Shown: piece after piece, positions 1 through 64,000 of the stretch
How positions within the stretch are numbered: the first letter of the stretch is position 1
Layout: each line of letters starts with the position of its first letter
Assembly: GCF_000024225.1 (NCBI RefSeq)
Contig: NC_013203.1
Coordinates: 682,001 to 746,000 of the forward strand
Length of the DNA stretch: 64,000 nucleotides
Direction: 5' to 3'
DNA from: Lancefieldella parvula DSM 20469
GTDB lineage: Bacteria; Actinomycetota; Coriobacteriia; Coriobacteriales; Atopobiaceae
Program-made: the position numbers and the translations under genes
Notes under the pieces: model-generated
Seen by the model: the letters and a program-made list of their open reading frames with translations, nothing else
Told to the model about the DNA's origin: nothing
The model's database searches: none

Positions 1-51
1 AGGTGACAAATAGCCTAAGAGCAAGAAGAAATTGTAATCTTTTTGAACTAA

Positions 52-1470
<1,419 letters not shown>

Positions 1471-1484
1471 TTCATATATCACTT

Positions 1485-1492
1485 GGCGAGAA
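1485..1492 (+). repeat. GGCGAGAA motif, intergenic copy
   Basis: Extended form TTGGCGAGAAACCC, 15 bases after the gdhA stop. It is one of 25 copies of an over-represented motif in this window and sits between the stop codon and the gdhA terminator. Confidence 0.7.
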
Positions 1493-1556
1493 ACCCGATG
1501 TTGCAGCACTCGATTGAGTCAACTGCACTGTCGGTTTAGTTTCACCTTAAGATTCA

Positions 1557-1586
1557 AAAGGGTCTTGGTCTCCCAAGGCCCTTTTT
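1557..1586. terminator. Bidirectional intrinsic terminator between gdhA and mpg
   Basis: AAAGGGTCTTGG pairs with CCAAGGCCCTTT over 12 bp with one G-U pair and a 4-base loop, followed by a T run. The complement also ends in a T-rich stretch, which suits convergent gdhA and mpg. The bases from here to 1700 hold nothing else recognisable. Confidence 0.85.
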
Positions 1587-1699
1587 GGTCGTTTATTGTG
1601 TTGCCTATTAATTGCGCTTTTCTGTGCGCCCTGTGTATCCTACGTGCTTTACGTGTCTGTCACATCTGATGCGCTTTACGTACTTGACGCAATTGTGCT

Positions 1700-2299
1700 T
1701 TACGACTTTGAAACAAACGTATTGCCCTCGATGAAAAAGCGCTTCAGAGCATCAGCGTTTTTGCTGATGCCTACGCGAGGTGAGCGATCAATTGTTTCAC
1801 CTGGTAACAGGGGAGCAAAGTCCAGAATAAGCGGCTCAACCTTTAGGTCATGCCTGTATAACCCCTTGTCAACGCCAAGCGCCGCACATACTTTACCTGG
1901 TCCGTTAGTGAGGTCGCGCAGCTTGAGCGGGTGCTTATGCGCATGACCCGCTTCGCGGAGTATGCGCATAACCTCAATACCCTCAAGAGGCTCAACAGCA
2001 CGCACTAGACATCCGCTGCCAAAACCTTCAGATCCGCACACCACATTGCAGCAGTGATGCATACCGTATGAAACGTACACATACAGATGACCTGCAGGTC
2101 CAAACATAGCAGCGTTGCGCTCGCTGAATCCTCCAAACGCATGACTTGCAGGATCGTCTTGGTCGTAGGCTTCGGTCTCCACAATTCTTGCCACAAGTTT
2201 GTGTTTCTCGCCATTAAGCGTAATTGTCCTCGTTAGAGTGCATCCCAGCAGAAGTGGCGCAACTACATCTGAGGGATTCTCTAGAAAATCTGGAAACAT
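1700..2299 (-). CDS. mpg: 3-methyladenine DNA glycosylase (AAG/MPG family)
   Basis: Base-excision repair enzyme that removes alkylated purines such as 3-methyladenine and hypoxanthine. The protein has 199 residues, usual for the family. The segment IVETEAYDQDDPASHAF near residues 37-53 carries the conserved Glu that activates the attacking water. It is followed by GPAGHLYVYVSYGMHHC, another family signature. The ATG is taken as the start because it leads directly into the conserved fold. It is divergent from carA and convergent with gdhA, and no functional link to either neighbour is evident. It contains one in-frame copy of the GGCGAGAA motif (2205-2212, read as Gly-Glu-Lys). Confidence 0.92.
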   Translation of the reverse strand: MFPDFLENPSDVVAPLLLGCTLTRTITLNGEKHKLVARIVETEAYDQDDPASHAFGGFSERNAAMFGPAGHLYVYVSYGMHHCCNVVCGSEGFGSGCLVRAVEPLEGIEVMRILREAGHAHKHPLKLRDLTNGPGKVCAALGVDKGLYRHDLKVEPLILDFAPLLPGETIDRSPRVGISKNADALKRFFIEGNTFVSKS

Positions 2300-2324
2300 G
2301 CCATCTCCTTTATTGGTTATGCGT

Positions 2325-2429
2325 TACAATACTACCAACCTTTAAGGACGGTGCGAGACACCGGCAAGGCCCCATAGCGTTGAGCGCGCATGTTCGCTGT
2401 TGAGCCTCCACAAGGAGTGCTCTTTTTTT
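2325..2429 (+). promoter_or_regulatory. carA leader with candidate pyrimidine attenuator
   Basis: A -10-like TACAAT lies at 2325-2330. Downstream, CTTTAAGGACGGTGCGAGA begins at 2340 and forms a small GGTG/CACC hairpin with a GCGAGA-type loop, reminiscent of PyrR-binding leaders. At 2402-2422 GAGC-CTCC pairs with GGAG-(T)-GCTC around an ACAA loop and is followed by seven T residues (2423-2429), an intrinsic terminator 36 bases before the carA ATG. A terminator inside the leader of a pyrimidine gene suggests attenuation. That PyrR is the effector is inference. Confidence 0.5.
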
Positions 2430-2465
2430 ATGGCTCGGCATGCTCGTACGCAGATCGGAGGATAT

Positions 2466-3719
2466 ATGAATCCACTGGCAAGTGCTACCTCGCAGCCTCG
2501 AGCGCTGCTTGTTCTCGAAGATGGAACAACCTTTGAGGGGAGGTGCTGCGGTGCTAGCGGAGAGACCTTCGGCGAGATTGTTTTTAACACGTCTATGACG
2601 GGCTATCAGGAGATTATCTCCGATCCAAGTTACGCCGGCCAGATTGTCACGCTGACCTATCCTCAGGTAGGCAACTACGGCATTGATCCTGCGGTTATGC
2701 AGCGAGACACCCTGCACCTACGCGGTTTTGTGGTGCACGATATGTGCTATGAACCAAGCAACTGGACTTCCAAGCAGAGTCTGCCTGAGTTCCTACAGGA
2801 AAACGGCATTGTTACCATTGAGGGTATTGACACTCGCGCGTTGACCATGCACTTGCGTGACTTCGGTGCACAAAAGGCAGCCATTTCCACCGAGGACTTG
2901 GATTCCGCCCACCTGCTTGCACGTGTCCAGGCGTCGCCTCATATCTCCGAGCACAACTTTGTCCCCGACGTTTCCGTTACCGCTCCTTACGTGGTCCCTG
3001 CTACCTCCAAGAAGCGCTTCAACGTTGTCGCTTACGACTGTGGCGAGAAGAACGGTATTCTCCAGGGTCTTGCGGCAAACGGCTGCGAGGTCACGGTTGT
3101 ACCGTGGAATACACCTGCAGAGGACGCCTTGGCTTACAACCCAGACGGCATCTTCTTCTCCAATGGTCCTGGTGATCCAGAGCAGGTTGATGCTACGCAG
3201 GAGGCTGCTCGCGGCGTTCTGGGTAAGGTTCCTGTCTTTGGTATCTGCTTGGGTAATCAGATGCTCTCTATTGTTGCAGGTGCAGATATCGAGAAACTCA
3301 AATTTGGACACCACGGTGGCAATGAACCAGTTATGAATCTTCTGACAGGCAAGGTTGAGATTACTGCTCAGAATCACAACTACGGGCTGGTGTTCCCAAG
3401 TTTGGGCAAGCTTATTGCAGAGGAGTCCGGTGGAATCTCCGAGCATTTTGACAACCTCTGTGAGTGGTCTGCAAGGCACATTGCTCCTGTTGTGCAGACA
3501 AAGGAGTTTGGCCGCGTCCGACTCACACACGTTAACCTTAATGACGGAACTCCAGAGGGCATTCAGTTCCTGGATATCCCTGCATTCTCCGTCCAGTATC
3601 ATCCTGAGGCAAACCCAGGACCTCACGATTCATCCTACTTGTTCAAGGCATTTGCACGTTTGATGGAAAGACAGTCTGACTATCTTGCCATCGACGTTCG
3701 TGAGGGGAGGCGCTTCTAA
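2466..3719 (+). CDS. carA: Carbamoyl-phosphate synthase small (glutaminase) chain
   Basis: Hydrolyses glutamine and passes ammonia to CarB for carbamoyl phosphate synthesis, which feeds pyrimidine and arginine pathways. The ATG at 2466 follows GGAGG at 2457-2461, so a 417-residue product is preferred over longer in-frame starts (ATG 2430, TTG 2400), which lie at or before the T run of the leader terminator. The N-terminal CPSase small-chain domain ([22 protein letters not shown]) is followed by a class I amidotransferase domain with the nucleophile in FGICLGNQ (Cys261) and the His-Glu pair in [13 protein letters not shown]. Its stop overlaps the carB start by one base (TAATG), suggesting translational coupling. 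It contains a GGCGAGAA copy at 3042. Confidence 0.96.
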
Positions 3720-6700
3720 TGCCAAAGCGTACTGATATCAAAAAGATTTTGGTTATCGGTTCTGGTCCAATTGTTATTGGTCAGGCTTGTGAGTTTGACT
3801 ATTCCGGCACACAGGCTTGCCGCGCCCTTCGCAAAGAGGGTTTTGAGGTTGTTTTGGTCAACTCAAATCCAGCAACCATCATGACTGACCCAGAAACTGC
3901 AGATAGAACGTACGTTGAGCCAATCACTGTTGAGTCCGTTACTCGTGTCATCGAGCGCGAGCGTCCCGATGCACTTTTGCCAAATATGGGCGGTCAGACT
4001 GCTTTGAACTGCACCATTGGTCTTGGCGAGGCAGGTGTTCTTGACAAGTACAATATCGAGGTTATCGGCTGCAACCTGGATTCTATCCGTACCGGTGAAG
4101 ACCGCGAGCTCTTTAGCGAGGCGGTCCAGGACATTGGCCTGGAGGTTGCTCGCGCAGACATTGCTCATTCTATGGAAGACGCTCAGCGCATTGTTGCCGA
4201 TTTGGGATATCCTGTGGTCATTCGTCCAAGCTTTACTCTTGGTGGCGCTGGCGGCGGTATCGCGCACACTCCAGAAGAGCTCGTAGAGATTGTGGAGCAA
4301 GGCCTCTTGCTTTCTCCTGAGCACGAGGTGCTGGTAGAGGAGTCCATCGAGGGCTGGAAAGAGATTGAGATGGAGGTTATGCGCGATACCACAGGTAACG
4401 GTATTGTTGTTTGCTCCATCGAAAATCTTGATCCTATGGGTGTCCACACCGGAGACTCTATCACCGTTGCTCCAGCTCAGACGCTTACCGATAAGGAGCT
4501 CCAGAACCTCCGTGATTACTCCATTGCTATTCTCGAGCGTGTAGGTGTTGCCTGCGGTGGTTCCAACGTTCAGTTTGCGGTCAATCCAACTAATGGCCGC
4601 GTCATCGTTATTGAGATGAATCCTCGCGTTAGCCGTTCTTCCGCGCTTGCTTCCAAGGCAACCGGTTTCCCAATTGCAAAGATGGCTGCGCTGCTCTCTG
4701 TTGGTTATACGCTTGATGAGATTACCAACGACATCACCAAGGCAACTCCAGCAGCTTTTGAGCCTTCTATAGACTACTGCGTGGTTAAGGTCCCTCGCTT
4801 TGCCTTCGTCAAGTTCAAGGGCACCAGCCGCGTTCTGACAACCCGTATGAAGTCGGTTGGCGAGGTCATGGCTATGGGCAGAACCTTTGAGGAGGCCCTG
4901 CAGAAGGCGCTTCGTTCTTTGGAGCAAGATCGCGCCGGTCTGGGTGCTGATGGTCACGATGCCTTTGACGAGAAGAACTTTGATGAGCTGGTCAGCAGAC
5001 CAACACCAGAGCGTATTTTCTATGTTGCTGAAGCTCTGCGTAGAAACTGGAGCGTTGAGCGCATCCACGATATGACCGGTATTGATCCTTGGTACCTGCA
5101 TCGTATGGCTGGCATCATTAACGCCGAGAAACACATCAAGAAACTGGGGCTTTCTGGTCTGACTACCCAAAATATGCTTGCTGCAAAACAGCTGGGCTTT
5201 TCGGATGAGCAGCTTGCGTACCTTACTGGTACCAAGGCAGACGTTGTCCGTGCCGTTAGGGAAGTGCTGGGTGTGCGCCCACAGATTAAGACTGTAGATA
5301 CCTGCGCAGGTGAGTTTGGTGCAACTACGCAGTACCACTATGTCACTTACGAGAAGGGCAACGCTACAGAGTACGTTAAGGCTGAAAAGCCACGCGTCAT
5401 GATCCTCTCCGCAGGTCCTAATCGCATTGGTCAAGGTATTGAGTTTGACTACTGCTGCGTACATGCTTCGTATGCTCTTCGTGAGCAGGGCTATGAGACT
5501 GTCATGGTCAATTGCAATCCAGAAACCGTATCCACAGACTACGACACCTCTGACCGTCTGTATTTCCAGCCTTTGACTTTTGAAGATGTCATGGACGTCA
5601 TTGAGGTTGAGAAGCCAGAAGGCGTTATTGTCACCCTTGGTGGACAGACCCCAATTAAGCTTGCGCGCGCTCTGAAGGATGCCGGCGTTCCTATCATGGG
5701 TACCCAGCCAGAGGCTATTGACCTGGCAGAGGACCGAGACCGCTTCGCAGCCCTTCTAGACCGCCTCAACATTGCCTGCCCGCCATCGGCAGTTGCATCA
5801 ACTATGGACGAGGCAAGAGATGCCGCTCGCCGCATTGGTTACCCATTGATAGTCCGCCCAAGCTATGTTCTTGGTGGTCGTGGTATGGCTATTGTCTACG
5901 ATGACTCTGACTTGGTTACTTACATGAAGTCCGCTACACACGTCACACCAGATCGTCCGGTCTACTTGGATGCCTTCCTTGAGGACGCTATTGAGCTGGA
6001 CGTTGATGCTCTTTGCGACACCGAAGAGTGCTACGTAGGTTCTGTCCTGGAGCACATTGAGGAGTGTGGCATTCACTCTGGCGACTCTGCTTGCTGCTGG
6101 CCGCCCTTCTCGCTCTCTGAAAAGATTGTTGGCCAGATTAGAGCTATCACCAAAAAATTGGCGCTTGCCTGCGACATCCGAGGTTTGCTGAATATCCAGT
6201 ACGCTGTTCGTGACGAACATGTCTTTGTCATCGAGCTCAATCCTCGAGCTTCTAGAACTGTGCCTTTCTCGTCTAAGGCAACTGGCGTCTCCCTGGCTAA
6301 GTTTGCATCTCGTATCATGGCTGGCGAGAAAATCAGTGAGCTTAAAGCACAAGGTCTGCTCCCTGATGAGAATCGTAGCGTTGACTACTATGCGGTTAAA
6401 GAGGCGGTTATGCCTTGGTCCAGGTTTCCTGGCGCCGACTCAATCCTTGGTCCTGAGATGAAGTCTACTGGTGAGGTCATGGGCATTGCTCGTACCTTCC
6501 CAGCAGCGTATGCAAAGACTCGTGAGGCAGTTGAAAATAAGCTTCCTGAGCAGGGCTCAGTCTTTATCAGTGTGTGCGACCGCGATAAGCGTGCCATTGC
6601 TCCTGTTGCTATGGCTCTAGAGAACCTTGGTTACGGCATCTACACTACGGGTGGTACAGCAAAAACGCTGCGTGCGGCTGGTATCAACTGTACTACTGTC

Positions 6701-6940
6701 AATCGTATTTCCGATGGTCATCCAAACGTCGTTGACCTTATGCGCGATAAGACCGTCAGCTTTATTATCAATACGCCTCACGGTCACGAGGCCCACAGTG
6801 ATGGCACCAAGATGCGTGCAGAGGCTGTCAGCCAGGGTATTACCTGCGTTACTGCAATGTCTGCAGCAACTGCTCTTATCCAAGCACTCGCGGCAGCAAG
6901 AAAGAGTAAGCCAGAGACCTTTGCTCTGCAAGATCTTTAA
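3719..6940 (+). CDS. carB: Carbamoyl-phosphate synthase large chain
   Basis: ATP-dependent synthesis of carbamoyl phosphate from bicarbonate and ammonia supplied by CarA. The 1,073 residues show the usual internal duplication. Each half begins with a nucleotide-binding segment ([20 protein letters not shown] near residue 10; [17 protein letters not shown] near 560) followed by an ATP-grasp domain. The C-terminal MGS-like regulatory domain includes [15 protein letters not shown] near residues 976-990. The ATG overlaps the carA stop, and the ribosome-binding site GGGGAGG lies inside the end of carA. A long open frame on the other strand inside this gene (3863-5464) is a codon-bias shadow. The GGCGAGAA copy at 6323 is in frame as Gly-Glu-Lys. 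Confidence 0.97.
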
Positions 6941-6977
6941 AGCGAGCTTGGAGTATTAGCGTTTTATCTGAACTAAG

Positions 6978-7004
6978 ACCGGTCTTAAAAAAGGCCGGTT
7001 TTTT
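6978..7004 (+). terminator. Intrinsic terminator after carAB
   Basis: ACCGGTC pairs with GGCCGGT (one G-U pair) around an A-rich 8-base loop and is followed by TTTTTT. Confidence 0.85.
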
Positions 7005-7057
7005 CGTGAGAGAAGTGTTTAGAATGCGAAGTTCTCCTAGTGAAGAGCGCAAAAGTT

Positions 7058-7066
7058 TGTTATTAT
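7058..7066 (+). promoter_or_regulatory. Extended -10 promoter for tRNA-Leu
   Basis: TG-T-TATTAT forms an extended -10 element 19 bases before the mature 5' end of the tRNA. No good -35 hexamer is visible, which is common for extended -10 promoters. Confidence 0.45.
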
Positions 7067-7085
7067 TGCAAGGCTGCATAAATAT

Positions 7086-7171
7086 GCGGGCGTGGCGGAA
7101 CTGGCAGACGCGCTAGATTTAGGTTCTAGTGGACTAAGTCCGTGGGGGTTCGATTCCCTCCGCCCGCACCA
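7086..7171 (+). tRNA. tRNA-Leu (anticodon UAG)
   Basis: The acceptor stem GCGGGCG pairs with CGCCCGC, followed by discriminator A and an encoded CCA at 7169-7171. The anticodon stem CTAGA/TCTAG encloses TTTAGGT, giving anticodon TAG, which reads CUA and related leucine codons. The T arm GGGGGTTCGATTCCCTC and a long variable arm (class II tRNA) support leucine identity. Confidence 0.97.
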
Positions 7172-7230
7172 TGCAGAAATTTGGTTAAGAGCTGGTACGC
7201 CAGCATTTTTTACGAGACACTGGAGGAACG

Positions 7231-8655
7231 TTGAACATCACCGTTACCGCAGATAAGCCAGTTGACGAGAAACTCACCGTCAAGGTTACAGTTCCTGCTG
7301 CAGAGGTAGACGCTGCCATTAAGCAGGCTTACAAGGACATTGCAAACAAGTATTCCTTCCAGGGTTTCCGCAAGGGTCGCGCACCTCGTCCTGTTATTGA
7401 TGGCATTGTTGGCCGCGAGGCAGTTCTTGCTCAGGCAACCAATGATCTTCTCGGCGCAGCAGAGCCACAGCTCCTTGAGGAGCTTGATCTTGTTCCAGTT
7501 GGTCGTGGTGATTACAACCAGGATGCAGACCTTCCTGTTGAGGGTCAGGATTACTCTTATGAGGTAGTCTTTAACGTTCGTCCTGAGGCTAAGCTTGACT
7601 CTTACGATGCACCTGCAATTAACATGCCACCAAATGAGGCAACTGAGGCAGAGATTGATCATCAGATTAAGCAACTTCTCTCTTATCAGGCTAAGTTTGA
7701 GAACACCAAGGAGAAGCGCGCTGTTAAAGAGGGCGACACCATTGGTGTAGACATCAAGAACATTGAGGGTGCTGCTCACATGGAGGGCGAGGACCGCGTT
7801 CTTACCCTTAATGGCACCCAGGCTCCAAAGGAGCTTGAGGAGGCACTCATCGGCATGAAGCCAGGTGAGGAGAAAGAGGTTAAGTGGACTCACAGCCATA
7901 CTCACGGCGATGAGGTTCACTCTCACGATTACGATATCAACGTCAAAGTTGTTGCTCACAAGAAGTCCGTCACCCCAGAGTTGACTGACGAGCTTGCAAA
8001 GAACACCTTTGGTTATGACACTGTCGAGAAACTCCGTGAGGCTGTTAAGTCTGAGATTGAGTCCGATAAGAAGAACTCTCTTCCAACCCTTAAAGAGGAC
8101 CGCGTTGTTGAGGCAGTTGGTAAACGCCTTCAGCTTGACGAGGTTCCAGAAGAGTACAAGAACGAGGTCTTCAACGAGATTGCTCAGGAGTTCCTGAATG
8201 GTCTTCAGCAGCAGGGTATGAGCCTTGATATGTTCCTGTCTGCACGCGGTATTAAGACCGACGATTTTATTGCTGACCTTCGTGTTCAGGCAGAGGAGCG
8301 TGCTCGCCAGTCCCTGTCTCTTGACGCAATGGCTGCAGAGCTCAAACTTGAGGCAACTGAGGAGGATATCCGCGCAGAGTTTGAGCGTGCTGGTGTTCCT
8401 AACGTTGAGACTGCAATTGAGGAGTGGCGCAAGGCTGGCCGTCTTCCTGCAATTCGTGAGTCCATTCGTCGTTCCAAGGCTCTTGATTGGCTGCGTGACA
8501 ACGCAACCGTCACCATTGTCGACGAGATTGCTGAGGCTGCTAAGGAAGAGAAAAAGGCAGAGAAGAAGCCTGCTAAGAAGACTTCTGCCAAGAAGGCTCC
8601 TGCTAAGAAGAAGGCAGCTAAGAAGAGCGAGGACGCTAAAAAGGACGCTGAGTAG
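7231..8655 (+). CDS. tig: Trigger factor, ribosome-associated chaperone
   Basis: Binds the ribosomal exit tunnel and folds nascent chains; it also has a peptidyl-prolyl isomerase domain. The start is a TTG at 7231 because GGAGG (7222-7226) lies 4 bases upstream. The ribosome-binding signature GFRKGRAP is near residues 46-53. The FKBP-type domain (about 155-245) carries an unusual His-rich stretch (HSHTHGDEVHSH, about residues 213-224). The C-terminal about 45 residues are a Lys/Ala-rich tail with repeated KKAPAKK-like units. Total length 474 is slightly longer than typical because of the tail. It lies upstream of clpP-clpX, a common arrangement. A hairpin and a GGCGAGAA copy separate it from clpP. 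Confidence 0.95.
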   Translation: MNITVTADKPVDEKLTVKVTVPAAEVDAAIKQAYKDIANKYSFQGFRKGRAPRPVIDGIVGREAVLAQATNDLLGAAEPQLLEELDLVPVGRGDYNQDADLPVEGQDYSYEVVFNVRPEAKLDSYDAPAINMPPNEATEAEIDHQIKQLLSYQAKFENTKEKRAVKEGDTIGVDIKNIEGAAHMEGEDRVLTLNGTQAPKELEEALIGMKPGEEKEVKWTHSHTHGDEVHSHDYDINVKVVAHKKSVTPELTDELAKNTFGYDTVEKLREAVKSEIESDKKNSLPTLKEDRVVEAVGKRLQLDEVPEEYKNEVFNEIAQEFLNGLQQQGMSLDMFLSARGIKTDDFIADLRVQAEERARQSLSLDAMAAELKLEATEEDIRAEFERAGVPNVETAIEEWRKAGRLPAIRESIRRSKALDWLRDNATVTIVDEIAEAAKEEKKAEKKPAKKTSAKKAPAKKKAAKKSEDAKKDAE

Positions 8656-8672
8656 TCCGCAACTGGTTGGGT

Positions 8673-8680
8673 TTCTCGCC
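8673..8680 (-). repeat. GGCGAGAA motif, intergenic copy
   Basis: On the minus strand it reads TGGCGAGAAACCC, 18 bases after the tig stop. It lies in the loop-proximal part of a short TTTCT-cgcc-AGAAA hairpin. Confidence 0.7.
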
Positions 8681-8720
8681 AGAAAGACTGCGTTAAAGGT
8701 TGCAGTTACTTTGAATTTTT

Positions 8721-8759
8721 CATACCCCGGGTTAGAGACATGCTTCCCGGGGTATGTTT
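8721..8759 (+). terminator. Strong hairpin between tig and clpP
   Basis: CATACCCCGGG (8721-8731) pairs perfectly with CCCGGGGTATG (8746-8756). The T tail is short (TTTC), so it may be a partial terminator or a processing site between tig and clpP. Confidence 0.6.
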
Positions 8760-8786
8760 CTAGGGAAAGATATTTGAAGGAGGATT

Positions 8787-9395
8787 ATGCATTATCCAAC
8801 AAACATTCCAACCATTCCGTATGTTATTGAACAGACTCCTCGTGGTGAGCGTAGCTATGATATTTACTCTAGGTTGCTCAATGATCGTATTGTTTTCTTG
8901 GGTGAACCTGTAACTCGTGACTCCGCAAACCTGGTCATTGCACAGCTTTTGCACCTTGAGAGTCAGGATCCAGATAAGGATATTTCTCTTTACATTGACT
9001 CTCCTGGTGGAGACGTTTATGCAGGTCTGGGCATTCTTGATACTATGAATTTTATCAAGCCTGATGTTTCTACTATCTGCGTTGGTATGGCAGCATCAAT
9101 GAGCGCTGTTCTTCTTGCAGCTGGTGCAAAGGGTAAGCGTCTTGCACTTCCTAACTCTATGGTTATGATTCATCAGCCATCCAGTGGCGTTCAAGGCCAG
9201 CAGACTGACATTCAGATTGTTGCAGATGAGACAAAGTGGATTCGCGAGCATATTAATGAGTTGCTTTCGGATTATACTGGACAGTCTATCGAGAAGGTCA
9301 ATGTAGACACAGAGCGCGATAATTATCTTCGTGCACAGGAGGCTTGTGACTACGGTCTGGTTGATCGCGTTATCTCTTCTCGTAACGATCAATAA
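8787..9395 (+). CDS. clpP: ATP-dependent Clp protease proteolytic subunit
   Basis: Serine peptidase that forms the tetradecameric chamber used with ClpX, encoded next door. The 202-residue protein has the nucleophile in GMAASMSAV (Ser104), the His in VMIHQPSSG (His129) and an Asp in [12 protein letters not shown] near residue 178, so the catalytic triad is complete. The ATG follows GAAGGAGG. The next gene, clpX, begins 27 bases after the stop, consistent with one operon. Nothing marks it as a divergent paralogue. Confidence 0.97.
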
Positions 9396-9421
9396 TTGTT
9401 CTCGTATTGAGGATTTACGTA

Positions 9422-10720
9422 ATGGCTAATGACCAGAATTTTTCGCCTTTTGGCGGATTAGATGAGATGCACTGTTCTTTCTGCGGAAAGAGTAGGTCGC
9501 AGGTAAATAAGCTTATTCAGGGTCCTGGTGGTGTCTGCATTTGTGATGAATGTGTCACTACCTGCTCTGACATGATTGATGAGTCCCTTGGCTTTGATGA
9601 AGAGTCAGAAATTGAGACTCACTCTGATGAGCCTGTTATTAAAGACTTGCCAACTCCACATGAGATTTACGATGAACTGTCTCAGTACGTAATGGGTCAG
9701 GAAGACGCTAAGCGTGCTATGTCGGTTGCGGTATACAACCACTATCGTCGTATTCTTTCAGGCAATGATGAGCCTCAGGAGGGCAAAGAGGACGTTGAGA
9801 TTGCAAAGTCCAACATCTTGCTGTTGGGTCCTACTGGTACAGGTAAAACACTGCTTGCCCAGACACTTGCTCGTTTTCTTGAGGTCCCGTTTGCTATTGC
9901 TGACGCAACAACTCTTACCGAGGCTGGTTATGTTGGTGAAGATGTCGAGAATATCTTGCTTAAGCTCATCACTGCAGCTGACGGCGATGTTGAGCGCGCT
10001 CAGGTAGGTATTGTCTACATCGACGAGATTGATAAGATTGCCCGCAAAGCTGAGAATCTCTCAATTACTCGTGACGTTTCTGGCGAAGGTGTTCAGCAGG
10101 CACTTCTGAAGATTCTTGAGGGTACGGTTGCAAACGTTCCGCCAACAGGCGGTCGTAAGCATCCTCAGCAGGAGCTTATTCACATTGATACCACCAACAT
10201 CTTGTTTATCTGTGGTGGCGCTTTTGTTGGACTGGATAAGATTGTTGCTGACCGTATTGGTAAAAAGGGAATTGGCTTTAATTCTGATGTTGCCAAGAAT
10301 GTTAAAGAAGATGAGTCTGAGCTTATTGCAAAGGTAATGCCTCAGGATTTGCACAAGTTTGGCATGATTCCAGAGCTTTTGGGTCGTATTCCTGTTATCA
10401 CTTCTACTCGTGAGCTTGGCGAAGAAGATTTGATGAGTATTCTCACAGATCCAAAGAATGCTCTTACCAAGCAGTACAGGCGCATGTTTGAGCTTGAGGG
10501 AGTAGATTTAGAGTTTACTGAGGATTCACTCAGAGAGATTGCCAAGAAGGCTTTGGCTCGTGGTACTGGCGCCCGTGGTCTTCGTGCAATTTGTGAGTCT
10601 ACGTTGCAAGAGATCATGTTTGACCTGCCTTCAGATCTGGATATCACCAAGGTTGTGGTTACTCCAGAAAGTGTTGGCGGAGACAATGCTCCAGAAATCA
10701 TTAGGGGCAAAAAGGGTTAA
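9422..10720 (+). CDS. clpX: ATP-dependent Clp protease ATP-binding subunit ClpX
   Basis: AAA+ unfoldase that recognises substrates and threads them into ClpP. The ATG at 9422 with GAGG at 9409-9412 gives 432 residues; the TTG at 9407 would place the ribosome-binding site inside the gene. An N-terminal C4 zinc finger (CSFCGKS ... CICDEC, about residues 15-45) precedes the AAA+ domain with Walker A GPTGTGKT, Walker [11 protein letters not shown] and the sensor/arginine-finger region near LLGRIPV. It is co-directional with clpP and ends at a bidirectional terminator. Confidence 0.97.
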
Positions 10721-10733
10721 TTTAAAGCCATAA

Positions 10734-10759
10734 AAAAGGAGGTCGAAAGACCTCCTTTT
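10734..10759. terminator. Bidirectional terminator between clpX and a GT8 gene
   Basis: AAAAGGAGGTC pairs with GACCTCCTTTT over 11 bp with a GAAA tetraloop. A and T runs on both sides make it work in both directions for the convergent genes. Confidence 0.92.
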
Positions 10760-10762
10760 ACG

Positions 10763-11908
10763 TTACAGATTGCCGCCACCAAGTTTGTTGTATGACGTAA
10801 TAACTTTGGTGCGTGTTTTGGTACCTGGTGGAAAAACGGTATCAAACAAAGGCATCAAGCCACGGAAAAGTACACCGCTTTGCACGCGATGAGAAAGACC
10901 TCTTACAGTGCGTCTTGACTCTTCAAGCTGTGAACGAAGTTCCTCAAGGTAAGGGGAGCGGCGAGCATAGAACCAGAAAAGACCTGCAAGATCTGAGTTT
11001 GGATAGAGCCAAGGTCTGTTGTCAGGTCCCGCAAAATGCGCAATGCAAATATTCTTACGAGCTTCTTCGTATTCTTCTCGTATATCTTTTGGTGCCTGAG
11101 CAACAATGTGATCACGACGGAGAAACTGCCAATCTACCAGGTAATTCCACTTCATATTAATACGAAGATAGTGACCGTTTACAAACCTATTGAGGACATC
11201 TTGATCAAGCCAGCGCCATGTACGCATGGTTGAGACCTTGAGAAACTCTTCAGGAGAAATCTGCTTTCTAATCTCTTCTAGGTTCATTAAAATGACGCCT
11301 GCTTGGAAGTAATCGTGAGGATCATCCATGCCCAGTTCATTTTTTAGGTAGGGTCCAACTGTGGCGTCATAGCCATCAATCTGGCCAATAGTATCTGCGT
11401 CGCGCGTAGCACCCACCAAATATCCAGTGATATCAATATCGTAGAGCTCTGCAATGTCGGTATTAACTACCAGGTCAGAATCAAGATAGATGGCTTTATT
11501 AACGTTAGGAAGCAGTGAGGGAGCAAGAAGTCTGTAGTAGGTTTCTGGTCTAAAGTGACCATGATGAGGAAGCTCAATGTCACCAAGGGCGGCGTCAACA
11601 TCCAAAAAACCAACATGCACGTTGTTAACAAGCTGCGCCTGACGAGTAAGCGTAATCATGTTGGTAGGAGAGAGGTCACGAGTCAGAACAATGATGTCGT
11701 AGCGACGCTCTGGATTGACGTTCTCAATAATGGACTGAATTGCTACAGATAAATATGGTACAAAGTTGTCACTACAGGCAAAAACAAGCACAACGTCGTT
11801 AAGAGCAAGACCTAGCTCATCAGATGAGCTTGCAAGCATTGCCCCAGAAAGTTGCGCTCTGCCTGATCCAACAAGGCGTTGCGTAGGTATTTTACGTAGT
11901 CTTCTCAT
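10763..11908 (-). CDS. Glycosyltransferase family 8 protein
   Basis: Probable retaining glycosyltransferase of the GT8 family, which transfers hexoses from nucleotide sugars to lipopolysaccharide-like, glycoprotein or other surface acceptors; the acceptor here is unknown. The GT-A fold begins near residue 35 (DVVLVFACSDNFVPYLSVAI) and has the metal-binding DxD motif in AIYLDSDLVV near residues 140-149. FRPETYYRLL and AHFAGPDNRPW are further GT8 marks. There is no membrane segment. The ribosome-binding site for the 11908 start is weak, so a start at the Met near residue 25 is possible. The gene follows tatD by 17 bases and may be co-transcribed with tatD and tcdA. Confidence 0.85.
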   Translation of the reverse strand: MRRLRKIPTQRLVGSGRAQLSGAMLASSSDELGLALNDVVLVFACSDNFVPYLSVAIQSIIENVNPERRYDIIVLTRDLSPTNMITLTRQAQLVNNVHVGFLDVDAALGDIELPHHGHFRPETYYRLLAPSLLPNVNKAIYLDSDLVVNTDIAELYDIDITGYLVGATRDADTIGQIDGYDATVGPYLKNELGMDDPHDYFQAGVILMNLEEIRKQISPEEFLKVSTMRTWRWLDQDVLNRFVNGHYLRINMKWNYLVDWQFLRRDHIVAQAPKDIREEYEEARKNICIAHFAGPDNRPWLYPNSDLAGLFWFYARRSPYLEELRSQLEESRRTVRGLSHRVQSGVLFRGLMPLFDTVFPPGTKTRTKVITSYNKLGGGNL

Positions 11909-11925
11909 ACGTAAGACTTTAACAC

Positions 11926-12696
11926 TTAGACGCCAAAAACGCCTGCCGCGTTTGCCATTACTTCAGTTTGCACAGAGTATCCACGAGCCTCGCTGAGCCC
12001 ACAAAGAGCACGTTTGAGACTGCCCACAATGTCTTTTGTATCGATATCCGTATGATTGCTTGCAGGAAGGTCAGTCTCTGTAAGTAGCTTGTCTTTTGGA
12101 TAAACCTTAGCATACTCACGGCCTCGCTTGGTTTTAAGGCTCATCTCACCAACAGAGAACCAACAACCAAGCTTAATGGCCCTCTGGAGCTCGTTTGAGC
12201 TGCCGCTAAACCAATGAATGATAGGAATACACGCTTGAGCGGCTCCTGTCTGCTCAAGAATATCCAGCACCGTATCAGCGCTTCTAACGGTGTGCATTGA
12301 GAGCACCCGAGGCTGGCCGTTGCGCGAAAGCTCTGCAGCGCGAGTGCAGATTTTCGTAAAAGCCTTAACCTGCAGCTCTTGCATTCCATCAACACAATAG
12401 CGAGAAGAAAAATCTAGTCCAATCTCACCAACGTAAGGTATCTGCTCCATGAGCTCTAGCAGAAGCTTTATATCTTTTTCAGTGACGCGTCCGTCAGAGA
12501 TATACCAGGGGTGCGCTCCAAGTCCCACACGAATATTGTCTTCCGAAAGCTGAGGAGAAAGTTCTAGGTAGTCGTGAGGAGTAACGCCGCAGGAAAATAA
12601 ACCTAATCCAGCTTCATGGGAACTTCTCGCTACATTGAGTGGGGAGTCCATAAGATTTGCGTGAACATGAGCATCAAAGTATGTGAGGCTACTCAT
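11926..12696 (-). CDS. tatD: TatD-family metal-dependent hydrolase
   Basis: Member of the TatD deoxyribonuclease/hydrolase family (TIM barrel, two metals). It has the HxH motif FDAHVHAN near residue 6, the Glu in VGEIGLDFSS, a His in IIHWFSGS and the Asp in TETDLPAS. The ATG at 12696 is chosen; the longer frame starting at 12735 would overlap tcdA by 47 bases. With this start the gene overlaps the tcdA stop by 8 bases, which suggests coupling. The substrate cannot be told from sequence; DNase and phosphoesterase activities are known in the family. Confidence 0.85.
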   Translation of the reverse strand: MSSLTYFDAHVHANLMDSPLNVARSSHEAGLGLFSCGVTPHDYLELSPQLSEDNIRVGLGAHPWYISDGRVTEKDIKLLLELMEQIPYVGEIGLDFSSRYCVDGMQELQVKAFTKICTRAAELSRNGQPRVLSMHTVRSADTVLDILEQTGAAQACIPIIHWFSGSSNELQRAIKLGCWFSVGEMSLKTKRGREYAKVYPKDKLLTETDLPASNHTDIDTKDIVGSLKRALCGLSEARGYSVQTEVMANAAGVFGV

Positions 12697-13423
12697 AAGC
12701 AAGCCCTGACAAATGTAAGATGACGTCTGAAGCAATCATCTGTCCCATAATAGGAGGGTAGTAGGACATGGTGCCCAGCTTGGCGGATTTGCCCGTTGCG
12801 CCCTCTGGTGCAAAAACTGGTCGCGCTGGCTCGGGAGAATAGAGAACACGGAAGTCGGCAAGACCGCGCTTCTTGGACTCTTTTCTCATGACTCTTGCCA
12901 GAGCATCAGTATGCGTTTTTGAGAGCATAGTAATTTCCAGGAGTTCTGGGTGGATTTTATTACCACCGCCCATGCTGGAGATAAGATATATGTTATTTTT
13001 CTGGCACCAGGCTACAACAGCCAATTTGGCAGAAATGGTATCGATAGCATCAACTACAACGTCCGGTTTTGGAAGAGCAGAGAGTTGCTCATCAACGTTA
13101 TCTTTGAGCAGAAAGGTGTCAAGAGTTACTACGTGAGCGTCTGGATTAATGTCCAGAATCATTTCTTTGGTAACATCAACTTTTCTTTTTCCAATGGTAC
13201 TCACGTAGGCAATAGCTTGCCTGTTAAGGTTACTTGCTTCTACTGCGTCAGCATCCACTAAAACAAATGAGCCCACACCACCCCTTGCTAGTGCCTGAAC
13301 ACAGTTTGAGCCAACACCACCAAGTCCTAAGATCATGACGCAGGAATTTTGAATCTGTCCAAGGCGGTCTTTTCCCAGGACAAGTTCAAGTCGAGCAGTG
13401 GCTTCAGGAATTGTGGCAGACAT
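12689..13423 (-). CDS. tcdA: tRNA threonylcarbamoyladenosine dehydratase (TcdA/CsdL, E1-like)
   Basis: ATP-dependent cyclisation of t6A37 to ct6A in ANN-decoding tRNAs. The E1/ThiF/MoeB-like fold is shown by the nucleotide-binding motif VMILGLGGVGSNCVQALARG (about residues 28-47) and DADAVEASNLNRQ. The ISSMGGGNK segment and the C-terminal PPIMGQMIAS are typical of TcdA. The ATG at 13423 has GAGGAG 4 bases upstream; the ATG at 13435 overlaps that ribosome-binding site and is unlikely. It is first in a tcdA-tatD-GT8 run and divergent from valS. A different E1-like function is possible but less likely. Confidence 0.85.
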   Translation of the reverse strand: MSATIPEATARLELVLGKDRLGQIQNSCVMILGLGGVGSNCVQALARGGVGSFVLVDADAVEASNLNRQAIAYVSTIGKRKVDVTKEMILDINPDAHVVTLDTFLLKDNVDEQLSALPKPDVVVDAIDTISAKLAVVAWCQKNNIYLISSMGGGNKIHPELLEITMLSKTHTDALARVMRKESKKRGLADFRVLYSPEPARPVFAPEGATGKSAKLGTMSYYPPIMGQMIASDVILHLSGLAYE

Positions 13424-13588
13424 AGAGCTCCTCATAAAATGTATCTGCAGATAGTATAGCTTGATACCTCAATTTAGCTTCAAGAAGTGTAGACCGATAG
13501 TAATTTTAACTAATGGTAAGAAAGCGGCCCATAAGTCGTCTTTTATTAGTAGAATAAATGAAGCAAATTTTGACGATGTTGTCAGCAC

Positions 13589-16294
13589 ATGAAAGGCAAG
13601 ATTACCGTGGAAGAAATGCCCAAGAATTATGATCCTCAGGCAGCTGAGCCCGAGCTCATTGAAAAGTGGATGAAGGCAGATTGTTATGGTCGTAGTAAGG
13701 GAACAGAAGACCGTACGGTAGTTATCCCTCCACCAAACGTTACTGGCATCCTTCACATGGGTCACGCCATGGATGACACCATCCAGGACACCTATATTCG
13801 TTATTCTCGCATGCGTGGTTATTCAACTCGTTGGATTCTTGGAACTGACCACGCAGGCATTGCAACCCAGACTAAGGTTGATAAGAAGCTCAAATCAGAG
13901 GGTATTTCTCGCCTTGAGATTGGTCGCGAGAAGTTCGTGGATGCCTGCTGGGATTGGACGCGTGAGTACGGCGGAACCATTGTTTCTCAGATTAAGCGCA
14001 TGGGCTGCTCCATTGATTTTAATGATGAGAAGTTCACCATGTCTCCTGAGTACACTCAGGCTGTTCGTAAGGTCTTTGTTGATTGGTATCATGACCAGCT
14101 CATTTATCGCGGTAAGCGCATTGTAAACTGGTGTCCTCATTGCGAGACTTCCATCTCTGATGATGAGGCAGAGTACGCTGACGAGAAGGGCCATCTTTGG
14201 TACCTGCGTTATCCACTCAAAGAGCCTGTTAATGGTATTGAGTACATTACTGTAGCAACTACTCGTCCAGAAACTATGTTGGGCGATACTGGCGTAGCTG
14301 TTTCTCCTCAAGATCCAGAAAAGGCTGATCTTGTTGGAAAGACTGTCATTTTGCCAATTGTTAATAGAGAGATTCCAATTTTCTCTGACTGGCATGTTGA
14401 TGCAGGTTTTGGTACTGGTTTTGTTAAGGTAACTCCAGCTCATGATCCTAACGACTTTGCTATGGGTCAGACTCACAATCTTGAGCAGATTAATATTTTT
14501 GACGAGCATGCTGTTGTTGTTGATGGCTACGGTGAGTTCTCTGGCCTTGATAGAGATCAAGCTCGTGAGGCCATTGTTGCTTGGTTTGAAGAGCACGGTC
14601 TACTTGATCACATTGAAGACCTTGATCACTCTGTTATGCATTGTTATCGCTGCGGTACTACGCTTGAGCCATGGCTTTCTGAGCAGTGGTTTGTTGCTGT
14701 CGATAAACTCAAAGAGCCTGCAGCACAGGTAGTAAAAGATGGTCAGGTTGCCTTCCATCCTAAGCGTTGGACTCAGACATACCTCACTTGGATGGAGAAT
14801 CTTCGTGACTGGAACATTTCCAGACAGCTTTGGTGGGGACACCGCATTCCTGTGTTCTATTGCGATGATTGTGGCTGGCAGGATGCACTTATGGAGGACA
14901 CAGATGTCTGTCCAAAGTGTGGCGGACATCATGTTCACCAGGATGAAGATGTTTTGGACACTTGGTTCTCTTCTCAGCTGTGGACCTTTGCTACACAGGG
15001 CTGGCCAAATCATCCTGACCAGCTTGAGGGTCACCACCCAACGCAGGTCCTGGTAACCGCTCGAGACATTATTGCTCTTTGGGTTGCTCGCATGATCATG
15101 AGTTCGCTCTACTTCACCAAAGAGATTCCATTCCATGATGTCTATATCTACGCAACTATTTTGGCTAAGGACGGCAGCCGTATGTCCAAGTCAAAGGGTA
15201 ACGGCGTAGATCCTATGGACCTGATTGCTAAGTATGGCGCTGACGCAATGCGTTATAACCTGCTTACGCTTATTACTAACAACCAGGACGTCAAGTTTGA
15301 TGCTGTTCTTGATAAGAAGACTCGTGAGCTTGTTGAGTCACCAAGAACTGATCAGGCACGTTCATTTGTTACTAAGATTTGGAACGCAAGCCGTTTTGTT
15401 CAGATGAACCTTGACGGTTACACCGCTGGTATGCCAAAAGCAGAAACGCCAGAAGATGCATGGATGTTCTCGCGTCTTGCAAAGGTTGTTGCAGAGACAA
15501 CTGAGCAGCTTGAGACCTATGGCTTTGGCGAGTATGCCCGCAACATTCAGTCCTTCTTCTGGAATGATGTCTGTGACTGGTATATTGAGCTCTGCAAGGG
15601 TCGTCTTCTGGATGGAACTCCTGAGGAGCGCTTGCAGGTTCAGCGTAACCTTGTTTTTGTGCTGGACGTCAGCATGAGGCTGCTGCATCCAGCAATGCCG
15701 TTTGTTACCGAGAGCGTTTGGGATGCTCTTCCTGCTTCTGGTCTTTTGAGCCACGACGCAGAGTTTTTGATGATTTCTGAGTGGCCAGACCCACAGAAGC
15801 TTGCCAACTTTGTTGACGAGGCAGCTGAGCATAACTTCTCGCTTGCTAAGACCGTTGTTTCTGCTGTTCGTTCTTCTCGCGCTCGTTATAGGTTGTCTCC
15901 AAAGACAGATCTTGCGGTTATGGTTAAAGCTCCAGCACAGGATGTTGCAGCGTTGAAGGAGCAAGCAGCATTCATCCAGAATGTTGGTCGCGTAAGCTCA
16001 CTTGAGGTTGCTGAGGAGCCCCAGAAGCCTGCTGGTTCTGTTTCTGTCGCCGATGCTGGCCTTGAGATGTACGTTGTTCTTGGTGAGCTTGTTGATCTTA
16101 CTGCAGAGACCAAGCGTCTTCAGAAAGATCTTGAGTCTGCAAAGAAGGAACTCTCTGGCGTGGAGCGTACCCTTGCTAACGAGGGATTTGTTGCTAAGGC
16201 AGCACCTGAAGTTATCGAGAAAAAACGTGCACGCGCAGAAGAACTTACTACACTTGTTGCCCAGCTAGAGCAGCAGATTGCTGACTTCTCATAA
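13589..16294 (+). CDS. valS: Valyl-tRNA synthetase
   Basis: Charges tRNA-Val, with an editing domain against threonine. The 901-residue class Ia enzyme has the HIGH-type motif PPPNVTGILHMGHAMDD near residue 50, a CP1 editing domain, a Zn-binding part with CDDC...CPKC, and the KMSKS loop in SRMSKSKGNGVDP near residue 530. The last about 65 residues form the expected tRNA-binding coiled coil. The start is uncertain: ATG 13589 lacks a clear ribosome-binding site, and ATG 13616, which has GTGGAAG just before it, also leads into the conserved NYDP segment. No T-box is visible in the 150 bases upstream. Confidence 0.96.
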   Translation: MKGKITVEEMPKNYDPQAAEPELIEKWMKADCYGRSKGTEDRTVVIPPPNVTGILHMGHAMDDTIQDTYIRYSRMRGYSTRWILGTDHAGIATQTKVDKKLKSEGISRLEIGREKFVDACWDWTREYGGTIVSQIKRMGCSIDFNDEKFTMSPEYTQAVRKVFVDWYHDQLIYRGKRIVNWCPHCETSISDDEAEYADEKGHLWYLRYPLKEPVNGIEYITVATTRPETMLGDTGVAVSPQDPEKADLVGKTVILPIVNREIPIFSDWHVDAGFGTGFVKVTPAHDPNDFAMGQTHNLEQINIFDEHAVVVDGYGEFSGLDRDQAREAIVAWFEEHGLLDHIEDLDHSVMHCYRCGTTLEPWLSEQWFVAVDKLKEPAAQVVKDGQVAFHPKRWTQTYLTWMENLRDWNISRQLWWGHRIPVFYCDDCGWQDALMEDTDVCPKCGGHHVHQDEDVLDTWFSSQLWTFATQGWPNHPDQLEGHHPTQVLVTARDIIALWVARMIMSSLYFTKEIPFHDVYIYATILAKDGSRMSKSKGNGVDPMDLIAKYGADAMRYNLLTLITNNQDVKFDAVLDKKTRELVESPRTDQARSFVTKIWNASRFVQMNLDGYTAGMPKAETPEDAWMFSRLAKVVAETTEQLETYGFGEYARNIQSFFWNDVCDWYIELCKGRLLDGTPEERLQVQRNLVFVLDVSMRLLHPAMPFVTESVWDALPASGLLSHDAEFLMISEWPDPQKLANFVDEAAEHNFSLAKTVVSAVRSSRARYRLSPKTDLAVMVKAPAQDVAALKEQAAFIQNVGRVSSLEVAEEPQKPAGSVSVADAGLEMYVVLGELVDLTAETKRLQKDLESAKKELSGVERTLANEGFVAKAAPEVIEKKRARAEELTTLVAQLEQQIADFS

Positions 16295-16371
16295 GTAAAA
16301 CTTGATGCGGCGTAACAAGTTGCATCTTGTGTTTAGTACGTGCAAACAGCCTACTTTAGGTTAGGAATAAC

Positions 16372-18045
16372 ATGTCTGAGGTTAAATCCGATATTGAGAT
16401 TGCTCAATCATCCGAGATGCTTCCCATCTTTGAGGTGGCAAAGCGCGCGGGTATTTCAGAGGATCTTCTCGAGCCTTATGGTCGCTATAAGGCAAAGCTT
16501 GATGCACGTGCTCTGGCAGATAAGCCTCTTCGCGGAAAGCTTGTGTTGGTAACAGCCATTAATCCAACTCCAGCAGGTGAGGGAAAGACCACCACTTCAG
16601 TTGGCTTAGCAGATGCTTTGACTAGCCTTGGTCAGTCTGCCATGTTAGCGCTTAGGGAGCCTTCCTTGGGTCCTGTCTTTGGCGTCAAAGGTGGTGCTGC
16701 GGGCGGTGGATATGCCCAGGTAGTTCCTATGGAAGATATTAATCTCCACTTTACTGGTGACTTCCATGCTATTGGTGCTGCAAACAACCTTTGTGCAGCT
16801 ATGTTGGATAATCATATCAAACAGGGCAACAGCCTTAACATTGATCCACGACGCATTGTGTGGAAGCGCTGCGTTGACATGAACGATCGCCAGCTCAGAA
16901 ACGTTGTTGATGGTCTTGGTGGCATTGCAGATGGTATGCCAAGACAAGACGGCTTTGATATTACCGTTGCTTCTGAGGTTATGGCGGTATTCTGCCTTGC
17001 TTCGGGTATCAAAGACCTTAAAGAGCGCCTGGGTAGAATGGTTATTGCTTACACCTATGACCGCAAGCCTGTTACTGTAAGTGATATCCACGCAGAGGGT
17101 GCTATGACAGCGCTGCTCAAAGACGCTATTCAGCCTAACCTGGTTCAGACGCTTGAGCATACACCTGCGCTTGTCCACGGTGGTCCTTTTGCCAATATTG
17201 CTCATGGCTGCAATACCGTTGAGGCAACAAAGACCGCTTTGCGTCTTGCTGATTACGTTGTTACTGAGGCCGGCTTTGGTGCAGATCTTGGTGCCGAGAA
17301 GTTCTTGGACATCAAGTGCAGAGCTACAGGCCTTGCTCCATCAGCTGTTGTTCTGGTGGCAACAGTTCGTGCTCTTAAGTACAACGGAGGCGTTGCCAAG
17401 GCAGACCTTAATCAACAAAACGTTGAGGCGCTTAAAGAGGGCATTCCTAATTTGCTTCGCCATGTTGACAACATCCAGACGGTCTATGGACTTCCTGTAG
17501 TTGTTGCTATCAATGCATTCCCAACTGATACCGCTGAAGAGCTTGCTCTGGTAGAGGAGGAGTGCAAGAAGCGCGGTGTTAACGTAGTGTTGTCTGAGGT
17601 TTGGGCAAAGGGTGGAAAGGGTGGTCAGGCTTTAGCAGAAGAGGTCATGCGTCTTTGTCAGACTGAGTCTAAGCTCACTTTTGCTTACGACGTCAAAGAG
17701 TCTTTGAAGCAGAAGATTACTGACATTGCTACTAAGATTTACCACGCCGATGGCGTTGAATTTACTCCAAGCGCCGCTAAGCAGCTTCAGCAGCTTGAAG
17801 AGCTTGGCTTTGGCGAGCTTCCTATTTGTATGGCAAAAACACAGTACTCATTTACTGATGACCAGACCAAATTGGGTGCTCCAGAAAACTTTAGGATTAC
17901 TGTGCGAGAAGTTCGTGTTTCTGCAGGCGCTGGCTTTGTGGTCTGTCTTACTGGTTCTATTATGACCATGCCAGGACTTCCAAAGGTTCCTGCTGCAGAA
18001 CACATTGATGTTCTTGATGATGGAAGAATAGTGGGTCTTTTCTAA
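16372..18045 (+). CDS. fhs: Formate-tetrahydrofolate ligase
   Basis: ATP-dependent formylation of THF, giving 10-formyl-THF from free formate. The 557-residue length is normal. The P-loop-like motif [16 protein letters not shown] is near residues 60-75, and [20 protein letters not shown] follows. The ATG is preceded by AGGAA. The last base of its stop codon is the first base of the next gene (TAATG), so translation is probably coupled. It opens a folate block with fchA and folD. In an organism that makes formate with pyruvate formate-lyase (also in this window), Fhs can channel formate into purine synthesis. Confidence 0.97.
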
Positions 18046-18698
18046 TGTCTTATCCCTCTTCACCTGAAGAAGTAGCGTTTACAACGTATAGTGCAGAATC
18101 TTACGCTCAGCACCTTGCTGCTAAAGAGCCTATCCCTGGCGGTGGTAGTGCCGCTGCCTATGTAGGAGCGCTCGCAGTATCTTTGGCGTCAATGGCTGGA
18201 GTGTATGCACAAGGAAAACCCGCCTATGCTCAACATGAAAACGATCTTGCAAAATACATTGCCCGAGCTGGTGCGCTTCGCCAAGACTTCATGGAGCTGA
18301 TGGACGAGGACTCTCGTCAGTTCTTGCTGGTTTCAAGTGCGTTTAGCGTGCCTAAGGATAACCCAAAGCGTGCAGAGGTTGTTGAGGATGCTCTTAAAGA
18401 AGCAGCCCAACCTCCACTGAAGGTTATGAGAAAAGTGTGCGAGTCCATTGAGCTTCTGGAAGAGATGCTTATTAAGGGATCCCGTATGCTTCTATCTGAT
18501 GTAGGCTGTGGCGCCGCACTCGCACGCGGCGCTTTGATTGCAGCTTCTCATACGCTGTTTGTTAATACGCGCTCTATGCATGATACAGCGTATGCTCAAA
18601 CGTTACTTGATGAGGCAGATAAGCTTCTGAACACGTATGTTTCACGAGCTGACGCCGTAAGTGACGCGGTGAGCGCACAGCTTAGACAGGAGGCATAA
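18045..18698 (+). CDS. fchA: Cyclodeaminase/cyclohydrolase family protein (FchA-like)
   Basis: The 217-residue helical protein belongs to the formiminotransferase-cyclodeaminase C-terminal family. It has the glycine-rich folate-site motif PIPGGGSAAAYVGALAVSLA (about residues 30-49) near the N-terminus. Family members act as formimidoyl-THF cyclodeaminase or as 5,10-methenyl-THF cyclohydrolase. Its place between fhs and folD, and the loss of cyclohydrolase residues in that FolD, favour methenyl-THF cyclohydrolase. No formiminotransferase or histidine-degradation gene is nearby. It overlaps fhs by one base and is one base from folD. Confidence 0.85.
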   Translation: MSYPSSPEEVAFTTYSAESYAQHLAAKEPIPGGGSAAAYVGALAVSLASMAGVYAQGKPAYAQHENDLAKYIARAGALRQDFMELMDEDSRQFLLVSSAFSVPKDNPKRAEVVEDALKEAAQPPLKVMRKVCESIELLEEMLIKGSRMLLSDVGCGAALARGALIAASHTLFVNTRSMHDTAYAQTLLDEADKLLNTYVSRADAVSDAVSAQLRQEA

Positions 18699-18699
18699 C

Positions 18700-19569
18700 A
18701 TGAGCTCAGAGACTATTTCACAGGAGCTTCGTGGCGCTCCCGTTGCTAAGGCGATAACTGAAGAGCTTGCTGTCCAGGTTGAGGAACTCCGTGCAGAAGG
18801 CATTATCCCTAGGCTGGTTATTGTTCGTATTGGGCAGAAAAGCGATGACCTAACCTATGAACGCGCGGCATATATGCGTGCAGAGAAGGTAGGTTTTGAA
18901 GTTGAAACCATCGAACTTCCAGAAGATGCTACACAAAAGCAAGTAAATACTACGTTTGACCAGGTTTCCGCCGATGCATCGGTGCATGGTTGTCTGCCTA
19001 TGCGTCCATTCCCTGCTGGAATTGATGAGCATGAAGCGCTTCAACATTTAACTCCAGAAAAGGATGTTGACTGTGCCACTGATTCAATGCTGCTGGCAAC
19101 GCTTTGTGGAACACCTGGTGCACTAGGACCTTGTACTGCAGAGGCAGTTCTTGCCCTTCTCGATTTCTATCAGGTACCTCTTGAGGGAGCCTCTATTGCA
19201 GTTGTTGGTCGTTCTAATGTTATTGGCCGTCCAGTAGCTGCGCTTTTAAGTGCAAGAAACGCTACAGTGACAGTGTGCCACAGCAAGACCAAAGATCTTG
19301 CTGCTACGCTTAAGCAGGCAGATGTTGTGGTTGTGGCTGCAGGTCGTGCGCACCTTATTGGAGCTGACTATGTAAGAGCTGGTCAAACCATCATTGACGT
19401 GGGCATTAACTGGGATGAAGCAGCCCAAAAGCTTGTCGGTGACGTCGATACAGAGCAGGTAGCACCACTGGTAAGCGCCTATACCCCTGTTCCTGGTGGT
19501 GTAGGTAGTGTGACTACGGCAATTCTTGCTCGACATGTTGTTGCTGCAGCTCAAAGAATGCTTGCATAA
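18700..19569 (+). CDS. folD: FolD-type methylene-THF dehydrogenase lacking cyclohydrolase residues
   Basis: FolD normally oxidises 5,10-methylene-THF with NADP and then hydrolyses methenyl-THF. The 289-residue protein keeps the Rossmann part (VVGRSNVIGRPVAALL near 170-185), PEKDVDC and YTPVPGGVGSVT. In the active-site helix, however, the segment YERAAYMRAEKVGF has Ala57 where the catalytic Lys normally stands four residues after the conserved Tyr53. GCLPMRPFPAGID has Met101 where the family has Gln in VQLPLPAGID. In the human and E. coli enzymes this Lys is required for cyclohydrolase activity. It is inferred to be mainly a dehydrogenase, complemented by the adjacent FchA-like protein. Confidence 0.9.
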   Translation: MSSETISQELRGAPVAKAITEELAVQVEELRAEGIIPRLVIVRIGQKSDDLTYERAAYMRAEKVGFEVETIELPEDATQKQVNTTFDQVSADASVHGCLPMRPFPAGIDEHEALQHLTPEKDVDCATDSMLLATLCGTPGALGPCTAEAVLALLDFYQVPLEGASIAVVGRSNVIGRPVAALLSARNATVTVCHSKTKDLAATLKQADVVVVAAGRAHLIGADYVRAGQTIIDVGINWDEAAQKLVGDVDTEQVAPLVSAYTPVPGGVGSVTTAILARHVVAAAQRMLA

Positions 19570-19590
19570 GAATGAAAGGTAGGTTGCCTC

Positions 19591-20178
19591 GTGGCAGCAG
19601 AAAATAACTATAAAGAGCTTGATCAAGAGCGTGTAAAAGCTGCGGTCACTGAATTTTTGCTTGCTATTGGTGAGGATCCAGAGCGAGAAGGTCTGCTTGA
19701 TACGCCAGACCGTGTTGCTCGCGCTTGTGTGGAGCTCTTTGGCGGTATGCAGGAAGACCCTGCAGTTCACCTTCGCAAACAGTTCCACGAAGAAGGCAAT
19801 AAAGAGATGGTTATTGTCCGCGACATTCCTTTCTCATCTACTTGTGAACATCACATTTTGCCATTTGTAGGTAAGGCACATGTCTGCTACATCCCACAAA
19901 ATGGTCGTATTACCGGCCTTTCCAAGATTGCTCGCTGCGTCAGCGGATATTCTCGTCGTCTGCAGGTACAGGAGCGCTTAACGGGCCAGATTGCAGATGC
20001 CATGGTAGAAGAGCTAGATCCCTTGGGTGTTTTGGTGGTTATGGAGGCCGAGCATACGTGCATGAGCATGCGCGGCATTAGGGCATCGGGTGCTTTGACC
20101 ACTACTTCTGCAGTTCGTGGCATTTTTAAGACTAACGAGAAAACCCGTGCAGAAGCTATGCGTCTGCTTGGTCTATAA
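19591..20178 (+). CDS. folE: GTP cyclohydrolase I
   Basis: Converts GTP to 7,8-dihydroneopterin triphosphate, the first step of folate synthesis. The product has 195 residues. The zinc ligands are in [12 protein letters not shown] (Cys and His near residues 86-90) and in [10 protein letters not shown] (Cys near 157). [10 protein letters not shown] and GLSKIARCV are further family motifs. The start is a GTG at 19591 with AGGTAGG upstream. It lies 21 bases after folD and 14 bases before folC, so it is part of the same run. It is the Zn-dependent type IA enzyme. Confidence 0.96.
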
Positions 20179-20192
20179 GAGGAACGTGTGCT

Positions 20193-21617
20193 ATGGGTTA
20201 TTCTGTTCCATTTTCTGTGCCTGAGCTGAGCTATAAGCAGTCTTTAAAGGTACTTCATGACACAAAGAAGTTTGGTATTCAGCCTTTGCTGGAGAGCGTG
20301 GAAGACATGCTCAAAGAGCTGGGCAATCCTGATCTCTGCTTCAAGAGTGTCCAGATTGCAGGTACTAACGGCAAAACGTCTACTTCCAGATATACTGCAG
20401 CATTGCTCAAGGGAGAGGGTCTCAAGACTGCTCTCTATACATCTCCCGAGCTTATCAGCTATACCGAGCGTATGGAGGTCAACGGTACACCCGTTTCTGA
20501 GGCTGTATTTGCTCACGGCATCTCTGCAGCTCAAGTAGCAGGGGAGCGCGTCAATGCTCAGCGTACAGCCTTGGGCAAGCGCTCTTATGACATCACTGAG
20601 TTTGACCTCTTGACCGTTGCGGCCTTGGTTATCTTTGCCGAGGAAGCGATTGACGTCTGTGTGCTTGAGTGTGGCATGGGCGGCAGATGGGATGCAACAA
20701 GTGCTGCTCAAAATATCACCTCCGTTGCTATCACAGGCGTTGGTCTGGATCACACACGCATTTTAGGCGATACTCTTGAAGCTATTGCTGGCGAGAAGGC
20801 CGCCATTATCAAACCTGGTCGCACCTGCGTGCTTGGTGTGGGAACGACAACTCCTCAGAGTGTCCAGGACGTATTCTTGTCCCAAGCAGCTTCTGCGGGC
20901 GTTGTCCCAACACTTCTTGTTGCTGATAAGCAAGAAGACGTCGAGGGAGAGGTTTCTGCTGGTCAGTCATCTGACCATCCAGAGCTGCCTCATGCACATT
21001 TCTTTATTACCAAAAAGCCTAAGAGCATTGGTTTTCCGCTTGAGCTCACGGTTGTTACGCCACGCGCAACCTACGAAGATCTTGCTGCGCTTAAACCAAG
21101 CTACCAGGCAGCAAATATTGCTCTAGCAACCTGCTTAGCTGAGGATTTTCTGGGTCATCCACTTGATGCAGAGAAGGCGTTTTTCTCCACAACAAGATGT
21201 CCTACGCCTGGCAGGTTTCAGTTGCTCCAGCCTAAGCCTTTGGTGCTTATTGACGCAGCTCATAATCCACAATCAATTGAGACTTTCTTAACTGCAATCC
21301 GCTCAATTGAGCCAGAGGTTGCTAACCGTCCTATGCTTTTGACCGCAGTTTTTGCAGATAAAGACGTTACGGGCATTGCGGAACTTCTCGCCAAAGAGTT
21401 TCCTGAGGTAGCGGTAACTCAGACGGACAACAATCGTGCTATGGACGCGGAAGAGCTTGCAGAGGTGTACAAAGCCTGCAGCGCTCATGTGGTAGCTGTT
21501 TATAAGAGTGTTCCTGAGGCAGTAGCTGCCTTGCGCGAGAAGGGTTTTGTGGCATGTGGAACAATTTCACTTGCTGGCGAGGTTGCTGCACAATTTAGTA
21601 ATGCTTTGGTAAAATAA
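20193..21617 (+). CDS. folC: Folylpolyglutamate/dihydrofolate synthase
   Basis: ATP-dependent addition of glutamate to dihydropteroate and/or reduced folates. The 474-residue Mur-ligase-fold protein has the P-loop VQIAGTNGKTSTSRY near residues 53-67, the Lys/Glu region CVLECGMGGRWDATSA near 155-170, and the C-terminal motif LIDAAHNPQSIE near 350. The ATG has GAGGAA upstream. It carries two GGCGAGAA copies in opposite orientations (20790 and 21385), the second read as Leu-Leu-Ala. It closes the folate run; no obvious terminator follows. Confidence 0.93.
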   Translation: MGYSVPFSVPELSYKQSLKVLHDTKKFGIQPLLESVEDMLKELGNPDLCFKSVQIAGTNGKTSTSRYTAALLKGEGLKTALYTSPELISYTERMEVNGTPVSEAVFAHGISAAQVAGERVNAQRTALGKRSYDITEFDLLTVAALVIFAEEAIDVCVLECGMGGRWDATSAAQNITSVAITGVGLDHTRILGDTLEAIAGEKAAIIKPGRTCVLGVGTTTPQSVQDVFLSQAASAGVVPTLLVADKQEDVEGEVSAGQSSDHPELPHAHFFITKKPKSIGFPLELTVVTPRATYEDLAALKPSYQAANIALATCLAEDFLGHPLDAEKAFFSTTRCPTPGRFQLLQPKPLVLIDAAHNPQSIETFLTAIRSIEPEVANRPMLLTAVFADKDVTGIAELLAKEFPEVAVTQTDNNRAMDAEELAEVYKACSAHVVAVYKSVPEAVAALREKGFVACGTISLAGEVAAQFSNALVK

Positions 21618-21702
21618 ATGTATCTGCGATTTTTCGCTTCTTTTTGAGGTGGTTTGTCGTAGGATAAAACAAAAAGTAAGCACCAGCAGAAGGGGCTGTC
21701 AG

Positions 21703-22134
21703 ATGCAGGAAATTCTTGATCAGATTATTACACCTGAGGTACGTATGGTCATTTACCTCATGGTAATTTGCGTCGTAATGCTTTATATCCTTTCCATCAT
21801 CTATGTTATTCGTGACGCTCAGCGTCGTGGTGCAGAGCCTTGGTGGATGTGGGCAGTCATTTCTGTTGTTCCTGTTGTCGGCTTGCTTGCCTACGTTATT
21901 TTGCGTCCAAGCAGCTACCTCATTGACCGTGAGGAGCAGGACCTTGACATTGCCCTTCGTGAGCATCAGCTGTCTCACTACGGCATTTGCCCAAAGTGCT
22001 CCGCTCCAATCGACCGCGATTTCATCGTGTGTCCAATCTGCAATACGCAGGTTAGAAACGTTTGCCCAACATGCCATCGTCCACTGAACGCAGACTGGAA
22101 GGTTTGCCCTTACTGCCGCACTCGCATTCAATAA
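21703..22134 (+). CDS. Small membrane protein with double zinc ribbon
   Basis: A 143-residue protein with two membrane segments (about residues 12-35 and 47-68). The second, in PWWMWAVISVVPVVGLLAY, looks like the PLDc_N membrane module often found at the start of cardiolipin synthases. The C-terminal half has two zinc ribbons (CPKC...CPIC and CPTC...CPYC). The ATG at 21703 is used because AGAAGGGG lies upstream; the frame opens earlier, at 21649. It is a conserved type of actinobacterial protein without an assigned function. It stands between folC and thrS with no clear link to either. Confidence 0.8.
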   Translation: MQEILDQIITPEVRMVIYLMVICVVMLYILSIIYVIRDAQRRGAEPWWMWAVISVVPVVGLLAYVILRPSSYLIDREEQDLDIALREHQLSHYGICPKCSAPIDRDFIVCPICNTQVRNVCPTCHRPLNADWKVCPYCRTRIQ

Positions 22135-22190
22135 CGTTTGGTTTTGTTCTTTATGATGGCAATCTGGTGTTTTACAACAGAGACTATGTA

Positions 22191-22266
22191 GGCGTCTGCT
22201 CCTAAGCTCCCGTGTGAGCAGAGTAGGCGCCGTGCCTGTTTCTATGAGTATCTACCTCTGAGAGGT
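22191..22266 (+). promoter_or_regulatory. Structured thrS leader with sequestered ribosome-binding site
   Basis: The first hairpin has a GGCG/CGCC outer stem and TCTGCTC (22195-22201) paired with GAGCAGA (22216-22222) around a 14-base loop ending in CCGTGT. The second is ACCTC (22254-22258) paired with GAGGT (22262-22266) around TGA, and it buries the GAGG ribosome-binding site 6 bases before the thrS ATG. Two hairpins with a hidden ribosome-binding site recall the ThrRS autoregulatory operator of E. coli. No T-box consensus is present. The regulatory role is inferred. Confidence 0.5.
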
Positions 22267-22271
22267 TTTAC

Positions 22272-24038
22272 ATGAAGGTTTTATATAACGACGGTCATGT
22301 TGGCGAGATTAACGATGCAGCTGAAGAGCTTGAGGTTATTCGCCATGATGCAGCTCATCTGCTTGCCCAAGCCCTGAAGCGTCTATATCCACATGCACAG
22401 TTTGCCTATGGTCCAGCAACCGAAAATGGTTTTTACTATGATGTTGATCTTGGAGACACCAAGGTTAACGAGGATGATTTCCCAGCAATTGAAGCTGAGA
22501 TGAAGAAAATTGTTAAAGAGAACCTTAAGATTGAGACCTTTGAGCTTCCTCGCGATGAGGCCGTTGCCTATATGAAGGAGCGCGGCGAATCTTACAAGGT
22601 TGAGCACATTGGTGACCTTGCTCCAGACGCACACATTACTTTCTATAAGCAGGGTGAATACGTTGACATGTGCGTTGGTCCTCACATGCTCTACACCAAG
22701 GGTGTTAAGGCATTTAAGCTGACGAGTATTTCTGGTGCTTATTGGAAGGCCGATAAGAACAACAAGATGCTCACCAGAATTTATGGTGTTGCTTTTGGCT
22801 CTAAAGATGAGCTTGCTCAGTACCTCAAGATGATTGAAGAAGCCGAGAAGCGCGACCACAGGAAGATTGGTCGTGAGATGGAGCTCTTCATGATGTCTGA
22901 CTTTGGACCAGGTTCTCCTTTCTGGCTTCCAAACGGTATGGCTTTGCGCAATGCTCTGACCGAGTACTGGCATGAGATGCAGGCTCGCTTTGGTTACCAG
23001 GAGGTTCAGACTCCATTGATCCTCTCGCGTTCTCTTTGGGAGACTTCTGGTCACTGGGATCACTACAAAGAGAATATGTACACTACCACGGTAGATGAAG
23101 AAGACTTTGCCATTAAGCCTATGAACTGCCCTGGTGCTTGTTTGATTTATAAGTCTAAGCCACGTTCTTATAGGGATCTTCCTATGAAGTTGGCTGAGGC
23201 TGGACTTGACCATCGTTACGAGATGAAGGGTGCTCTGCACGGTCTGTTCCGTGTTCGTGAGTTTACCCAGGATGATGCACACCTCTTTATTCGCCCTGAT
23301 CAGATTACTGAGCAGGTCACGGATGCTTCTCATCTCATTACCGCGTACTATGCACAGTTTGGCTTCCCATATCGTGTTGAGCTTTCTACGCGTCCAGAGG
23401 ATTCTATGGGTTCTGACGAGGATTGGGAGCGTGCTGAGCAGGGTTTGCGCGATGCGCTTGATGCTATGGGCATTGACTACGTTGTTAATGAGGGTGACGG
23501 TGCTTTCTACGGACCAAAGATTGACTTCCATCTGACCGATTGCCTTGGTCGCTCTTGGCAGTGCGGCACCATCCAGCTTGACTTCCAGCTTCCTCATAAC
23601 TTCCAGCTTGAGTACATCGACTCCGATGGCACCAAGAAGCAGCCAATCATGATTCACCGTGCTGGCTTTGGTTCCTTCGAGCGTTTTATTGGTATTTTGA
23701 CCGAGAACTACGAAGGCAAGTTCCCTGTCTGGTTGAGCCCTTGCCAGGTCAAGATCCTTCCTGTCTCCGAGAAGTCTCGCTCTTATGCTCATGAGGTTGC
23801 AGATAAGCTTGCAGCTGCTGGTATTCGTGTTAAGGTCGATGACCGTGACGAGAAGATCGGCTATAAGATTCGTGAGGCTCGTTCTCTTGATCGCGTGCCT
23901 TATATGCTTATCCTTGGTGAGCAGGAGGTTGAGGCAGGAAACATTTCTGTTCGCGATCGCTCCAATGAGACTCACGCAGCAGAGCTTGACGAGTTTATTG
24001 CTCAGGTTGTCAAAGAGAATTCTGAGCGTATTGGTTAA
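22272..24038 (+). CDS. thrS: Threonyl-tRNA synthetase without TGS domain
   Basis: Charges tRNA-Thr and edits seryl-tRNA. At 588 residues it is about 55 shorter than the common 640-residue form, and the N-terminal TGS domain is absent. The second N-terminal editing domain is present, with RHDAAHLLAQAL (HxxxH) near residues 24-35 and the Cys in DMCVGPHM. The class II catalytic core shows motif 2 in FRVREFTQDDAHLF and the Zn ligand in PMNCPGAC; a C-terminal anticodon-binding domain follows. The start ATG at 22272 has GAGG inside a hairpin. The downstream gene may overlap its last 8 bases. Confidence 0.96.
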   Translation: MKVLYNDGHVGEINDAAEELEVIRHDAAHLLAQALKRLYPHAQFAYGPATENGFYYDVDLGDTKVNEDDFPAIEAEMKKIVKENLKIETFELPRDEAVAYMKERGESYKVEHIGDLAPDAHITFYKQGEYVDMCVGPHMLYTKGVKAFKLTSISGAYWKADKNNKMLTRIYGVAFGSKDELAQYLKMIEEAEKRDHRKIGREMELFMMSDFGPGSPFWLPNGMALRNALTEYWHEMQARFGYQEVQTPLILSRSLWETSGHWDHYKENMYTTTVDEEDFAIKPMNCPGACLIYKSKPRSYRDLPMKLAEAGLDHRYEMKGALHGLFRVREFTQDDAHLFIRPDQITEQVTDASHLITAYYAQFGFPYRVELSTRPEDSMGSDEDWERAEQGLRDALDAMGIDYVVNEGDGAFYGPKIDFHLTDCLGRSWQCGTIQLDFQLPHNFQLEYIDSDGTKKQPIMIHRAGFGSFERFIGILTENYEGKFPVWLSPCQVKILPVSEKSRSYAHEVADKLAAAGIRVKVDDRDEKIGYKIREARSLDRVPYMLILGEQEVEAGNISVRDRSNETHAAELDEFIAQVVKENSERIG

Positions 24039-24798
24039 TCAGGTTTCAGACAAAGTACCAGTTGCCGGTGGCGTCGCGCAGGACGTTACGGCTGGCACGA
24101 GCAACACTGTCGGAGCTGTTGATGTGATGCAAACCGCAACTGACGTTGTAGCTGAATACGTAAAATTGACAGGGGCAGGACGTGCACGGCTTGTCCCTGT
24201 TTCATATGTAGATGAACTTCTCGCTACTCTTGTTGCGGGCGGAGCGAGCGTTGTAGAGCCGCTTTCTGGTGTACCTGTTGAAGTGTGCGACATCAAAGGC
24301 AGGGCTGCAGCTGGGGAGCTGTTAGTAGCAGACGTGCGTATGATTGGTGCCGAGTTTAGTCCCGCGTGCCGTCTGGGGGCAGAGCTTGCAGTAGCCGAGG
24401 ACGTTCGGGTGCCGGGATATGTTGTCGTGTGCATGCGGAAGTGCTGCATACCGTGGGTTGCAGAGGTGGTTGAAGCCAAGGCTTGCTCTGCAGAGAACGT
24501 GATAGTTACTGCCACGGGAGTGGAAGAGCAGGCGAGTGCACGGGCTTCTCGCCATGCGGCGAGCGACGCAGCGCAGGTGGTTGCTGCATACCTGGCGTGC
24601 CATCCGCGCGTTGGGGCGGTGCGCTATCCGGGTCTCAAAACGGATCCGAGCTTTGCGCGCGCTACGTCGCAGCTGGTGGGCGGATTTGGCCCGTACGTGG
24701 ATTACATCTGGAAAGAATTACCAGGTGAATGGCATAGATTTGTTGCAGGGGATGAAGATGCGAGAACGCAAATTATAAATTTTGAGAGACTCGGTTAA
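24031..24798 (+). CDS. Degenerate Cys/Met-metabolism PLP-enzyme-like protein
   Basis: The reading frame resembles the middle and C-terminal parts of cystathionine gamma-synthase/methionine gamma-lyase enzymes. VVEPLSGVPVEVCDI aligns with the family ETPSNPTLRVVDI, GELLVADV with LLVVDNT, and YLACHPRVGAVRYPGL followed by GGFGPY with the C-terminal WLxxHPxVxxVxYPGL...GFGG region. The first about 100 residues of the family are missing, and the segment that should hold the Schiff-base Lys (SATKYLGGH) reads AEDVRVPG, so PLP catalysis is unlikely. It is clearly richer in GC than its neighbours. The start is uncertain: TTG 24031 overlaps thrS, or GTG/ATG at 24124/24127 with GGAG upstream. It could be a repurposed or decaying gene. 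Confidence 0.6.
   Translation: MVNQVSDKVPVAGGVAQDVTAGTSNTVGAVDVMQTATDVVAEYVKLTGAGRARLVPVSYVDELLATLVAGGASVVEPLSGVPVEVCDIKGRAAAGELLVADVRMIGAEFSPACRLGAELAVAEDVRVPGYVVVCMRKCCIPWVAEVVEAKACSAENVIVTATGVEEQASARASRHAASDAAQVVAAYLACHPRVGAVRYPGLKTDPSFARATSQLVGGFGPYVDYIWKELPGEWHRFVAGDEDARTQIINFERLG
24546..24553 (-). repeat. GGCGAGAA motif copy in degenerate gene
   Basis: On the minus strand TGGCGAGAAGCCC, antisense inside the PLP-enzyme-like gene, where it is read as Ser-Arg-His. Confidence 0.6.
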
Positions 24799-24823
24799 CG
24801 GTAAGCATTTGTTTAACAGACCT

Positions 24824-24832
24824 TGGTATAAT
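24824..24832 (+). promoter_or_regulatory. Extended -10 promoter of adhE
   Basis: TGGTATAAT has a perfect TATAAT at 24827-24832 with the extended TG. It lies 34 bases before the adhE ATG. GTTAAC-like half sites (GGTTAACGG at 24793, TTTAACA at 24812) lie just upstream and could be regulator half-sites, but they do not form a full palindrome. Confidence 0.65.
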
Positions 24833-24865
24833 TTGAATTAATGTTCCTAAACAGAAGGGGATTTT

Positions 24866-27484
24866 ATGGCAAAGAAGGCTACTCAAATTGAGGATGTTGA
24901 TACTTTGCTCAAGCGCCTCGAAGAAATGCGCGAGGCACAGGCAGAGTTTGCAACATTCACTCAGGAGCAGGTCGATAAGATTTTCTATGAAGCTGCTCTT
25001 GCGGCCGAGAAAAATCGTATCTCTCTTGCTCGCATGGCAGTTGAAGAGACTGGCATGGGTGTAATGGAAGATAAGGTTATCAAGAACCATTACGCAGCAG
25101 AGTATATTTACAACAAGTACAAGGACATGAAGACCTGTGGTGTTGTAGAGGATGATCCAGCTGCAGGTTATCGAGTTGTAGCCGAGCCAATGGGCATTGT
25201 AGCTGCAGTTATTCCAACTACTAACCCAACTTCTACCGCAATCTTTAAGACACTTCTTGCTCTGAAGACAAGAAACGCCATTATTATTTCCCCACACCCT
25301 CGTGCAAAAGAGTGCACTATTGCTGCTGCTCGTATTGTTCGTGATGCTGCCGAGAAGGCCGGCTGCCCCAAGGGTATTATCGACTGGGTACCAGCTCCTA
25401 CCATTGATATGACTGCAGCAGTCATGAGCAACGCTGATATCATCTTGGCAACCGGTGGTCCAGGTATGGTCAACGCAGCATATTCTTCTGGTAAGCCAGC
25501 TTTGGGTGTTGGTCCTGGTAACACTCCTGCTATCATCGACGATACCGCAGATATCAAGCTTGCAGTTAGCTCCATCATTCACTCTAAGACGTTTGACAAC
25601 GGTATGATTTGTGCTTCTGAGCAGTCCGTTACTGTTCTTGACGGCGTGTATGACCAGGTCAAGAAGGAGTTCGCTGATCGCGGTTGCTACTTCCTTCAGG
25701 GTAAAGAGCTTGACGCTGTTCGTAAGACCGTCATTGTTAACGGTGCTGTTAACGCAGCTATTGTTGGTAAGTCTGCTCACTTCATTGCAAAGACCGCTGG
25801 CGTCGATGTCCCAGAGAAGACCAAGATTCTTATTGGTGAGGTAACCTCTGTTGAGCCTTCAGAAGAGATGGCTCACGAGAAACTTTCTCCAGTTCTTGGT
25901 ATGTATCGCGCAAAGAACTTTGACGAGGCAATTGCTAAGGCTGAGCGTCTTGTTGCTGATGGCGGCTACGGTCACACCAGCTCTCTTTACGTCAACATCA
26001 ACGAGAAAGAGAAGATTGCTAAGCATCAGGAGGCAATGAAGACCTGTCGTATTCTGATCAATACACCTTCCTCTCAAGGCGGTATTGGAGACCTCTACAA
26101 CTTCAAGATGGCTCCATCCCTAACCCTTGGCTGCGGAACCTGGGGCGGCAATTCCGTCTCCGGCAACGTTGGCCCACAGCACCTGCTTAACTACAAGTCT
26201 GTTGCAGAGAGGCAAGAGAATATGCTTTGGCTTCGTGTACCTGAGAAGGTCTACTTCAAGAGGGGCTGCATGCCTGTTGCTCTTCGTGAACTCAAAGAGG
26301 TCTATAACAAGAAGCGCGTCTTCATTGTCACTGACCAGTTCCTTTATAAGAGTGGCTTCACTAAGACTATCGAGGAAACCCTGGATTCCCTGGGCATCGT
26401 TCACTCTTCATTCTGGGACGTTGCTCCAGATCCAACCCTTCAGTGTGCTCTTGAGGGCGTAGCTCGCATTCGCTCCTTTGAGCCAGACTGCATCATTGCA
26501 ATCGGTGGCGGTTCTGCTATGGACGCAGGTAAGATTATGTGGTCCATGTACGAGAACCCAGAAGAGAAGTTTGAAGACATGGCAGCAGACTTCTTGGATA
26601 TTCGTAAGCGTGTTTACAACTATCCTAAGATGGGCAACAAGGCATTCTTTGTTGCAATTCCAACCTCTTCTGGTACCGGTTCTGAGGTAACTCCATTTGC
26701 TATCATCACCGATGCCGACAATGGTGTTAAGTACCCACTTGCAGACTATGAGCTGCTGCCTAACATGGCAATTGTTGATACTGATAACATGATGAGCCAG
26801 CCTAAGGGTCTGACCTCTGCTTCTGGTATCGATGTTCTTACTCACTGTCTTGAGGCATTTGTCTCCATGATGGCATCTGATTACACAGACGGTATGGCCC
26901 TTCGCGGTATGAAATTGGTCTTTGAGTACCTGCCACGTGCTTATGACAATCCAAACGATGTTGAAGCGCGCGATCACATGGCAAACGCTTCTTGCCTGGG
27001 TGGTCTTGCATTTGCTAACGCATTCTTGGGTGTCAACCACTCCATGGCTCACAAGCTGGGTGCTTTCCACCACATCCCACATGGTTGGGCTAACGCAGTT
27101 ATCCTTACTCGCGTTATGCGTTATAACGCAGCTGAGCGCCCAACAAAAATGGGTACCTTCCCACAGTATGATCATCCACACACTCTTGCTCGTTATGCTG
27201 AGGCAGGTCGTTTCTGCGGCGTTACCGGCAAGGATGATCGTGAGGTCTTTGAGAACTTCGTCAAGAAGATTGAGGAGCTCAAGGCATACATTGGTGTTAA
27301 GGAAACTATCAAGGATTACGGCGTAGATGAAAAGTACTTCCTCGACACTCTTGACCAGATGTCTGAGCAGGCATTTGATGACCAGTGCACTGGTGCAAAC
27401 CCACGCTACCCACTTGTCTCCGAGCTTCGCGAGCTCTACTTGGATGCTTACTACGGTCGCGAGCCAAGCTTCTACGAGGATTAA
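24866..27484 (+). CDS. adhE: Bifunctional acetaldehyde-CoA/alcohol dehydrogenase
   Basis: Reduces acetyl-CoA to acetaldehyde and then ethanol, regenerating two NAD in fermentation; AdhE forms spirosome filaments. The 872-residue length is typical. The N-terminal aldehyde dehydrogenase half carries the catalytic Cys in NGMICASEQSV near residue 250. The C-terminal iron-dependent alcohol dehydrogenase half has GGGSAMDAGK near residues 548-557 and the metal-binding His residues in GVNHSMAHKLGAFHHIPHG near 725-745. The ATG follows AAGGGG. It has its own promoter and a strong terminator, so it is monocistronic. Together with pflAB it forms the mixed-acid route to ethanol and formate. Confidence 0.98.
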   Translation: MAKKATQIEDVDTLLKRLEEMREAQAEFATFTQEQVDKIFYEAALAAEKNRISLARMAVEETGMGVMEDKVIKNHYAAEYIYNKYKDMKTCGVVEDDPAAGYRVVAEPMGIVAAVIPTTNPTSTAIFKTLLALKTRNAIIISPHPRAKECTIAAARIVRDAAEKAGCPKGIIDWVPAPTIDMTAAVMSNADIILATGGPGMVNAAYSSGKPALGVGPGNTPAIIDDTADIKLAVSSIIHSKTFDNGMICASEQSVTVLDGVYDQVKKEFADRGCYFLQGKELDAVRKTVIVNGAVNAAIVGKSAHFIAKTAGVDVPEKTKILIGEVTSVEPSEEMAHEKLSPVLGMYRAKNFDEAIAKAERLVADGGYGHTSSLYVNINEKEKIAKHQEAMKTCRILINTPSSQGGIGDLYNFKMAPSLTLGCGTWGGNSVSGNVGPQHLLNYKSVAERQENMLWLRVPEKVYFKRGCMPVALRELKEVYNKKRVFIVTDQFLYKSGFTKTIEETLDSLGIVHSSFWDVAPDPTLQCALEGVARIRSFEPDCIIAIGGGSAMDAGKIMWSMYENPEEKFEDMAADFLDIRKRVYNYPKMGNKAFFVAIPTSSGTGSEVTPFAIITDADNGVKYPLADYELLPNMAIVDTDNMMSQPKGLTSASGIDVLTHCLEAFVSMMASDYTDGMALRGMKLVFEYLPRAYDNPNDVEARDHMANASCLGGLAFANAFLGVNHSMAHKLGAFHHIPHGWANAVILTRVMRYNAAERPTKMGTFPQYDHPHTLARYAEAGRFCGVTGKDDREVFENFVKKIEELKAYIGVKETIKDYGVDEKYFLDTLDQMSEQAFDDQCTGANPRYPLVSELRELYLDAYYGREPSFYED

Positions 27485-27586
27485 TTCTTTCACCTGTAGT
27501 TTTGTGTTGTATTAATCGTGTCGTTTCCGTGGTGTATTATTTTTGGCACGCAGTACATCCGTTATGTAGCACGTAATACATAAAGC

Positions 27587-27626
27587 AAGAGCCGGTTACC
27601 TAAAATCCTAGGTAACTGGCTCTTTT
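27587..27626 (+). terminator. Strong intrinsic terminator after adhE
   Basis: AAGAGCCGGTTACCTA pairs with TAGGTAACTGGCTCTT over 16 bp with one G-U pair, followed by TTTTC. Confidence 0.92.
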
Positions 27627-27854
27627 CTAATTAGCCAACTTCATCACTCATTCGACTGATGAGTAAATTTGCTTGAAACGGCGATCCTAGAATTACAAAA
27701 CACATCAATGTCACTTATTCTGTTAAAAATGGCTATACATTGCTTCAATAATGCGTGTTCGGTGCAGAATATCGTCATTTGGTGTGTTATTCGCAGTGAA
27801 ATTAGCAGATTATCCGACATTGCTGTGTTGTCTTGTTGGGTAATTCAAGGATAG
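27627..27854. other. AT-rich gap without recognisable gene
   Basis: About 230 bases between the adhE terminator and the end of the minus-strand nuclease-like gene. A 61-codon frame exists on the plus strand (27669-27854), but it has no ribosome-binding site and no recognisable sequence. No repeat or RNA gene was seen. Confidence 0.5.
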
Positions 27855-28898
27855 TTAAATTTTATATATTAGTTCATTCATAAATCTGTATATTGAATCA
27901 AGTTTATTCATCAAAACGAATTGCTCGTTAGAATATTGACGTAACGTCCGTCTTATCCGATAGAGATTACTATCACCTAAGTCTTTCTTAATGTTTAGGA
28001 ATATATTTTGCATTGCTAGCTGTTTTCTATAGATATCTGCATTAATAAAGTATTCTTTAATACTTACCGAGTTCAGCTCATTTGTTCTTTGACTATCTTT
28101 TCTTTGCTGGTAGAAGTCATCGTGATATGAGCCATTGTATTCAATAGCTACTAAATTTAATCCAGACAAATTTGATTTAGACATCTTACCAAATAGTAAA
28201 TCAAGTTTTCGTTCTTTAGCTTGTGCCTCTGGGTTTATTTGGTTTTTTATTACATATGATTTATTTAGCGCAAGAGGTAACTGATTAAAGCCACCCTCCC
28301 GATACGGAAGTGAAGATCTGATTGCCATTTTAACTTCCATGGGAGAAGCAGCATCAGGAAAGAAGTAGCGCATGTTTCTTTGCGTTGTCCGCAGACCAGG
28401 CGAATATGGCTCAAGCGCACATAGTAGGGAGGCGAGTTCTTCCTTATCTACTAATGGCATGTCAAATTCGCAAAGGTCGCCATTTGGGAGATGTCCATAC
28501 CTGGCCATCAATAGATTTGCAAGGACAATTTGATGAAGGGAGCTTTTATTCCTAGAGAGCATACAAACAGCTAAAGCAGGCGAGACGCAATACACATTCC
28601 GACCAAGATCAATCAATGAACCCATGGGCAAAAGACACTTGAACTGATGAGACACTCGCGTATCACAAAACCTTGTTCTTGTATTGTTCCTGAGTATCTC
28701 ATGAGTAGTTTCTGCTAAGACAATGCCATATTCTTTCTTCAAAAACAGGAGCTTTTCTTCATGCGCTTCAGTTGAACATGCAGAGTACGTCGTATGAAAA
28801 TCTTTAGATGACCGCCGTAATAACGCCTCGCCATTTCCGCCTGTCTTAAGTTGCACACAGATTTGCAGCGCAGTTTCATGCGAGAAAACAATATCCAT
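27855..28898 (-). CDS. Hypothetical protein with Vsr/DUF559-like nuclease fold
   Basis: A 347-residue protein I cannot name. The C-terminal third has the pattern DLLFGKM...LVAIEYNGSYHDD...RKDSQRTNEL (about residues 235-280), which resembles the core of DUF559/Vsr-type PD-(D/E)XK proteins (Asp, then Glu-x-(D/N)-Gly followed by His and an Arg-Asn-Glu helix). The middle part (DLGRNVYCVSPALAVCML) recalls the AbiEi-like or transcription-factor-like N-termini of coriobacterial proteins. The ATG at 28898 follows AAGGAGGAA. The gene is AT-rich and stands alone between the adhE terminator and the thyA-folA terminator, which suggests acquisition. Nuclease activity and a defence role are inference. Confidence 0.65.
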   Translation of the reverse strand: MDIVFSHETALQICVQLKTGGNGEALLRRSSKDFHTTYSACSTEAHEEKLLFLKKEYGIVLAETTHEILRNNTRTRFCDTRVSHQFKCLLPMGSLIDLGRNVYCVSPALAVCMLSRNKSSLHQIVLANLLMARYGHLPNGDLCEFDMPLVDKEELASLLCALEPYSPGLRTTQRNMRYFFPDAASPMEVKMAIRSSLPYREGGFNQLPLALNKSYVIKNQINPEAQAKERKLDLLFGKMSKSNLSGLNLVAIEYNGSYHDDFYQQRKDSQRTNELNSVSIKEYFINADIYRKQLAMQNIFLNIKKDLGDSNLYRIRRTLRQYSNEQFVLMNKLDSIYRFMNELIYKI

Positions 28899-28988
28899 TC
28901 GTTCCTCCTTAGAATGAGAAACGAATATAACAGCATGATTTTTCAGTAGTCTGACAGTTGTTTGTTAGCTTTCTGACTTGGCACTATC

Positions 28989-29028
28989 AAAATAAAATAA
29001 CCCTCTCATACCAGCAGGTAAAAGAGGG
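28989..29028 (-). terminator. Intrinsic terminator of thyA-folA
   Basis: On the minus strand CCCTCT pairs with AGAGGG around a 16-base loop and is followed by TTATTTTATTTT. It ends the thyA-folA transcript. The bases from 28899 to 28988 hold nothing else apparent. Confidence 0.65.
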
Positions 29029-29112
29029 GGTAATGACAAACTAAATTGGAATGGTAATAAATTAAATCTGTTCAATCAACATGAAATTCATACGATTGAA
29101 CTCACGCAACAG

Positions 29113-29601
29113 CTAAACGTGCTGGTAGGTTACAAACTTAAAAGCAACACCTTCTGGAGTCACTCCACCGTCTTCCTCGTTACAAACTTTCCACGCAGGG
29201 TCTTCATCTAGATTGGGGAAGTACGTATCCGCATCAACCACCGTATCATGTTTTGTAACGTATGCGTAAGAGCACCTGTCGAGAAGGGCACGGTAAATCG
29301 AAGCGCCACCAATAAGCCAGACTTTTTCTGGAGCTTCATCCTTAACTAAACGAAGTGCTTCCTCAGCCGACGACACAATCTCAACACCTTCGACCTGGTA
29401 GTTGGTATTTCTAGAGATGACAATGTTGCGGCGGCCCTTGAGTGGTCCTCCAGGAAAACTCTCCAGCGTTTTTCTGCCCATGATAACCGTGCAGCTGCGC
29501 GTGTGCTCAACAAAGTACTTCATATCGGCTTTGTTGGGAATAAGAAGGTCCCCATCGCATCCGATACCCCAATCGCGTGTTACAGAAACAATTGCGTTCA
29601 T
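29113..29601 (-). CDS. folA: Dihydrofolate reductase
   Basis: NADPH-dependent reduction of dihydrofolate to THF, restoring folate after thymidylate synthesis. The 162-residue protein has the N-terminal MNAIVSVTRDWGIGCDGDL with the substrate-loop Trp-Gly, the acidic or polar active-site region NKADMKYF, the NADPH segment VIMGRKTLESFPGGPLKGR, and WLIGGASIYRALL. The ATG at 29601 has AGGAG upstream. It lies 72 bases downstream of thyA on the same strand, the usual partner, and the pair ends at a common terminator. Confidence 0.95.
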   Translation of the reverse strand: MNAIVSVTRDWGIGCDGDLLIPNKADMKYFVEHTRSCTVIMGRKTLESFPGGPLKGRRNIVISRNTNYQVEGVEIVSSAEEALRLVKDEAPEKVWLIGGASIYRALLDRCSYAYVTKHDTVVDADTYFPNLDEDPAWKVCNEEDGGVTPEGVAFKFVTYQHV

Positions 29602-29673
29602 GTGGTTCTCCTGGTGAGTTTTTATGTGAAATTACTGCTTGTGGGGGCAGGGGATGAGTAGCATCCGTTGCAC

Positions 29674-30522
29674 TTAAACAGCAATCGGAATGTTTTTAAC
29701 CTGTGGACCGTGCTGATAATCTTCAACGATAAGATCGTCAGTAGTGAAGTCGTAGAAGTTGGTGATGTTAGGGTTCAGGCTCACCTTTGGTGCATCAAAG
29801 GTTGGACGAGAAATCAATTCTTTAACAATATCTACGTGACGATCATAAATGTGAGCGTCGGCAATCATGTGAACTAGCTCGCCAGCTTCCATTCCGCTGA
29901 CCTGTGCAACCATCATCAGCAAGATGGCATACTGGCAAACATTCCAGTTGTTAGCTGCAAGAATATCCTGACTACGTTGAACAAGCAACAGGTTAAGCGT
30001 AGGTCTATTCTTTCCTGCCCCCTGGGTAACGTTATAGATTGCGTTGAATGCGCATGGATAGAGGTTCATCTCTGAGAGATCAGCAAAGGTGTACAGGTTG
30101 GTCATAATACGACGGCTGAATGGATTCTCTTTGAGATCCTTGAGCACACGATCCATTTGATCGTAATCGCCATCAGCATAGTGAGAAACCTGTCCAACCT
30201 GGTAACCGTAGGCTTTTCCGATGGAGCCGGACTCGTCAGCCCAAGAATCCCAAATGTGGGAGTTGAGGTCGTTAACGTTGTTTGATTTCTTCTGGTAAAT
30301 CCATAAAACTTCGTCCATGGCACTCTTGAGTGCGGTACGACGAAGCGTCAGCGCAGGAAACTCCTCACGCAAATCGTAGCGATTGCAGACGCCAAATTTT
30401 TTGATTGTGTACGCAGAAGTTCCGTCTTCCCAGGTAGGACGGACCTTCTCACCCTCGGTGGTGGTACCGTTTTCAATAATGTCGGAGCACATATCAATAA
30501 AAATACGGTCTGCTTTGCTCAT
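29674..30522 (-). CDS. thyA: Thymidylate synthase (ThyA), divergent
   Basis: Methylates dUMP to dTMP using methylene-THF. The 282-residue protein keeps the phosphate-binding Arg region (FSRRIMTNLY), the nucleophile in NLYPCAFNAIY, QRSQDILAANNWNVCQYA and HMIADAHIYDRHVD. It differs from classical ThyA by having Cys-Ala in place of the usual Cys-His and by lacking the PPCHxxxQF form of the motif. This divergent type is still expected to be active because the catalytic Cys, Arg and Asn positions remain. The ATG at 30522 follows AAGGATT. It is the first gene of the thyA-folA pair. Confidence 0.93.
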   Translation of the reverse strand: MSKADRIFIDMCSDIIENGTTTEGEKVRPTWEDGTSAYTIKKFGVCNRYDLREEFPALTLRRTALKSAMDEVLWIYQKKSNNVNDLNSHIWDSWADESGSIGKAYGYQVGQVSHYADGDYDQMDRVLKDLKENPFSRRIMTNLYTFADLSEMNLYPCAFNAIYNVTQGAGKNRPTLNLLLVQRSQDILAANNWNVCQYAILLMMVAQVSGMEAGELVHMIADAHIYDRHVDIVKELISRPTFDAPKVSLNPNITNFYDFTTDDLIVEDYQHGPQVKNIPIAV

Positions 30523-30612
30523 ATTTAATCCTTCAAATCATTATCGAACAAAAATACAAGATAAAACTGCACGTAGAGTTGTTAGCAATAACGTTAGCTA
30601 GCAATCGTGCTG

Positions 30613-30861
30613 CTACCAATTACTATCGGAATAAGCACTGTAAGGATCCCCAAAAAGCGAATTTGAGTTAGTTTGATTATTCGCAGCACAAGAACGTCCT
30701 AGTCCTGAGAGCAGCATAATAACTATAAAAAATAGTAAGCCTACAGGAAAAGGAGAGCCATCAGGCATCTGCGGCGGATCATTTGGGTCAAAGTCAGGTC
30801 CTTCACCGCTAAATCCATGCCTTTTATGCTTGGTATCTTGGTTGTTGTCTTTCTTTGCCAT
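30613..30861 (-). CDS. Small single-pass membrane protein
   Basis: An 82-residue protein with a charged N-terminus (MAKKDNNQDTKHKRHGF), a Pro/Asp-rich segment, one hydrophobic segment PVGLLFFIVIMLLSGLG (about residues 40-56) and a Ser/Asn-rich tail. The ATG at 30861 has GAGG 6 bases upstream; a TTG immediately before it gives a one-residue longer frame. No known family is recognised. It is probably real, given the good ribosome-binding site and sensible composition. It lies upstream of thyA on the same strand. Confidence 0.6.
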   Translation of the reverse strand: MAKKDNNQDTKHKRHGFSGEGPDFDPNDPPQMPDGSPFPVGLLFFIVIMLLSGLGRSCAANNQTNSNSLFGDPYSAYSDSNW

Positions 30862-30919
30862 CAATCCTCAATCAAACGCTTATATTTTGATGATACCCGT
30901 CGTTGCCTAAGGATTTCAT

Positions 30920-30927
30920 GGCGAGAA
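30920..30927 (+). repeat. GGCGAGAA motif, intergenic copy
   Basis: CATGGCGAGAAATCCC, partly in the loop of a GGATTT/AAATCC hairpin (30911-30929), 59 bases upstream of the small membrane protein start. Confidence 0.65.
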
Positions 30928-30967
30928 ATCCCTCTCGCTGTCACTTCACATTCTCTGCAAAGTATTT

Positions 30968-31047
30968 TGTACACGACAACTTGTTTGCGCTTGCAACGCC
31001 GTGTTACCTGTAGCCTTTGGCAAGGTTGCATGTATGCGTCGTGTACA
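30968..31047. repeat. Long nested inverted repeat in intergenic region
   Basis: Outer arms TGTACACGAC (30968-30977) and GTCGTGTACA (31038-31047) are perfect complements. Inside them TGCAAC-GCC (30992-31000) faces GGC-AAG-GTTGCA (31019-31030). An 80-base fold is possible on either strand. It lies just beyond the 3' end of the Nudix gene and before the small membrane protein. It could be a structured RNA, a weak terminator or a protein site; no T run is present. Confidence 0.55.
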
Positions 31048-31062
31048 GGCAGCCTGCAGTTT

Positions 31063-31494
31063 CTATAGATGCTGTGACGCAAAGATATCGTTCCAGAACG
31101 TGCCAAGTTGCTTGATTAGCTCAATGTCCGCAGGCAACCATTGCACGTCGAGCAGCTCGTTCTGAGCAAGCCAGTGAAGCTCTGAGTGAACCTTTGGATC
31201 TACAATAGGACTCTCGGACTCATTTAACGTGCAGATATAACAATCCATGTGCAGGTCAAAAGTGGGGTAGGAGTAGGTTACTGTGTCGTAAAAGAATGCC
31301 GCTTGCACAGTGCAGTGCAACTCTTCTTGAATTTCTCGACGCAGGGCCTGCTCCGAGGTTTCTCCTGCCTCAACTTTTCCGCCAGGAAACTCCCATAAGC
31401 CAGTATTTTCTTTATCAGCTCTGCAAGCTGCAAGGATCTTATTATCCCTATAGAATATAGCTGCAGCTACATTGATTGTTTTTGTCTCGGACAT
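31063..31494 (-). CDS. Nudix hydrolase, MutT-like (8-oxo-dGTP diphosphatase family)
   Basis: Predicted to hydrolyse oxidised nucleoside triphosphates. The 143-residue protein has a complete Nudix box GKVEAGETSEQALRREIQEE (about residues 39-58) preceded by ENTGLWEFPG. The ATG at 31494 has GGAAGG upstream and begins one base after the stop of the thioesterase gene; the frame is open further upstream but would overlap that gene by 47 bases. The substrate cannot be fixed from sequence, though WEFPGGK before the box is usual in MutT proteins. Confidence 0.85.
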   Translation of the reverse strand: MSETKTINVAAAIFYRDNKILAACRADKENTGLWEFPGGKVEAGETSEQALRREIQEELHCTVQAAFFYDTVTYSYPTFDLHMDCYICTLNESESPIVDPKVHSELHWLAQNELLDVQWLPADIELIKQLGTFWNDIFASQHL

Positions 31495-31495
31495 G

Positions 31496-32212
31496 TTAGC
31501 CTTCCAGTCTAACCGTTGCAAACACAGTAGAACTCTCGGCATCTTTAAGCACTACCGAGAAACCCGTCTCATCGGTATATACCTCGGGGGCAATGGTGTC
31601 GCCCAAGTGCGCTTGGCTTCTGTACTGAACCACAATGCGGCGCAACTTGTGAGAATAACCAAGAGCTACAAGCGTGTCGACAGCCATGAGCACATATTGA
31701 GCGTTGTTGACGTGCTTGTTTGTATCCAGGTGTTGCTGAGAAACAAAAATGGCTGGGCCGTCAACAGCAGTTCCCTCAAGTGCAATTTTGCGCGGAGTAG
31801 GTGGTAAATCTACACGAGGCTCGCCAGTAATGTACACGCTCTCACTTTCTGGAACGCGAGCTGCTTTACCTTCTTTAATGTTCATTAAATACCAGGTAGA
31901 ATCAGCCTTTACGATGGTTGTGCCACTCTCATCATTGATAATAAATGACCTAGATGCTTGAAGGCCTTTCATCTGATATGACCAGGTACCAACAAAGATC
32001 TTCTCGCCAAACTGAGGAAGTCGGTCAACTTGAATCTGCCAAGTTGCTAGAACCCATGCGTATCCTTCGCTGGCTAGTTGCTTAAAGCCGCGGCCGATAT
32101 CTTCTGAGTGGAACGTTGAGCAGTCCTGCAGGTAATTCATAACACCTACTAAGGAAAGCTTTCCCGTTTCATCGCACTCGCTGTATCTAACCCTACTTTC
32201 AATGGTGTACAT
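31496..32212 (-). CDS. Acyl-ACP thioesterase family protein
   Basis: Hot-dog-fold thioesterase of the FatA/FatB-like bacterial family (acyl-ACP thioesterase), which releases fatty acids from acyl carrier protein. Of the 238 residues, the N-terminal half carries VRYSECDETGKLSLVGVMNYL, and the second hot-dog domain carries HLDTNKHVNNAQYV (about residues 170-183), the Asn/His motif of this family. The start ATG at 32212 leads straight into the domain. It lies one base from the Nudix gene. A role in membrane-lipid remodelling is inferred. It contains an in-frame GGCGAGAA copy (32001). Confidence 0.82.
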   Translation of the reverse strand: MYTIESRVRYSECDETGKLSLVGVMNYLQDCSTFHSEDIGRGFKQLASEGYAWVLATWQIQVDRLPQFGEKIFVGTWSYQMKGLQASRSFIINDESGTTIVKADSTWYLMNIKEGKAARVPESESVYITGEPRVDLPPTPRKIALEGTAVDGPAIFVSQQHLDTNKHVNNAQYVLMAVDTLVALGYSHKLRRIVVQYRSQAHLGDTIAPEVYTDETGFSVVLKDAESSTVFATVRLEG

Positions 32213-32272
32213 ACAAATCCAAACTCGAAATCAGTAGTTTGCTGAGGTATTACCGTATGTCAAGAAGCTCGT

Positions 32273-33100
32273 TTAGTTATCCCAAGGAAATGAGCCCGGT
32301 AAGCGATCTTTGACTTTCTGTGTGGTGTTATCAAGCTTCTGCTTGGTTACCTGGACTTTTTGTGAAACTTCTTGAGCTTTTTGGGATGCAATGAGAGTTG
32401 CAGTTTGAGCGGCTGCATTTGCTTTTTGCGATGCACTTTGTGCCGCAGCACTAACTTTTTGCGACGCATTCTGTGTAGCTTCTTCAATCCTCAAAGATGC
32501 ATCTTGTGCGGCAGCTTCAACTTTGTGATGGGTGGTTGGTCCATTCCAAAGAAGGCTGGCAACAGTGTCTAAAAAATAGAGGGTGGCCACAATAAACGCC
32601 ACAACTGAGATGGTATGCTTGGAAAAAATCATCAAAATATCAAGCATCGATGGAACTAGTATAAAAACTGATGTAACAGAAAAAGCACCAAATACAGCGC
32701 TGGCCTGCGGACAAATACGACCATGTAAGTTGAACTTAAACATGGAGTAGTCCCACCACTTCTTTTTAAAGCGACGCTCTAAAAATAGGCCGGTCGAGTA
32801 CTCAATAACTGTGGCCAAGAATCCACCAATGATAAAGACAACAAATGGATTGGAAATCTGACCAAGAACCAACCATACCGCAAGTGCCCCAATACCGTAA
32901 ATTGGGCAAGAGGGTCCAAAAAGAAAGCCACGTTTGGTAAATTCGCCTTCGACAATAGAGCAATAGATGGTCTCGTACACCCAGCCGCCAAAAGAAATCA
33001 ACGCAAAGATTATGACCATCTGAGGAAAATGAAGTACAAATAATTCAATATTTCTATCGAGGGCAAAAAGTGTGCACAGTGTCTCGGTCATGGTACTCAT
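32273..33100 (-). CDS. CmpB-family membrane protein with C-terminal 11-residue repeats
   Basis: The N-terminal about 180 residues are a polytopic membrane protein of the putative ABC-transporter-permease family (DUF1113/CmpB type), with GGWVYETIYCSIVEGEF and KRGFLFGPSCPIYGIGA. The C-terminal about 80 residues are soluble and built of 11-residue repeats such as EATQNASQKVS and AAAQSASQKAN, an Ala/Gln/Lys pattern typical of amphipathic LEA-like helices. The start codon overlaps the HD-gene stop (ATGA). The transport function of the family is not established, and the repeat tail may bind membrane or cell-envelope partners. Confidence 0.75.
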   Translation of the reverse strand: MSTMTETLCTLFALDRNIELFVLHFPQMVIIFALISFGGWVYETIYCSIVEGEFTKRGFLFGPSCPIYGIGALAVWLVLGQISNPFVVFIIGGFLATVIEYSTGLFLERRFKKKWWDYSMFKFNLHGRICPQASAVFGAFSVTSVFILVPSMLDILMIFSKHTISVVAFIVATLYFLDTVASLLWNGPTTHHKVEAAAQDASLRIEEATQNASQKVSAAAQSASQKANAAAQTATLIASQKAQEVSQKVQVTKQKLDNTTQKVKDRLPGSFPWDN

Positions 33101-33720
33101 GAGAGGTTTCCGTAATCCGTGTAGTTATTGAGTGCATCTGACTTGCTGTCGGTTGTGCCCTGAAAATCACTTTCAGGTGTCGAGAAACCTTTTGGGTTGA
33201 AACCATCTTTTTTGTATGGATTGCCTGTCAGTGTTTCTGCAGTTGAACAAGCTTTATCACAAGTTGTAACAATCCAAGCTTCTTTGGTGTGAGGTGGAAT
33301 AGGAACCAGTGGAAACATGTGATGCAGGATGATGTCTTCCTCAACAGGTGTTAGATCAGGAAAATCTTCGCGGGCATTATTAAGTGCGTGGCGAGGGTGA
33401 GTAAATCCATGCCAGTTGTCTGGTGCGGCATTGTGATCATGCCAATCATAGAGGTAGTAGTCATGCAGGAGCGCGCCACGTACAAGTGCACGTTCATCAA
33501 CTTTGATACCAGTATTCATAGCAAAGGCAAGGCTACTGTAAGCAACTGCGATAACGTGGTCGAGTGTGCTGGTAGTTCCATGCTGCGTAAAAGATGCAAG
33601 TTGATAGAGTCTTCCAGACTTCAGAATGGGAGTCGAAAGCTCATCAAACCTCTTACGAATTTTAGAAACGTCAACCAAAAAATATCCTATCGACTGCATG
33701 CGAATATCAGAAAATCGCAT
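33097..33720 (-). CDS. HD-domain phosphohydrolase family protein
   Basis: A 207-residue protein with an HD metal site: LDHVIAVAY near residue 53, LLHDYYLYDWHDH near 85-97, and ILHHMFPL near 129. Such proteins hydrolyse phosphate esters of nucleotides or signalling molecules; the substrate is unknown. The ATG at 33720 has AAGG upstream. The stop overlaps the start of the CmpB-family gene by 4 bases (ATGA), so the two are probably translated together. Confidence 0.8.
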   Translation of the reverse strand: MRFSDIRMQSIGYFLVDVSKIRKRFDELSTPILKSGRLYQLASFTQHGTTSTLDHVIAVAYSSLAFAMNTGIKVDERALVRGALLHDYYLYDWHDHNAAPDNWHGFTHPRHALNNAREDFPDLTPVEEDIILHHMFPLVPIPPHTKEAWIVTTCDKACSTAETLTGNPYKKDGFNPKGFSTPESDFQGTTDSKSDALNNYTDYGNLS

Positions 33721-33842
33721 GTGTACCTTAGTAATGTATCTACAAAAGATTAGTTAATCTCGCGGTTAGGTGCAATCTTTTTGGCTGAATGTTACGAAAA
33801 TGAAAGAATAGGAATCGCGGGTTAGAACAGTGTTTACCTGCG

Positions 33843-34772
33843 TTATACCTTCTTGCTGTAAGGACTCATGTAATCTACTACAACGTTTACCGCGCTAGGA
33901 AGACAGCGAGCAGAGTATGCGTAGATGTCGTGGCAGGTGACTTCACCATTTACCTCTAGTGGCATGGGGGTTTTCGATTCAACGTAAATTTCTTTACCAC
34001 TAAAACTATTAAGGTAAGGTCTGCCAAGTGACTCTCCCGTGCGATCAAAGAAGCCAGAAAGTAGCGGTCGAACTAGCTTTGCTGTCATGTGAGTTTCGAT
34101 AACAATAACCTCAAGTAAACCGTCATTCATACGATTACCAGGCGCAAGTTCAATTCCAGCTTGCATCATGGAGCTGTTTGCAATAAGGCATCCGATGCCC
34201 TGAAGCTCATGTGTCTTTCCATCAACGGTAATTTTGAAGTCGTGGACCGGTGGCATGAGGTTTGCAAGGGCAGCAGTAAAGTATGCTGCTTCTCCAAAGG
34301 TCCGTTTGTGAGGGATAGCTGAACGCATAATCTCTGCATCAAGACCAGTTCCAGCCATTAAAGGCACGCCAGCAACATGGGTTTCTCCCGATACAGTGGT
34401 CCAGGTAATTTCACCCAAGTCTAGCTTGGCAGTCTGAAGGTTTCTACAGGCTAGCGCTAATGCGTTAGGCTCAGGAGCGTTTCCAATACTTGCGGCCAGA
34501 AGATTAGCGGTGCCAGAGGGGAAAACTAAAATAGGCGTCTGACATCCTCTAAGGCCGTAGAGTAGGCTAGATACGGTTCCGTCACCACCCGAGAGCACTA
34601 CTACGTCAAAGTCTTCAGGTTGAACAGAGCTTAACACTTCATTTGTGTGCCAATGGCTTTCAACAAGCTTTACCAGACATTTGTCGCCACACTTCAGAAG
34701 AGCACGCTCAAATTCAAAGATTGCATCAGAGCTAAAACCCGAGCAAGGATTGTGAATGATGAGGGTTCTCAT
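33843..34772 (-). CDS. Diacylglycerol kinase-family lipid kinase
   Basis: Lipid kinase of the DagK-catalytic/YegS-BmrU family, which phosphorylates diacylglycerol, sphingoid bases or related lipids. The 309-residue protein has the nucleotide-binding motif VVLSGGDGTVSSLLYGL (about residues 59-75) and FPSGTANLLA (about 84-93), with the NDGLLEVIV region typical of the C-terminal domain. The ATG at 34772 has GGAGG 4 bases upstream, so it is preferred over the first Met of the open frame. It is divergent from rnd. The exact lipid substrate is unknown. Confidence 0.85.
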   Translation of the reverse strand: MRTLIIHNPCSGFSSDAIFEFERALLKCGDKCLVKLVESHWHTNEVLSSVQPEDFDVVVLSGGDGTVSSLLYGLRGCQTPILVFPSGTANLLAASIGNAPEPNALALACRNLQTAKLDLGEITWTTVSGETHVAGVPLMAGTGLDAEIMRSAIPHKRTFGEAAYFTAALANLMPPVHDFKITVDGKTHELQGIGCLIANSSMMQAGIELAPGNRMNDGLLEVIVIETHMTAKLVRPLLSGFFDRTGESLGRPYLNSFSGKEIYVESKTPMPLEVNGEVTCHDIYAYSARCLPSAVNVVVDYMSPYSKKV

Positions 34773-34861
34773 ATATCCTCCGAAGATTTGCAACAAGCTG
34801 ATATATCATTTTAATACGTATGAGTGTATCGCTTTAAGTTAGGTACTTAATCGGCAATTGG

Positions 34862-36001
34862 ATGGACGCATTGTATATAGCAACCTCAGAAGAACTTTTC
34901 GCATTTTGTGAGCGAGCAAAGACTTCACATATCCTTGCAGTTGATACGGAGTTTCTTCGCGAGAAAACCTACTTCCCCAAGCTTTGCCTGGTACAGGTTT
35001 CCACGGGTTCTGAGATTGCCGCGATTGATCCGCTGCTGATTGATGACCTCACTCCACTTAAAGAACTCTTGGAGAATCCAGAAATTGTCAAGATTTTACA
35101 TGCCTGCTCACAAGACCTTGAGGTCTTGCTAGAAAAAATGGATTGCGCATGTGCTCCTGTATTTGACACGCAGGTTGCAGCTGCATTTTTGGGTATGCGA
35201 CAGCAGGTGAGCTATGCCGGGTTGGTAGAAAATTTTGCCAACGTTAAACTTGCTAAGGCTGAGTCATTAACGGACTGGTCAAAGCGACCTCTTGATAAAG
35301 AACAGTTGGTATATGCTGAGGATGATGTTAGATATCTTCCCGCAATTTACAATCAAATGGTCGAGAAGCTCATCAAACTTGACCGTTTAAGTTGGCTTAA
35401 GCCGGAAATGGACCAGCATACAAATATTGATCAGTACCGTCGAGATCCCTATCAGGCATATCTTCGTTTGAAGCGTTCTGGTTCACTTACGCGCAGGCAG
35501 CTTGCTATTGCTCGAGAGGTTTGCGCCTGGCGAGAAGAGATTGCTGCTAAAAGAGATGTTCCACGTAAATGGGTGCTTTCTGATGAACTTATTATCGAGA
35601 TTTGTCGCCGTGTCCCTACAACATCAGATAGACTACGCAAGATTCGTGGCACTGAGCAGATTTCTCAAGGTGGGGTAGTACATCTTCTGGATGCAATTAA
35701 ACGCGGACAAAAGACACCTGCTGGTCAGTGCCCAAAAATTGAGCATCATGCTCATCCTTCTGCTGGCTCAGAAGGTGTCGTTGAGTTAATGTATGCCCTT
35801 ATTAGAATTGTTTCAGAAAAAGAGGGAATTGCATCTCCTTTAATTGCTAATAAAGACGATCTTACTGATCTGCTTTTGGACAAGGATGATGCAAGACTTA
35901 AAACTGGATGGCGCTACCAATTAGTAGGTAAACAACTTGTTGGACTACTCAATGGCGAGGTAGGGCTTACGGTTAAAAATGGTCGAGTAGAGCTGCTGTA
36001 G
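34862..36001 (+). CDS. rnd: Ribonuclease D
   Basis: 3'-5' exoribonuclease that trims tRNA and other structured RNA ends. The 379-residue protein has the DEDDy exonuclease motifs: VDTEFLREKTY (Exo I, about residues 26-36), HACSQDLEVL (Exo II, about 80-89) and YAEDDVRYLPAIY (Exo III with Tyr, about 151-163). A C-terminal HRDC domain follows (RRQLAIAREVCAWREEIA, about residues 210-290). The start ATG has no strong ribosome-binding site. One GGCGAGAA copy (35529) is read out of the usual frame as Trp-Arg-Glu. It is divergent from the lipid kinase gene. Confidence 0.93.
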   Translation: MDALYIATSEELFAFCERAKTSHILAVDTEFLREKTYFPKLCLVQVSTGSEIAAIDPLLIDDLTPLKELLENPEIVKILHACSQDLEVLLEKMDCACAPVFDTQVAAAFLGMRQQVSYAGLVENFANVKLAKAESLTDWSKRPLDKEQLVYAEDDVRYLPAIYNQMVEKLIKLDRLSWLKPEMDQHTNIDQYRRDPYQAYLRLKRSGSLTRRQLAIAREVCAWREEIAAKRDVPRKWVLSDELIIEICRRVPTTSDRLRKIRGTEQISQGGVVHLLDAIKRGQKTPAGQCPKIEHHAHPSAGSEGVVELMYALIRIVSEKEGIASPLIANKDDLTDLLLDKDDARLKTGWRYQLVGKQLVGLLNGEVGLTVKNGRVELL

Positions 36002-36210
36002 TAGCAATACTTAAATTCAGGAACAAGCAGTCATCTTAGCTTATTTTCAGTGTGTTTAAATGTACATACAAGACACGGTTCTTCATAAGCTTATAGTAAG
36101 AAGCAAGTTTTCTTTTCTTATTTTCTTTGAGTGTGATTACTCTTGTAAACCCGAGTTTTTGTCCGGTAAGTTGGGTATACTCATCTTTAAACATAGATAG
36201 GAGAAAAAAT

Positions 36211-36897
36211 ATGTATTACTCTGGTGCATTTATCCCATACATTGTTTTAGTGGTTGTCTCTTTGGTACTCGGATTAGGTACTCAGTGGTACATCAAGCAT
36301 GAATTTAAAAAGTATTCTTTAGTTCCTTCAGGGTTTAATGCTAGTGGCGCTTCTGTTGCTCGCGCCATGATGGATGCTAATGGAGCAGCTAACGTTGGCA
36401 TTAAGAGAATTTCTGGCGAACTCACAGATAACTTTGATCCACGTGATAATTGCCTACATCTTTCTGATGCAAACTTCTCGGAGGGTAGCGTAGCTTCGCT
36501 TGCTGTCTCTTGCCATGAGGCAGGTCATGCTGTTCAGACAGCTAAGATGTTTATGCCAGCACGCGTCCGTTCTGCTCTTGTTCCTGTTGTTAATTTTGCG
36601 GCTGCATCGTGGATTTATGTCTTTATCGCTGGTATTTGGCTAAATATTTCAGGTATGACCATGCTAGCAATATGGCTGTACGCATTTACCTTCCTGTTCC
36701 ATGTAGTTACACTTCCAGTAGAGATTGATGCCTCAAGGCGTGGATTAGCTTTTTTGAAGGCAAACGCCCCTGCGGGTTTTGATTACGCTGGTGCTAGAAA
36801 GGTGCTTATCGCTGCTGCCCTTACTTACGTAGCTGCTGCAATGGTTTCTGCGCTTCAACTTTTGTATTTACTTGGTTCTTCTAGAAACAGGAACTAG
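36211..36897 (+). CDS. Membrane zinc metallopeptidase (YugP-like)
   Basis: A 228-residue membrane protein with the zinc motif SCHEAGHAVQ near residues 107-116, one N-terminal membrane segment and two or three C-terminal ones. It matches the DUF/Zn_peptidase_2 (YugP) family of predicted membrane metallopeptidases; its substrate is unknown. The ATG at 36211 has AGGAG 7 bases upstream, so an upstream in-frame ATG is rejected. TATACT at 36176-36181 could be the promoter -10. The stop codon is 2 bases from xseA, so it probably heads the xseAB run. Confidence 0.82.
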   Translation: MYYSGAFIPYIVLVVVSLVLGLGTQWYIKHEFKKYSLVPSGFNASGASVARAMMDANGAANVGIKRISGELTDNFDPRDNCLHLSDANFSEGSVASLAVSCHEAGHAVQTAKMFMPARVRSALVPVVNFAAASWIYVFIAGIWLNISGMTMLAIWLYAFTFLFHVVTLPVEIDASRRGLAFLKANAPAGFDYAGARKVLIAAALTYVAAAMVSALQLLYLLGSSRNRN

Positions 36898-36899
36898 TA

Positions 36900-38249
36900 A
36901 TGAATCAGATTCAAGAGAAAGAAGATTCTGTTCTTTCAGTATCTGATGCAGTGCTTTTTGCAAAAAATGAAGTTGCCTCAATGCCGTCTATGACGGTAGT
37001 TGGAGAGGTTTCTGGATTTAGAGGTCCAAACTACAAATCTGGTCATTGCTATTTTGACGTAAAAGACCCAGTTAGCTCTATGTCGGTTATTGTTTGGTCA
37101 AAGATTTATGCTGCTAGTGGTATTACGTTGCAAGACGGCATGAAGATTCAGATGAAGGGAAAGTTTGATATTTACGCTTCAAGCGGCAAGCTTTCTTTTC
37201 ATGCTCGCACTATCCAGATTGCTGGAGAAGGAGACCTCCGTCAGAAGGTGGCACAGCTTGCTAAAAAGCTAGAAAAAGAAGGTCTTACTGATATTTCTAG
37301 AAAGCGCTCTATTCCAGAGTTTTGTACGCGCATTGGTGTGGTTACGTCACTTTCTGGTAGCGTAATTGATGACGTTAAACGTACGCTTGCACGTAGAAAC
37401 CCCCTTGTAGAGCTTGAGGTTTCCGGATGTGCTGTTCAGGGCACTCATGCGCCCGCAACTATCATCAGAGCGCTTCAGGTGGCTGCAACCACGCGTCCAG
37501 ACGCAATCTTGCTGGTACGTGGTGGTGGCTCATTTGAAGACCTTATGTGTTTCAATGATGAGGGAGTAGCGCGTGCTATTGCTGCATGCCCTATTCCTGT
37601 TATTACAGGTATTGGACATGAGCCAGATACTACAATTGCAGATATGGTTTCTGATAGAAGAACTTCAACGCCAACGGCTGCTGCAGAGTCTGTGGCTCCC
37701 GCAATTAGCGAGTTACAGACTACGTTTAATAACAGAATTTCTCGCCTTGGAAACGCTACAAGAAAGATTTTGCAGTTCTATAAAACGGGTCTTATTACTG
37801 TTGAACAGCGTTCTAACTTGGCAATGAAGAATGTTTTATCAAGTAAAAAATATCAGCTAGATAAGTTGTCTGATCGTCCTTGTTTGAAGGATCCTATTTA
37901 TATTATTTCTACAAGAACAGAAGATCTCAATCAGACTGAGCAAAGGTTAATGGATGCTTTTCCTGCACTTCTTTCAAGAAAAAAAGAGATGCTTTTTGTT
38001 GAGTCACAAAGACTTACCAGAGCTAGTGCCGCCATGTTTCATCCACATCAGGCTTTGCTGTCTTCGCTTGCAGGAAGGCTAGATGCACTTTCTCCTTTAA
38101 AAGTTCTTACAAGGGGATATGCATACGTTCAAGATGAAAGAGGATCTGTTATTAAAACGGCCAAAGAGGCCTCTGTTGGAGATTCCTTGCTGGTCAAAAT
38201 GAGGGATGGAACAATTAAGGCAACTGTTTCTGACATTGAACTTTCATAA
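36900..38249 (+). CDS. xseA: Exodeoxyribonuclease VII large subunit
   Basis: Catalytic and DNA-binding subunit of the single-strand exonuclease VII, acting with XseB encoded 14 bases downstream. The 449-residue protein has the N-terminal OB domain (VVGEVSGFRGPNYKSGHCYF) and the catalytic domain with IGVVTSLSGSVIDDV, DAILLVRGGGSFEDL near residues 200-214, and ITGIGHEPDTTIADMVSDRR. The C-terminal coiled-coil region is as usual. The start at 36900 has only GGAA upstream, suggesting coupling to the peptidase gene. The GGCGAGAA copy at 37739 lies antisense (Ile-Ser-Arg-Leu). Confidence 0.95.
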   Translation: MNQIQEKEDSVLSVSDAVLFAKNEVASMPSMTVVGEVSGFRGPNYKSGHCYFDVKDPVSSMSVIVWSKIYAASGITLQDGMKIQMKGKFDIYASSGKLSFHARTIQIAGEGDLRQKVAQLAKKLEKEGLTDISRKRSIPEFCTRIGVVTSLSGSVIDDVKRTLARRNPLVELEVSGCAVQGTHAPATIIRALQVAATTRPDAILLVRGGGSFEDLMCFNDEGVARAIAACPIPVITGIGHEPDTTIADMVSDRRTSTPTAAAESVAPAISELQTTFNNRISRLGNATRKILQFYKTGLITVEQRSNLAMKNVLSSKKYQLDKLSDRPCLKDPIYIISTRTEDLNQTEQRLMDAFPALLSRKKEMLFVESQRLTRASAAMFHPHQALLSSLAGRLDALSPLKVLTRGYAYVQDERGSVIKTAKEASVGDSLLVKMRDGTIKATVSDIELS

Positions 38250-38263
38250 ATAAGAGGAATGAT

Positions 38264-38527
38264 ATGGATACTAAGAAGACTGAAGAGCTAACTTTTAAAG
38301 ATGCTTCTATTGAACTTGAGCAGATTGTTCGTAAGCTTGAAGGTACTGACTTGGAGCTTGAGGAGTCTTTGGCTCTGTATGCTCGTGGTGTTGAGCTGGT
38401 AAAAGACTTGCGTAGTAGGCTTGATACTGCTGAGCAAAAGGTAAAAGTTTTGCTTGATGAGTCTCAGGCTGGGGCGGCAATTACTGATACAACTGCAGCA
38501 CCCTCCACTGCATATTTAGATGAATAG
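38264..38527 (+). CDS. xseB: Exodeoxyribonuclease VII small subunit
   Basis: Small helical subunit required for exonuclease VII. The 87-residue protein has the typical pattern TFKDASIELEQIVRKLEGTD and LEESLALYARGVELV, a helical hairpin. The ATG at 38264 has GAGGA upstream. The last about 15 residues (TTAAPSTAYLDE) are a divergent tail. It lies 14 bases after xseA and 10 bases before the HIT gene. Confidence 0.92.
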   Translation: MDTKKTEELTFKDASIELEQIVRKLEGTDLELEESLALYARGVELVKDLRSRLDTAEQKVKVLLDESQAGAAITDTTAAPSTAYLDE

Positions 38528-38537
38528 AGGAGAAGCT

Positions 38538-38882
38538 ATGTCTGATTGTATTTTTTGTAAGCTGGCAAACAAAGAGATTCCTACAGACTTTCTTTATGAG
38601 GATGAAAATGTTGTAGCTTTTAATGACTTGCATCCTCTAACTCCTGTCCATGTTCTTGTTGTTCCTAAGAAACATTATGACAACATCATTGATGGTATTC
38701 CTGCTAACACTCTTGAAAGTGTCACTAAAGCTATTGCTGCAGTAACAGAAAAAACAGGAATCAAAGAATCTGGTTTCCGCGTAATAACTAATACCGGCGA
38801 GCATGGCGGGCAGTCAATTAATCATGTGCACTTCCATGTTTTGGGTGGCAGGCAACTTGATGATGCAATGGGTGAAGAATAA
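38538..38882 (+). CDS. HIT family nucleotide-binding protein
   Basis: A 114-residue histidine-triad hydrolase, related to HinT, which acts on purine nucleotide phosphoramidates or aminoacyl-AMP. CIFCKLANKEIPTDFLYED starts the fold and the triad is QSINHVHFHVLGG near residues 95-107. The ATG at 38538 has GAGGAG upstream; an in-frame ATG at 38520 lies within xseB. It is the last gene of the metallopeptidase-xseA-xseB run. Confidence 0.9.
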   Translation: MSDCIFCKLANKEIPTDFLYEDENVVAFNDLHPLTPVHVLVVPKKHYDNIIDGIPANTLESVTKAIAAVTEKTGIKESGFRVITNTGEHGGQSINHVHFHVLGGRQLDDAMGEE

Positions 38883-39018
38883 AAATATTTAAGTTTTTTG
38901 CTCGTCTATTTAGTCTCAAGACATCTTGGGGTTTATTATGTCATGCGGTTATGTTTGTTTGAAGTAGGAGAGAAGAAGACTAACCAGTCTTACACAGCTT
39001 CACAGAAAGAGGAGTTAC

Positions 39019-40188
39019 ATGAACGTACTGGTTATTAACGCTGGCAGCTCATCTCTTAAGTATCAGCTTCTGGACGTTGACACTCGCGAGGTTTATGCAA
39101 AGGGAAACTGCGAGCGTATTGGCATCGAAGGTTCTTTTGTTGGCCATGAGGAGCTTGGTGGAGAGAAACAAAAACTTGAGGTTGCTCTTCCTGACCACAA
39201 GACAGCTATTAAGCATGTCTTTGACATCCTTAAGACTATTGATAAGCCAATTGATGGTATTGGTCACCGCGTTGTTCAGGGTGGTTGGTACTTCCCAGAG
39301 TCTGCAGTTGTAGATGATAAGGTCTTGGCTCAGGTCCGTGAGGTTGCCCCACTTGCTCCTCTTCATAACTACGCAGAGGCTGACGTTATTGAGATTTGTC
39401 GCGAGCTTTTCCCAGAGGTTGGCAATGTAATCGTCTGTGATACCTCCTTCCACTTCAATATGCCAGAGAAGGCACATCGCTATGCTCTTCCTCGCGATGT
39501 TGTTGATAAGTATCACGTCCGTAAGTACGGCGCACACGGTACCTCTCACCGTTATATTTGGCGTGCAACTAATGAGTTTACCAACGGTCAGACTCACAAG
39601 CTGGTAAGCTGCCACCTTGGTTCTGGTGCTTCTCTTTCCGCTATTGAGGATGGACGCGATCTTGAGACCACTATGGGTCTCACTCCACTTGATGGTCTTA
39701 TCATGGGCACCCGTTGCGGTACTATTGACCCTGCTACAGTGTTTTATCTCTCTCGCGTTGGCGGTTACTCTATCGATGAGATTGACACTATGATGAACAA
39801 ACAGTCCGGTCTTCTCGCTCTGTCCGGTCACTCTGATTCTCGTGATATTGAGGACGGCGCTCACGCAGGGGATAAAGACTGCCAGCTTGCACTTGAGATG
39901 TTCTACTATCGCACTTCTCAGCTCATCATGGAGATGGCTCAGGCTATGCACGGCTTTGATACCATGGCATTTTCTGCTGGTATTGGTGAGAACTCCGATG
40001 AGATGCGTCTTGGCGTTGTTAAAGAGCTTGAGTGGATGGGTGTCAAGATTGATGAGGAGAAGAACAAGGTTCGCTCCGGTGAAATCCGTGACATCTCTGC
40101 TCCAGATTCAAAGGTACGCGTTTTGATTGTTCCTACCAATGAGGAGTACATGATCGCTCTTGACGTTCAGGAGCTTCTAGGTAAGTAA
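39019..40188 (+). CDS. ackA: Acetate kinase
   Basis: Makes ATP and acetate from acetyl phosphate. The 389-residue protein has the N-terminal VLVINAGSSSLKYQLLD and the conserved RVVQGGWYFPESA, GTSHRYIWRA, CHLGSGASL and TMGLTPLDGLIMGTRCG. AGAGGAG precedes the ATG. The partner pta lies nearby but on the other strand, separated by a GalM-like gene, so the two are not co-transcribed. The 136 bases upstream show only a short weak hairpin and no clear operator. Confidence 0.97.
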   Translation: MNVLVINAGSSSLKYQLLDVDTREVYAKGNCERIGIEGSFVGHEELGGEKQKLEVALPDHKTAIKHVFDILKTIDKPIDGIGHRVVQGGWYFPESAVVDDKVLAQVREVAPLAPLHNYAEADVIEICRELFPEVGNVIVCDTSFHFNMPEKAHRYALPRDVVDKYHVRKYGAHGTSHRYIWRATNEFTNGQTHKLVSCHLGSGASLSAIEDGRDLETTMGLTPLDGLIMGTRCGTIDPATVFYLSRVGGYSIDEIDTMMNKQSGLLALSGHSDSRDIEDGAHAGDKDCQLALEMFYYRTSQLIMEMAQAMHGFDTMAFSAGIGENSDEMRLGVVKELEWMGVKIDEEKNKVRSGEIRDISAPDSKVRVLIVPTNEEYMIALDVQELLGK

Positions 40189-40217
40189 GCTTTACTTATA
40201 ATCTGAAGAATTTTATC

Positions 40218-40244
40218 AACTCCCGCTTTATGCGGGAGTTTTTT
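40218..40244. terminator. Terminator after ackA
   Basis: AACTCCCGC pairs with GCGGGAGTT around TTTAT, followed by a T run. It may also serve the convergent epimerase gene. Confidence 0.92.
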
Positions 40245-40257
40245 ATAAAGATATGCA

Positions 40258-41199
40258 TTAGAAGACCGTGATGCTCAATGTTTTAGTAATGCTTTGCTTA
40301 GGTTCAAGGCTTATGATACCTGGCTTGTGCTCAAAGATACCATCGGTGTCAATGGTATCTGCAATGCCGCACCATGGCTCAAGGGCAACAAAAGGACAAC
40401 CAGGAGCTGCGCTCCAAATACCCAGATAATCAAAGCCTTCAAAATCCATCTGAATGCCATGAGTTTCGTAGACATCATTTGTGATTGCGTCTTCAGTATC
40501 ACTTTCAATGCTATTCGCAGTAACGTTGGATGTCAGTACAATGCGTCTATCAGGAACATTTTCAAGCGTGATGGTCTTCTCGCGATCAATAAGTTCCCAA
40601 GACAGAGGAAGTGTATCAGAGTTCACAATAAGCCTCTGAGGAGTTGCGTAGTCACAAAGCCCTTCGTCGGTAATAGAAGGACCATAGCTGGTCCAGGAGC
40701 GCGTAAACGTGAGGCAATACTGGTCTAAAGAGGTTGACTCAACGCCCGGAACAGGAATGTTAAATGCAGGGTGTGCACCAAGGGTGAACGGCAATACAAC
40801 ATTTGCAGGATTGGTGACTTCATAGGTTTGTGTCAGCGTATTGTTTGCTACCGAGAAGATCAGTCTGAGCTCAAAGCTGTAAGGATAAGACTTGCGAGTC
40901 TCCTCTGTGCTTTTTAGCTGGAGCGTTACAGAAGAATTGCTCTTCTCGACAACTTCAAATTGGTTGAGACGAGCAAGTCCATGGCGAGAAAGGGAAACGG
41001 TACCCTCTGCAGACTTTGCCTTACCATCTTTGAGAACACCAACAATGGGGAAGAGGATGGGTGCACGTCTTGGCCACCAGTTGGAATCTCCCTGCCAGAG
41101 GTATTCAGACTCACCCTTACGTAAGCTCATGAGCTGTGCACCCATGGTGTCAATTGAAGCGGTAAGAGAGTCGCTAGAAATAGAAATAATTTCAGACAT
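40258..41199 (-). CDS. Aldose 1-epimerase family protein (LacX-like)
   Basis: Beta-sandwich protein of the galactose mutarotase/LacX family, predicted to interconvert sugar anomers. The 313-residue protein has the catalytic His/Glu region FTLGAHPAFNIPV near residues 139-151, SRHGLARLNQF near 71-81, and a late LEPWCGIADTID with the Glu. The ATG at 41199 has GGAGG upstream. No sugar-transport gene is adjacent, so the substrate is unclear; the glf gene 1.3 kb away may be relevant for galactose. One GGCGAGAA copy is antisense inside it (40983). Confidence 0.85.
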   Translation of the reverse strand: MSEIISISSDSLTASIDTMGAQLMSLRKGESEYLWQGDSNWWPRRAPILFPIVGVLKDGKAKSAEGTVSLSRHGLARLNQFEVVEKSNSSVTLQLKSTEETRKSYPYSFELRLIFSVANNTLTQTYEVTNPANVVLPFTLGAHPAFNIPVPGVESTSLDQYCLTFTRSWTSYGPSITDEGLCDYATPQRLIVNSDTLPLSWELIDREKTITLENVPDRRIVLTSNVTANSIESDTEDAITNDVYETHGIQMDFEGFDYLGIWSAAPGCPFVALEPWCGIADTIDTDGIFEHKPGIISLEPKQSITKTLSITVF

Positions 41200-41219
41200 T
41201 GATGCCTCCAGCTAAAGAA

Positions 41220-41247
41220 TAAGCCAGCCTCTTATAAGACTGGCTTA
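41220..41247 (-). terminator. Terminator after pta
   Basis: On the minus strand TAAGCCAG pairs with CTGGCTTA and is followed by TTCTTT; it lies about 80 bases after the pta stop and before the epimerase start. Confidence 0.7.
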
Positions 41248-41328
41248 GTATATCAAGTTAGAATGAGCAAAGAGCTTCTTCTAGTTAAACGTATGATGTA
41301 GGAGCACCCGTCCGCTAGTTTAGAAAGA

Positions 41329-42309
41329 CTAGTTATTGTCTGCCATTTGAGCCTGAACAGCAGTAATTGCAACAACACCAACAATATCGTCAGCAGAGCA
41401 ACCACGGGAGAGATCGTTGACAGGACGAGCAATACCCTGAAGGATTGGTCCGTATGCATCAGCACCACTGAAACGCTGAACAAGCTTGTAGCCAATGTTG
41501 CCAGCCTCAAGGTTGGGGAAGACAAGGATGTTAGCGTTTCCAGCAACTTTGGAGAATGGAGCCTTGAGCTTACCAACCTCAGGAACAAGAGCTGCGTCAA
41601 GCTGAAGGTCGCCGTCAAGTGCAAGCTCAGCGTTTTTCTCGTGAGCAAGCTTTGTGGCCTCCTGGACCTTCTCGGCAGTTGCGCCACCAGCAGAGCCCAT
41701 GGTGGAGTAGGAGAGCATAGCAACGCGAGGCTCGTCGCTCATGAACGCGCGCCAAGAATCAGCGGAAGCAAGAGCAATCTCGGAGAGTTCCTCTGCGGAT
41801 GGATCAATGTTGAGGCCACAGTCAGCAAAGAGCAAGGTGCCATCCTCACCAAAGCCAGTAGAGGTGCTCATGATAAAGAATGCAGAAACCAGTTTAGTAC
41901 CAGGAGCAGTCTTGATGATTTGCAGCGCAGGCCTCAAAGTGTTTGCAGTTGAGTGGCAAGCACCAGAAACCAGACCATCAGCGTCACCCATCTTGACCAT
42001 CATGGTTGCAAAGTAGGTAGCATCGTTCATCTGCTTGCGAGCTTCCTCAATGGTGACGCCCTTGCGAGCACGTAGTTCAGCAAACTTCTGAGCATATGCC
42101 TCATGGCGCTCATCAGTGGCAGGGTCTACTACAGTTGCGCCCGGAACATTAATCTGCTCAGGATTGCCAAGAATAATGACCTTTGCAATACCCTCTGCAA
42201 CAATCTTCTTAGCAGCATCGATGGTACGCTGATCCTCGCCTTCTGGAAGAACAATGGTCTTTACGTCAGACTTAGCGGTTTCTTTCATACGGTCAAGAAA
42301 CTTGCTCAT
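41329..42309 (-). CDS. pta: Phosphate acetyltransferase
   Basis: Converts acetyl-CoA and phosphate to acetyl phosphate for AckA. The 326-residue protein is the short form, without the N-terminal DRTGG-type domain. The PTA/PTB fold shows TIVLPEGEDQRTIDAA, GLVSGACHSTANTLRPALQI near residues 114-133, and ANILVFPNLEAGNIGYKLVQ near 257-276. The ATG at 42309 has GGAG upstream. It is divergent from glf. The separation from ackA by an epimerase gene and opposite orientation is unusual but not unknown. Confidence 0.96.
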   Translation of the reverse strand: MSKFLDRMKETAKSDVKTIVLPEGEDQRTIDAAKKIVAEGIAKVIILGNPEQINVPGATVVDPATDERHEAYAQKFAELRARKGVTIEEARKQMNDATYFATMMVKMGDADGLVSGACHSTANTLRPALQIIKTAPGTKLVSAFFIMSTSTGFGEDGTLLFADCGLNIDPSAEELSEIALASADSWRAFMSDEPRVAMLSYSTMGSAGGATAEKVQEATKLAHEKNAELALDGDLQLDAALVPEVGKLKAPFSKVAGNANILVFPNLEAGNIGYKLVQRFSGADAYGPILQGIARPVNDLSRGCSADDIVGVVAITAVQAQMADNN

Positions 42310-42485
42310 GTGTCATGCTCCAATCATATTTTGATATCTGTACCTTGTTGAGTTTTGCACTTCTCAACTTGTAGTTTGTATAAAAGCCAGATACAAAATG
42401 TTAAGAAATGCATTTTCACACTAGTTGCATATTTTACGCCTAACGGTAGAGCTTTGTGCTCCGCATAACTCACTTTATGGTCACG

Positions 42486-42494
42486 TGTTAAAAT
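42486..42494 (+). promoter_or_regulatory. Extended -10 promoter of glf
   Basis: TGTTAAAAT, an extended -10 element 56 bases before the glf ATG. A small TGCGC/GCGCA hairpin (42520-42535) lies just before the GGAGG ribosome-binding site. Confidence 0.5.
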
Positions 42495-42549
42495 GGGTAA
42501 AGTTTTTGTATACAAATCCTGCGCACTTAGGCGCACATGGAGGTTTTAT

Positions 42550-43752
42550 ATGTCAATCAATCATGGTCTTCCTGCCGGTTTTAACCCCGACAACTACAAT
42601 GTTATTGTTGTTGGAGCTGGCTATGCGGGTGCAGTTGTTGCGCGCCGTATGGCAGAAAACTGCAATTCAAAGGTAGCAATCTTTGAGCGCAGAAATCACA
42701 TTGCCGGCAACGCTTACGATCGCCTTGATAACGCGGGTGTTCTTGTTCACGAGTACGGTCCGCATATCTACCACACCATGAGTGACCGCGTTCACCAGTT
42801 CCTCTCGCGCTTTACTGAGTGGACTAACTACCAGCATAAGGTTTTGGCTAACATTAACGGCCAGCTAATGCCCGTTCCTTTTAACCACCAGTCTTTGAAG
42901 CTTGCCTTTGGAGAAGAGCGTGGCGAGAAGCTCTATCAGAAGCTGGTTCTTACGTTTGGTGAGAATGTCAAAGTTCCTATCATGGAGCTTCGCGAGAAGA
43001 ACGATCCAGATCTGGAAGAGATTGCTGATTACGTTTACGAGAACGTTTTCCTGCATTACACCATGAAGCAGTGGGGAAAGACTCCAGACCAGATTGACAA
43101 GTCCATCACGGGTCGTGTTCCAATTTTTGTTGGCGATGATGACCGTTATTTCCCAGGCGCAACATATCAGGGTATGCCAAAAGAGGGCTACACTAAGCTC
43201 TTTGAGAATATGCTTGACCATGATTTGATTGACGTCTTCTTAGATGTTGATGTCCGCGACATTATGAAGCTCAGTGCGTCTAACATTAGTGTTTGCGAGA
43301 AGCCATTTGTGGGTGAGGTAATTTATACCGGTCCTCTGGATGAGCTTTTCAATCTCGACCAGGGTGCTCTGCCATATCGTACGCTTGATATGCAGTTTGA
43401 GACGCTTGATCAAGATCAATTCCAGCCTGTTGGTACCGTAAATTACACCACTAGCGAGGACTTTACTCGTATCACTGAGTTTAAGAATATGACTGGTCAG
43501 GTTGTTCCAGGTAAAACAACTATCATGCGTGAGTACTCACATGCATATGTTCCAGAGAGTGGTCAGACCCCTTATTACGCCATTCTTGAGCCAGAAAATC
43601 AGAAGCTCTATCGCTCTTACAAGGAGCGTACTTCTGGCATCTTGAACTTCCATGCAGTTGGTCGTCTTGCTGAGTATCGTTACTACGACATGGATGGCGT
43701 TGTTGCTTCTGCGCTGGAACTCTCTGACGAGCTTATTGCTCATCAGGCATAG
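42550..43752 (+). CDS. glf: UDP-galactopyranose mutase
   Basis: FAD enzyme that converts UDP-galactopyranose to UDP-galactofuranose, a precursor of galactofuranose in surface glycans. The 400-residue protein has the FAD motif VIVVGAGYAGAVVARRMAE near residues 18-36, RRNHIAGNAYD, EYGPHIYHT and a late GRLAEYRYYDMD. The ATG at 42550 has GGAGG 7 bases upstream, so the in-frame ATG at 42493 is rejected. It is followed 11 bases later by a GT2 glycosyltransferase, which may use the product. One in-frame GGCGAGAA copy (42922). Confidence 0.96.
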   Translation: MSINHGLPAGFNPDNYNVIVVGAGYAGAVVARRMAENCNSKVAIFERRNHIAGNAYDRLDNAGVLVHEYGPHIYHTMSDRVHQFLSRFTEWTNYQHKVLANINGQLMPVPFNHQSLKLAFGEERGEKLYQKLVLTFGENVKVPIMELREKNDPDLEEIADYVYENVFLHYTMKQWGKTPDQIDKSITGRVPIFVGDDDRYFPGATYQGMPKEGYTKLFENMLDHDLIDVFLDVDVRDIMKLSASNISVCEKPFVGEVIYTGPLDELFNLDQGALPYRTLDMQFETLDQDQFQPVGTVNYTTSEDFTRITEFKNMTGQVVPGKTTIMREYSHAYVPESGQTPYYAILEPENQKLYRSYKERTSGILNFHAVGRLAEYRYYDMDGVVASALELSDELIAHQA

Positions 43753-43763
43753 GGAGAGCTTGC

Positions 43764-44798
43764 ATGAATAAGACAATCACTTTTGGTATTCCATGCTATA
43801 ACTCTTCGGAGTACATGGATCACTGCATAGAGTCTATTCTTGAGGGTTCTGATTATGCCGATGACGTGCAGATTGTTATTGTTGATGATGGTTCTATAAA
43901 AGATGATACTGCCGCTAAGGCCGATGCTTGGCAGGATCGTTATCCAAACATTATTAAAGCCGTTCATCAAAAGAATGGCGGTCACGGCATTGCTGTTATG
44001 AAGGCTGTTTCTCACGCTGATGGTGTGTACTTTAAAAACATTGATTCAGATGACTGGGTAGATGGCGATGCCTTAAAGACTTTCCTCCAGCAGCTCCGCA
44101 CTTTTATTGCTTCTGATAATCCTGTTGACTTGGTTCTTTCTAACTATGTCTACGAGCACGTTGAGGACAATACTCAGAACTTTGTAGATTATCGCGATGC
44201 TATTCCCACCAATAAGATTATTGGATGGGATGAGATTGGCCGTTTCAAGCTGTCTCAGTACCTTCTGATGCACTCAATTACGTACCGAGTTGAAGTTCTG
44301 CGCTCTGCAAACATTCAGATGCCTGAACATACCTTCTATGTGGATAACGTCTACGCTTATGTTCCATTCCCTAAGGTAAAGACTATCTATTACGTTGACG
44401 TTGATTTGTATCGTTACTTCATTGGTCGAGACGATCAATCAGTTAACGAGAAAGTCTTAACAAGCCGCGTGGATCACTACTGGCGTGTTGCTCGAAATAT
44501 GATGCATGCATATCACATCTACGACGACGTTTCATCTCCACGTCTTCAAACGTACATGATGAGTTACTTCACTATCATCATGGCTATCTGCTCGGTTTTC
44601 TCTAAGATGAGTGACCGCGAGGACGCTATGGACCAACTGGAGGAGCTCTGGGATGAGCTTCGTGCTTACGACAAGAAGATGTACCGCAAGGCTCGTTACG
44701 GTCTTGTAGGCACTGCTACAAACCTTCCTGGTAAGATTGGTAAGACGGTTACCATTGGTGGCTATCGTGTAGCTCAGAAGGTTGTTAAGTTCAACTAA
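43764..44798 (+). CDS. Glycosyltransferase family 2 protein
   Basis: A 344-residue GT-A fold glycosyltransferase. The N-terminal domain has ITFGIPCYNSSEYMDHCIES, IVIVDDGSIKDD and the metal-binding FKNIDSDDWVDGDA near residues 91-104. There is no membrane segment in the N-terminal part, and the C-terminus ends in a basic stretch (GKIGKTVTIGGYRVAQKVVK). The gene begins 11 bases after glf and ends at a bidirectional terminator. Its position suggests it transfers galactofuranose or a related sugar to a surface glycan, but the substrate is not seen in the sequence. Confidence 0.9.
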   Translation: MNKTITFGIPCYNSSEYMDHCIESILEGSDYADDVQIVIVDDGSIKDDTAAKADAWQDRYPNIIKAVHQKNGGHGIAVMKAVSHADGVYFKNIDSDDWVDGDALKTFLQQLRTFIASDNPVDLVLSNYVYEHVEDNTQNFVDYRDAIPTNKIIGWDEIGRFKLSQYLLMHSITYRVEVLRSANIQMPEHTFYVDNVYAYVPFPKVKTIYYVDVDLYRYFIGRDDQSVNEKVLTSRVDHYWRVARNMMHAYHIYDDVSSPRLQTYMMSYFTIIMAICSVFSKMSDREDAMDQLEELWDELRAYDKKMYRKARYGLVGTATNLPGKIGKTVTIGGYRVAQKVVKFN

Positions 44799-44822
44799 AT
44801 GTTTGAGCATATCTAAAAAGCA

Positions 44823-44856
44823 AAAACCCTCGTATTCAAGATGATACGAGGGTTTT
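44823..44856. terminator. Bidirectional terminator between GT2 and maf
   Basis: AAAACCCTCGTAT pairs with ATACGAGGGTTTT over 13 bp around an 8-base loop, with A and T runs at the ends. Confidence 0.92.
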
Positions 44857-44875
44857 CTTTATTTACAGAGGTGCT

Positions 44876-45538
44876 TTAGTGCTTACGACCCGCAAGGGCA
44901 TGCTCTAGATAGTCATGATTGCCGGTAAATTTAACCAGCTCTCGAGAAAGTAAAGAGATGGGGAGTCCCACGACATTCTCGTAATCTCCTTGAATGCTCT
45001 GAACTAGATAGCGGCCATTTCCCTGAATGCCGTAAGCGCCAGCCTTGTCCATTGGCTCACCTGAGGCAACGTAGGCAGCAATCTCATCTTCAGAGAGTTC
45101 AAAGAACGTGACGTCAGTAGTCTCCACAAACGCTACTGCAACAACAGATGGTGCTCCATCAGGAGAAGGGGACTTGAAAGCCTTAAAGCGTCGCAGAGCA
45201 ACACCAGTGGATACGTGGTGAGTCTGGCCAGAAAGCTTAGAGAGCATACGTTTTGCATCTTCAGCATCTGCAGGCTTGCCAAAAACCTTACCATCGACTG
45301 TCCAGACAATAGTATCTGCCGCAAGAACAATCTCATTGTTGAGCTTCTCAAAGTTGGGCTGCTCCATGAGCTTATAGCATACTGCAATGGCTTTTTCTTG
45401 AGCTAGGCGCTTTACAAGCGCAAGGGGTTTCTCGTCATCTTTACGAGTTTCATCAATATCAGCAGGCATAACCTGTGGATCTATTCCCATGGACTGTATA
45501 AGCTCAAGACGCCTAGGGGATTGTGATGCAAGAATCAT
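44876..45538 (-). CDS. maf: Maf family nucleotide pyrophosphatase
   Basis: Hydrolyses modified or canonical nucleoside triphosphates. The 220-residue protein begins with MILASQSPRRLELIQSMG, the phosphate-binding signature, followed by IVLAADTIVWTVDGKVFGKP near residues 68-87, SGQTHHVSTGVAL, and YGIQGNGRYLVQSIQGDYENVVGLP. The ATG at 45538 has AGGAA upstream; the frame is open earlier, to 45580, but lacks a ribosome-binding site. It is downstream of the ferredoxin gene, from which a terminator separates it. Confidence 0.93.
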   Translation of the reverse strand: MILASQSPRRLELIQSMGIDPQVMPADIDETRKDDEKPLALVKRLAQEKAIAVCYKLMEQPNFEKLNNEIVLAADTIVWTVDGKVFGKPADAEDAKRMLSKLSGQTHHVSTGVALRRFKAFKSPSPDGAPSVVAVAFVETTDVTFFELSEDEIAAYVASGEPMDKAGAYGIQGNGRYLVQSIQGDYENVVGLPISLLSRELVKFTGNHDYLEHALAGRKH

Positions 45539-45578
45539 GTAAATTCCTATCAATTGTGGTTTTGCTGATACTGTACCC

Positions 45579-45616
45579 AAAAAAGAAGCCTGATAGGCGA
45601 GAAACCCATCAGGCTT
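45579..45616 (-). terminator. Terminator of the ferredoxin gene with GGCGAGAA in its loop
   Basis: AAGCCTGAT (45586-45594) pairs with ATCAGGCTT (45608-45616); the 13-base loop is the motif GGCGAGAAACCC. On the minus strand the stem is followed by a T run (TTTTTT after one C). It ends the ferredoxin transcript before maf. Confidence 0.8.
45597..45604 (+). repeat. GGCGAGAA motif in a terminator loop
   Basis: AGGCGAGAAACCC fills the loop of the ferredoxin terminator. The rest of the stem is unrelated to the motif. Confidence 0.75.
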
Positions 45617-45647
45617 ACATGCTAAGAAAGAAAAGCTAAGCTAAAAA

Positions 45648-45833
45648 CTAGTCAAGCTCAATAGCGGTGACTGGGCAGCCGTCGCAAGCCTCCTGTGCTG
45701 CGTCCTCTGCAGCCTCAGGAACCTCTTCCTCAATAGCGTGAGCAAGACCGTCGTCGCCGATTGCAAATACCTCAGGAGCAGTGCTCTCGCAGAGACCGCA
45801 ACCGATGCAATCCTCATTAACTGTTGCCTTCAT
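45648..45833 (-). CDS. Ferredoxin, single [4Fe-4S] type
   Basis: A 61-residue electron carrier. CIGCGLC near residues 9-15 and a later CDGCPVTAI near 50-58 give the ligands for one cluster ([4Fe-4S], or possibly [3Fe-4S]). Acidic residues dominate the middle (EEEVPEAAEDAAQ). The ATG at 45833 has AGAGGAA upstream; longer open frames upstream of it are not supported. It could serve PflA-like radical enzymes or other redox partners, but no partner is adjacent. Confidence 0.9.
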   Translation of the reverse strand: MKATVNEDCIGCGLCESTAPEVFAIGDDGLAHAIEEEVPEAAEDAAQEACDGCPVTAIELD

Positions 45834-45934
45834 AATACATTCCTCTCCGTATCTCGAGCCCCTTACTCGAGTAATACTTATCTTGCATTCAAGAATACTT
45901 GATTGCAATGTATTTTTTACACGTTTCTTTGCTG

Positions 45935-46220
45935 TTATGCAACAACAAAGGCGTAGATAATTTGAAAGAACATTACTTGTAGTAGCAAGTACACATCTGA
46001 CCTGCATATGAAGTTGCATTTAAAATAATGATGAAGATACATGCCAAAAGGCATGAGCATCAAAACGTTAAAAGCAGGAACGTAAAATGTTGGGTTTAGT
46101 TTTGAGTTAGTTGATAGAACCGTATTTGCGATAGTTGACAATCATATAGGGCAAAGTGATGAAAAGTGCCAAAACAGGAAAGACAAGCATGGCAATTTTG
46201 ATGGAATTTATATATCCCAT
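45935..46220 (-). pseudogene. VanZ-family membrane protein remnant
   Basis: Starting at 46220 with GGAGG upstream, a 37-codon frame reads like the VanZ-family N-terminus: MGYINSIKIAMLVFP, then LALFITLPYMIVNYRKYGSIN, and a TAA stop. Downstream in another frame (45935-46141) comes FYVPAFNVLMLMPFGMYLHH, which matches the next VanZ segment, and a hydrophobic stretch to 45935. The stretch normally between them is missing. This points to an internal deletion and frameshift. It follows the RNA methyltransferase gene by 13 bases. The 37-residue peptide could still be made. Confidence 0.65.
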
Positions 46221-46233
46221 TGAACCTCCGAGC

Positions 46234-47559
46234 TTAAATTCGTTTAAGCAGGCAAACGTTTTCTACATGGAAGGTCTGTGGGAATAGGTCTACTGGGGTG
46301 ACGCTCACAGGTTTGTATGAGCCAATTTCAACAAAGCGCTTAAGATCACGCGCTAGTGTTGCAGGATCACAAGAAACGTATGCAATAGCACGTGCAGGCT
46401 GCTTAGAAAGCTGCTGAATTACATCAGGAGCAAGTCCCGCACGAGGAGGGTCAACAATAATAACGTCAGCATCTGTATCGGGGAATTCTCTTCCTGCGTC
46501 TCCGCCTACTGCGTCAACGTTATCAAGCTTGGCCAGTTCAAGGTTGCGGCGTAGATCTCTAACTGCTGGGCCGTAAGCTTCAACAGCAGAAACAAATCCT
46601 GCACGCTTTGCCAGAGGAAGCGTAAAGGTTCCTGCTCCACAATAAAGATCCATTGCCTCGTCATCTGGTTGAACATCCAAACCAGAAAGTACAAGCTCAA
46701 CGAGTTTCTCGGCGCCCTTGGTATTGACCTGAAAAAAAGAAGGAGCAGAAAGCTGCATCTTCTGACCATCAATCAGCTCGCTCCACGAGCCGGAGCCACT
46801 CAGGCGCTCTACACCTACAACACGGCGAGCTTTACTGGGACCTTTGGTCATCACGCGGACAACACTTGTTGCTTTTACCGCGTCACTCAAAACGCGTGCC
46901 ACTTGCGCGCGTGGGAAGCCGCTCGGAGCGGTCCAGAGCGCCACTTCAAGCTCTTTAGTGCGTCTAGATACTCTGATGCCAATACGCTCTACATCAAGCT
47001 CGTGAGAGCCTGAGAGGTAGGAGAGCGCACCGCTTACAGCGCCGACTGCCTTTTGGTTGCTTTTATCCAACAGCGGACAGTCTTTAATGCGAACAATATC
47101 TTGTCCGTTAGGCGCATACATTCCTACCAGTGTTTTATTGCCATTACGCTTAAACGCAAGTTCAATTTTGTTGCGGTATCCCCACGGCTCGCCAGGGGAA
47201 ACAATATCTTTTACCAGTTCCGAAACATCGTCGGGTGAAAAATGCCCAATGCGTTCAAGAGCAGAGACTACACTGTTGCGTTTCTCGACAAGTTGCTGCT
47301 CGTAGACAATGTTGCCCCAAGGAGTGGCGCCCGTAAGTGCCACAAAAGGATTGGGACGAGGCTCTCTGAATTCCGATGCCTCCAAAACCTTTACAAGCTG
47401 ACCGCGAGAAAACCTATCTGAGTTCTCGGTAACCTGTACGCTGACAGTATCTCCAGGGACGGCGCCGCCAGAGATGAAGACCGTTTTGCCTTCTGATGTA
47501 TGAGCGATGGCGTCTGGACCATAGCTCATGCGTTCTACATGTAAGGTGAGTTCAGACAC
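46234..47559 (-). CDS. 23S rRNA (uracil-5-)-methyltransferase, RlmD/RumA family
   Basis: SAM-dependent m5U methyltransferase, probably of 23S rRNA (RlmD/RlmCD type). The 441-residue protein starts with a TRAM domain (ISGGAVPGDTVSVQV, about residues 29-60). The methyltransferase core has MDLYCGAGTFTLPLAKRAG near residues 303-321, IIVDPPRAGL, and the catalytic Cys in AYVSCDPATLARDLKRF. The N-terminal iron-sulphur cysteines of E. coli RumA are missing. The start is GTG at 47559, directly after the trpS stop (TAAGTG), so translation is coupled. It could also methylate tRNA U54; the target is not settled by sequence. Confidence 0.85.
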   Translation of the reverse strand: MSELTLHVERMSYGPDAIAHTSEGKTVFISGGAVPGDTVSVQVTENSDRFSRGQLVKVLEASEFREPRPNPFVALTGATPWGNIVYEQQLVEKRNSVVSALERIGHFSPDDVSELVKDIVSPGEPWGYRNKIELAFKRNGNKTLVGMYAPNGQDIVRIKDCPLLDKSNQKAVGAVSGALSYLSGSHELDVERIGIRVSRRTKELEVALWTAPSGFPRAQVARVLSDAVKATSVVRVMTKGPSKARRVVGVERLSGSGSWSELIDGQKMQLSAPSFFQVNTKGAEKLVELVLSGLDVQPDDEAMDLYCGAGTFTLPLAKRAGFVSAVEAYGPAVRDLRRNLELAKLDNVDAVGGDAGREFPDTDADVIIVDPPRAGLAPDVIQQLSKQPARAIAYVSCDPATLARDLKRFVEIGSYKPVSVTPVDLFPQTFHVENVCLLKRI

Positions 47560-48609
47560 TTAGTAGACCATTCCCATTGCTTCACGAACCTCGTCAAGCG
47601 TTGCATTAGCAATAACGTTTGCACGAGCATTTCCGTCGTGGAGGATATCGCGAATAAGATCTGGCTGAGCTGCAAACTCTGCGCGCCTCTGACGAATTGG
47701 CTCAAAGTAGGAGTTAACAGCATCAATGACGTAAGCCTTGAGTGCTCCGCCACCACCCATGCCAATCTCGTCAGCAATTTCTTTTGGATCACGGCCAGTA
47801 CAAATGCCAGCAGTGGTGAGCAGCGCTGAGACGCCAGGACGGTTCTCTGGGTCAAAGGTAATCATGCGCTCGGAGTCAGTCTTTGACTTCTTGATAAGCT
47901 TGGCAGTTTCCTCAGCTGTCATAGAAAGCGAGATAGCATTTCCGTAAGACTTGCTCATCTTGCGACCATCAAGACCAGGAATAAGTGGGGTGGAGGTGAG
48001 AAGGCCAGAAACCTCTGGGAATACCTTTCCGTAGCGCTCATTAAAGCGACGAGCAATTTTAGAAGTAATCTCAATGTGAGGCAGCTGATCGCGACCAACA
48101 GGAACAACATTTCCTTTACAGAAGAGAATGTCGCATGCCTGGTGAACAGGATAGGTTAGGAGAAGACCTGTGAGAGCATGTCCAGATGCCTCTTGCTCTG
48201 CCTTAACGGTTGGATTTCTATGCAGTTCAGACTCACTAACAAGCGAGAGGAACGGAAGCATAAGCTGATTAAGAGCTGGAACTGCAGAATGTGTGAAAAT
48301 CATGGTCTTTTCTGGATCAATTCCGCAGGCCAGATAATCAATAACCATATTGTAGACATTGTCTGCAATATGCTCAGTAGTGTCTCTGTCTGTAATAACC
48401 TGATAGTCAGCAATAATAATATTGGTATGAACACCAAGATTTTGGAGTCTTACGCGCTCAACAATAGTGCCAAAGTAATGGCCAAGGTGAAGTCTTCCAG
48501 TAGGACGGTCACCAGTAAGCATGTTGTACTTTCCTGCATGCTCAGCTAAATCCGCCTGGATTTCATCAGAACGGCGTACAGCTGCTTCATAACTGCCTTC
48601 GTTTGGCAT
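47560..48609 (-). CDS. trpS: Tryptophanyl-tRNA synthetase
   Basis: Charges tRNA-Trp. The 349-residue class Ic enzyme has the HIGH-type motif TGRLHLGHYFG near residues 37-47, PVGRDQLPHIE near 169-179, and KMSKS in LDGRKMSKSYGNAISL near 214-229. The ATG at 48609 has AAGGAG upstream. The m5U methyltransferase gene starts at the base after its stop. A tRNA-sensing leader (T-box) is not visible in the short gap to pflA. Confidence 0.95.
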   Translation of the reverse strand: MPNEGSYEAAVRRSDEIQADLAEHAGKYNMLTGDRPTGRLHLGHYFGTIVERVRLQNLGVHTNIIIADYQVITDRDTTEHIADNVYNMVIDYLACGIDPEKTMIFTHSAVPALNQLMLPFLSLVSESELHRNPTVKAEQEASGHALTGLLLTYPVHQACDILFCKGNVVPVGRDQLPHIEITSKIARRFNERYGKVFPEVSGLLTSTPLIPGLDGRKMSKSYGNAISLSMTAEETAKLIKKSKTDSERMITFDPENRPGVSALLTTAGICTGRDPKEIADEIGMGGGGALKAYVIDAVNSYFEPIRQRRAEFAAQPDLIRDILHDGNARANVIANATLDEVREAMGMVY

Positions 48610-48632
48610 AGTGACTCCTTGAAGTAAATTAA

Positions 48633-48658
48633 TGCGTGAACTAAGTTAGTTTACCGCA
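48633..48658 (-). terminator. Weak terminator overlapping the pflA stop
   Basis: AACTAA pairs with TTAGTT and TGCG with CGCA around a short loop in the gap between pflA and trpS; the T content downstream is modest. Confidence 0.35.
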
Positions 48659-49454
48659 TTCCAAGCTTTTTGCGTTCAAGGGTGCGAGCAATAAGGATTT
48701 GTTTGCGCAGCTCTGGAATCTTTTTTGCATCCATAGCAGGAGTATCAGAAAGCTTGTAAGGAATGCCAATCTCTTCATACTTTTTTACGCCCATTACGTG
48801 GTAAGGAAGAACATCTAATCCAATAACATTATCCCAGTGAGCAATAATCCTACCAACACCAGCAAGTTCTTCTGCTGAATCAGTGATACCTGGTACTACA
48901 ACATGTCTGATAAGAACTTTAATACCCCTACGGTTGAGCTCATCGCCAAATGCAAGTGGTCTTTCTGAACCAACTTCACAGAGATTTATGTGTCCCTTTG
49001 GATCAGAGTGCTTGATATCAAGGAGCACCAAATCCGTGTTATCAAGAATGCGCTCAAATTTCTCTGGAGTTTCTGGATTGTATGCAATGCCAGAAGAGTC
49101 AAGACAGGTATGAATACGTCCACGTGGGTCGTTATGAGCTGCTTCAAAAAGAGCTCCAACAAACTCTGGTTGAGCAAGTGGTTCGCCACCAGTAGCCGTA
49201 ATTCCACCGTTTCTATAAAAAGCTCTATTGCGGTTAAAGGTGGCAAGAATTTCTTTTACCGATGTTTCTGTTCCAATACCAAATTGCCATGTATCTGGAT
49301 TATGACAATAGGCACAACGCATTGGACACCCCTGGGTAAATACAACCAGGCGAGTTCCAGGGCCATCTACGGTGCCAAAGGTCTCAATAGAGTGAACCCG
49401 CCCACAAACTGTGAGCGGGTCATTGAGATCCATGTGAGTATCAGAACAAGACAT
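48651..49454 (-). CDS. pflA: Pyruvate formate-lyase activating enzyme
   Basis: Radical SAM enzyme that generates the glycyl radical. The 267-residue protein has the CxxxCxxC cluster motif in FTQGCPMRCAYCHNPDTW near residues 45-62, followed by TATGGEPLAQP and the C-terminal VLPYHVMGVKKYEEI. The ATG at 49454 has AAGGA upstream; a frame open to 49544 extends into the preceding gene. It lies 13 bases downstream of the separate glycyl-radical gene and downstream of pflB, so all three form one transcription unit. Its substrate here is expected to be the small 83-residue protein rather than PflB itself. Confidence 0.95.
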   Translation of the reverse strand: MSCSDTHMDLNDPLTVCGRVHSIETFGTVDGPGTRLVVFTQGCPMRCAYCHNPDTWQFGIGTETSVKEILATFNRNRAFYRNGGITATGGEPLAQPEFVGALFEAAHNDPRGRIHTCLDSSGIAYNPETPEKFERILDNTDLVLLDIKHSDPKGHINLCEVGSERPLAFGDELNRRGIKVLIRHVVVPGITDSAEELAGVGRIIAHWDNVIGLDVLPYHVMGVKKYEEIGIPYKLSDTPAMDAKKIPELRKQILIARTLERKKLGMR

Positions 49455-49467
49455 GGACAAGAAATCC

Positions 49468-49719
49468 TTAGAGAGCGTCGTGGAAGGTACGAGAAATAAC
49501 GTCGTCCTGCTGCTCTTTGGTAAGGGAGTTGAACTTAACAGCATAACCAGAAACGCGAATAGTCAGCTGAGGATACTTCTCTGGGTGTGCTTGAGCATCA
49601 AGAAGAGTGTCCTTAGTAAAAACGTTAACGTTAAGGTGATGACCGCCCTCCTCAGCATAGCCATCAATCATGTTTACAAGGTTATCAATCTGCTCGGAAG
49701 CTACTTCGTTTGACTTCAT
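49468..49719 (-). CDS. grcA: Autonomous glycyl-radical domain of pyruvate formate-lyase
   Basis: An 83-residue protein that is the C-terminal piece of a [22 protein letters not shown], then [20 protein letters not shown], with the radical-bearing Gly58 in RVSGYAV. It matches E. coli PFL from about residue 698 to its end. In E. coli, GrcA is a spare part that repairs a damaged PFL; here the neighbouring PflB lacks this domain, so this protein must complete the enzyme. The ATG at 49719 has AAGGAG upstream. It lies 65 bases after pflB with a hairpin in between, and 13 bases before pflA. Confidence 0.9.
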
Positions 49720-49741
49720 GTGGTTCTCCTTACGAGTTTGT

Positions 49742-49777
49742 TGGCGAGAAGAGACGTGTAGAGAGATCTTCTCGCCA
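49742..49777. repeat. Inverted pair of GGCGAGAA motifs between pflB and glycyl-radical gene
   Basis: TGGCGAGAAGA (49742-49752) and TCTTCTCGCCA (49767-49777) form an 11-bp perfect stem with a 14-base loop. No T run follows on either strand, so it is more likely an RNA stability or processing element, or a partial attenuator, than a full terminator. Its two arms are copies of the window-wide motif. Confidence 0.8.
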
Positions 49778-49784
49778 GGGCTTG

Positions 49785-51941
49785 TTATTTACGATCCTCA
49801 GCACCTTCAGCTGCGGATGGATCTGCCTCACAGGCGCAATCAATCTTGTTCTCAATCTGAATGTCAAGATTCATGTCAGAGAAGTCGATGTGGTCAAGGT
49901 TAAGCTCACTGCCGTGGAAGTAGACATCAGAGCCCTTACCAAGAGCATTAGGAATGATTGAGAAGGTATTGGATATACCGTCCTGTGCGTCGTTGAATGG
50001 AAGCTTAGCAACGGAGGCTAGAGATGCAACCGCGCCATAAGTGTCACGTCGGTGCATTGGGTTAGCACCAGGAGCAAAAGGAACACCAGCGCGACGACCA
50101 TCAGGGGTGTTGCCGGTAGCTTTACCATACACAACGTTAGAGGTAATGGTCAGGATAGAAGTGGTTGGAACGGAATCGCGGTAGGTGTGGTTCTGACGAA
50201 TCATCTTCATGAAGATCTCAACGATGTCATGAGCAATAGTGTCAACGCGGTCATCATCGTTACCGTATTTAGGGAAGTTTCCCTCAATAATGTAATCGGT
50301 GACAAGACCAGTCTCATCGCGGACAACCCTTACCTTTGCGTACTTGATTGCAGAGAGGGAGTCAGCAACAACAGAAAGTCCTGCAATGCCTGTTGCAAAC
50401 CAGCGATGAACGTGCTCATCGTGTAGAGCCATTTGAATGCGCTCGTAGCTGTACTTATCGTGCATGTAGTGGATTGCATTAAGAGCGTTGACGTAAACGC
50501 CTGCAAGCCAGCGCATCATGTCCATATACTTAGAGAAGACATCGTCGTAATCAAGATACTCGCCTTCAACTGCACGATACTTAGGACCAATCTGCTCGCC
50601 GGTCTTCTCGTCACGACCACCATTGATTGCGTAAAGAAGACATTTAGCAAGGTTTGCACGAGCGCCAAAGAACTGCATCTCTTTACCAATGCGCATGGAG
50701 CTGACGCAGCAAGCAATTGCGTAGTCATCGCCATGATAAACGCGCATAAGATCATCGTTCTCATACTGGATGGAGCTGGTGGTAATAGAAATCTTTGCGC
50801 AGTAGCGTTTGAAGCCAACTGGAAGCTTGGTGGACCACAGAACAGTCAGATTAGGCTCTGGGCTGGTACCCATGTTTTCAAGAGTGTGGAGCCAGCGGAA
50901 GCTGGACTTGGTAACCATAGAGCGGCCATCAATGCCAATGCCACCAATGGACTCAGTGACCCACTGAGGGTCTCCGGAGAAGAGCTCGTTGTACTCAGGG
51001 GTACGGGCAAACTTGACCATGCGAAGCTTCATAACCAGGTGATCAACAATCTCCTGAATCTCAGATTCAGTGAAGGTACCACGAGCAAGATCGCGCTCTG
51101 CATAGATGTCCAAGAAGGTGGTGTTGCGACCAATGGACATTGCAGCGCCATTCTGCTCTTTTACAGCGGCAAGATAACCCAGGTAGAGCCACTGAACAGC
51201 CTCTTTGAAGTTCTCAGCAGGACGGCCCAAATCAAAGCCGTAAATCTCACCAAGCTGCTTAAGTTCTTTGAGCGCACGAATCTGCTCAGAGAGCTCTTCG
51301 CGATGACGAATGGTCTTCTCGTCCATGATGGAGCCGGTGCCATTTTTCTGATTTGTCTTGTCTGCAATAAGAGCATCAACGCCGTAAAGTGCAACACGAC
51401 GATAATCGCCGATGATGCGGCCACGGCCATATGCGTCAGGCAGACCAGTGATGATGTGGGAGTGACGGCATTTACGCATTTCCTCGGTATAGACATCAAA
51501 AACGCCAGCGTTGTGAGTCTTGCGACGATAGGTGTAGAAGTTAACAATCTCTGGGTCAACCTCGTATCCATATGCCTTGCAGGCAGCCATTGCCATACGA
51601 ATGCCACCGTCTACCATAAGGGCGCGCTTAAGTGGCTTGTCCGTTTGAAGGCCGACAATCTGCTCAAGTGGCTTCTCAATGTAGCCAGCCTCGTGGGAAG
51701 TGATAGTGGAAACCAGCTTGGTATCCATATCAAGTACGCCACCATTTGCGGTTTCTTGAGCAAAAAGATCCATAACATCCGCCCAAAGCTTTGTAGTAGC
51801 TTCAGTTGGACCAGCGAGGAAGGAATCATCACCATCGTAAGGGGTGTAATTCCTCTGGATGAAGTCTCGGACGTCAATTGCTTTTTGCCAGTTACCACCG
51901 ACAAAGCCGTCCCAAGCCTCCTGTGCTGGTGTTTCCTGCAT
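49785..51941 (-). CDS. pflB: Pyruvate formate-lyase, catalytic part lacking the glycyl-radical domain
   Basis: Cleaves pyruvate with CoA into acetyl-CoA and formate. The 718-residue protein holds the barrel and the two adjacent catalytic cysteines in [10 protein letters not shown] (Cys411-Cys412), and conserved WEGF-type start and [18 protein letters not shown]-like regions. It matches E. coli PFL up to SIIPNALGK. In place of the last about 75 residues with the radical Gly it ends in a unique acidic tail ([16 protein letters not shown]...[13 protein letters not shown]). The ATG follows AAGGAG. The radical domain is encoded next as a separate gene. The stop is not a frameshift within the domain, since that gene has its own ribosome-binding site and a proper N-terminus. 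Confidence 0.95.
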
Positions 51942-51956
51942 AACACACTCCTTTTT

Positions 51957-52016
51957 ACATGGATTTTTGAGTCCATGTTCACGCTGAGCGTAATGAGTGG
52001 AGCATGACCGCTCAGC
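51957..52016 (-). promoter_or_regulatory. Tandem hairpins in the pflB 5' region
   Basis: ACATGGA (51957-51963) pairs with TCCATGT (51972-51978), and GCTGAGCG (51983-51990) pairs with CGCTCAGC (52009-52016). The first lies just upstream of the pflB ribosome-binding site (on the minus strand). They may stabilise the transcript or regulate translation; no ligand is suggested. Confidence 0.5.
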
Positions 52017-52311
52017 AGTTTATAAATAGCAATCTTGAGACTAATTTTGACAGCGAGCATGTCTTTGGACAAATGGCGTCAAATATTAGTCGCGACTTCT
52101 AACTTTACTCAATATGTAGTGTTAAACAAGTGAGAAATACGCAATATTTTGACAAGTTAGAAATGACTTACATTTCTGCAGGTCAGAAAATTGTTAAATA
52201 ATAAGCTATATAAAAAATGTTGAGAATTAGTCACATTTATTTTTGATAGGTATCTGTTTTTCTTAAAATGTCTACAGAAATGTTGCTATTCTTAGCCACA
52301 GGGGAGGTGCA
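52017..52311. other. AT-rich divergent control region of pflB and the 5-formyl-THF ligase gene
   Basis: The region has several A/T tracts and two ATTTTGACA-like direct repeats (about 52043 and 52150), plus GTTAAA-type half sites. No full known operator palindrome was recognised. Regulation of pflB by redox or oxygen is likely biologically but not shown by sequence. Confidence 0.4.
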
Positions 52312-52893
52312 ATGGATACTGTGGTAACAGAAAAACAACGCTTGCGAGAAGAACGTCTGGCAGCAAGAAAAGCTCTTACTGAGCAAGAGAGAACTGAGCT
52401 TGATGATTGTATTACTCAGAAACTTCTTGCGCTCTCTGAATACGCAGACGCTGCTACTGTCTTAACGTATGTTTCTGTTTCATTTGAGATTTCTACCAGG
52501 AAACTTATTGAATGCGCATTGCGTGATGGCAAGACTATTGCGGTGCCTCGTTGTCTGCCTGGACATTGTTTAGAGTTTGTAGCTATCACGTCACTAGATC
52601 AGCTTGTGGCAGCACCTTTTAACTTGCTTGAACCTGCAAAAGAACTGTCTGCTTTAAAAGAAGATCACATGGAAGCTTCGATTTGTGTTGTTCCAACGCT
52701 TCTTGTTGATACAAAAGGATATCGCCTGGGTTATGGTGCAGGATTTTACGATCGGTTTCTGTCTACGTATTCTGGCAAGAAAATATGCTTGGCCTATCAG
52801 CAAAATTTGAGTAAGACAACGCTTCCGTATACAGAATTTGATGTTCCTGTAGATATAGTGATAACCGACTCAGGCGTGCTTACGTGTGCATAA
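52312..52893 (+). CDS. 5-Formyltetrahydrofolate cyclo-ligase
   Basis: ATP-dependent conversion of 5-formyl-THF to 5,10-methenyl-THF, a folate salvage step. The 193-residue protein has KQRLREERLAARKAL at the N-terminus, VPRCLPG, and the nucleotide-binding motif DTKGYRLGYGAGFYDRFL near residues 139-156. GGGGAGG precedes the ATG by 5 bases. It lies alone between pflB and the shikimate cluster, away from the other folate genes, and ends in a terminator that begins inside its stop codon. Confidence 0.93.
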   Translation: MDTVVTEKQRLREERLAARKALTEQERTELDDCITQKLLALSEYADAATVLTYVSVSFEISTRKLIECALRDGKTIAVPRCLPGHCLEFVAITSLDQLVAAPFNLLEPAKELSALKEDHMEASICVVPTLLVDTKGYRLGYGAGFYDRFLSTYSGKKICLAYQQNLSKTTLPYTEFDVPVDIVITDSGVLTCA

Positions 52894-52929
52894 AAGCCTG
52901 CTGCAATTTTGGCATTACAGCAGGCTTTT
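52892..52929. terminator. Bidirectional terminator after the cyclo-ligase gene
   Basis: AAAAGCCTGCTG pairs with CAGCAGGCTTTT over 12 bp, starting within the stop codon, with T and A runs outside. It is followed by TTCTCGCT, a near-match of the window-wide motif. It faces the convergent dehydroquinase fusion gene. Confidence 0.9.
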
Positions 52930-52959
52930 ATTTCTCGCTAGATAGTTACAAACGGCAAG

Positions 52960-53850
52960 TTATGCTTCAGCTTTGAGGTGAGTTGCCATCAGCTGGATTG
53001 CTTCTCTATAGCTATCAATACCTTTACCAGCAACTGTGGCAAAACAGGCGTCTTTTATATAAGAAATGTGTCTAAAGTCTTCTCGAGTAGAGATGTCTGT
53101 AAGGTGAACCTCAATCATAGGAAGCTGCACGGCAAGTGCGGTATCAAGCAGAGCAACTGAAGTGTGCGTATAGGCCGCAGGATTGATGATGATGCCGTCA
53201 TAGCTTCCTAGAGCATCCTGGATTGCATCAATAAGATCGCCCTCGTGATTTGATTGATAGCAGACACAATCAGAAAATCCTTGAGACTGAGCTTCTGTCT
53301 TACAAGCCTCTATAAGGGTTCTGTAGTCAGCTTTTCCGTAAATTTCTGGTTCACGAATACCCAGCATATTGATGTTTGGACCGTTAATAATCAGAAGGCG
53401 AGGGGCTTCGAGGTCATCCTCATAGTTGTCTTCGAAGTCGTCTGTGTCTAAGTCAGAGGTAAGGCTGTCAAAGTCTTCTTTGTTTTGGTCAATGGTATTT
53501 TTCTGAGCAAGCAGCGAGATGAGGTCGTCTACCTCTTCATTGTGTGTGGGTAAAGAGGTGGAGTGTTTCTCGTTCAGAGAACAGGAAGTTATCTCTGGTT
53601 TTCCAAGAATCTGATCAAGGGAGTTATTTACTTGGTTAACAAGGTTAGGGCCAAAAACTACTTCAAGTCCGTTAGCACCTTTTCCAACAATGCCAAGAAC
53701 ACCAGTAGCGGTGGATAACTGTTCGTAGTCAATAAGCGTCATATCACTAATTGAAAGACGAAGTCGCGTCATGCAGACTTCATTGTGAGTTAGATTTTTT
53801 GACCCTCCAATAGCGTTAAGAATTTCATGAGCAATTGCATTGCTATCCAT
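52960..53850 (-). CDS. aroQ: PTS EIIB domain fused to type II 3-dehydroquinate dehydratase
   Basis: A 296-residue two-domain protein. Residues 1-83 match the glucose-type PTS EIIB domain: EILNAIGGSKNLTHNEVCMT with the phosphorylation Cys26 followed by RLRL, then GVLGIVGKGANGLEVVFG. A very acidic linker of about 65 residues follows. Residues 150-296 are type II dehydroquinase: LLIINGPNINMLGIREPEIYG with catalytic Tyr171, QSNHEGDLIDAI, IINPAAYTHTSVAL, IEVHLTDISTREDFRH with His249. It should convert 3-dehydroquinate to 3-dehydroshikimate. The ATG at 53850 with GGAGAG upstream is preferred over a TTG. EIIC and EIIA partners are not in the window. Confidence 0.92.
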   Translation of the reverse strand: MDSNAIAHEILNAIGGSKNLTHNEVCMTRLRLSISDMTLIDYEQLSTATGVLGIVGKGANGLEVVFGPNLVNQVNNSLDQILGKPEITSCSLNEKHSTSLPTHNEEVDDLISLLAQKNTIDQNKEDFDSLTSDLDTDDFEDNYEDDLEAPRLLIINGPNINMLGIREPEIYGKADYRTLIEACKTEAQSQGFSDCVCYQSNHEGDLIDAIQDALGSYDGIIINPAAYTHTSVALLDTALAVQLPMIEVHLTDISTREDFRHISYIKDACFATVAGKGIDSYREAIQLMATHLKAEA

Positions 53851-53904
53851 CAGATATCTCTCCAAGCTTAGTCGTATATCAAATGGTTATCTGTTTGAAC
53901 AGGC

Positions 53905-54002
53905 TTACCTTTCTTGAAGTTTCAGTAAAGGTAAACGTACGAGGCATAAGTATAGGGGCTTTAACGTGCAAAAATACCAAGTCTTTTGTTCATCCGGTGA
54001 AC
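53905..54002 (-). promoter_or_regulatory. Promoter/operator region of the EIIB-dehydroquinase gene
   Basis: A palindrome GTTCATCCGGTGAAC lies at 53988-54002, and an inverted repeat TTACCTTT/AAAGGTAA (53905-53912 and 53927-53934) nearer the gene. On the minus strand CCCCTATACT gives a -10-like TATACT around 53951-53956. The operators suggest the gene has its own control, separate from the aroA-aroEK run. The regulator is unknown. Confidence 0.5.
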
Positions 54003-54003
54003 G

Positions 54004-54037
54004 GTTAAAAAATAACTGTAAACGTTTCCTGTTATTT
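54004..54037 (-). terminator. A/T-rich terminator after aroE-aroK, with a cre-like loop
   Basis: On the minus strand AAATAAC pairs with GTTATTT followed by T residues. The loop TGTAAACGTTTCCT (54017-54030) resembles a catabolite-responsive element at 12 of 14 positions. Which of the two readings matters is not resolvable from sequence. Confidence 0.45.
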
Positions 54038-55342
54038 AAGTACTGTGGCGAGAAGCCCTTTGGCATCTGCATCGGGGCTACCAAGACAGGGAAAAGTTAG
54101 ATTTGCCCATGCTTCATAGATAGGTAGCCTTTCTTTAGCAAGCTCTTGTATACCAATGCTTTGTGAGAGAGGTCTTCCTGCAATAGCTAGATTTTCAAGC
54201 GGACGAGTTAGATAGATAAGTTTTCCATTTTGACGAAGCAGTTGGTAGTTTGAAGGTGTAACAACGGCGCCACCTCCGCAAGAAATTACCACGCCGGTCA
54301 TACTAGAAATTTCTTGAATTATTTCATGCTCTAGACTCCTAAATGCTGCTTCACCATATGTTTGTAGATAAGTTGCTGCGTTGCAGTGGACCTTTTGTTC
54401 AATGAGAAAATCAGTGTCTATCCAAGGCCGATTTAAGAGCTTTGCAAGTGCTTCTCCTGTAGAAGTCTTTCCTACTCCGGGCATACCAATGAGCACAATG
54501 TTCTCTTTTGAAGAATGAATCTCTTGCGAGATTTTTTCTATCTGGAGGTCTGATACTTCTTGACCTAAAAATAGCGAGCTAGCCTTGGCTGCTTGCGCTA
54601 CCAGCATTTTTAGACCGTTTACATTGAGTAGTCCAAGGCTTTCTGCATCTAAAAGAAGCTGTGAGCGTAGCGGATTATAGATAAGATCAATCACGCACTG
54701 TAAAGAAGCAAAAGAAGTTAGTTCCTCTTTTGAAAGAGGGGAGATGCCAGCATGAGGAGACATTCCTACTGGTGTTGCGTTGACGAGAAGAACCGCATCA
54801 TAGTGAAATTTAAGCAGGTCATATGTGATTGTACAGTCAACAAATGATGAGCTTACTTGAGAGTTTCTAGAGACGCCCACAACATACGCACCATGTTTTT
54901 TGAGTGCATAGCAAATTGCCTGACCAGCACCGCCAAAGGCCCCTAAAACAAGCGTCTTCTTTTGGTTCAAACTGATCTTGAGGCTTTTAATAAGGTATTC
55001 AAAGCCATACACATCAGTGTTGTCTGCAGTTATGTAGTCACTCTCGTCTTTTACCAGTGTATTTGCAGCACCTATAGCTCGGGCATCCTCAGAAGCTGAG
55101 TCTGCAAGAGCACAGGCTTCCTTTTTGTAAGGGATGGTAACGTTTAAACCTCTCCAGGGTTGGTCTTTGAGGAAAGCCTTCAGCTCTGAAGTGGAGAGCT
55201 CATGGAGTTCGTAAGGAAATGATCCTAATTTTTTATGAATTTCTGCTGACCAGCTGTGAGAGAGTTTCTCGCCAATAAGTCCAAAAGGGGCAAGGGGAGT
55301 TGTAGAGTTATGTGAGATTTGCTGCTCAGCTTTAAAGCTCAT
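54032..55342 (-). CDS. Shikimate dehydrogenase-shikimate kinase fusion
   Basis: A 436-residue bifunctional protein. The N-terminal AroE part (about 15-270) has FGLIGEKLSHSWSAEIHKKL, the catalytic Lys in LNVTIPYKKEA, the Asp in ADNTDVYGF, and a Rossmann motif VLGAFGGAGQAI. The C-terminal AroK part (about 280-436) has Walker A LIGMPGVGKTSTGE near residue 285, DTDFLIEQ and ISCGGGAVV. It should carry out two consecutive steps, 3-dehydroshikimate to shikimate to shikimate 3-phosphate. The start overlaps the chorismate mutase stop by 11 bases. The GGCGAGAA copies at 55266 (sense, Gly-Glu-Lys) and 54047 (antisense) lie within it. Confidence 0.94.
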   Translation of the reverse strand: MSFKAEQQISHNSTTPLAPFGLIGEKLSHSWSAEIHKKLGSFPYELHELSTSELKAFLKDQPWRGLNVTIPYKKEACALADSASEDARAIGAANTLVKDESDYITADNTDVYGFEYLIKSLKISLNQKKTLVLGAFGGAGQAICYALKKHGAYVVGVSRNSQVSSSFVDCTITYDLLKFHYDAVLLVNATPVGMSPHAGISPLSKEELTSFASLQCVIDLIYNPLRSQLLLDAESLGLLNVNGLKMLVAQAAKASSLFLGQEVSDLQIEKISQEIHSSKENIVLIGMPGVGKTSTGEALAKLLNRPWIDTDFLIEQKVHCNAATYLQTYGEAAFRSLEHEIIQEISSMTGVVISCGGGAVVTPSNYQLLRQNGKLIYLTRPLENLAIAGRPLSQSIGIQELAKERLPIYEAWANLTFPCLGSPDADAKGLLATVLK

Positions 55343-55604
55343 CAGATGTCTCCTGAACTGCTTTTGCAGCCTTCATTAAAACCTCAAGTAACTCTAAAGC
55401 ATAAGGTTCAAGTTCATTTGAAACAGAGACTTTAACCTGGTCTCTTTTGTGATTCTCTCTTGAGGAATCAAGAACAGAGAGCTCATGCTCCTTTTTGTAA
55501 GCACCAATTTGTTTGGCTACCGTGAGTCTTTGCTCAAAGAGGTCAAAGATTTGCGCATCAATCGAATCGATTTCCTGGCGAAGCAACTCTAGCTGATTAG
55601 TCAT
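55332..55604 (-). CDS. Chorismate mutase (AroQ class)
   Basis: Rearranges chorismate to prephenate for Phe/Tyr synthesis. The 90-residue all-helical protein has LLRQEIDSIDAQIFDLFEQR with the Arg residues of the active site, then VAKQIGAYKKEH with the catalytic Lys. The length is right for the free-standing AroQ-type domain. It overlaps aroC by 8 bases upstream and the aroE-aroK fusion by 11 bases downstream, so the operon is tightly coupled. Prephenate dehydratase or dehydrogenase is not in the window. Confidence 0.9.
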   Translation of the reverse strand: MTNQLELLRQEIDSIDAQIFDLFEQRLTVAKQIGAYKKEHELSVLDSSRENHKRDQVKVSVSNELEPYALELLEVLMKAAKAVQETSDEL

Positions 55605-56739
55605 TGTGATATCCGTTCTGCTCAGAGGGCCAGGAATACAAAGTGTCGAGAAGTGCTAGTGCAAACGCGCTCTCAACGCAAGGCACAGCACGTAAGACTG
55701 CAGTTACGTCATGTCTGCCCTGGACCACAAGCTGCTCTGATTCCATAGTTTGAAGGTTAACTGAATGTTGAGAAAGCCCAATGCTTGATATAGGCTTAAG
55801 TGCGCATCTGAACCAGATGGGAGCGCCCGTTGAGATGCCGCCCAGAATGCCTCCAGCGTGATTGGTGGTTGGTACAACAGAGCCGTCGCGTACCTCGTAG
55901 GCATCGTTGTTTTCAGAGCCAAGTAAATTTGCAACGTTCATACCGCTGCCAAATTCTATGGCTTTAACAGCGGGAACACCAAAGACTGCGGCGGAGATTG
56001 TATTTTCAAGTCCTTGAAAATGAGGGCAACCAATGCCTGCAGGAACTCCTGTTGCTACGCACTCTATGATGCCACCAACAGTATTTTTCTCGGAGCGCAG
56101 TTGTGTGAGGAGTGCACGGGTTTTCTCGCCAGTCTGAGCATCGAGGAAAGGAAGTTCTTGAGGAGCGGCTTGTAGCAGCTGATTCATTTGGAGAGCAAGC
56201 AGCTTATTGGCTTCAACGGAGTTGTCTATGAGCTTAAAAGGAGTATCATTTATGTTCTTTATTTTGAGCACGTGAGCTGCAATAGTGATGCCCTGAGCGT
56301 GTAAAATCTGGAGCGCTATGCCTCCCGCAATGCAGAGAGGGGCTGTGAGGCGAGCAGAAAAATGTCCTCCACCCGTTTGTTTGTAGGAGTTTCCCCATTT
56401 TGCCCAGGCAGAAAAATCGGCATGTCCTGGACGTGGAACAAGCTTTGTAGCTGTGTAATCTTTTTGCCGAACATTGTTGTTAGGCAACTCCGCTGTGAGT
56501 GGGAAACCATCCAGAATACCCTTTGCTGAAATTCCAGAGACGAACTTCGGATTGTCAATTTCTTTACGCGGAGTATCCCACGGATGCGACGGAGATCTTC
56601 TTTGAAGAAATGTCTTAAGCTCATGCAAGTCAACCGTAAACCCTGCAGGTAAACCTTCAATTGTGCAGCCGATTTTTGGAGCATGAGACTCACCAAAAAT
56701 AGATACTTTTACTGTTGTCCCAAAAGTTGAGGTCATCAT
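55597..56739 (-). CDS. aroC: Chorismate synthase
   Basis: FMN-dependent 1,4-elimination of phosphate from EPSP to chorismate. The 380-residue protein has FGESHAPKIGCTIEGLPAG near residues 15-33, the LVPRPGHADFSAW segment and GGGHFSARLTAPLCIAGGIA, and a C-terminal GRHDVTAVLRAVPCVESAFA. The ATG at 56739 immediately follows the aroA stop (a second ATG lies 3 bases on). It overlaps the chorismate mutase gene by 8 bases. The GGCGAGAA copy at 56123 is in frame as Thr-Gly-Glu-Lys. Confidence 0.96.
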   Translation of the reverse strand: MMTSTFGTTVKVSIFGESHAPKIGCTIEGLPAGFTVDLHELKTFLQRRSPSHPWDTPRKEIDNPKFVSGISAKGILDGFPLTAELPNNNVRQKDYTATKLVPRPGHADFSAWAKWGNSYKQTGGGHFSARLTAPLCIAGGIALQILHAQGITIAAHVLKIKNINDTPFKLIDNSVEANKLLALQMNQLLQAAPQELPFLDAQTGEKTRALLTQLRSEKNTVGGIIECVATGVPAGIGCPHFQGLENTISAAVFGVPAVKAIEFGSGMNVANLLGSENNDAYEVRDGSVVPTTNHAGGILGGISTGAPIWFRCALKPISSIGLSQHSVNLQTMESEQLVVQGRHDVTAVLRAVPCVESAFALALLDTLYSWPSEQNGYHND

Positions 56740-58020
56740 TTATGACTCCATACTGTGACAGATGCCACCAAGCTGCTTAAAGTGCTCAAAGAAAAGTGGA
56801 TACGATTTATTGATTGCCTCGGCATGGGTGATGACAACAGGACCAGTTGCATACGAAGCCAAAATAGCGGACATCATGACAATGCGATGATCATTATATG
56901 AGTCTACGATACAGCTCGTGGGCTGTTTTCCTCCAGTGATAACAAGCTCCGTTTGATCTTCAGAGAGCTCAACAGTCACACCAAATGCTTTAAGTGTGGT
57001 GCAGATACTTTGAACACGATTGGACTCTTTAAGACGCAGGCGCTGAATATCAGTGAGCTTGCTTGTTCCAGGGATAAACGCTGCTAGCGCAGCAAGTACC
57101 GGAGCGAGGTCGCATACTTCAGAGATAGAGATGGAAAATGGCCTTAAGTGATCCATCATGCTTGCAGCACCTTTTTGCTGGCGAGAAACACGTGCGCCCA
57201 CAAGAGAGAGCGCGGCTAAAATAGCTTTGTCTCCTTGGGTACTTTGCATGGAGAGTCCTGTGACCTCTACACCTTGACCAATGGCTCCCGCAACAAGCCA
57301 AGGAGCAGCATTTGACCAATCTCCTTCAATTGAATAAACGCCTGGACAGACATAGTGTTGAGCCTCAATGGTATAGGTGGCACTGTTTACTTCAAACGGG
57401 GTAGTAATGTCAAAGTCTGTCATAACATGCTCAGTAATAGCTAGATAGTCTTTTGATTGAATGGGTCCTGTAATTTGGATAGTTGAAGGTTTATTCAATA
57501 AGGGTAATGACAGCAAGAGTCCAGAAATAAACTGGGAAGAAATATTTCCCGGCATCTCAAACGAACCACCATCAAGCTGGCCAGAAACCTCAAGGAATTT
57601 TTCGTCTAACCAAGTAAAAGACATACCATGGGAAGAGAGCTCTGAGATAAGAGGTTCAAGAGGTCTTGAGAAGAGTCTTCCTTCTGCAGAAATTGTGGCA
57701 CTTATATTAAGCGCTCCAAGAAGGGGGAGTATAAACCTGAACGTGGTACCAGATTCTTTGCAGTTAAGCTGAATATTTTGAGGACGGTTTGCCTCTTTTG
57801 CAGGGACAACTCTAAATCCCTGTTTAGTTCTAGCAATAGTTGTGCCCAAAGCTTTAAGACAATCAACAGTTACTTGAATGTCCTCTGAGATGTAGGGACA
57901 TGTAATGTTAGTGGTGCCGTTTGCTAACGAAGCGCAGATGAGCGCGCGATGAGCGTATGATTTGGAAGAAATGGCCTCTACCGTTCCAAACAAATCATGA
58001 GGAGTTATTGAAATATCCAT
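56740..58020 (-). CDS. aroA: 3-Phosphoshikimate 1-carboxyvinyltransferase (EPSP synthase)
   Basis: Transfers enolpyruvyl from PEP to shikimate 3-phosphate. The 426-residue protein has the S3P-binding ISSKSYAHRALICASLA near residues 18-34, KESGTTFRFILPLLGAL near residues 87-103, SQFISGLLLSLPLL, and SNRVQSICTTLKAFG late. It starts the minus-strand run aroA-aroC-chorismate mutase-aroE/K, all overlapping or abutting. It is divergent from the eda gene, sharing a short intergenic region. One GGCGAGAA copy (57180) is antisense within it. Confidence 0.95.
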   Translation of the reverse strand: MDISITPHDLFGTVEAISSKSYAHRALICASLANGTTNITCPYISEDIQVTVDCLKALGTTIARTKQGFRVVPAKEANRPQNIQLNCKESGTTFRFILPLLGALNISATISAEGRLFSRPLEPLISELSSHGMSFTWLDEKFLEVSGQLDGGSFEMPGNISSQFISGLLLSLPLLNKPSTIQITGPIQSKDYLAITEHVMTDFDITTPFEVNSATYTIEAQHYVCPGVYSIEGDWSNAAPWLVAGAIGQGVEVTGLSMQSTQGDKAILAALSLVGARVSRQQKGAASMMDHLRPFSISISEVCDLAPVLAALAAFIPGTSKLTDIQRLRLKESNRVQSICTTLKAFGVTVELSEDQTELVITGGKQPTSCIVDSYNDHRIVMMSAILASYATGPVVITHAEAINKSYPLFFEHFKQLGGICHSMES

Positions 58021-58067
58021 TTTTTCACACGCTCCGTAACTAATCGCTTGATTTAAGAATACCGCAG

Positions 58068-58097
58068 TTGAGTGTTAGAGATGGATATGGTTAAAAT
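58068..58097 (+). promoter_or_regulatory. Promoter of the eda-type gene
   Basis: TTGAGT (58068-58073) and TAAAAT (58092-58097) at 18-base spacing, 26 bases before the GTG start at 58124. Confidence 0.55.
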
Positions 58098-58123
58098 TGT
58101 TTGATGATCAAAGGAGGAACCAA

Positions 58124-58750
58124 GTGAATAAGCCTTTTAGCTCCGTAACTCAGGTTTTACGTGGCTATACATATAATCAGGTTAAGGCTGTAGTTGAGGT
58201 TCTTGTTGATTCTCCTGTACATAACGTTGAAGTAACCATGAACACGCCAGAAGCCGCTTTGTTGATTCAGAAACTGTCGAGTGAATATGGTTCTAACATC
58301 AATATTGGCGCTGGTACCGTACTTACCCTTGAAGAATTGAAGGTTGCCTACAGAGCAGGTGCTACTTTTGTTTTAGCGCCAACGCTGCTTTCTGAAGAAA
58401 TGTTTGACTACTGCAAGGAGCATGAGATCTTGAGTGTTCCTGGAGCGTTTACACCAACAGAGATTGCTCATGCATTTGCCCTTGGCGCAGACGTTGTCAA
58501 AGTGTTTCCAGCTAATGAGGTTAGCTACAGCTATGCTAAGAAGGTATGTGAGCCCCTAGGAAACTTGCCACTTATGGCAGTTGGCGGCGTCACAACAGAG
58601 AATATTGCCGAAGTATTTGCTGGTGGATATTCCTATGTGGGAACCGCTAATGGCATTTTCAACAAAAACGATATTCTGGCTGAAGATAAGACTGCATTGA
58701 GACAGTCGGTACGCAAACTCACAGAAGAGCTGGAGCGCCTTGTACGTTAG
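58124..58750 (+). CDS. eda: KDPG/KHG-type aldolase family protein (Eda-like)
   Basis: Class I aldolase of the 2-keto-3-deoxy-6-phosphogluconate/4-hydroxy-2-oxoglutarate family, which condenses or cleaves pyruvate adducts. The 208-residue protein has NVEVTMNTPEA with the catalytic Glu near residue 38, GAGTVLTLEEL, FVLAPTLLSEEM, and the Schiff-base Lys in ADVVKVFPANEVS near residue 127, then LMAVGGVTTENI. The GTG at 58124 is chosen because AGGAGG lies just upstream; the frame opens earlier, at 58097. It lies on the opposite strand, inside the shikimate cluster. No Entner-Doudoroff or glucuronate genes are nearby, so its substrate is open. Confidence 0.85.
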   Translation: MNKPFSSVTQVLRGYTYNQVKAVVEVLVDSPVHNVEVTMNTPEAALLIQKLSSEYGSNINIGAGTVLTLEELKVAYRAGATFVLAPTLLSEEMFDYCKEHEILSVPGAFTPTEIAHAFALGADVVKVFPANEVSYSYAKKVCEPLGNLPLMAVGGVTTENIAEVFAGGYSYVGTANGIFNKNDILAEDKTALRQSVRKLTEELERLVR

Positions 58751-59826
58751 TCTTCCTTTGCAAGCTCAATAAGTTGTTTAAGTTCTGCAAATGACTTGCG
58801 TTTAATGCGTACATCACCAATACCGTAGATAAGCGCTACATCAATTGAATCCGCGTGGCTTTTCTTATCATAAAGTGCTGCGTTATAAAGCTCTTCTACA
58901 TCAAATAAGGTGCTGGTAGGAAGCGCATAAGACTGCGTAAGCTTAGCGATACTCTCAGCATCTTCATAAGAACAAAGATTAAGTTTGGCGCAGGCCTTTG
59001 CCATCATAACGGTTCCTGCGGCAACACAAGAGCCATGTCCAAGCTCAAAGTTGCTGAGCGTTTCAACAGCATGACCAAGTGTGTGGCCAAGGTTAAGTAA
59101 TTTTCTTAATCCTGTTTCTTTAAAGTCTGTTTCAATAGTTGATTTCTTTATTTCTATGCACGCTTGAATGAGTTCTTTTCTGTAGGCTTCATCGATGACC
59201 TGCATTGGGTTTCTCGCCAAAGCGATTTTATTGAAGAGCTCCCGTCCAGAAAGAACACCGTATTTAATAAGTTCGCCGCAGCTATCCTGCAAAAGAGATA
59301 CTGGAATGGAGTTCAGTAGCTCAAGGTCAACAATGACCGCCCTCGGGTTATAGAAGGCTCCAACTAGGTTTTTGCCAAATGGTAGGTTAATGGCGGTTTT
59401 TCCACCAATCGAGGAGTCGATCATCGCCAAAAGTGAGGTGGGAATGTGGATGAGCGAGCAGCCGCGCATGTAGGTAGCTGCAACAAATCCTGCGAGGTCG
59501 CCAATAACACCTCCGCCAAGAGCTATAACAATGTCTTCTCGCGTAAAATGATTTTCTGCAAGGGTATTAATCAGTTTTTGATATAACTCAAATGATTTTG
59601 CGTGTTCACCTGCGGGTACTGTTGCAGTTGTGACAGAGTAACCGGCTGTCTCTAAAGAGGCGAGAAGCTTTGCGCCGTAGAGGTCTTGCAAATCTGAATG
59701 AGTGATAACGATAATTTTTGAACCTGATGTGCATGAATGAATGAGCTTGCCGGTTTGTGAAAGTAGGCAATCTCCTACATAGATTTGATATGAGTCAGAT
59801 GTAAGGTCAACAGAAATAGTATTCAT
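58747..59826 (-). CDS. aroB: 3-Dehydroquinate synthase
   Basis: Converts DAHP to 3-dehydroquinate with NAD and a divalent metal. The 359-residue protein has ALGGGVIGDLAGFVAATYMRG-type NAD/metal-binding motif near residues 103-123, PTSLLAMIDSSIGGKTAINLP, GAFYNPRAV, and LNLGHTLGHAVE with the metal His residues near residues 246-257. The ATG at 59826 has GAGGAG upstream. Its stop overlaps the eda stop by a few bases (TTAG), convergently. It is not in one unit with the other aro genes because eda intervenes on the other strand. Two GGCGAGAA copies lie inside (59211, 59659). Confidence 0.95.
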   Translation of the reverse strand: MNTISVDLTSDSYQIYVGDCLLSQTGKLIHSCTSGSKIIVITHSDLQDLYGAKLLASLETAGYSVTTATVPAGEHAKSFELYQKLINTLAENHFTREDIVIALGGGVIGDLAGFVAATYMRGCSLIHIPTSLLAMIDSSIGGKTAINLPFGKNLVGAFYNPRAVIVDLELLNSIPVSLLQDSCGELIKYGVLSGRELFNKIALARNPMQVIDEAYRKELIQACIEIKKSTIETDFKETGLRKLLNLGHTLGHAVETLSNFELGHGSCVAAGTVMMAKACAKLNLCSYEDAESIAKLTQSYALPTSTLFDVEELYNAALYDKKSHADSIDVALIYGIGDVRIKRKSFAELKQLIELAKED

Positions 59827-59936
59827 GAGCTCCTCAATTGCTAGTTAGTTTCATTTTAGCATGGAAAAATACCAGAAAAAATTATGCAAACCGTTACAAA
59901 AGGCAGTAAGTAGGCTGGGGTATACTTATGCACTAT

Positions 59937-60013
59937 GACTCCGTAGCTCAGTGGATTAGAGCGTTTGCCTCCGGAGCAAAAGGTCGTGGGTTCGAAACCC
60001 ACCGGGGTCACCA
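59937..60013 (+). tRNA. tRNA-Arg (anticodon CCG)
   Basis: The acceptor stem GACTCCG pairs with CGGGGTC (one T-G pair), with CCA encoded at 60011-60013. The anticodon stem TTTGC/GCAAA encloses CTCCGGA, giving anticodon CCG for CGG codons. The T arm GTGGG-TTCGAAA-CCCAC is perfect. TATACT at 59921-59926 is the probable -10. Confidence 0.96.
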
Positions 60014-60053
60014 AATGCAAAAAACCGGCCATTACTGACTGGAGATTGTTTAT

Positions 60054-62498
60054 ATGTCATTGCAAGGTACTGAGGGTAAGATAGGCGCGCGTTCTGATGA
60101 AGCGTACGTAGGTCTGACATCAAAAGAAGTTGCTGAAAGAGTTTCTGCAGGTAAAGTCAATACTAATACAGACGTAAAAACCAAATCTATTGCTCAGATT
60201 ATTGCGGAGCATAGTTTTACGCTCTTCAATATAGTTAATGTTTTGATGGCTCTGCTTGTTGTTGTTACAGGACAGTACAGAAATGCACTGTTCATGAGCG
60301 TAGTCCTTGCAAATCTGGTCATTGGCATTGTGCAAGAGATTCGCGCAAAACGCATGATTGACCGACTGTCTCTTATGACAGCTCAGAGTGTTTGTGTAAT
60401 TCGTGACGGAAAAGACGCGTTTATTAAACCAGATGAGCTTGTTGTTGATGATTTTGTCCGCTTAAAAACGGGTGATCAAATTCCTGCCGACAGTATTCTT
60501 GTGTCAGAGCACGTAAGCGTTGATGAAAGTTTACTTACCGGCGAGGCAGAGCCAGTACAAAAGATTACAGGAGACGAGCTTCTTTCTGGCAGTTTTGTCG
60601 AGAGAGGCAGTCTTGTTTGTAAAGTTTACCGTGTAGGTCAAGAAGGCTATGCGGCGCGTATTAACGCAGAAGCAAAATTTGTTAAAGAAATTAACTCAGA
60701 GATTCTTTCTACAATTAAGTCAATTATCCGTGCGGGTTCCATTGCGCTGATTCCGTTGGGAATTGGTCTTTTTGTCCGCACATATTTCATTGGGCACGCT
60801 GATTTAAACGAAGCGCTTCTTTCTATGATTGCTGCTGTTATTGGCATGATTCCACAAGGACTCGTCCTTCTCACCAGCTCGGTACTTGCTATTGCAACTA
60901 TTAGGCTCGGTCAGAAAAACGTTCTGGTTCAGCAGCAATACTGTATTGAGACGTTGGCGCGTGTAGATACTCTCTGCTTGGACAAGACGGGCACTATTAC
61001 CACGGGAAACATGGAGGTTGCACGAGTCCTGGATGCTTCATTTAAGCCAATCACTGAGGCTTCGGGTGCTCTGCAAGCGGCTGTGAACGTTGTCGGCGCA
61101 AACAAAGATGACGCCAACGATACGGCTGCAGCAATCCTTGCATATGCATCTAAGCAGGGGATTCAAAGCAAACACTCTTCTCGCGTTGTGGCGTTTTCTT
61201 CCAAGAGAAAGTACTCTGGTTGCGTTACTGAGGACGGGCAGGCGTTTGTTATTGGCGCCGCACAGTTTGTGCTTGGTCCCGAAGCAGCAGATGTTATAGC
61301 GGCGTCCGATGCCTTTGCGTCTATTGAACGCGTGCTGGTTGCTTGTAGTGTTGACTCATTTGATCAGAACGATGCGCTACAAGGAACTCCTCAGCTTTTG
61401 GGTTATGTGGTGCTCAGAGATCAGATTAGAGAGACCGCTCCACAGACCATTACATACTTCCTTGAGCAAGGTGTTGACCTGCGCGTTATTTCGGGCGATG
61501 ATCCTCGTACCGTCTCAGCTATTGCTAAACGTGCGGGAGTTCCACATGCCGATGGTTGGGTAGACGCAACTACATTACACACAGAGGCAGATATTGCAGC
61601 TGCTGTAGAGAAGTACCACGTGTTTGGACGCGTTACACCAGAACAGAAGCGTGAGCTTGTTATTGCGCTTCAGAATCTTGGTCACACAGTTGCCATGACC
61701 GGTGACGGCGTGAATGACATCTTAGCCCTCAGACAATCAGATTGCTCTATTTCTGTTGCCTCTGGTTCCGCTGCAGCTAGAAACGTTGCAGAGATTGTCC
61801 TGGCAGACAACGATTTTGCTCACATGCCAGAAGTTGTTGCTGAGGGAAGGCGCTCTATTAATAACCTTCAGCGATCCGCTGCACTTATTCTTGTGAAGAC
61901 GGTTTATACTGCAGCTCTGGCGCTGTATTGCATCATTGCACCGCCGTATCCCTTTATTCCAGTTCAGATGTCGCTACTTTCGTTTGCCACTGTTGGACTG
62001 CCATCATTTGTGTTGGCACTTGAGCCTAATCACGACCGTGTAAAGGGTAACTTTTTGATCAATATTTTGCGCAAGTCGCTTCCAGCTTCTATTGCTGTGA
62101 CCATTACCCTTGCGTTTCTTATGACTGCGGGTCATCTGTTTAATTTGAATCTTTCTCAGGTGTCTACGATGGCGCTTATCACCACCGCAACAGTTGGTTT
62201 TGCACTGCTCAGAAGAATTTCTTTGCCACTTACTAAGCTTCGCGTTGTACTTCTTCTTGTGTGCATTGCTATTGTTGTCGGCGGATGCACTGTGGCGCAA
62301 GACTTCTTCCGTATTGCGCCTCTAACCGCACACATCTTGCCGTACTTGGCAATTTGTTTGGTGGTTTCCGTTATCATTTTCAATAGAATTTCCGAACGTT
62401 ACATCCATAACTATAAAAAGGACAGATTCTTTGATTTGGTTGTGAGATTAATGGGAGGAAAGTCAACTTATAGCTCTTCTGCTGATATAAACGATTAA
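60054..62498 (+). CDS. Cation-translocating P-type ATPase (CtpE/YfgQ-like)
   Basis: An 814-residue P-type pump in the membrane. The N-terminal region has paired membrane helices and the actuator motif LTGEAEPV near residues 165-172. The helix-4 motif GMIPQGLVLLTSS near residues 264-276 and the phosphorylation site CLDKTGTIT (Asp310) follow. The hinge is MTGDGVNDILAL near residues 548-559, and a further block of C-terminal helices closes the protein. The IPQGLVLLTSS form is that of CtpE/YfgQ-like pumps, for which calcium uptake has been reported in mycobacteria; the ion here is inferred only. It begins 40 bases after tRNA-Arg. The last residues are polar. Confidence 0.9.
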   Translation: MSLQGTEGKIGARSDEAYVGLTSKEVAERVSAGKVNTNTDVKTKSIAQIIAEHSFTLFNIVNVLMALLVVVTGQYRNALFMSVVLANLVIGIVQEIRAKRMIDRLSLMTAQSVCVIRDGKDAFIKPDELVVDDFVRLKTGDQIPADSILVSEHVSVDESLLTGEAEPVQKITGDELLSGSFVERGSLVCKVYRVGQEGYAARINAEAKFVKEINSEILSTIKSIIRAGSIALIPLGIGLFVRTYFIGHADLNEALLSMIAAVIGMIPQGLVLLTSSVLAIATIRLGQKNVLVQQQYCIETLARVDTLCLDKTGTITTGNMEVARVLDASFKPITEASGALQAAVNVVGANKDDANDTAAAILAYASKQGIQSKHSSRVVAFSSKRKYSGCVTEDGQAFVIGAAQFVLGPEAADVIAASDAFASIERVLVACSVDSFDQNDALQGTPQLLGYVVLRDQIRETAPQTITYFLEQGVDLRVISGDDPRTVSAIAKRAGVPHADGWVDATTLHTEADIAAAVEKYHVFGRVTPEQKRELVIALQNLGHTVAMTGDGVNDILALRQSDCSISVASGSAAARNVAEIVLADNDFAHMPEVVAEGRRSINNLQRSAALILVKTVYTAALALYCIIAPPYPFIPVQMSLLSFATVGLPSFVLALEPNHDRVKGNFLINILRKSLPASIAVTITLAFLMTAGHLFNLNLSQVSTMALITTATVGFALLRRISLPLTKLRVVLLLVCIAIVVGGCTVAQDFFRIAPLTAHILPYLAICLVVSVIIFNRISERYIHNYKKDRFFDLVVRLMGGKSTYSSSADIND

Positions 62499-62531
62499 AC
62501 TGAAGCACAAGCAAAGAGTTGTGGAGGGTGT

Positions 62532-63653
62532 ATGCGTTGTCCAAACTGTGGATCTGAGGTCGATGAAGGTGCTTTAACCTGCCCTCATTGTCAAATTGAT
62601 CTAAGTTTGACTCAAAGAATTCCTGTTGCTCAAGCTCATTGGTGCCCTCATTGTGGCGCTTTAGTGCCCGCTGCTGCAGAAAGTTGCCCAAAGTGCGGTC
62701 TTCCTCTGCCACAGGCGGTGCCTGCCACTCGTCCAGCTCGAGCCATCAGGCCTACGCGCGATATTAAGCTCCCAGAGATTGACGCAGCTCCAGTGTCTGG
62801 CGAGAAGACCAATTCACTCGTAGACGCTGGGCACGATGCAGTATCTTTTGCTTCGGCAGATTCTACATCCTTGCAACAAACGCCAACTGACAATGCTGAC
62901 CCAGATGCCACTAGCGCGTTTGCCTCGGTAAACCGCAGGCCGGCTCCTCGTTTTGAATCTGCAATTCCTTCCGAACCTTCAAGAGAAAATCTTCCTGAGG
63001 CAGAAGGAATCCCTCGTACACGTGTTATTCTGCTCTCGGCGCTTCTTGTCACATCACTGGTGGTTGCTGCTATTTTTATCCTTACACATCCATGGGATCC
63101 TCAGGCAACTGATAATCGCGCAAAAGTCGAAGCACCGGTTTCATCTACTCCTACCACCACTCCTGTTGCACACCTAACGGGTCAAGACACCAGTGGTACT
63201 CAGCAAAATACAAGTTCGGATGCTGTTTTTGACGCGCTTAATAGTGATTATCAGAAGCTAGGAGACCTCTCAAAACGCCTTGATGATAACGAGAAAACCT
63301 TTGATCAGGTTGCCATTACTGGCTCTGATCAAGAGCGCTCTGATGGTCAGCAAGAAGCAGAGCAGATTTCGCTGGATATTAGCAATGTCATCTCTGACCT
63401 ATCTAGTCTTGACGACTCCAACGGGAACTATCGTCAGTCTATTGAAAATCTCACCAAGCTTGGTAACTGGCTTCGTAACCGTTCTGATGCTTTGAGCGAG
63501 GGATGGAAGCGCTCAGTTGCTTCTTCTAATCCTTCTCAGGACAAAGAGAAAATATTGGCACCAGTCGATAACATTCGTGACTCTAGCGGTTCCAGCTCAT
63601 ACCAGAAACTTTTTGATGAAAATTACGTGAATTGGAAGCCACAAAAGCAGTAA
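62532..63653 (+). CDS. Zinc-ribbon membrane protein with extracytoplasmic tail
   Basis: A 373-residue protein. The first 60 residues contain two zinc ribbons (CPNC...CPHC and CPHC...CPKC), followed by a long disordered Pro/Ala/Ser segment. One membrane helix VILLSALLVTSLVVAAIFIL lies near residues 163-182, and an extracytoplasmic helical domain follows (from about residue 220), rich in Ser, Asp and Gln. No catalytic motif is seen. It may be a sensor or scaffold. GGAGGGT precedes the ATG. It lies 33 bases after the ATPase and may share its transcript. One in-frame GGCGAGAA copy (62799). Confidence 0.75.
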   Translation: MRCPNCGSEVDEGALTCPHCQIDLSLTQRIPVAQAHWCPHCGALVPAAAESCPKCGLPLPQAVPATRPARAIRPTRDIKLPEIDAAPVSGEKTNSLVDAGHDAVSFASADSTSLQQTPTDNADPDATSAFASVNRRPAPRFESAIPSEPSRENLPEAEGIPRTRVILLSALLVTSLVVAAIFILTHPWDPQATDNRAKVEAPVSSTPTTTPVAHLTGQDTSGTQQNTSSDAVFDALNSDYQKLGDLSKRLDDNEKTFDQVAITGSDQERSDGQQEAEQISLDISNVISDLSSLDDSNGNYRQSIENLTKLGNWLRNRSDALSEGWKRSVASSNPSQDKEKILAPVDNIRDSSGSSSYQKLFDENYVNWKPQKQ

Positions 63654-63697
63654 AAATCTACCGTTCAGGTGCTTTAATTTCAAAAATCTCATCATAC

Positions 63698-63706
63698 TGG
63701 TAAAAT
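63698..63706 (+). promoter_or_regulatory. Extended -10 promoter for the cyclophilin gene
   Basis: TGGTAAAAT, an extended -10 element about 80 bases before the ATG at 63786. A short hairpin CTAAGAG/CTCTTAG (63734-63760) with a T-rich loop follows it in the leader. Confidence 0.45.
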
Positions 63707-63785
63707 AAGTAGGTTAGAAAAGAAGTTCTTTATTTCTAAGAGTTTCTCGTTTTTTCTCTTAGATGTAAAGAAGCTTGGAGGCATT

Positions 63786-64000
63786 ATGTTTGGACTTGAT
63801 CCATTGTATACACCAGAGCGCCAGGTAACTGGTACTGAGGTAGCTGTTTTTGATACCAACAAGGGAATCATTAAGGTTCAGCTTGATGGTAAGGGTGCAC
63901 CTATTCATGTAGCAAACTTCTGCGAGCTTGCAGAGTCTGGCTTCTACGACAATACCAAGTTTCACCGTCTTGTCCCTGGCTTTGTTGTTCAGGGTGGAGA
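63786..64000 (+). CDS. Cyclophilin-type peptidyl-prolyl isomerase, partial
   Basis: The window ends inside this gene. The 71 residues visible start MFGLDPLYTPERQV and contain the family signature ANFCELAESGFYDNTKFHRL followed by VPGFVVQGG, including the catalytic Arg in FHRL. The ATG has GGAGG 4 bases upstream. It is cytoplasmic or membrane-associated depending on the missing C-terminus. It is not obviously co-transcribed with the upstream zinc-ribbon gene because a promoter candidate lies between them. Confidence 0.92.
   Translation, partial: MFGLDPLYTPERQVTGTEVAVFDTNKGIIKVQLDGKGAPIHVANFCELAESGFYDNTKFHRLVPGFVVQGG

Follow-up and report, generated by a model that had tools for sequence, protein, structure and literature searches.

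Lancefieldella parvula (formerly Atopobium parvulum) is a mouth bacterium. Its genome is one contig of 1,543,805 bases, and the window, the whole 64,000-nt stretch of DNA analysed here, covers positions 682001-746000 of that contig. Within the window, three ORFs on the minus strand encode the two parts of pyruvate formate-lyase (PFL), a fermentation enzyme, and its activating enzyme. A hairpin is situated between the first two. The features are as follows, in window coordinates:

49785..51941, minus strand: PFL large part, 718 residues, matching TIGR01255 (formate C-acetyltransferase) positions 1-666 of 744
49742..49777, minus strand (mRNA sense): hairpin formed by an inverted pair of a genome-wide word, with an 11-bp stem and a 14-nt loop
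49767..49777, minus strand: 5' arm in the mRNA, TGGCGAGAAGA; TC comes next, and hence this arm matches the extended word TGGCGAGAARnnC
49753..49766, minus strand: 14-nt loop, whose length and sequence vary between Lancefieldella clades
49742..49752, plus strand: 3' arm, the word TGGCGAGAAGA read on the plus strand, lacking the position-12 C of the extended word
49726..49731, minus strand: AAGGAG, the Shine-Dalgarno-like element of the radical part, which the stem does not include
49468..49719, minus strand: PFL glycyl-radical part, 83 residues, matching TIGR01255 positions 664-744 and carrying RVSGYA
48651..49454, minus strand: PFL-activating enzyme, matching TIGR02493

The sequence-only reading took the large-part and radical-part ORFs to be a split pfl pair, and profile matches bear this out. 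TIGR01255 is divided between them (positions 1-666 and 664-744), and the 83-residue protein scores 167.4 bits against NCBIfam NF038360 GrcA3, above the cut-off of 158. Beyond its TIGR01255 match, the large part continues into a tail of 40-50 residues with a CAC motif. More generally, the large part of split PFLs closes with a tail that is acidic and contains a cysteine motif (window 49785-49920; L019-L039), the motif being CACEADxSAxEGAEDR in many Atopobiaceae and ACxxPTLFEGLD in many Clostridia. A programmed frameshift that would join the two ORFs is ruled out by the large part's own tail and by the small ORF's own start and ribosome-binding site; it is also contradicted by gap lengths of 12 to 270 nt in relatives.

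Like YfiD/GrcA, the spare part of PFL (PMC8683613), the radical part is a small protein of its own that supplies PFL's C-terminal glycyl-radical domain. Unlike YfiD/GrcA, it provides the sole radical domain available to the genome's only PFL, and its partner is truncated by gene structure rather than by oxygen cleavage. The single PF02901 match in the source genome (G000) belongs to the split PFL, with no other PFL there; the intact PFL that a GrcA spare part would repair is absent. A second PFL-like glycyl-radical enzyme (916-925 residues) is present in the other Lancefieldella genomes G014, G042, G059, and G061 and absent from G000. The arrangement of a truncated PFL followed by a separate radical-domain ORF occurs in about one third of the Atopobiaceae genomes searched and also in many Clostridia. 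At L064, L073, L101, L108, L124, and about 25 more loci in Ruminococcus, Lachnospiraceae, and Erysipelotrichaceae, the PFL parts have a further small ORF of 70-80 residues between them; it is similar to the beginning of the radical domain, without the RVSGYA sequence.

The gap between the large-part and radical-part ORFs is 65 nt on the minus strand. The activase gene starts 13 nt past the stop of the radical part, and no hairpin was found in that second gap. As the earlier reading had it, two copies of the motif face each other in the first gap as a perfect 11-bp stem: the arms (49742-49752 and 49767-49777) are 11 nt each, 100% complementary, and 14 nt apart. The hairpin starts 7 nt past the large-part stop and ends 22 nt ahead of the radical-part ATG, and AAGGAG stays unpaired. 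Folding of the transcribed (minus) strand gives -19.7 kcal/mol, a value equalled by 1 of 200 dinucleotide shuffles. By itself, however, the strength of the stem is unexceptional for this genome, since 17% of the other same-strand gaps contain stems of at least 9 bp and 9% contain stems of at least 11 bp; conservation is the stronger evidence. No T run follows the stem on the transcribed strand (ACAAACTCGTAAGG; ACAAACTCG), terminator and promoter scans reported nothing in the gap, and Rfam returned no relevant family.

The word that makes up the arms was counted by pattern searches of the genome, supplemented by a 464-kb sample of stretches. TGGCGAGAAR is present in 336 copies (168 on each strand), compared to 8 (2+6) for its reversed control, so that the motif is indeed repeated genome-wide as first proposed; substitution counts give the core nnnCGAGAARnnC. 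The sample contains 18 close pairs (no more than 40 nt apart) in the facing (+-) configuration versus about 0.7 expected from density, a ~24-fold excess, while the opposite (-+) configuration occurs once. Across the genome there are 21 close inverted pairs, and the surroundings of 20 were inspected; the intergenic ones are mostly at gene ends, and many are followed by a T run. When the word is compared to Chi sites, the relevant features are its even strand split (168/168 overall) and its strong excess of inverted pairs; Chi sites are not known for such an excess.

The word is abundant in several, though not all, Atopobiaceae genera. TGGCGAGAAR itself occurs in g1, g4, g16, and others, with 55 inverted pairs in G016 and 31 in G003, while genus g23 (G047 and G023) has its own iterated form, CCGAGAAACC, at 212-222 copies versus about 25 for the control. 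These are the habits of a DNA uptake sequence: hundreds of copies on both strands, related but distinct forms in related taxa, and close inverted pairs at gene ends with T runs. A ComEC domain is near-universal, being found in 60 of 61 genomes of the family whether or not the word is present. The proteobacterial families Pasteurellaceae and Neisseriaceae are the two for which uptake sequences are described (PMC7811141), and inverted copies are found in terminators there (PMC1852404). The likeness to Neisseria-style terminators that was noted at the outset holds for the pairs elsewhere in this genome. As in the published case (PMC1852404), the word has hundreds of copies on both strands and one preferred pair configuration, many pairs with T runs lie at gene ends, and related genera have different forms. 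In contrast to that case, the family here is actinobacterial, the uptake role is putative, and the pfl pair is intra-operonic, with no T run behind it. Searches of a limited literature collection found no uptake sequences for Atopobium, Olsenella, or Coriobacteria.

Conservation of the hairpin was followed in five Lancefieldella species (G000, G014, G042, G059, and G061), which form two clades. The 9-nt arm cores, GGCGAGAAG and CTTCTCGCC, are identical at all 18 positions in all five species, and the hairpin starts 5-7 nt past the stop in each. Between the clades, the loop shrinks from 14-16 nt to 4-7 nt, and identity at fourfold sites of the adjacent pfl part is down to 36-41%, near saturation. 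If sites are assumed to be independent and neutral, the chance of 18 unchanged arm positions is ~1e-7 to 3e-8. The arms are invariant, with no compensatory changes seen in the five species; because they are invariant rather than compensated, conservation of pairing is not separated from conservation of the word.

Beyond this genus, the gap varies widely in length and structure in relatives with the same two ORFs. In g23, the pfl gap contains an inverted pair of the genus's own form, CCGAGAAACC, in the configuration opposite to that of Lancefieldella; in G047 this is the only close pair of its configuration. Unrelated hairpins occupy the gap in genera g4 and g11, other hairpins are found in some Olsenella and Collinsella, and roughly half of the split-pfl gaps studied in Atopobiaceae are without a strong stem. 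A universal hairpin in split-pfl gaps is ruled out, as many genera are without one. Judging from these gene arrangements, the hairpin cannot be essential for split PFL, since several related split-pfl operons have none. At some Olsenella and Collinsella loci (L050-L052, L059, and L068), a promoter-like sequence and then a hairpin can be seen by eye in the gap, just ahead of the radical ORF, which suggests separate transcription of the radical part at those loci.

Together, these findings lead us to favor, with moderate confidence, a selected intercistronic mRNA hairpin, derived from an uptake-sequence-like word, that would act by 3'-end protection or processing and so set the amounts of the PFL parts. 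Two facing copies of the word form the hairpin just past the large-part stop codon, and, with no U run, RNA polymerase would pass through to the radical-domain and activase genes. If the polycistronic RNA is then cut, or decays from downstream, the hairpin would shield the large-subunit message at its 3' end, and it may also cap the downstream message on its 5' side. Such shielding would set apart the amounts of the large part, the radical part, and the activase, the most likely direction being more large-part mRNA than radical-part and activase mRNA. From sequence we infer this control of the ratio of the PFL parts, along with transcription as one unit, read-through, RNA cleavage, and the direction and size of the effect.

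The closest precedent is the set of selective RNA processing and stabilization stem-loops in the Clostridium cellulolyticum cip-cel operon. Most of the published stem-loops sit at an upstream gene's 3' end, and most have no U run; their energies range from -6.6 to -31.8 kcal/mol (PMC4423207). The pfl hairpin is likewise intercistronic, adjoins the 3' end of its upstream gene, and is without a U run; its folding energy (-19.7) is similar, and in both cases the genes encode subunits of one complex. By analogy, RNA processing or stabilization by the pfl hairpin is plausible, and because the upstream message is the protected one in the processing model, more large-part than radical-part and activase RNA would be predicted. 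The two cases differ in that the pfl stem is built from a genome-wide repeated word, and a processing site and a skewed transcript ratio are predictions for it.

The main rival holds that selection acts on the word itself in the DNA, where it would serve for uptake or as some other DNA-level signal, and that the hairpin arises incidentally and leaves pfl expression unaffected. We regard this as possible, if somewhat doubtful. The word is highly iterated and has no strand bias, and the pfl arms are invariant, without compensation. Elsewhere, 16 of 57 copies (28%) are conserved, against a background of 10%, and intergenic sequence is enriched for them ~2.5-fold when genes are approximated by ORFs (27 of 127 copies in ~8.5% of the sequence). 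However, selection on single copies would not be expected to yield facing pairs ~24-fold over chance and 18 to 1 over the opposite configuration, nor does it account for two facing copies conserved at a near-fixed distance from a stop codon. In addition, g4 has the word in abundance, yet its pfl-gap hairpins are non-motif.

The sequence-only reading had also offered partial termination. As a partial intrinsic terminator or attenuator, the hairpin would stop some polymerases and lower expression of the radical part and activase. A GC-rich stem-loop (11 bp, -19.7 kcal/mol) is present, inverted word pairs at gene ends resemble terminators and have T runs, and in Neisserial terminators the stems are long and the tails contain fewer T residues (PMC1852404). 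Nevertheless, the missing T run, correctly noted for L. parvula, is missing from the four related Lancefieldella species as well (0 of 5), though gene-end pairs in L. parvula often have one. The terminator scan did not report the hairpin, and efficient stopping would take away the radical part needed by the genome's only PFL. Termination is thus disfavored and, in our judgment, unlikely. The consistent absence of T runs at the pfl pair, against their presence at pairs that close transcription units, suggests instead that this pair is kept as a non-terminating hairpin. An effect on translation, by which the hairpin would insulate the radical part from ribosomes that are ending translation of the large part, or would position reinitiation, seems more improbable still: a start 7 nt past the stop is within reach of a terminating ribosome, and AAGGAG is left free, but the wide variation of gap length and structure in relatives with the same two ORFs argues against it.

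PFL is an oxygen-labile enzyme. With its radical domain made as a separate protein, the amount of that domain could therefore matter for recovery from oxygen. On a broader scale, we tentatively propose, while considering it less than probable, that Atopobiaceae have an uptake-sequence system whose forms are specific to the genus. It would be the first that we know of in Actinobacteria, and its inverted pairs would have been co-opted as terminators and, independently in two genera, as an mRNA element that does not terminate transcription and balances the halves of a split glycyl-radical enzyme. An actinobacterial word with the genomic habits of an uptake sequence would make origin and function testable outside Pasteurellaceae and Neisseriaceae, and the pfl site provides a defined place at which an inverted word pair does not look like a terminator. 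A second inverted word pair without a T run lies between same-strand genes at G000:C1:124656-124679.
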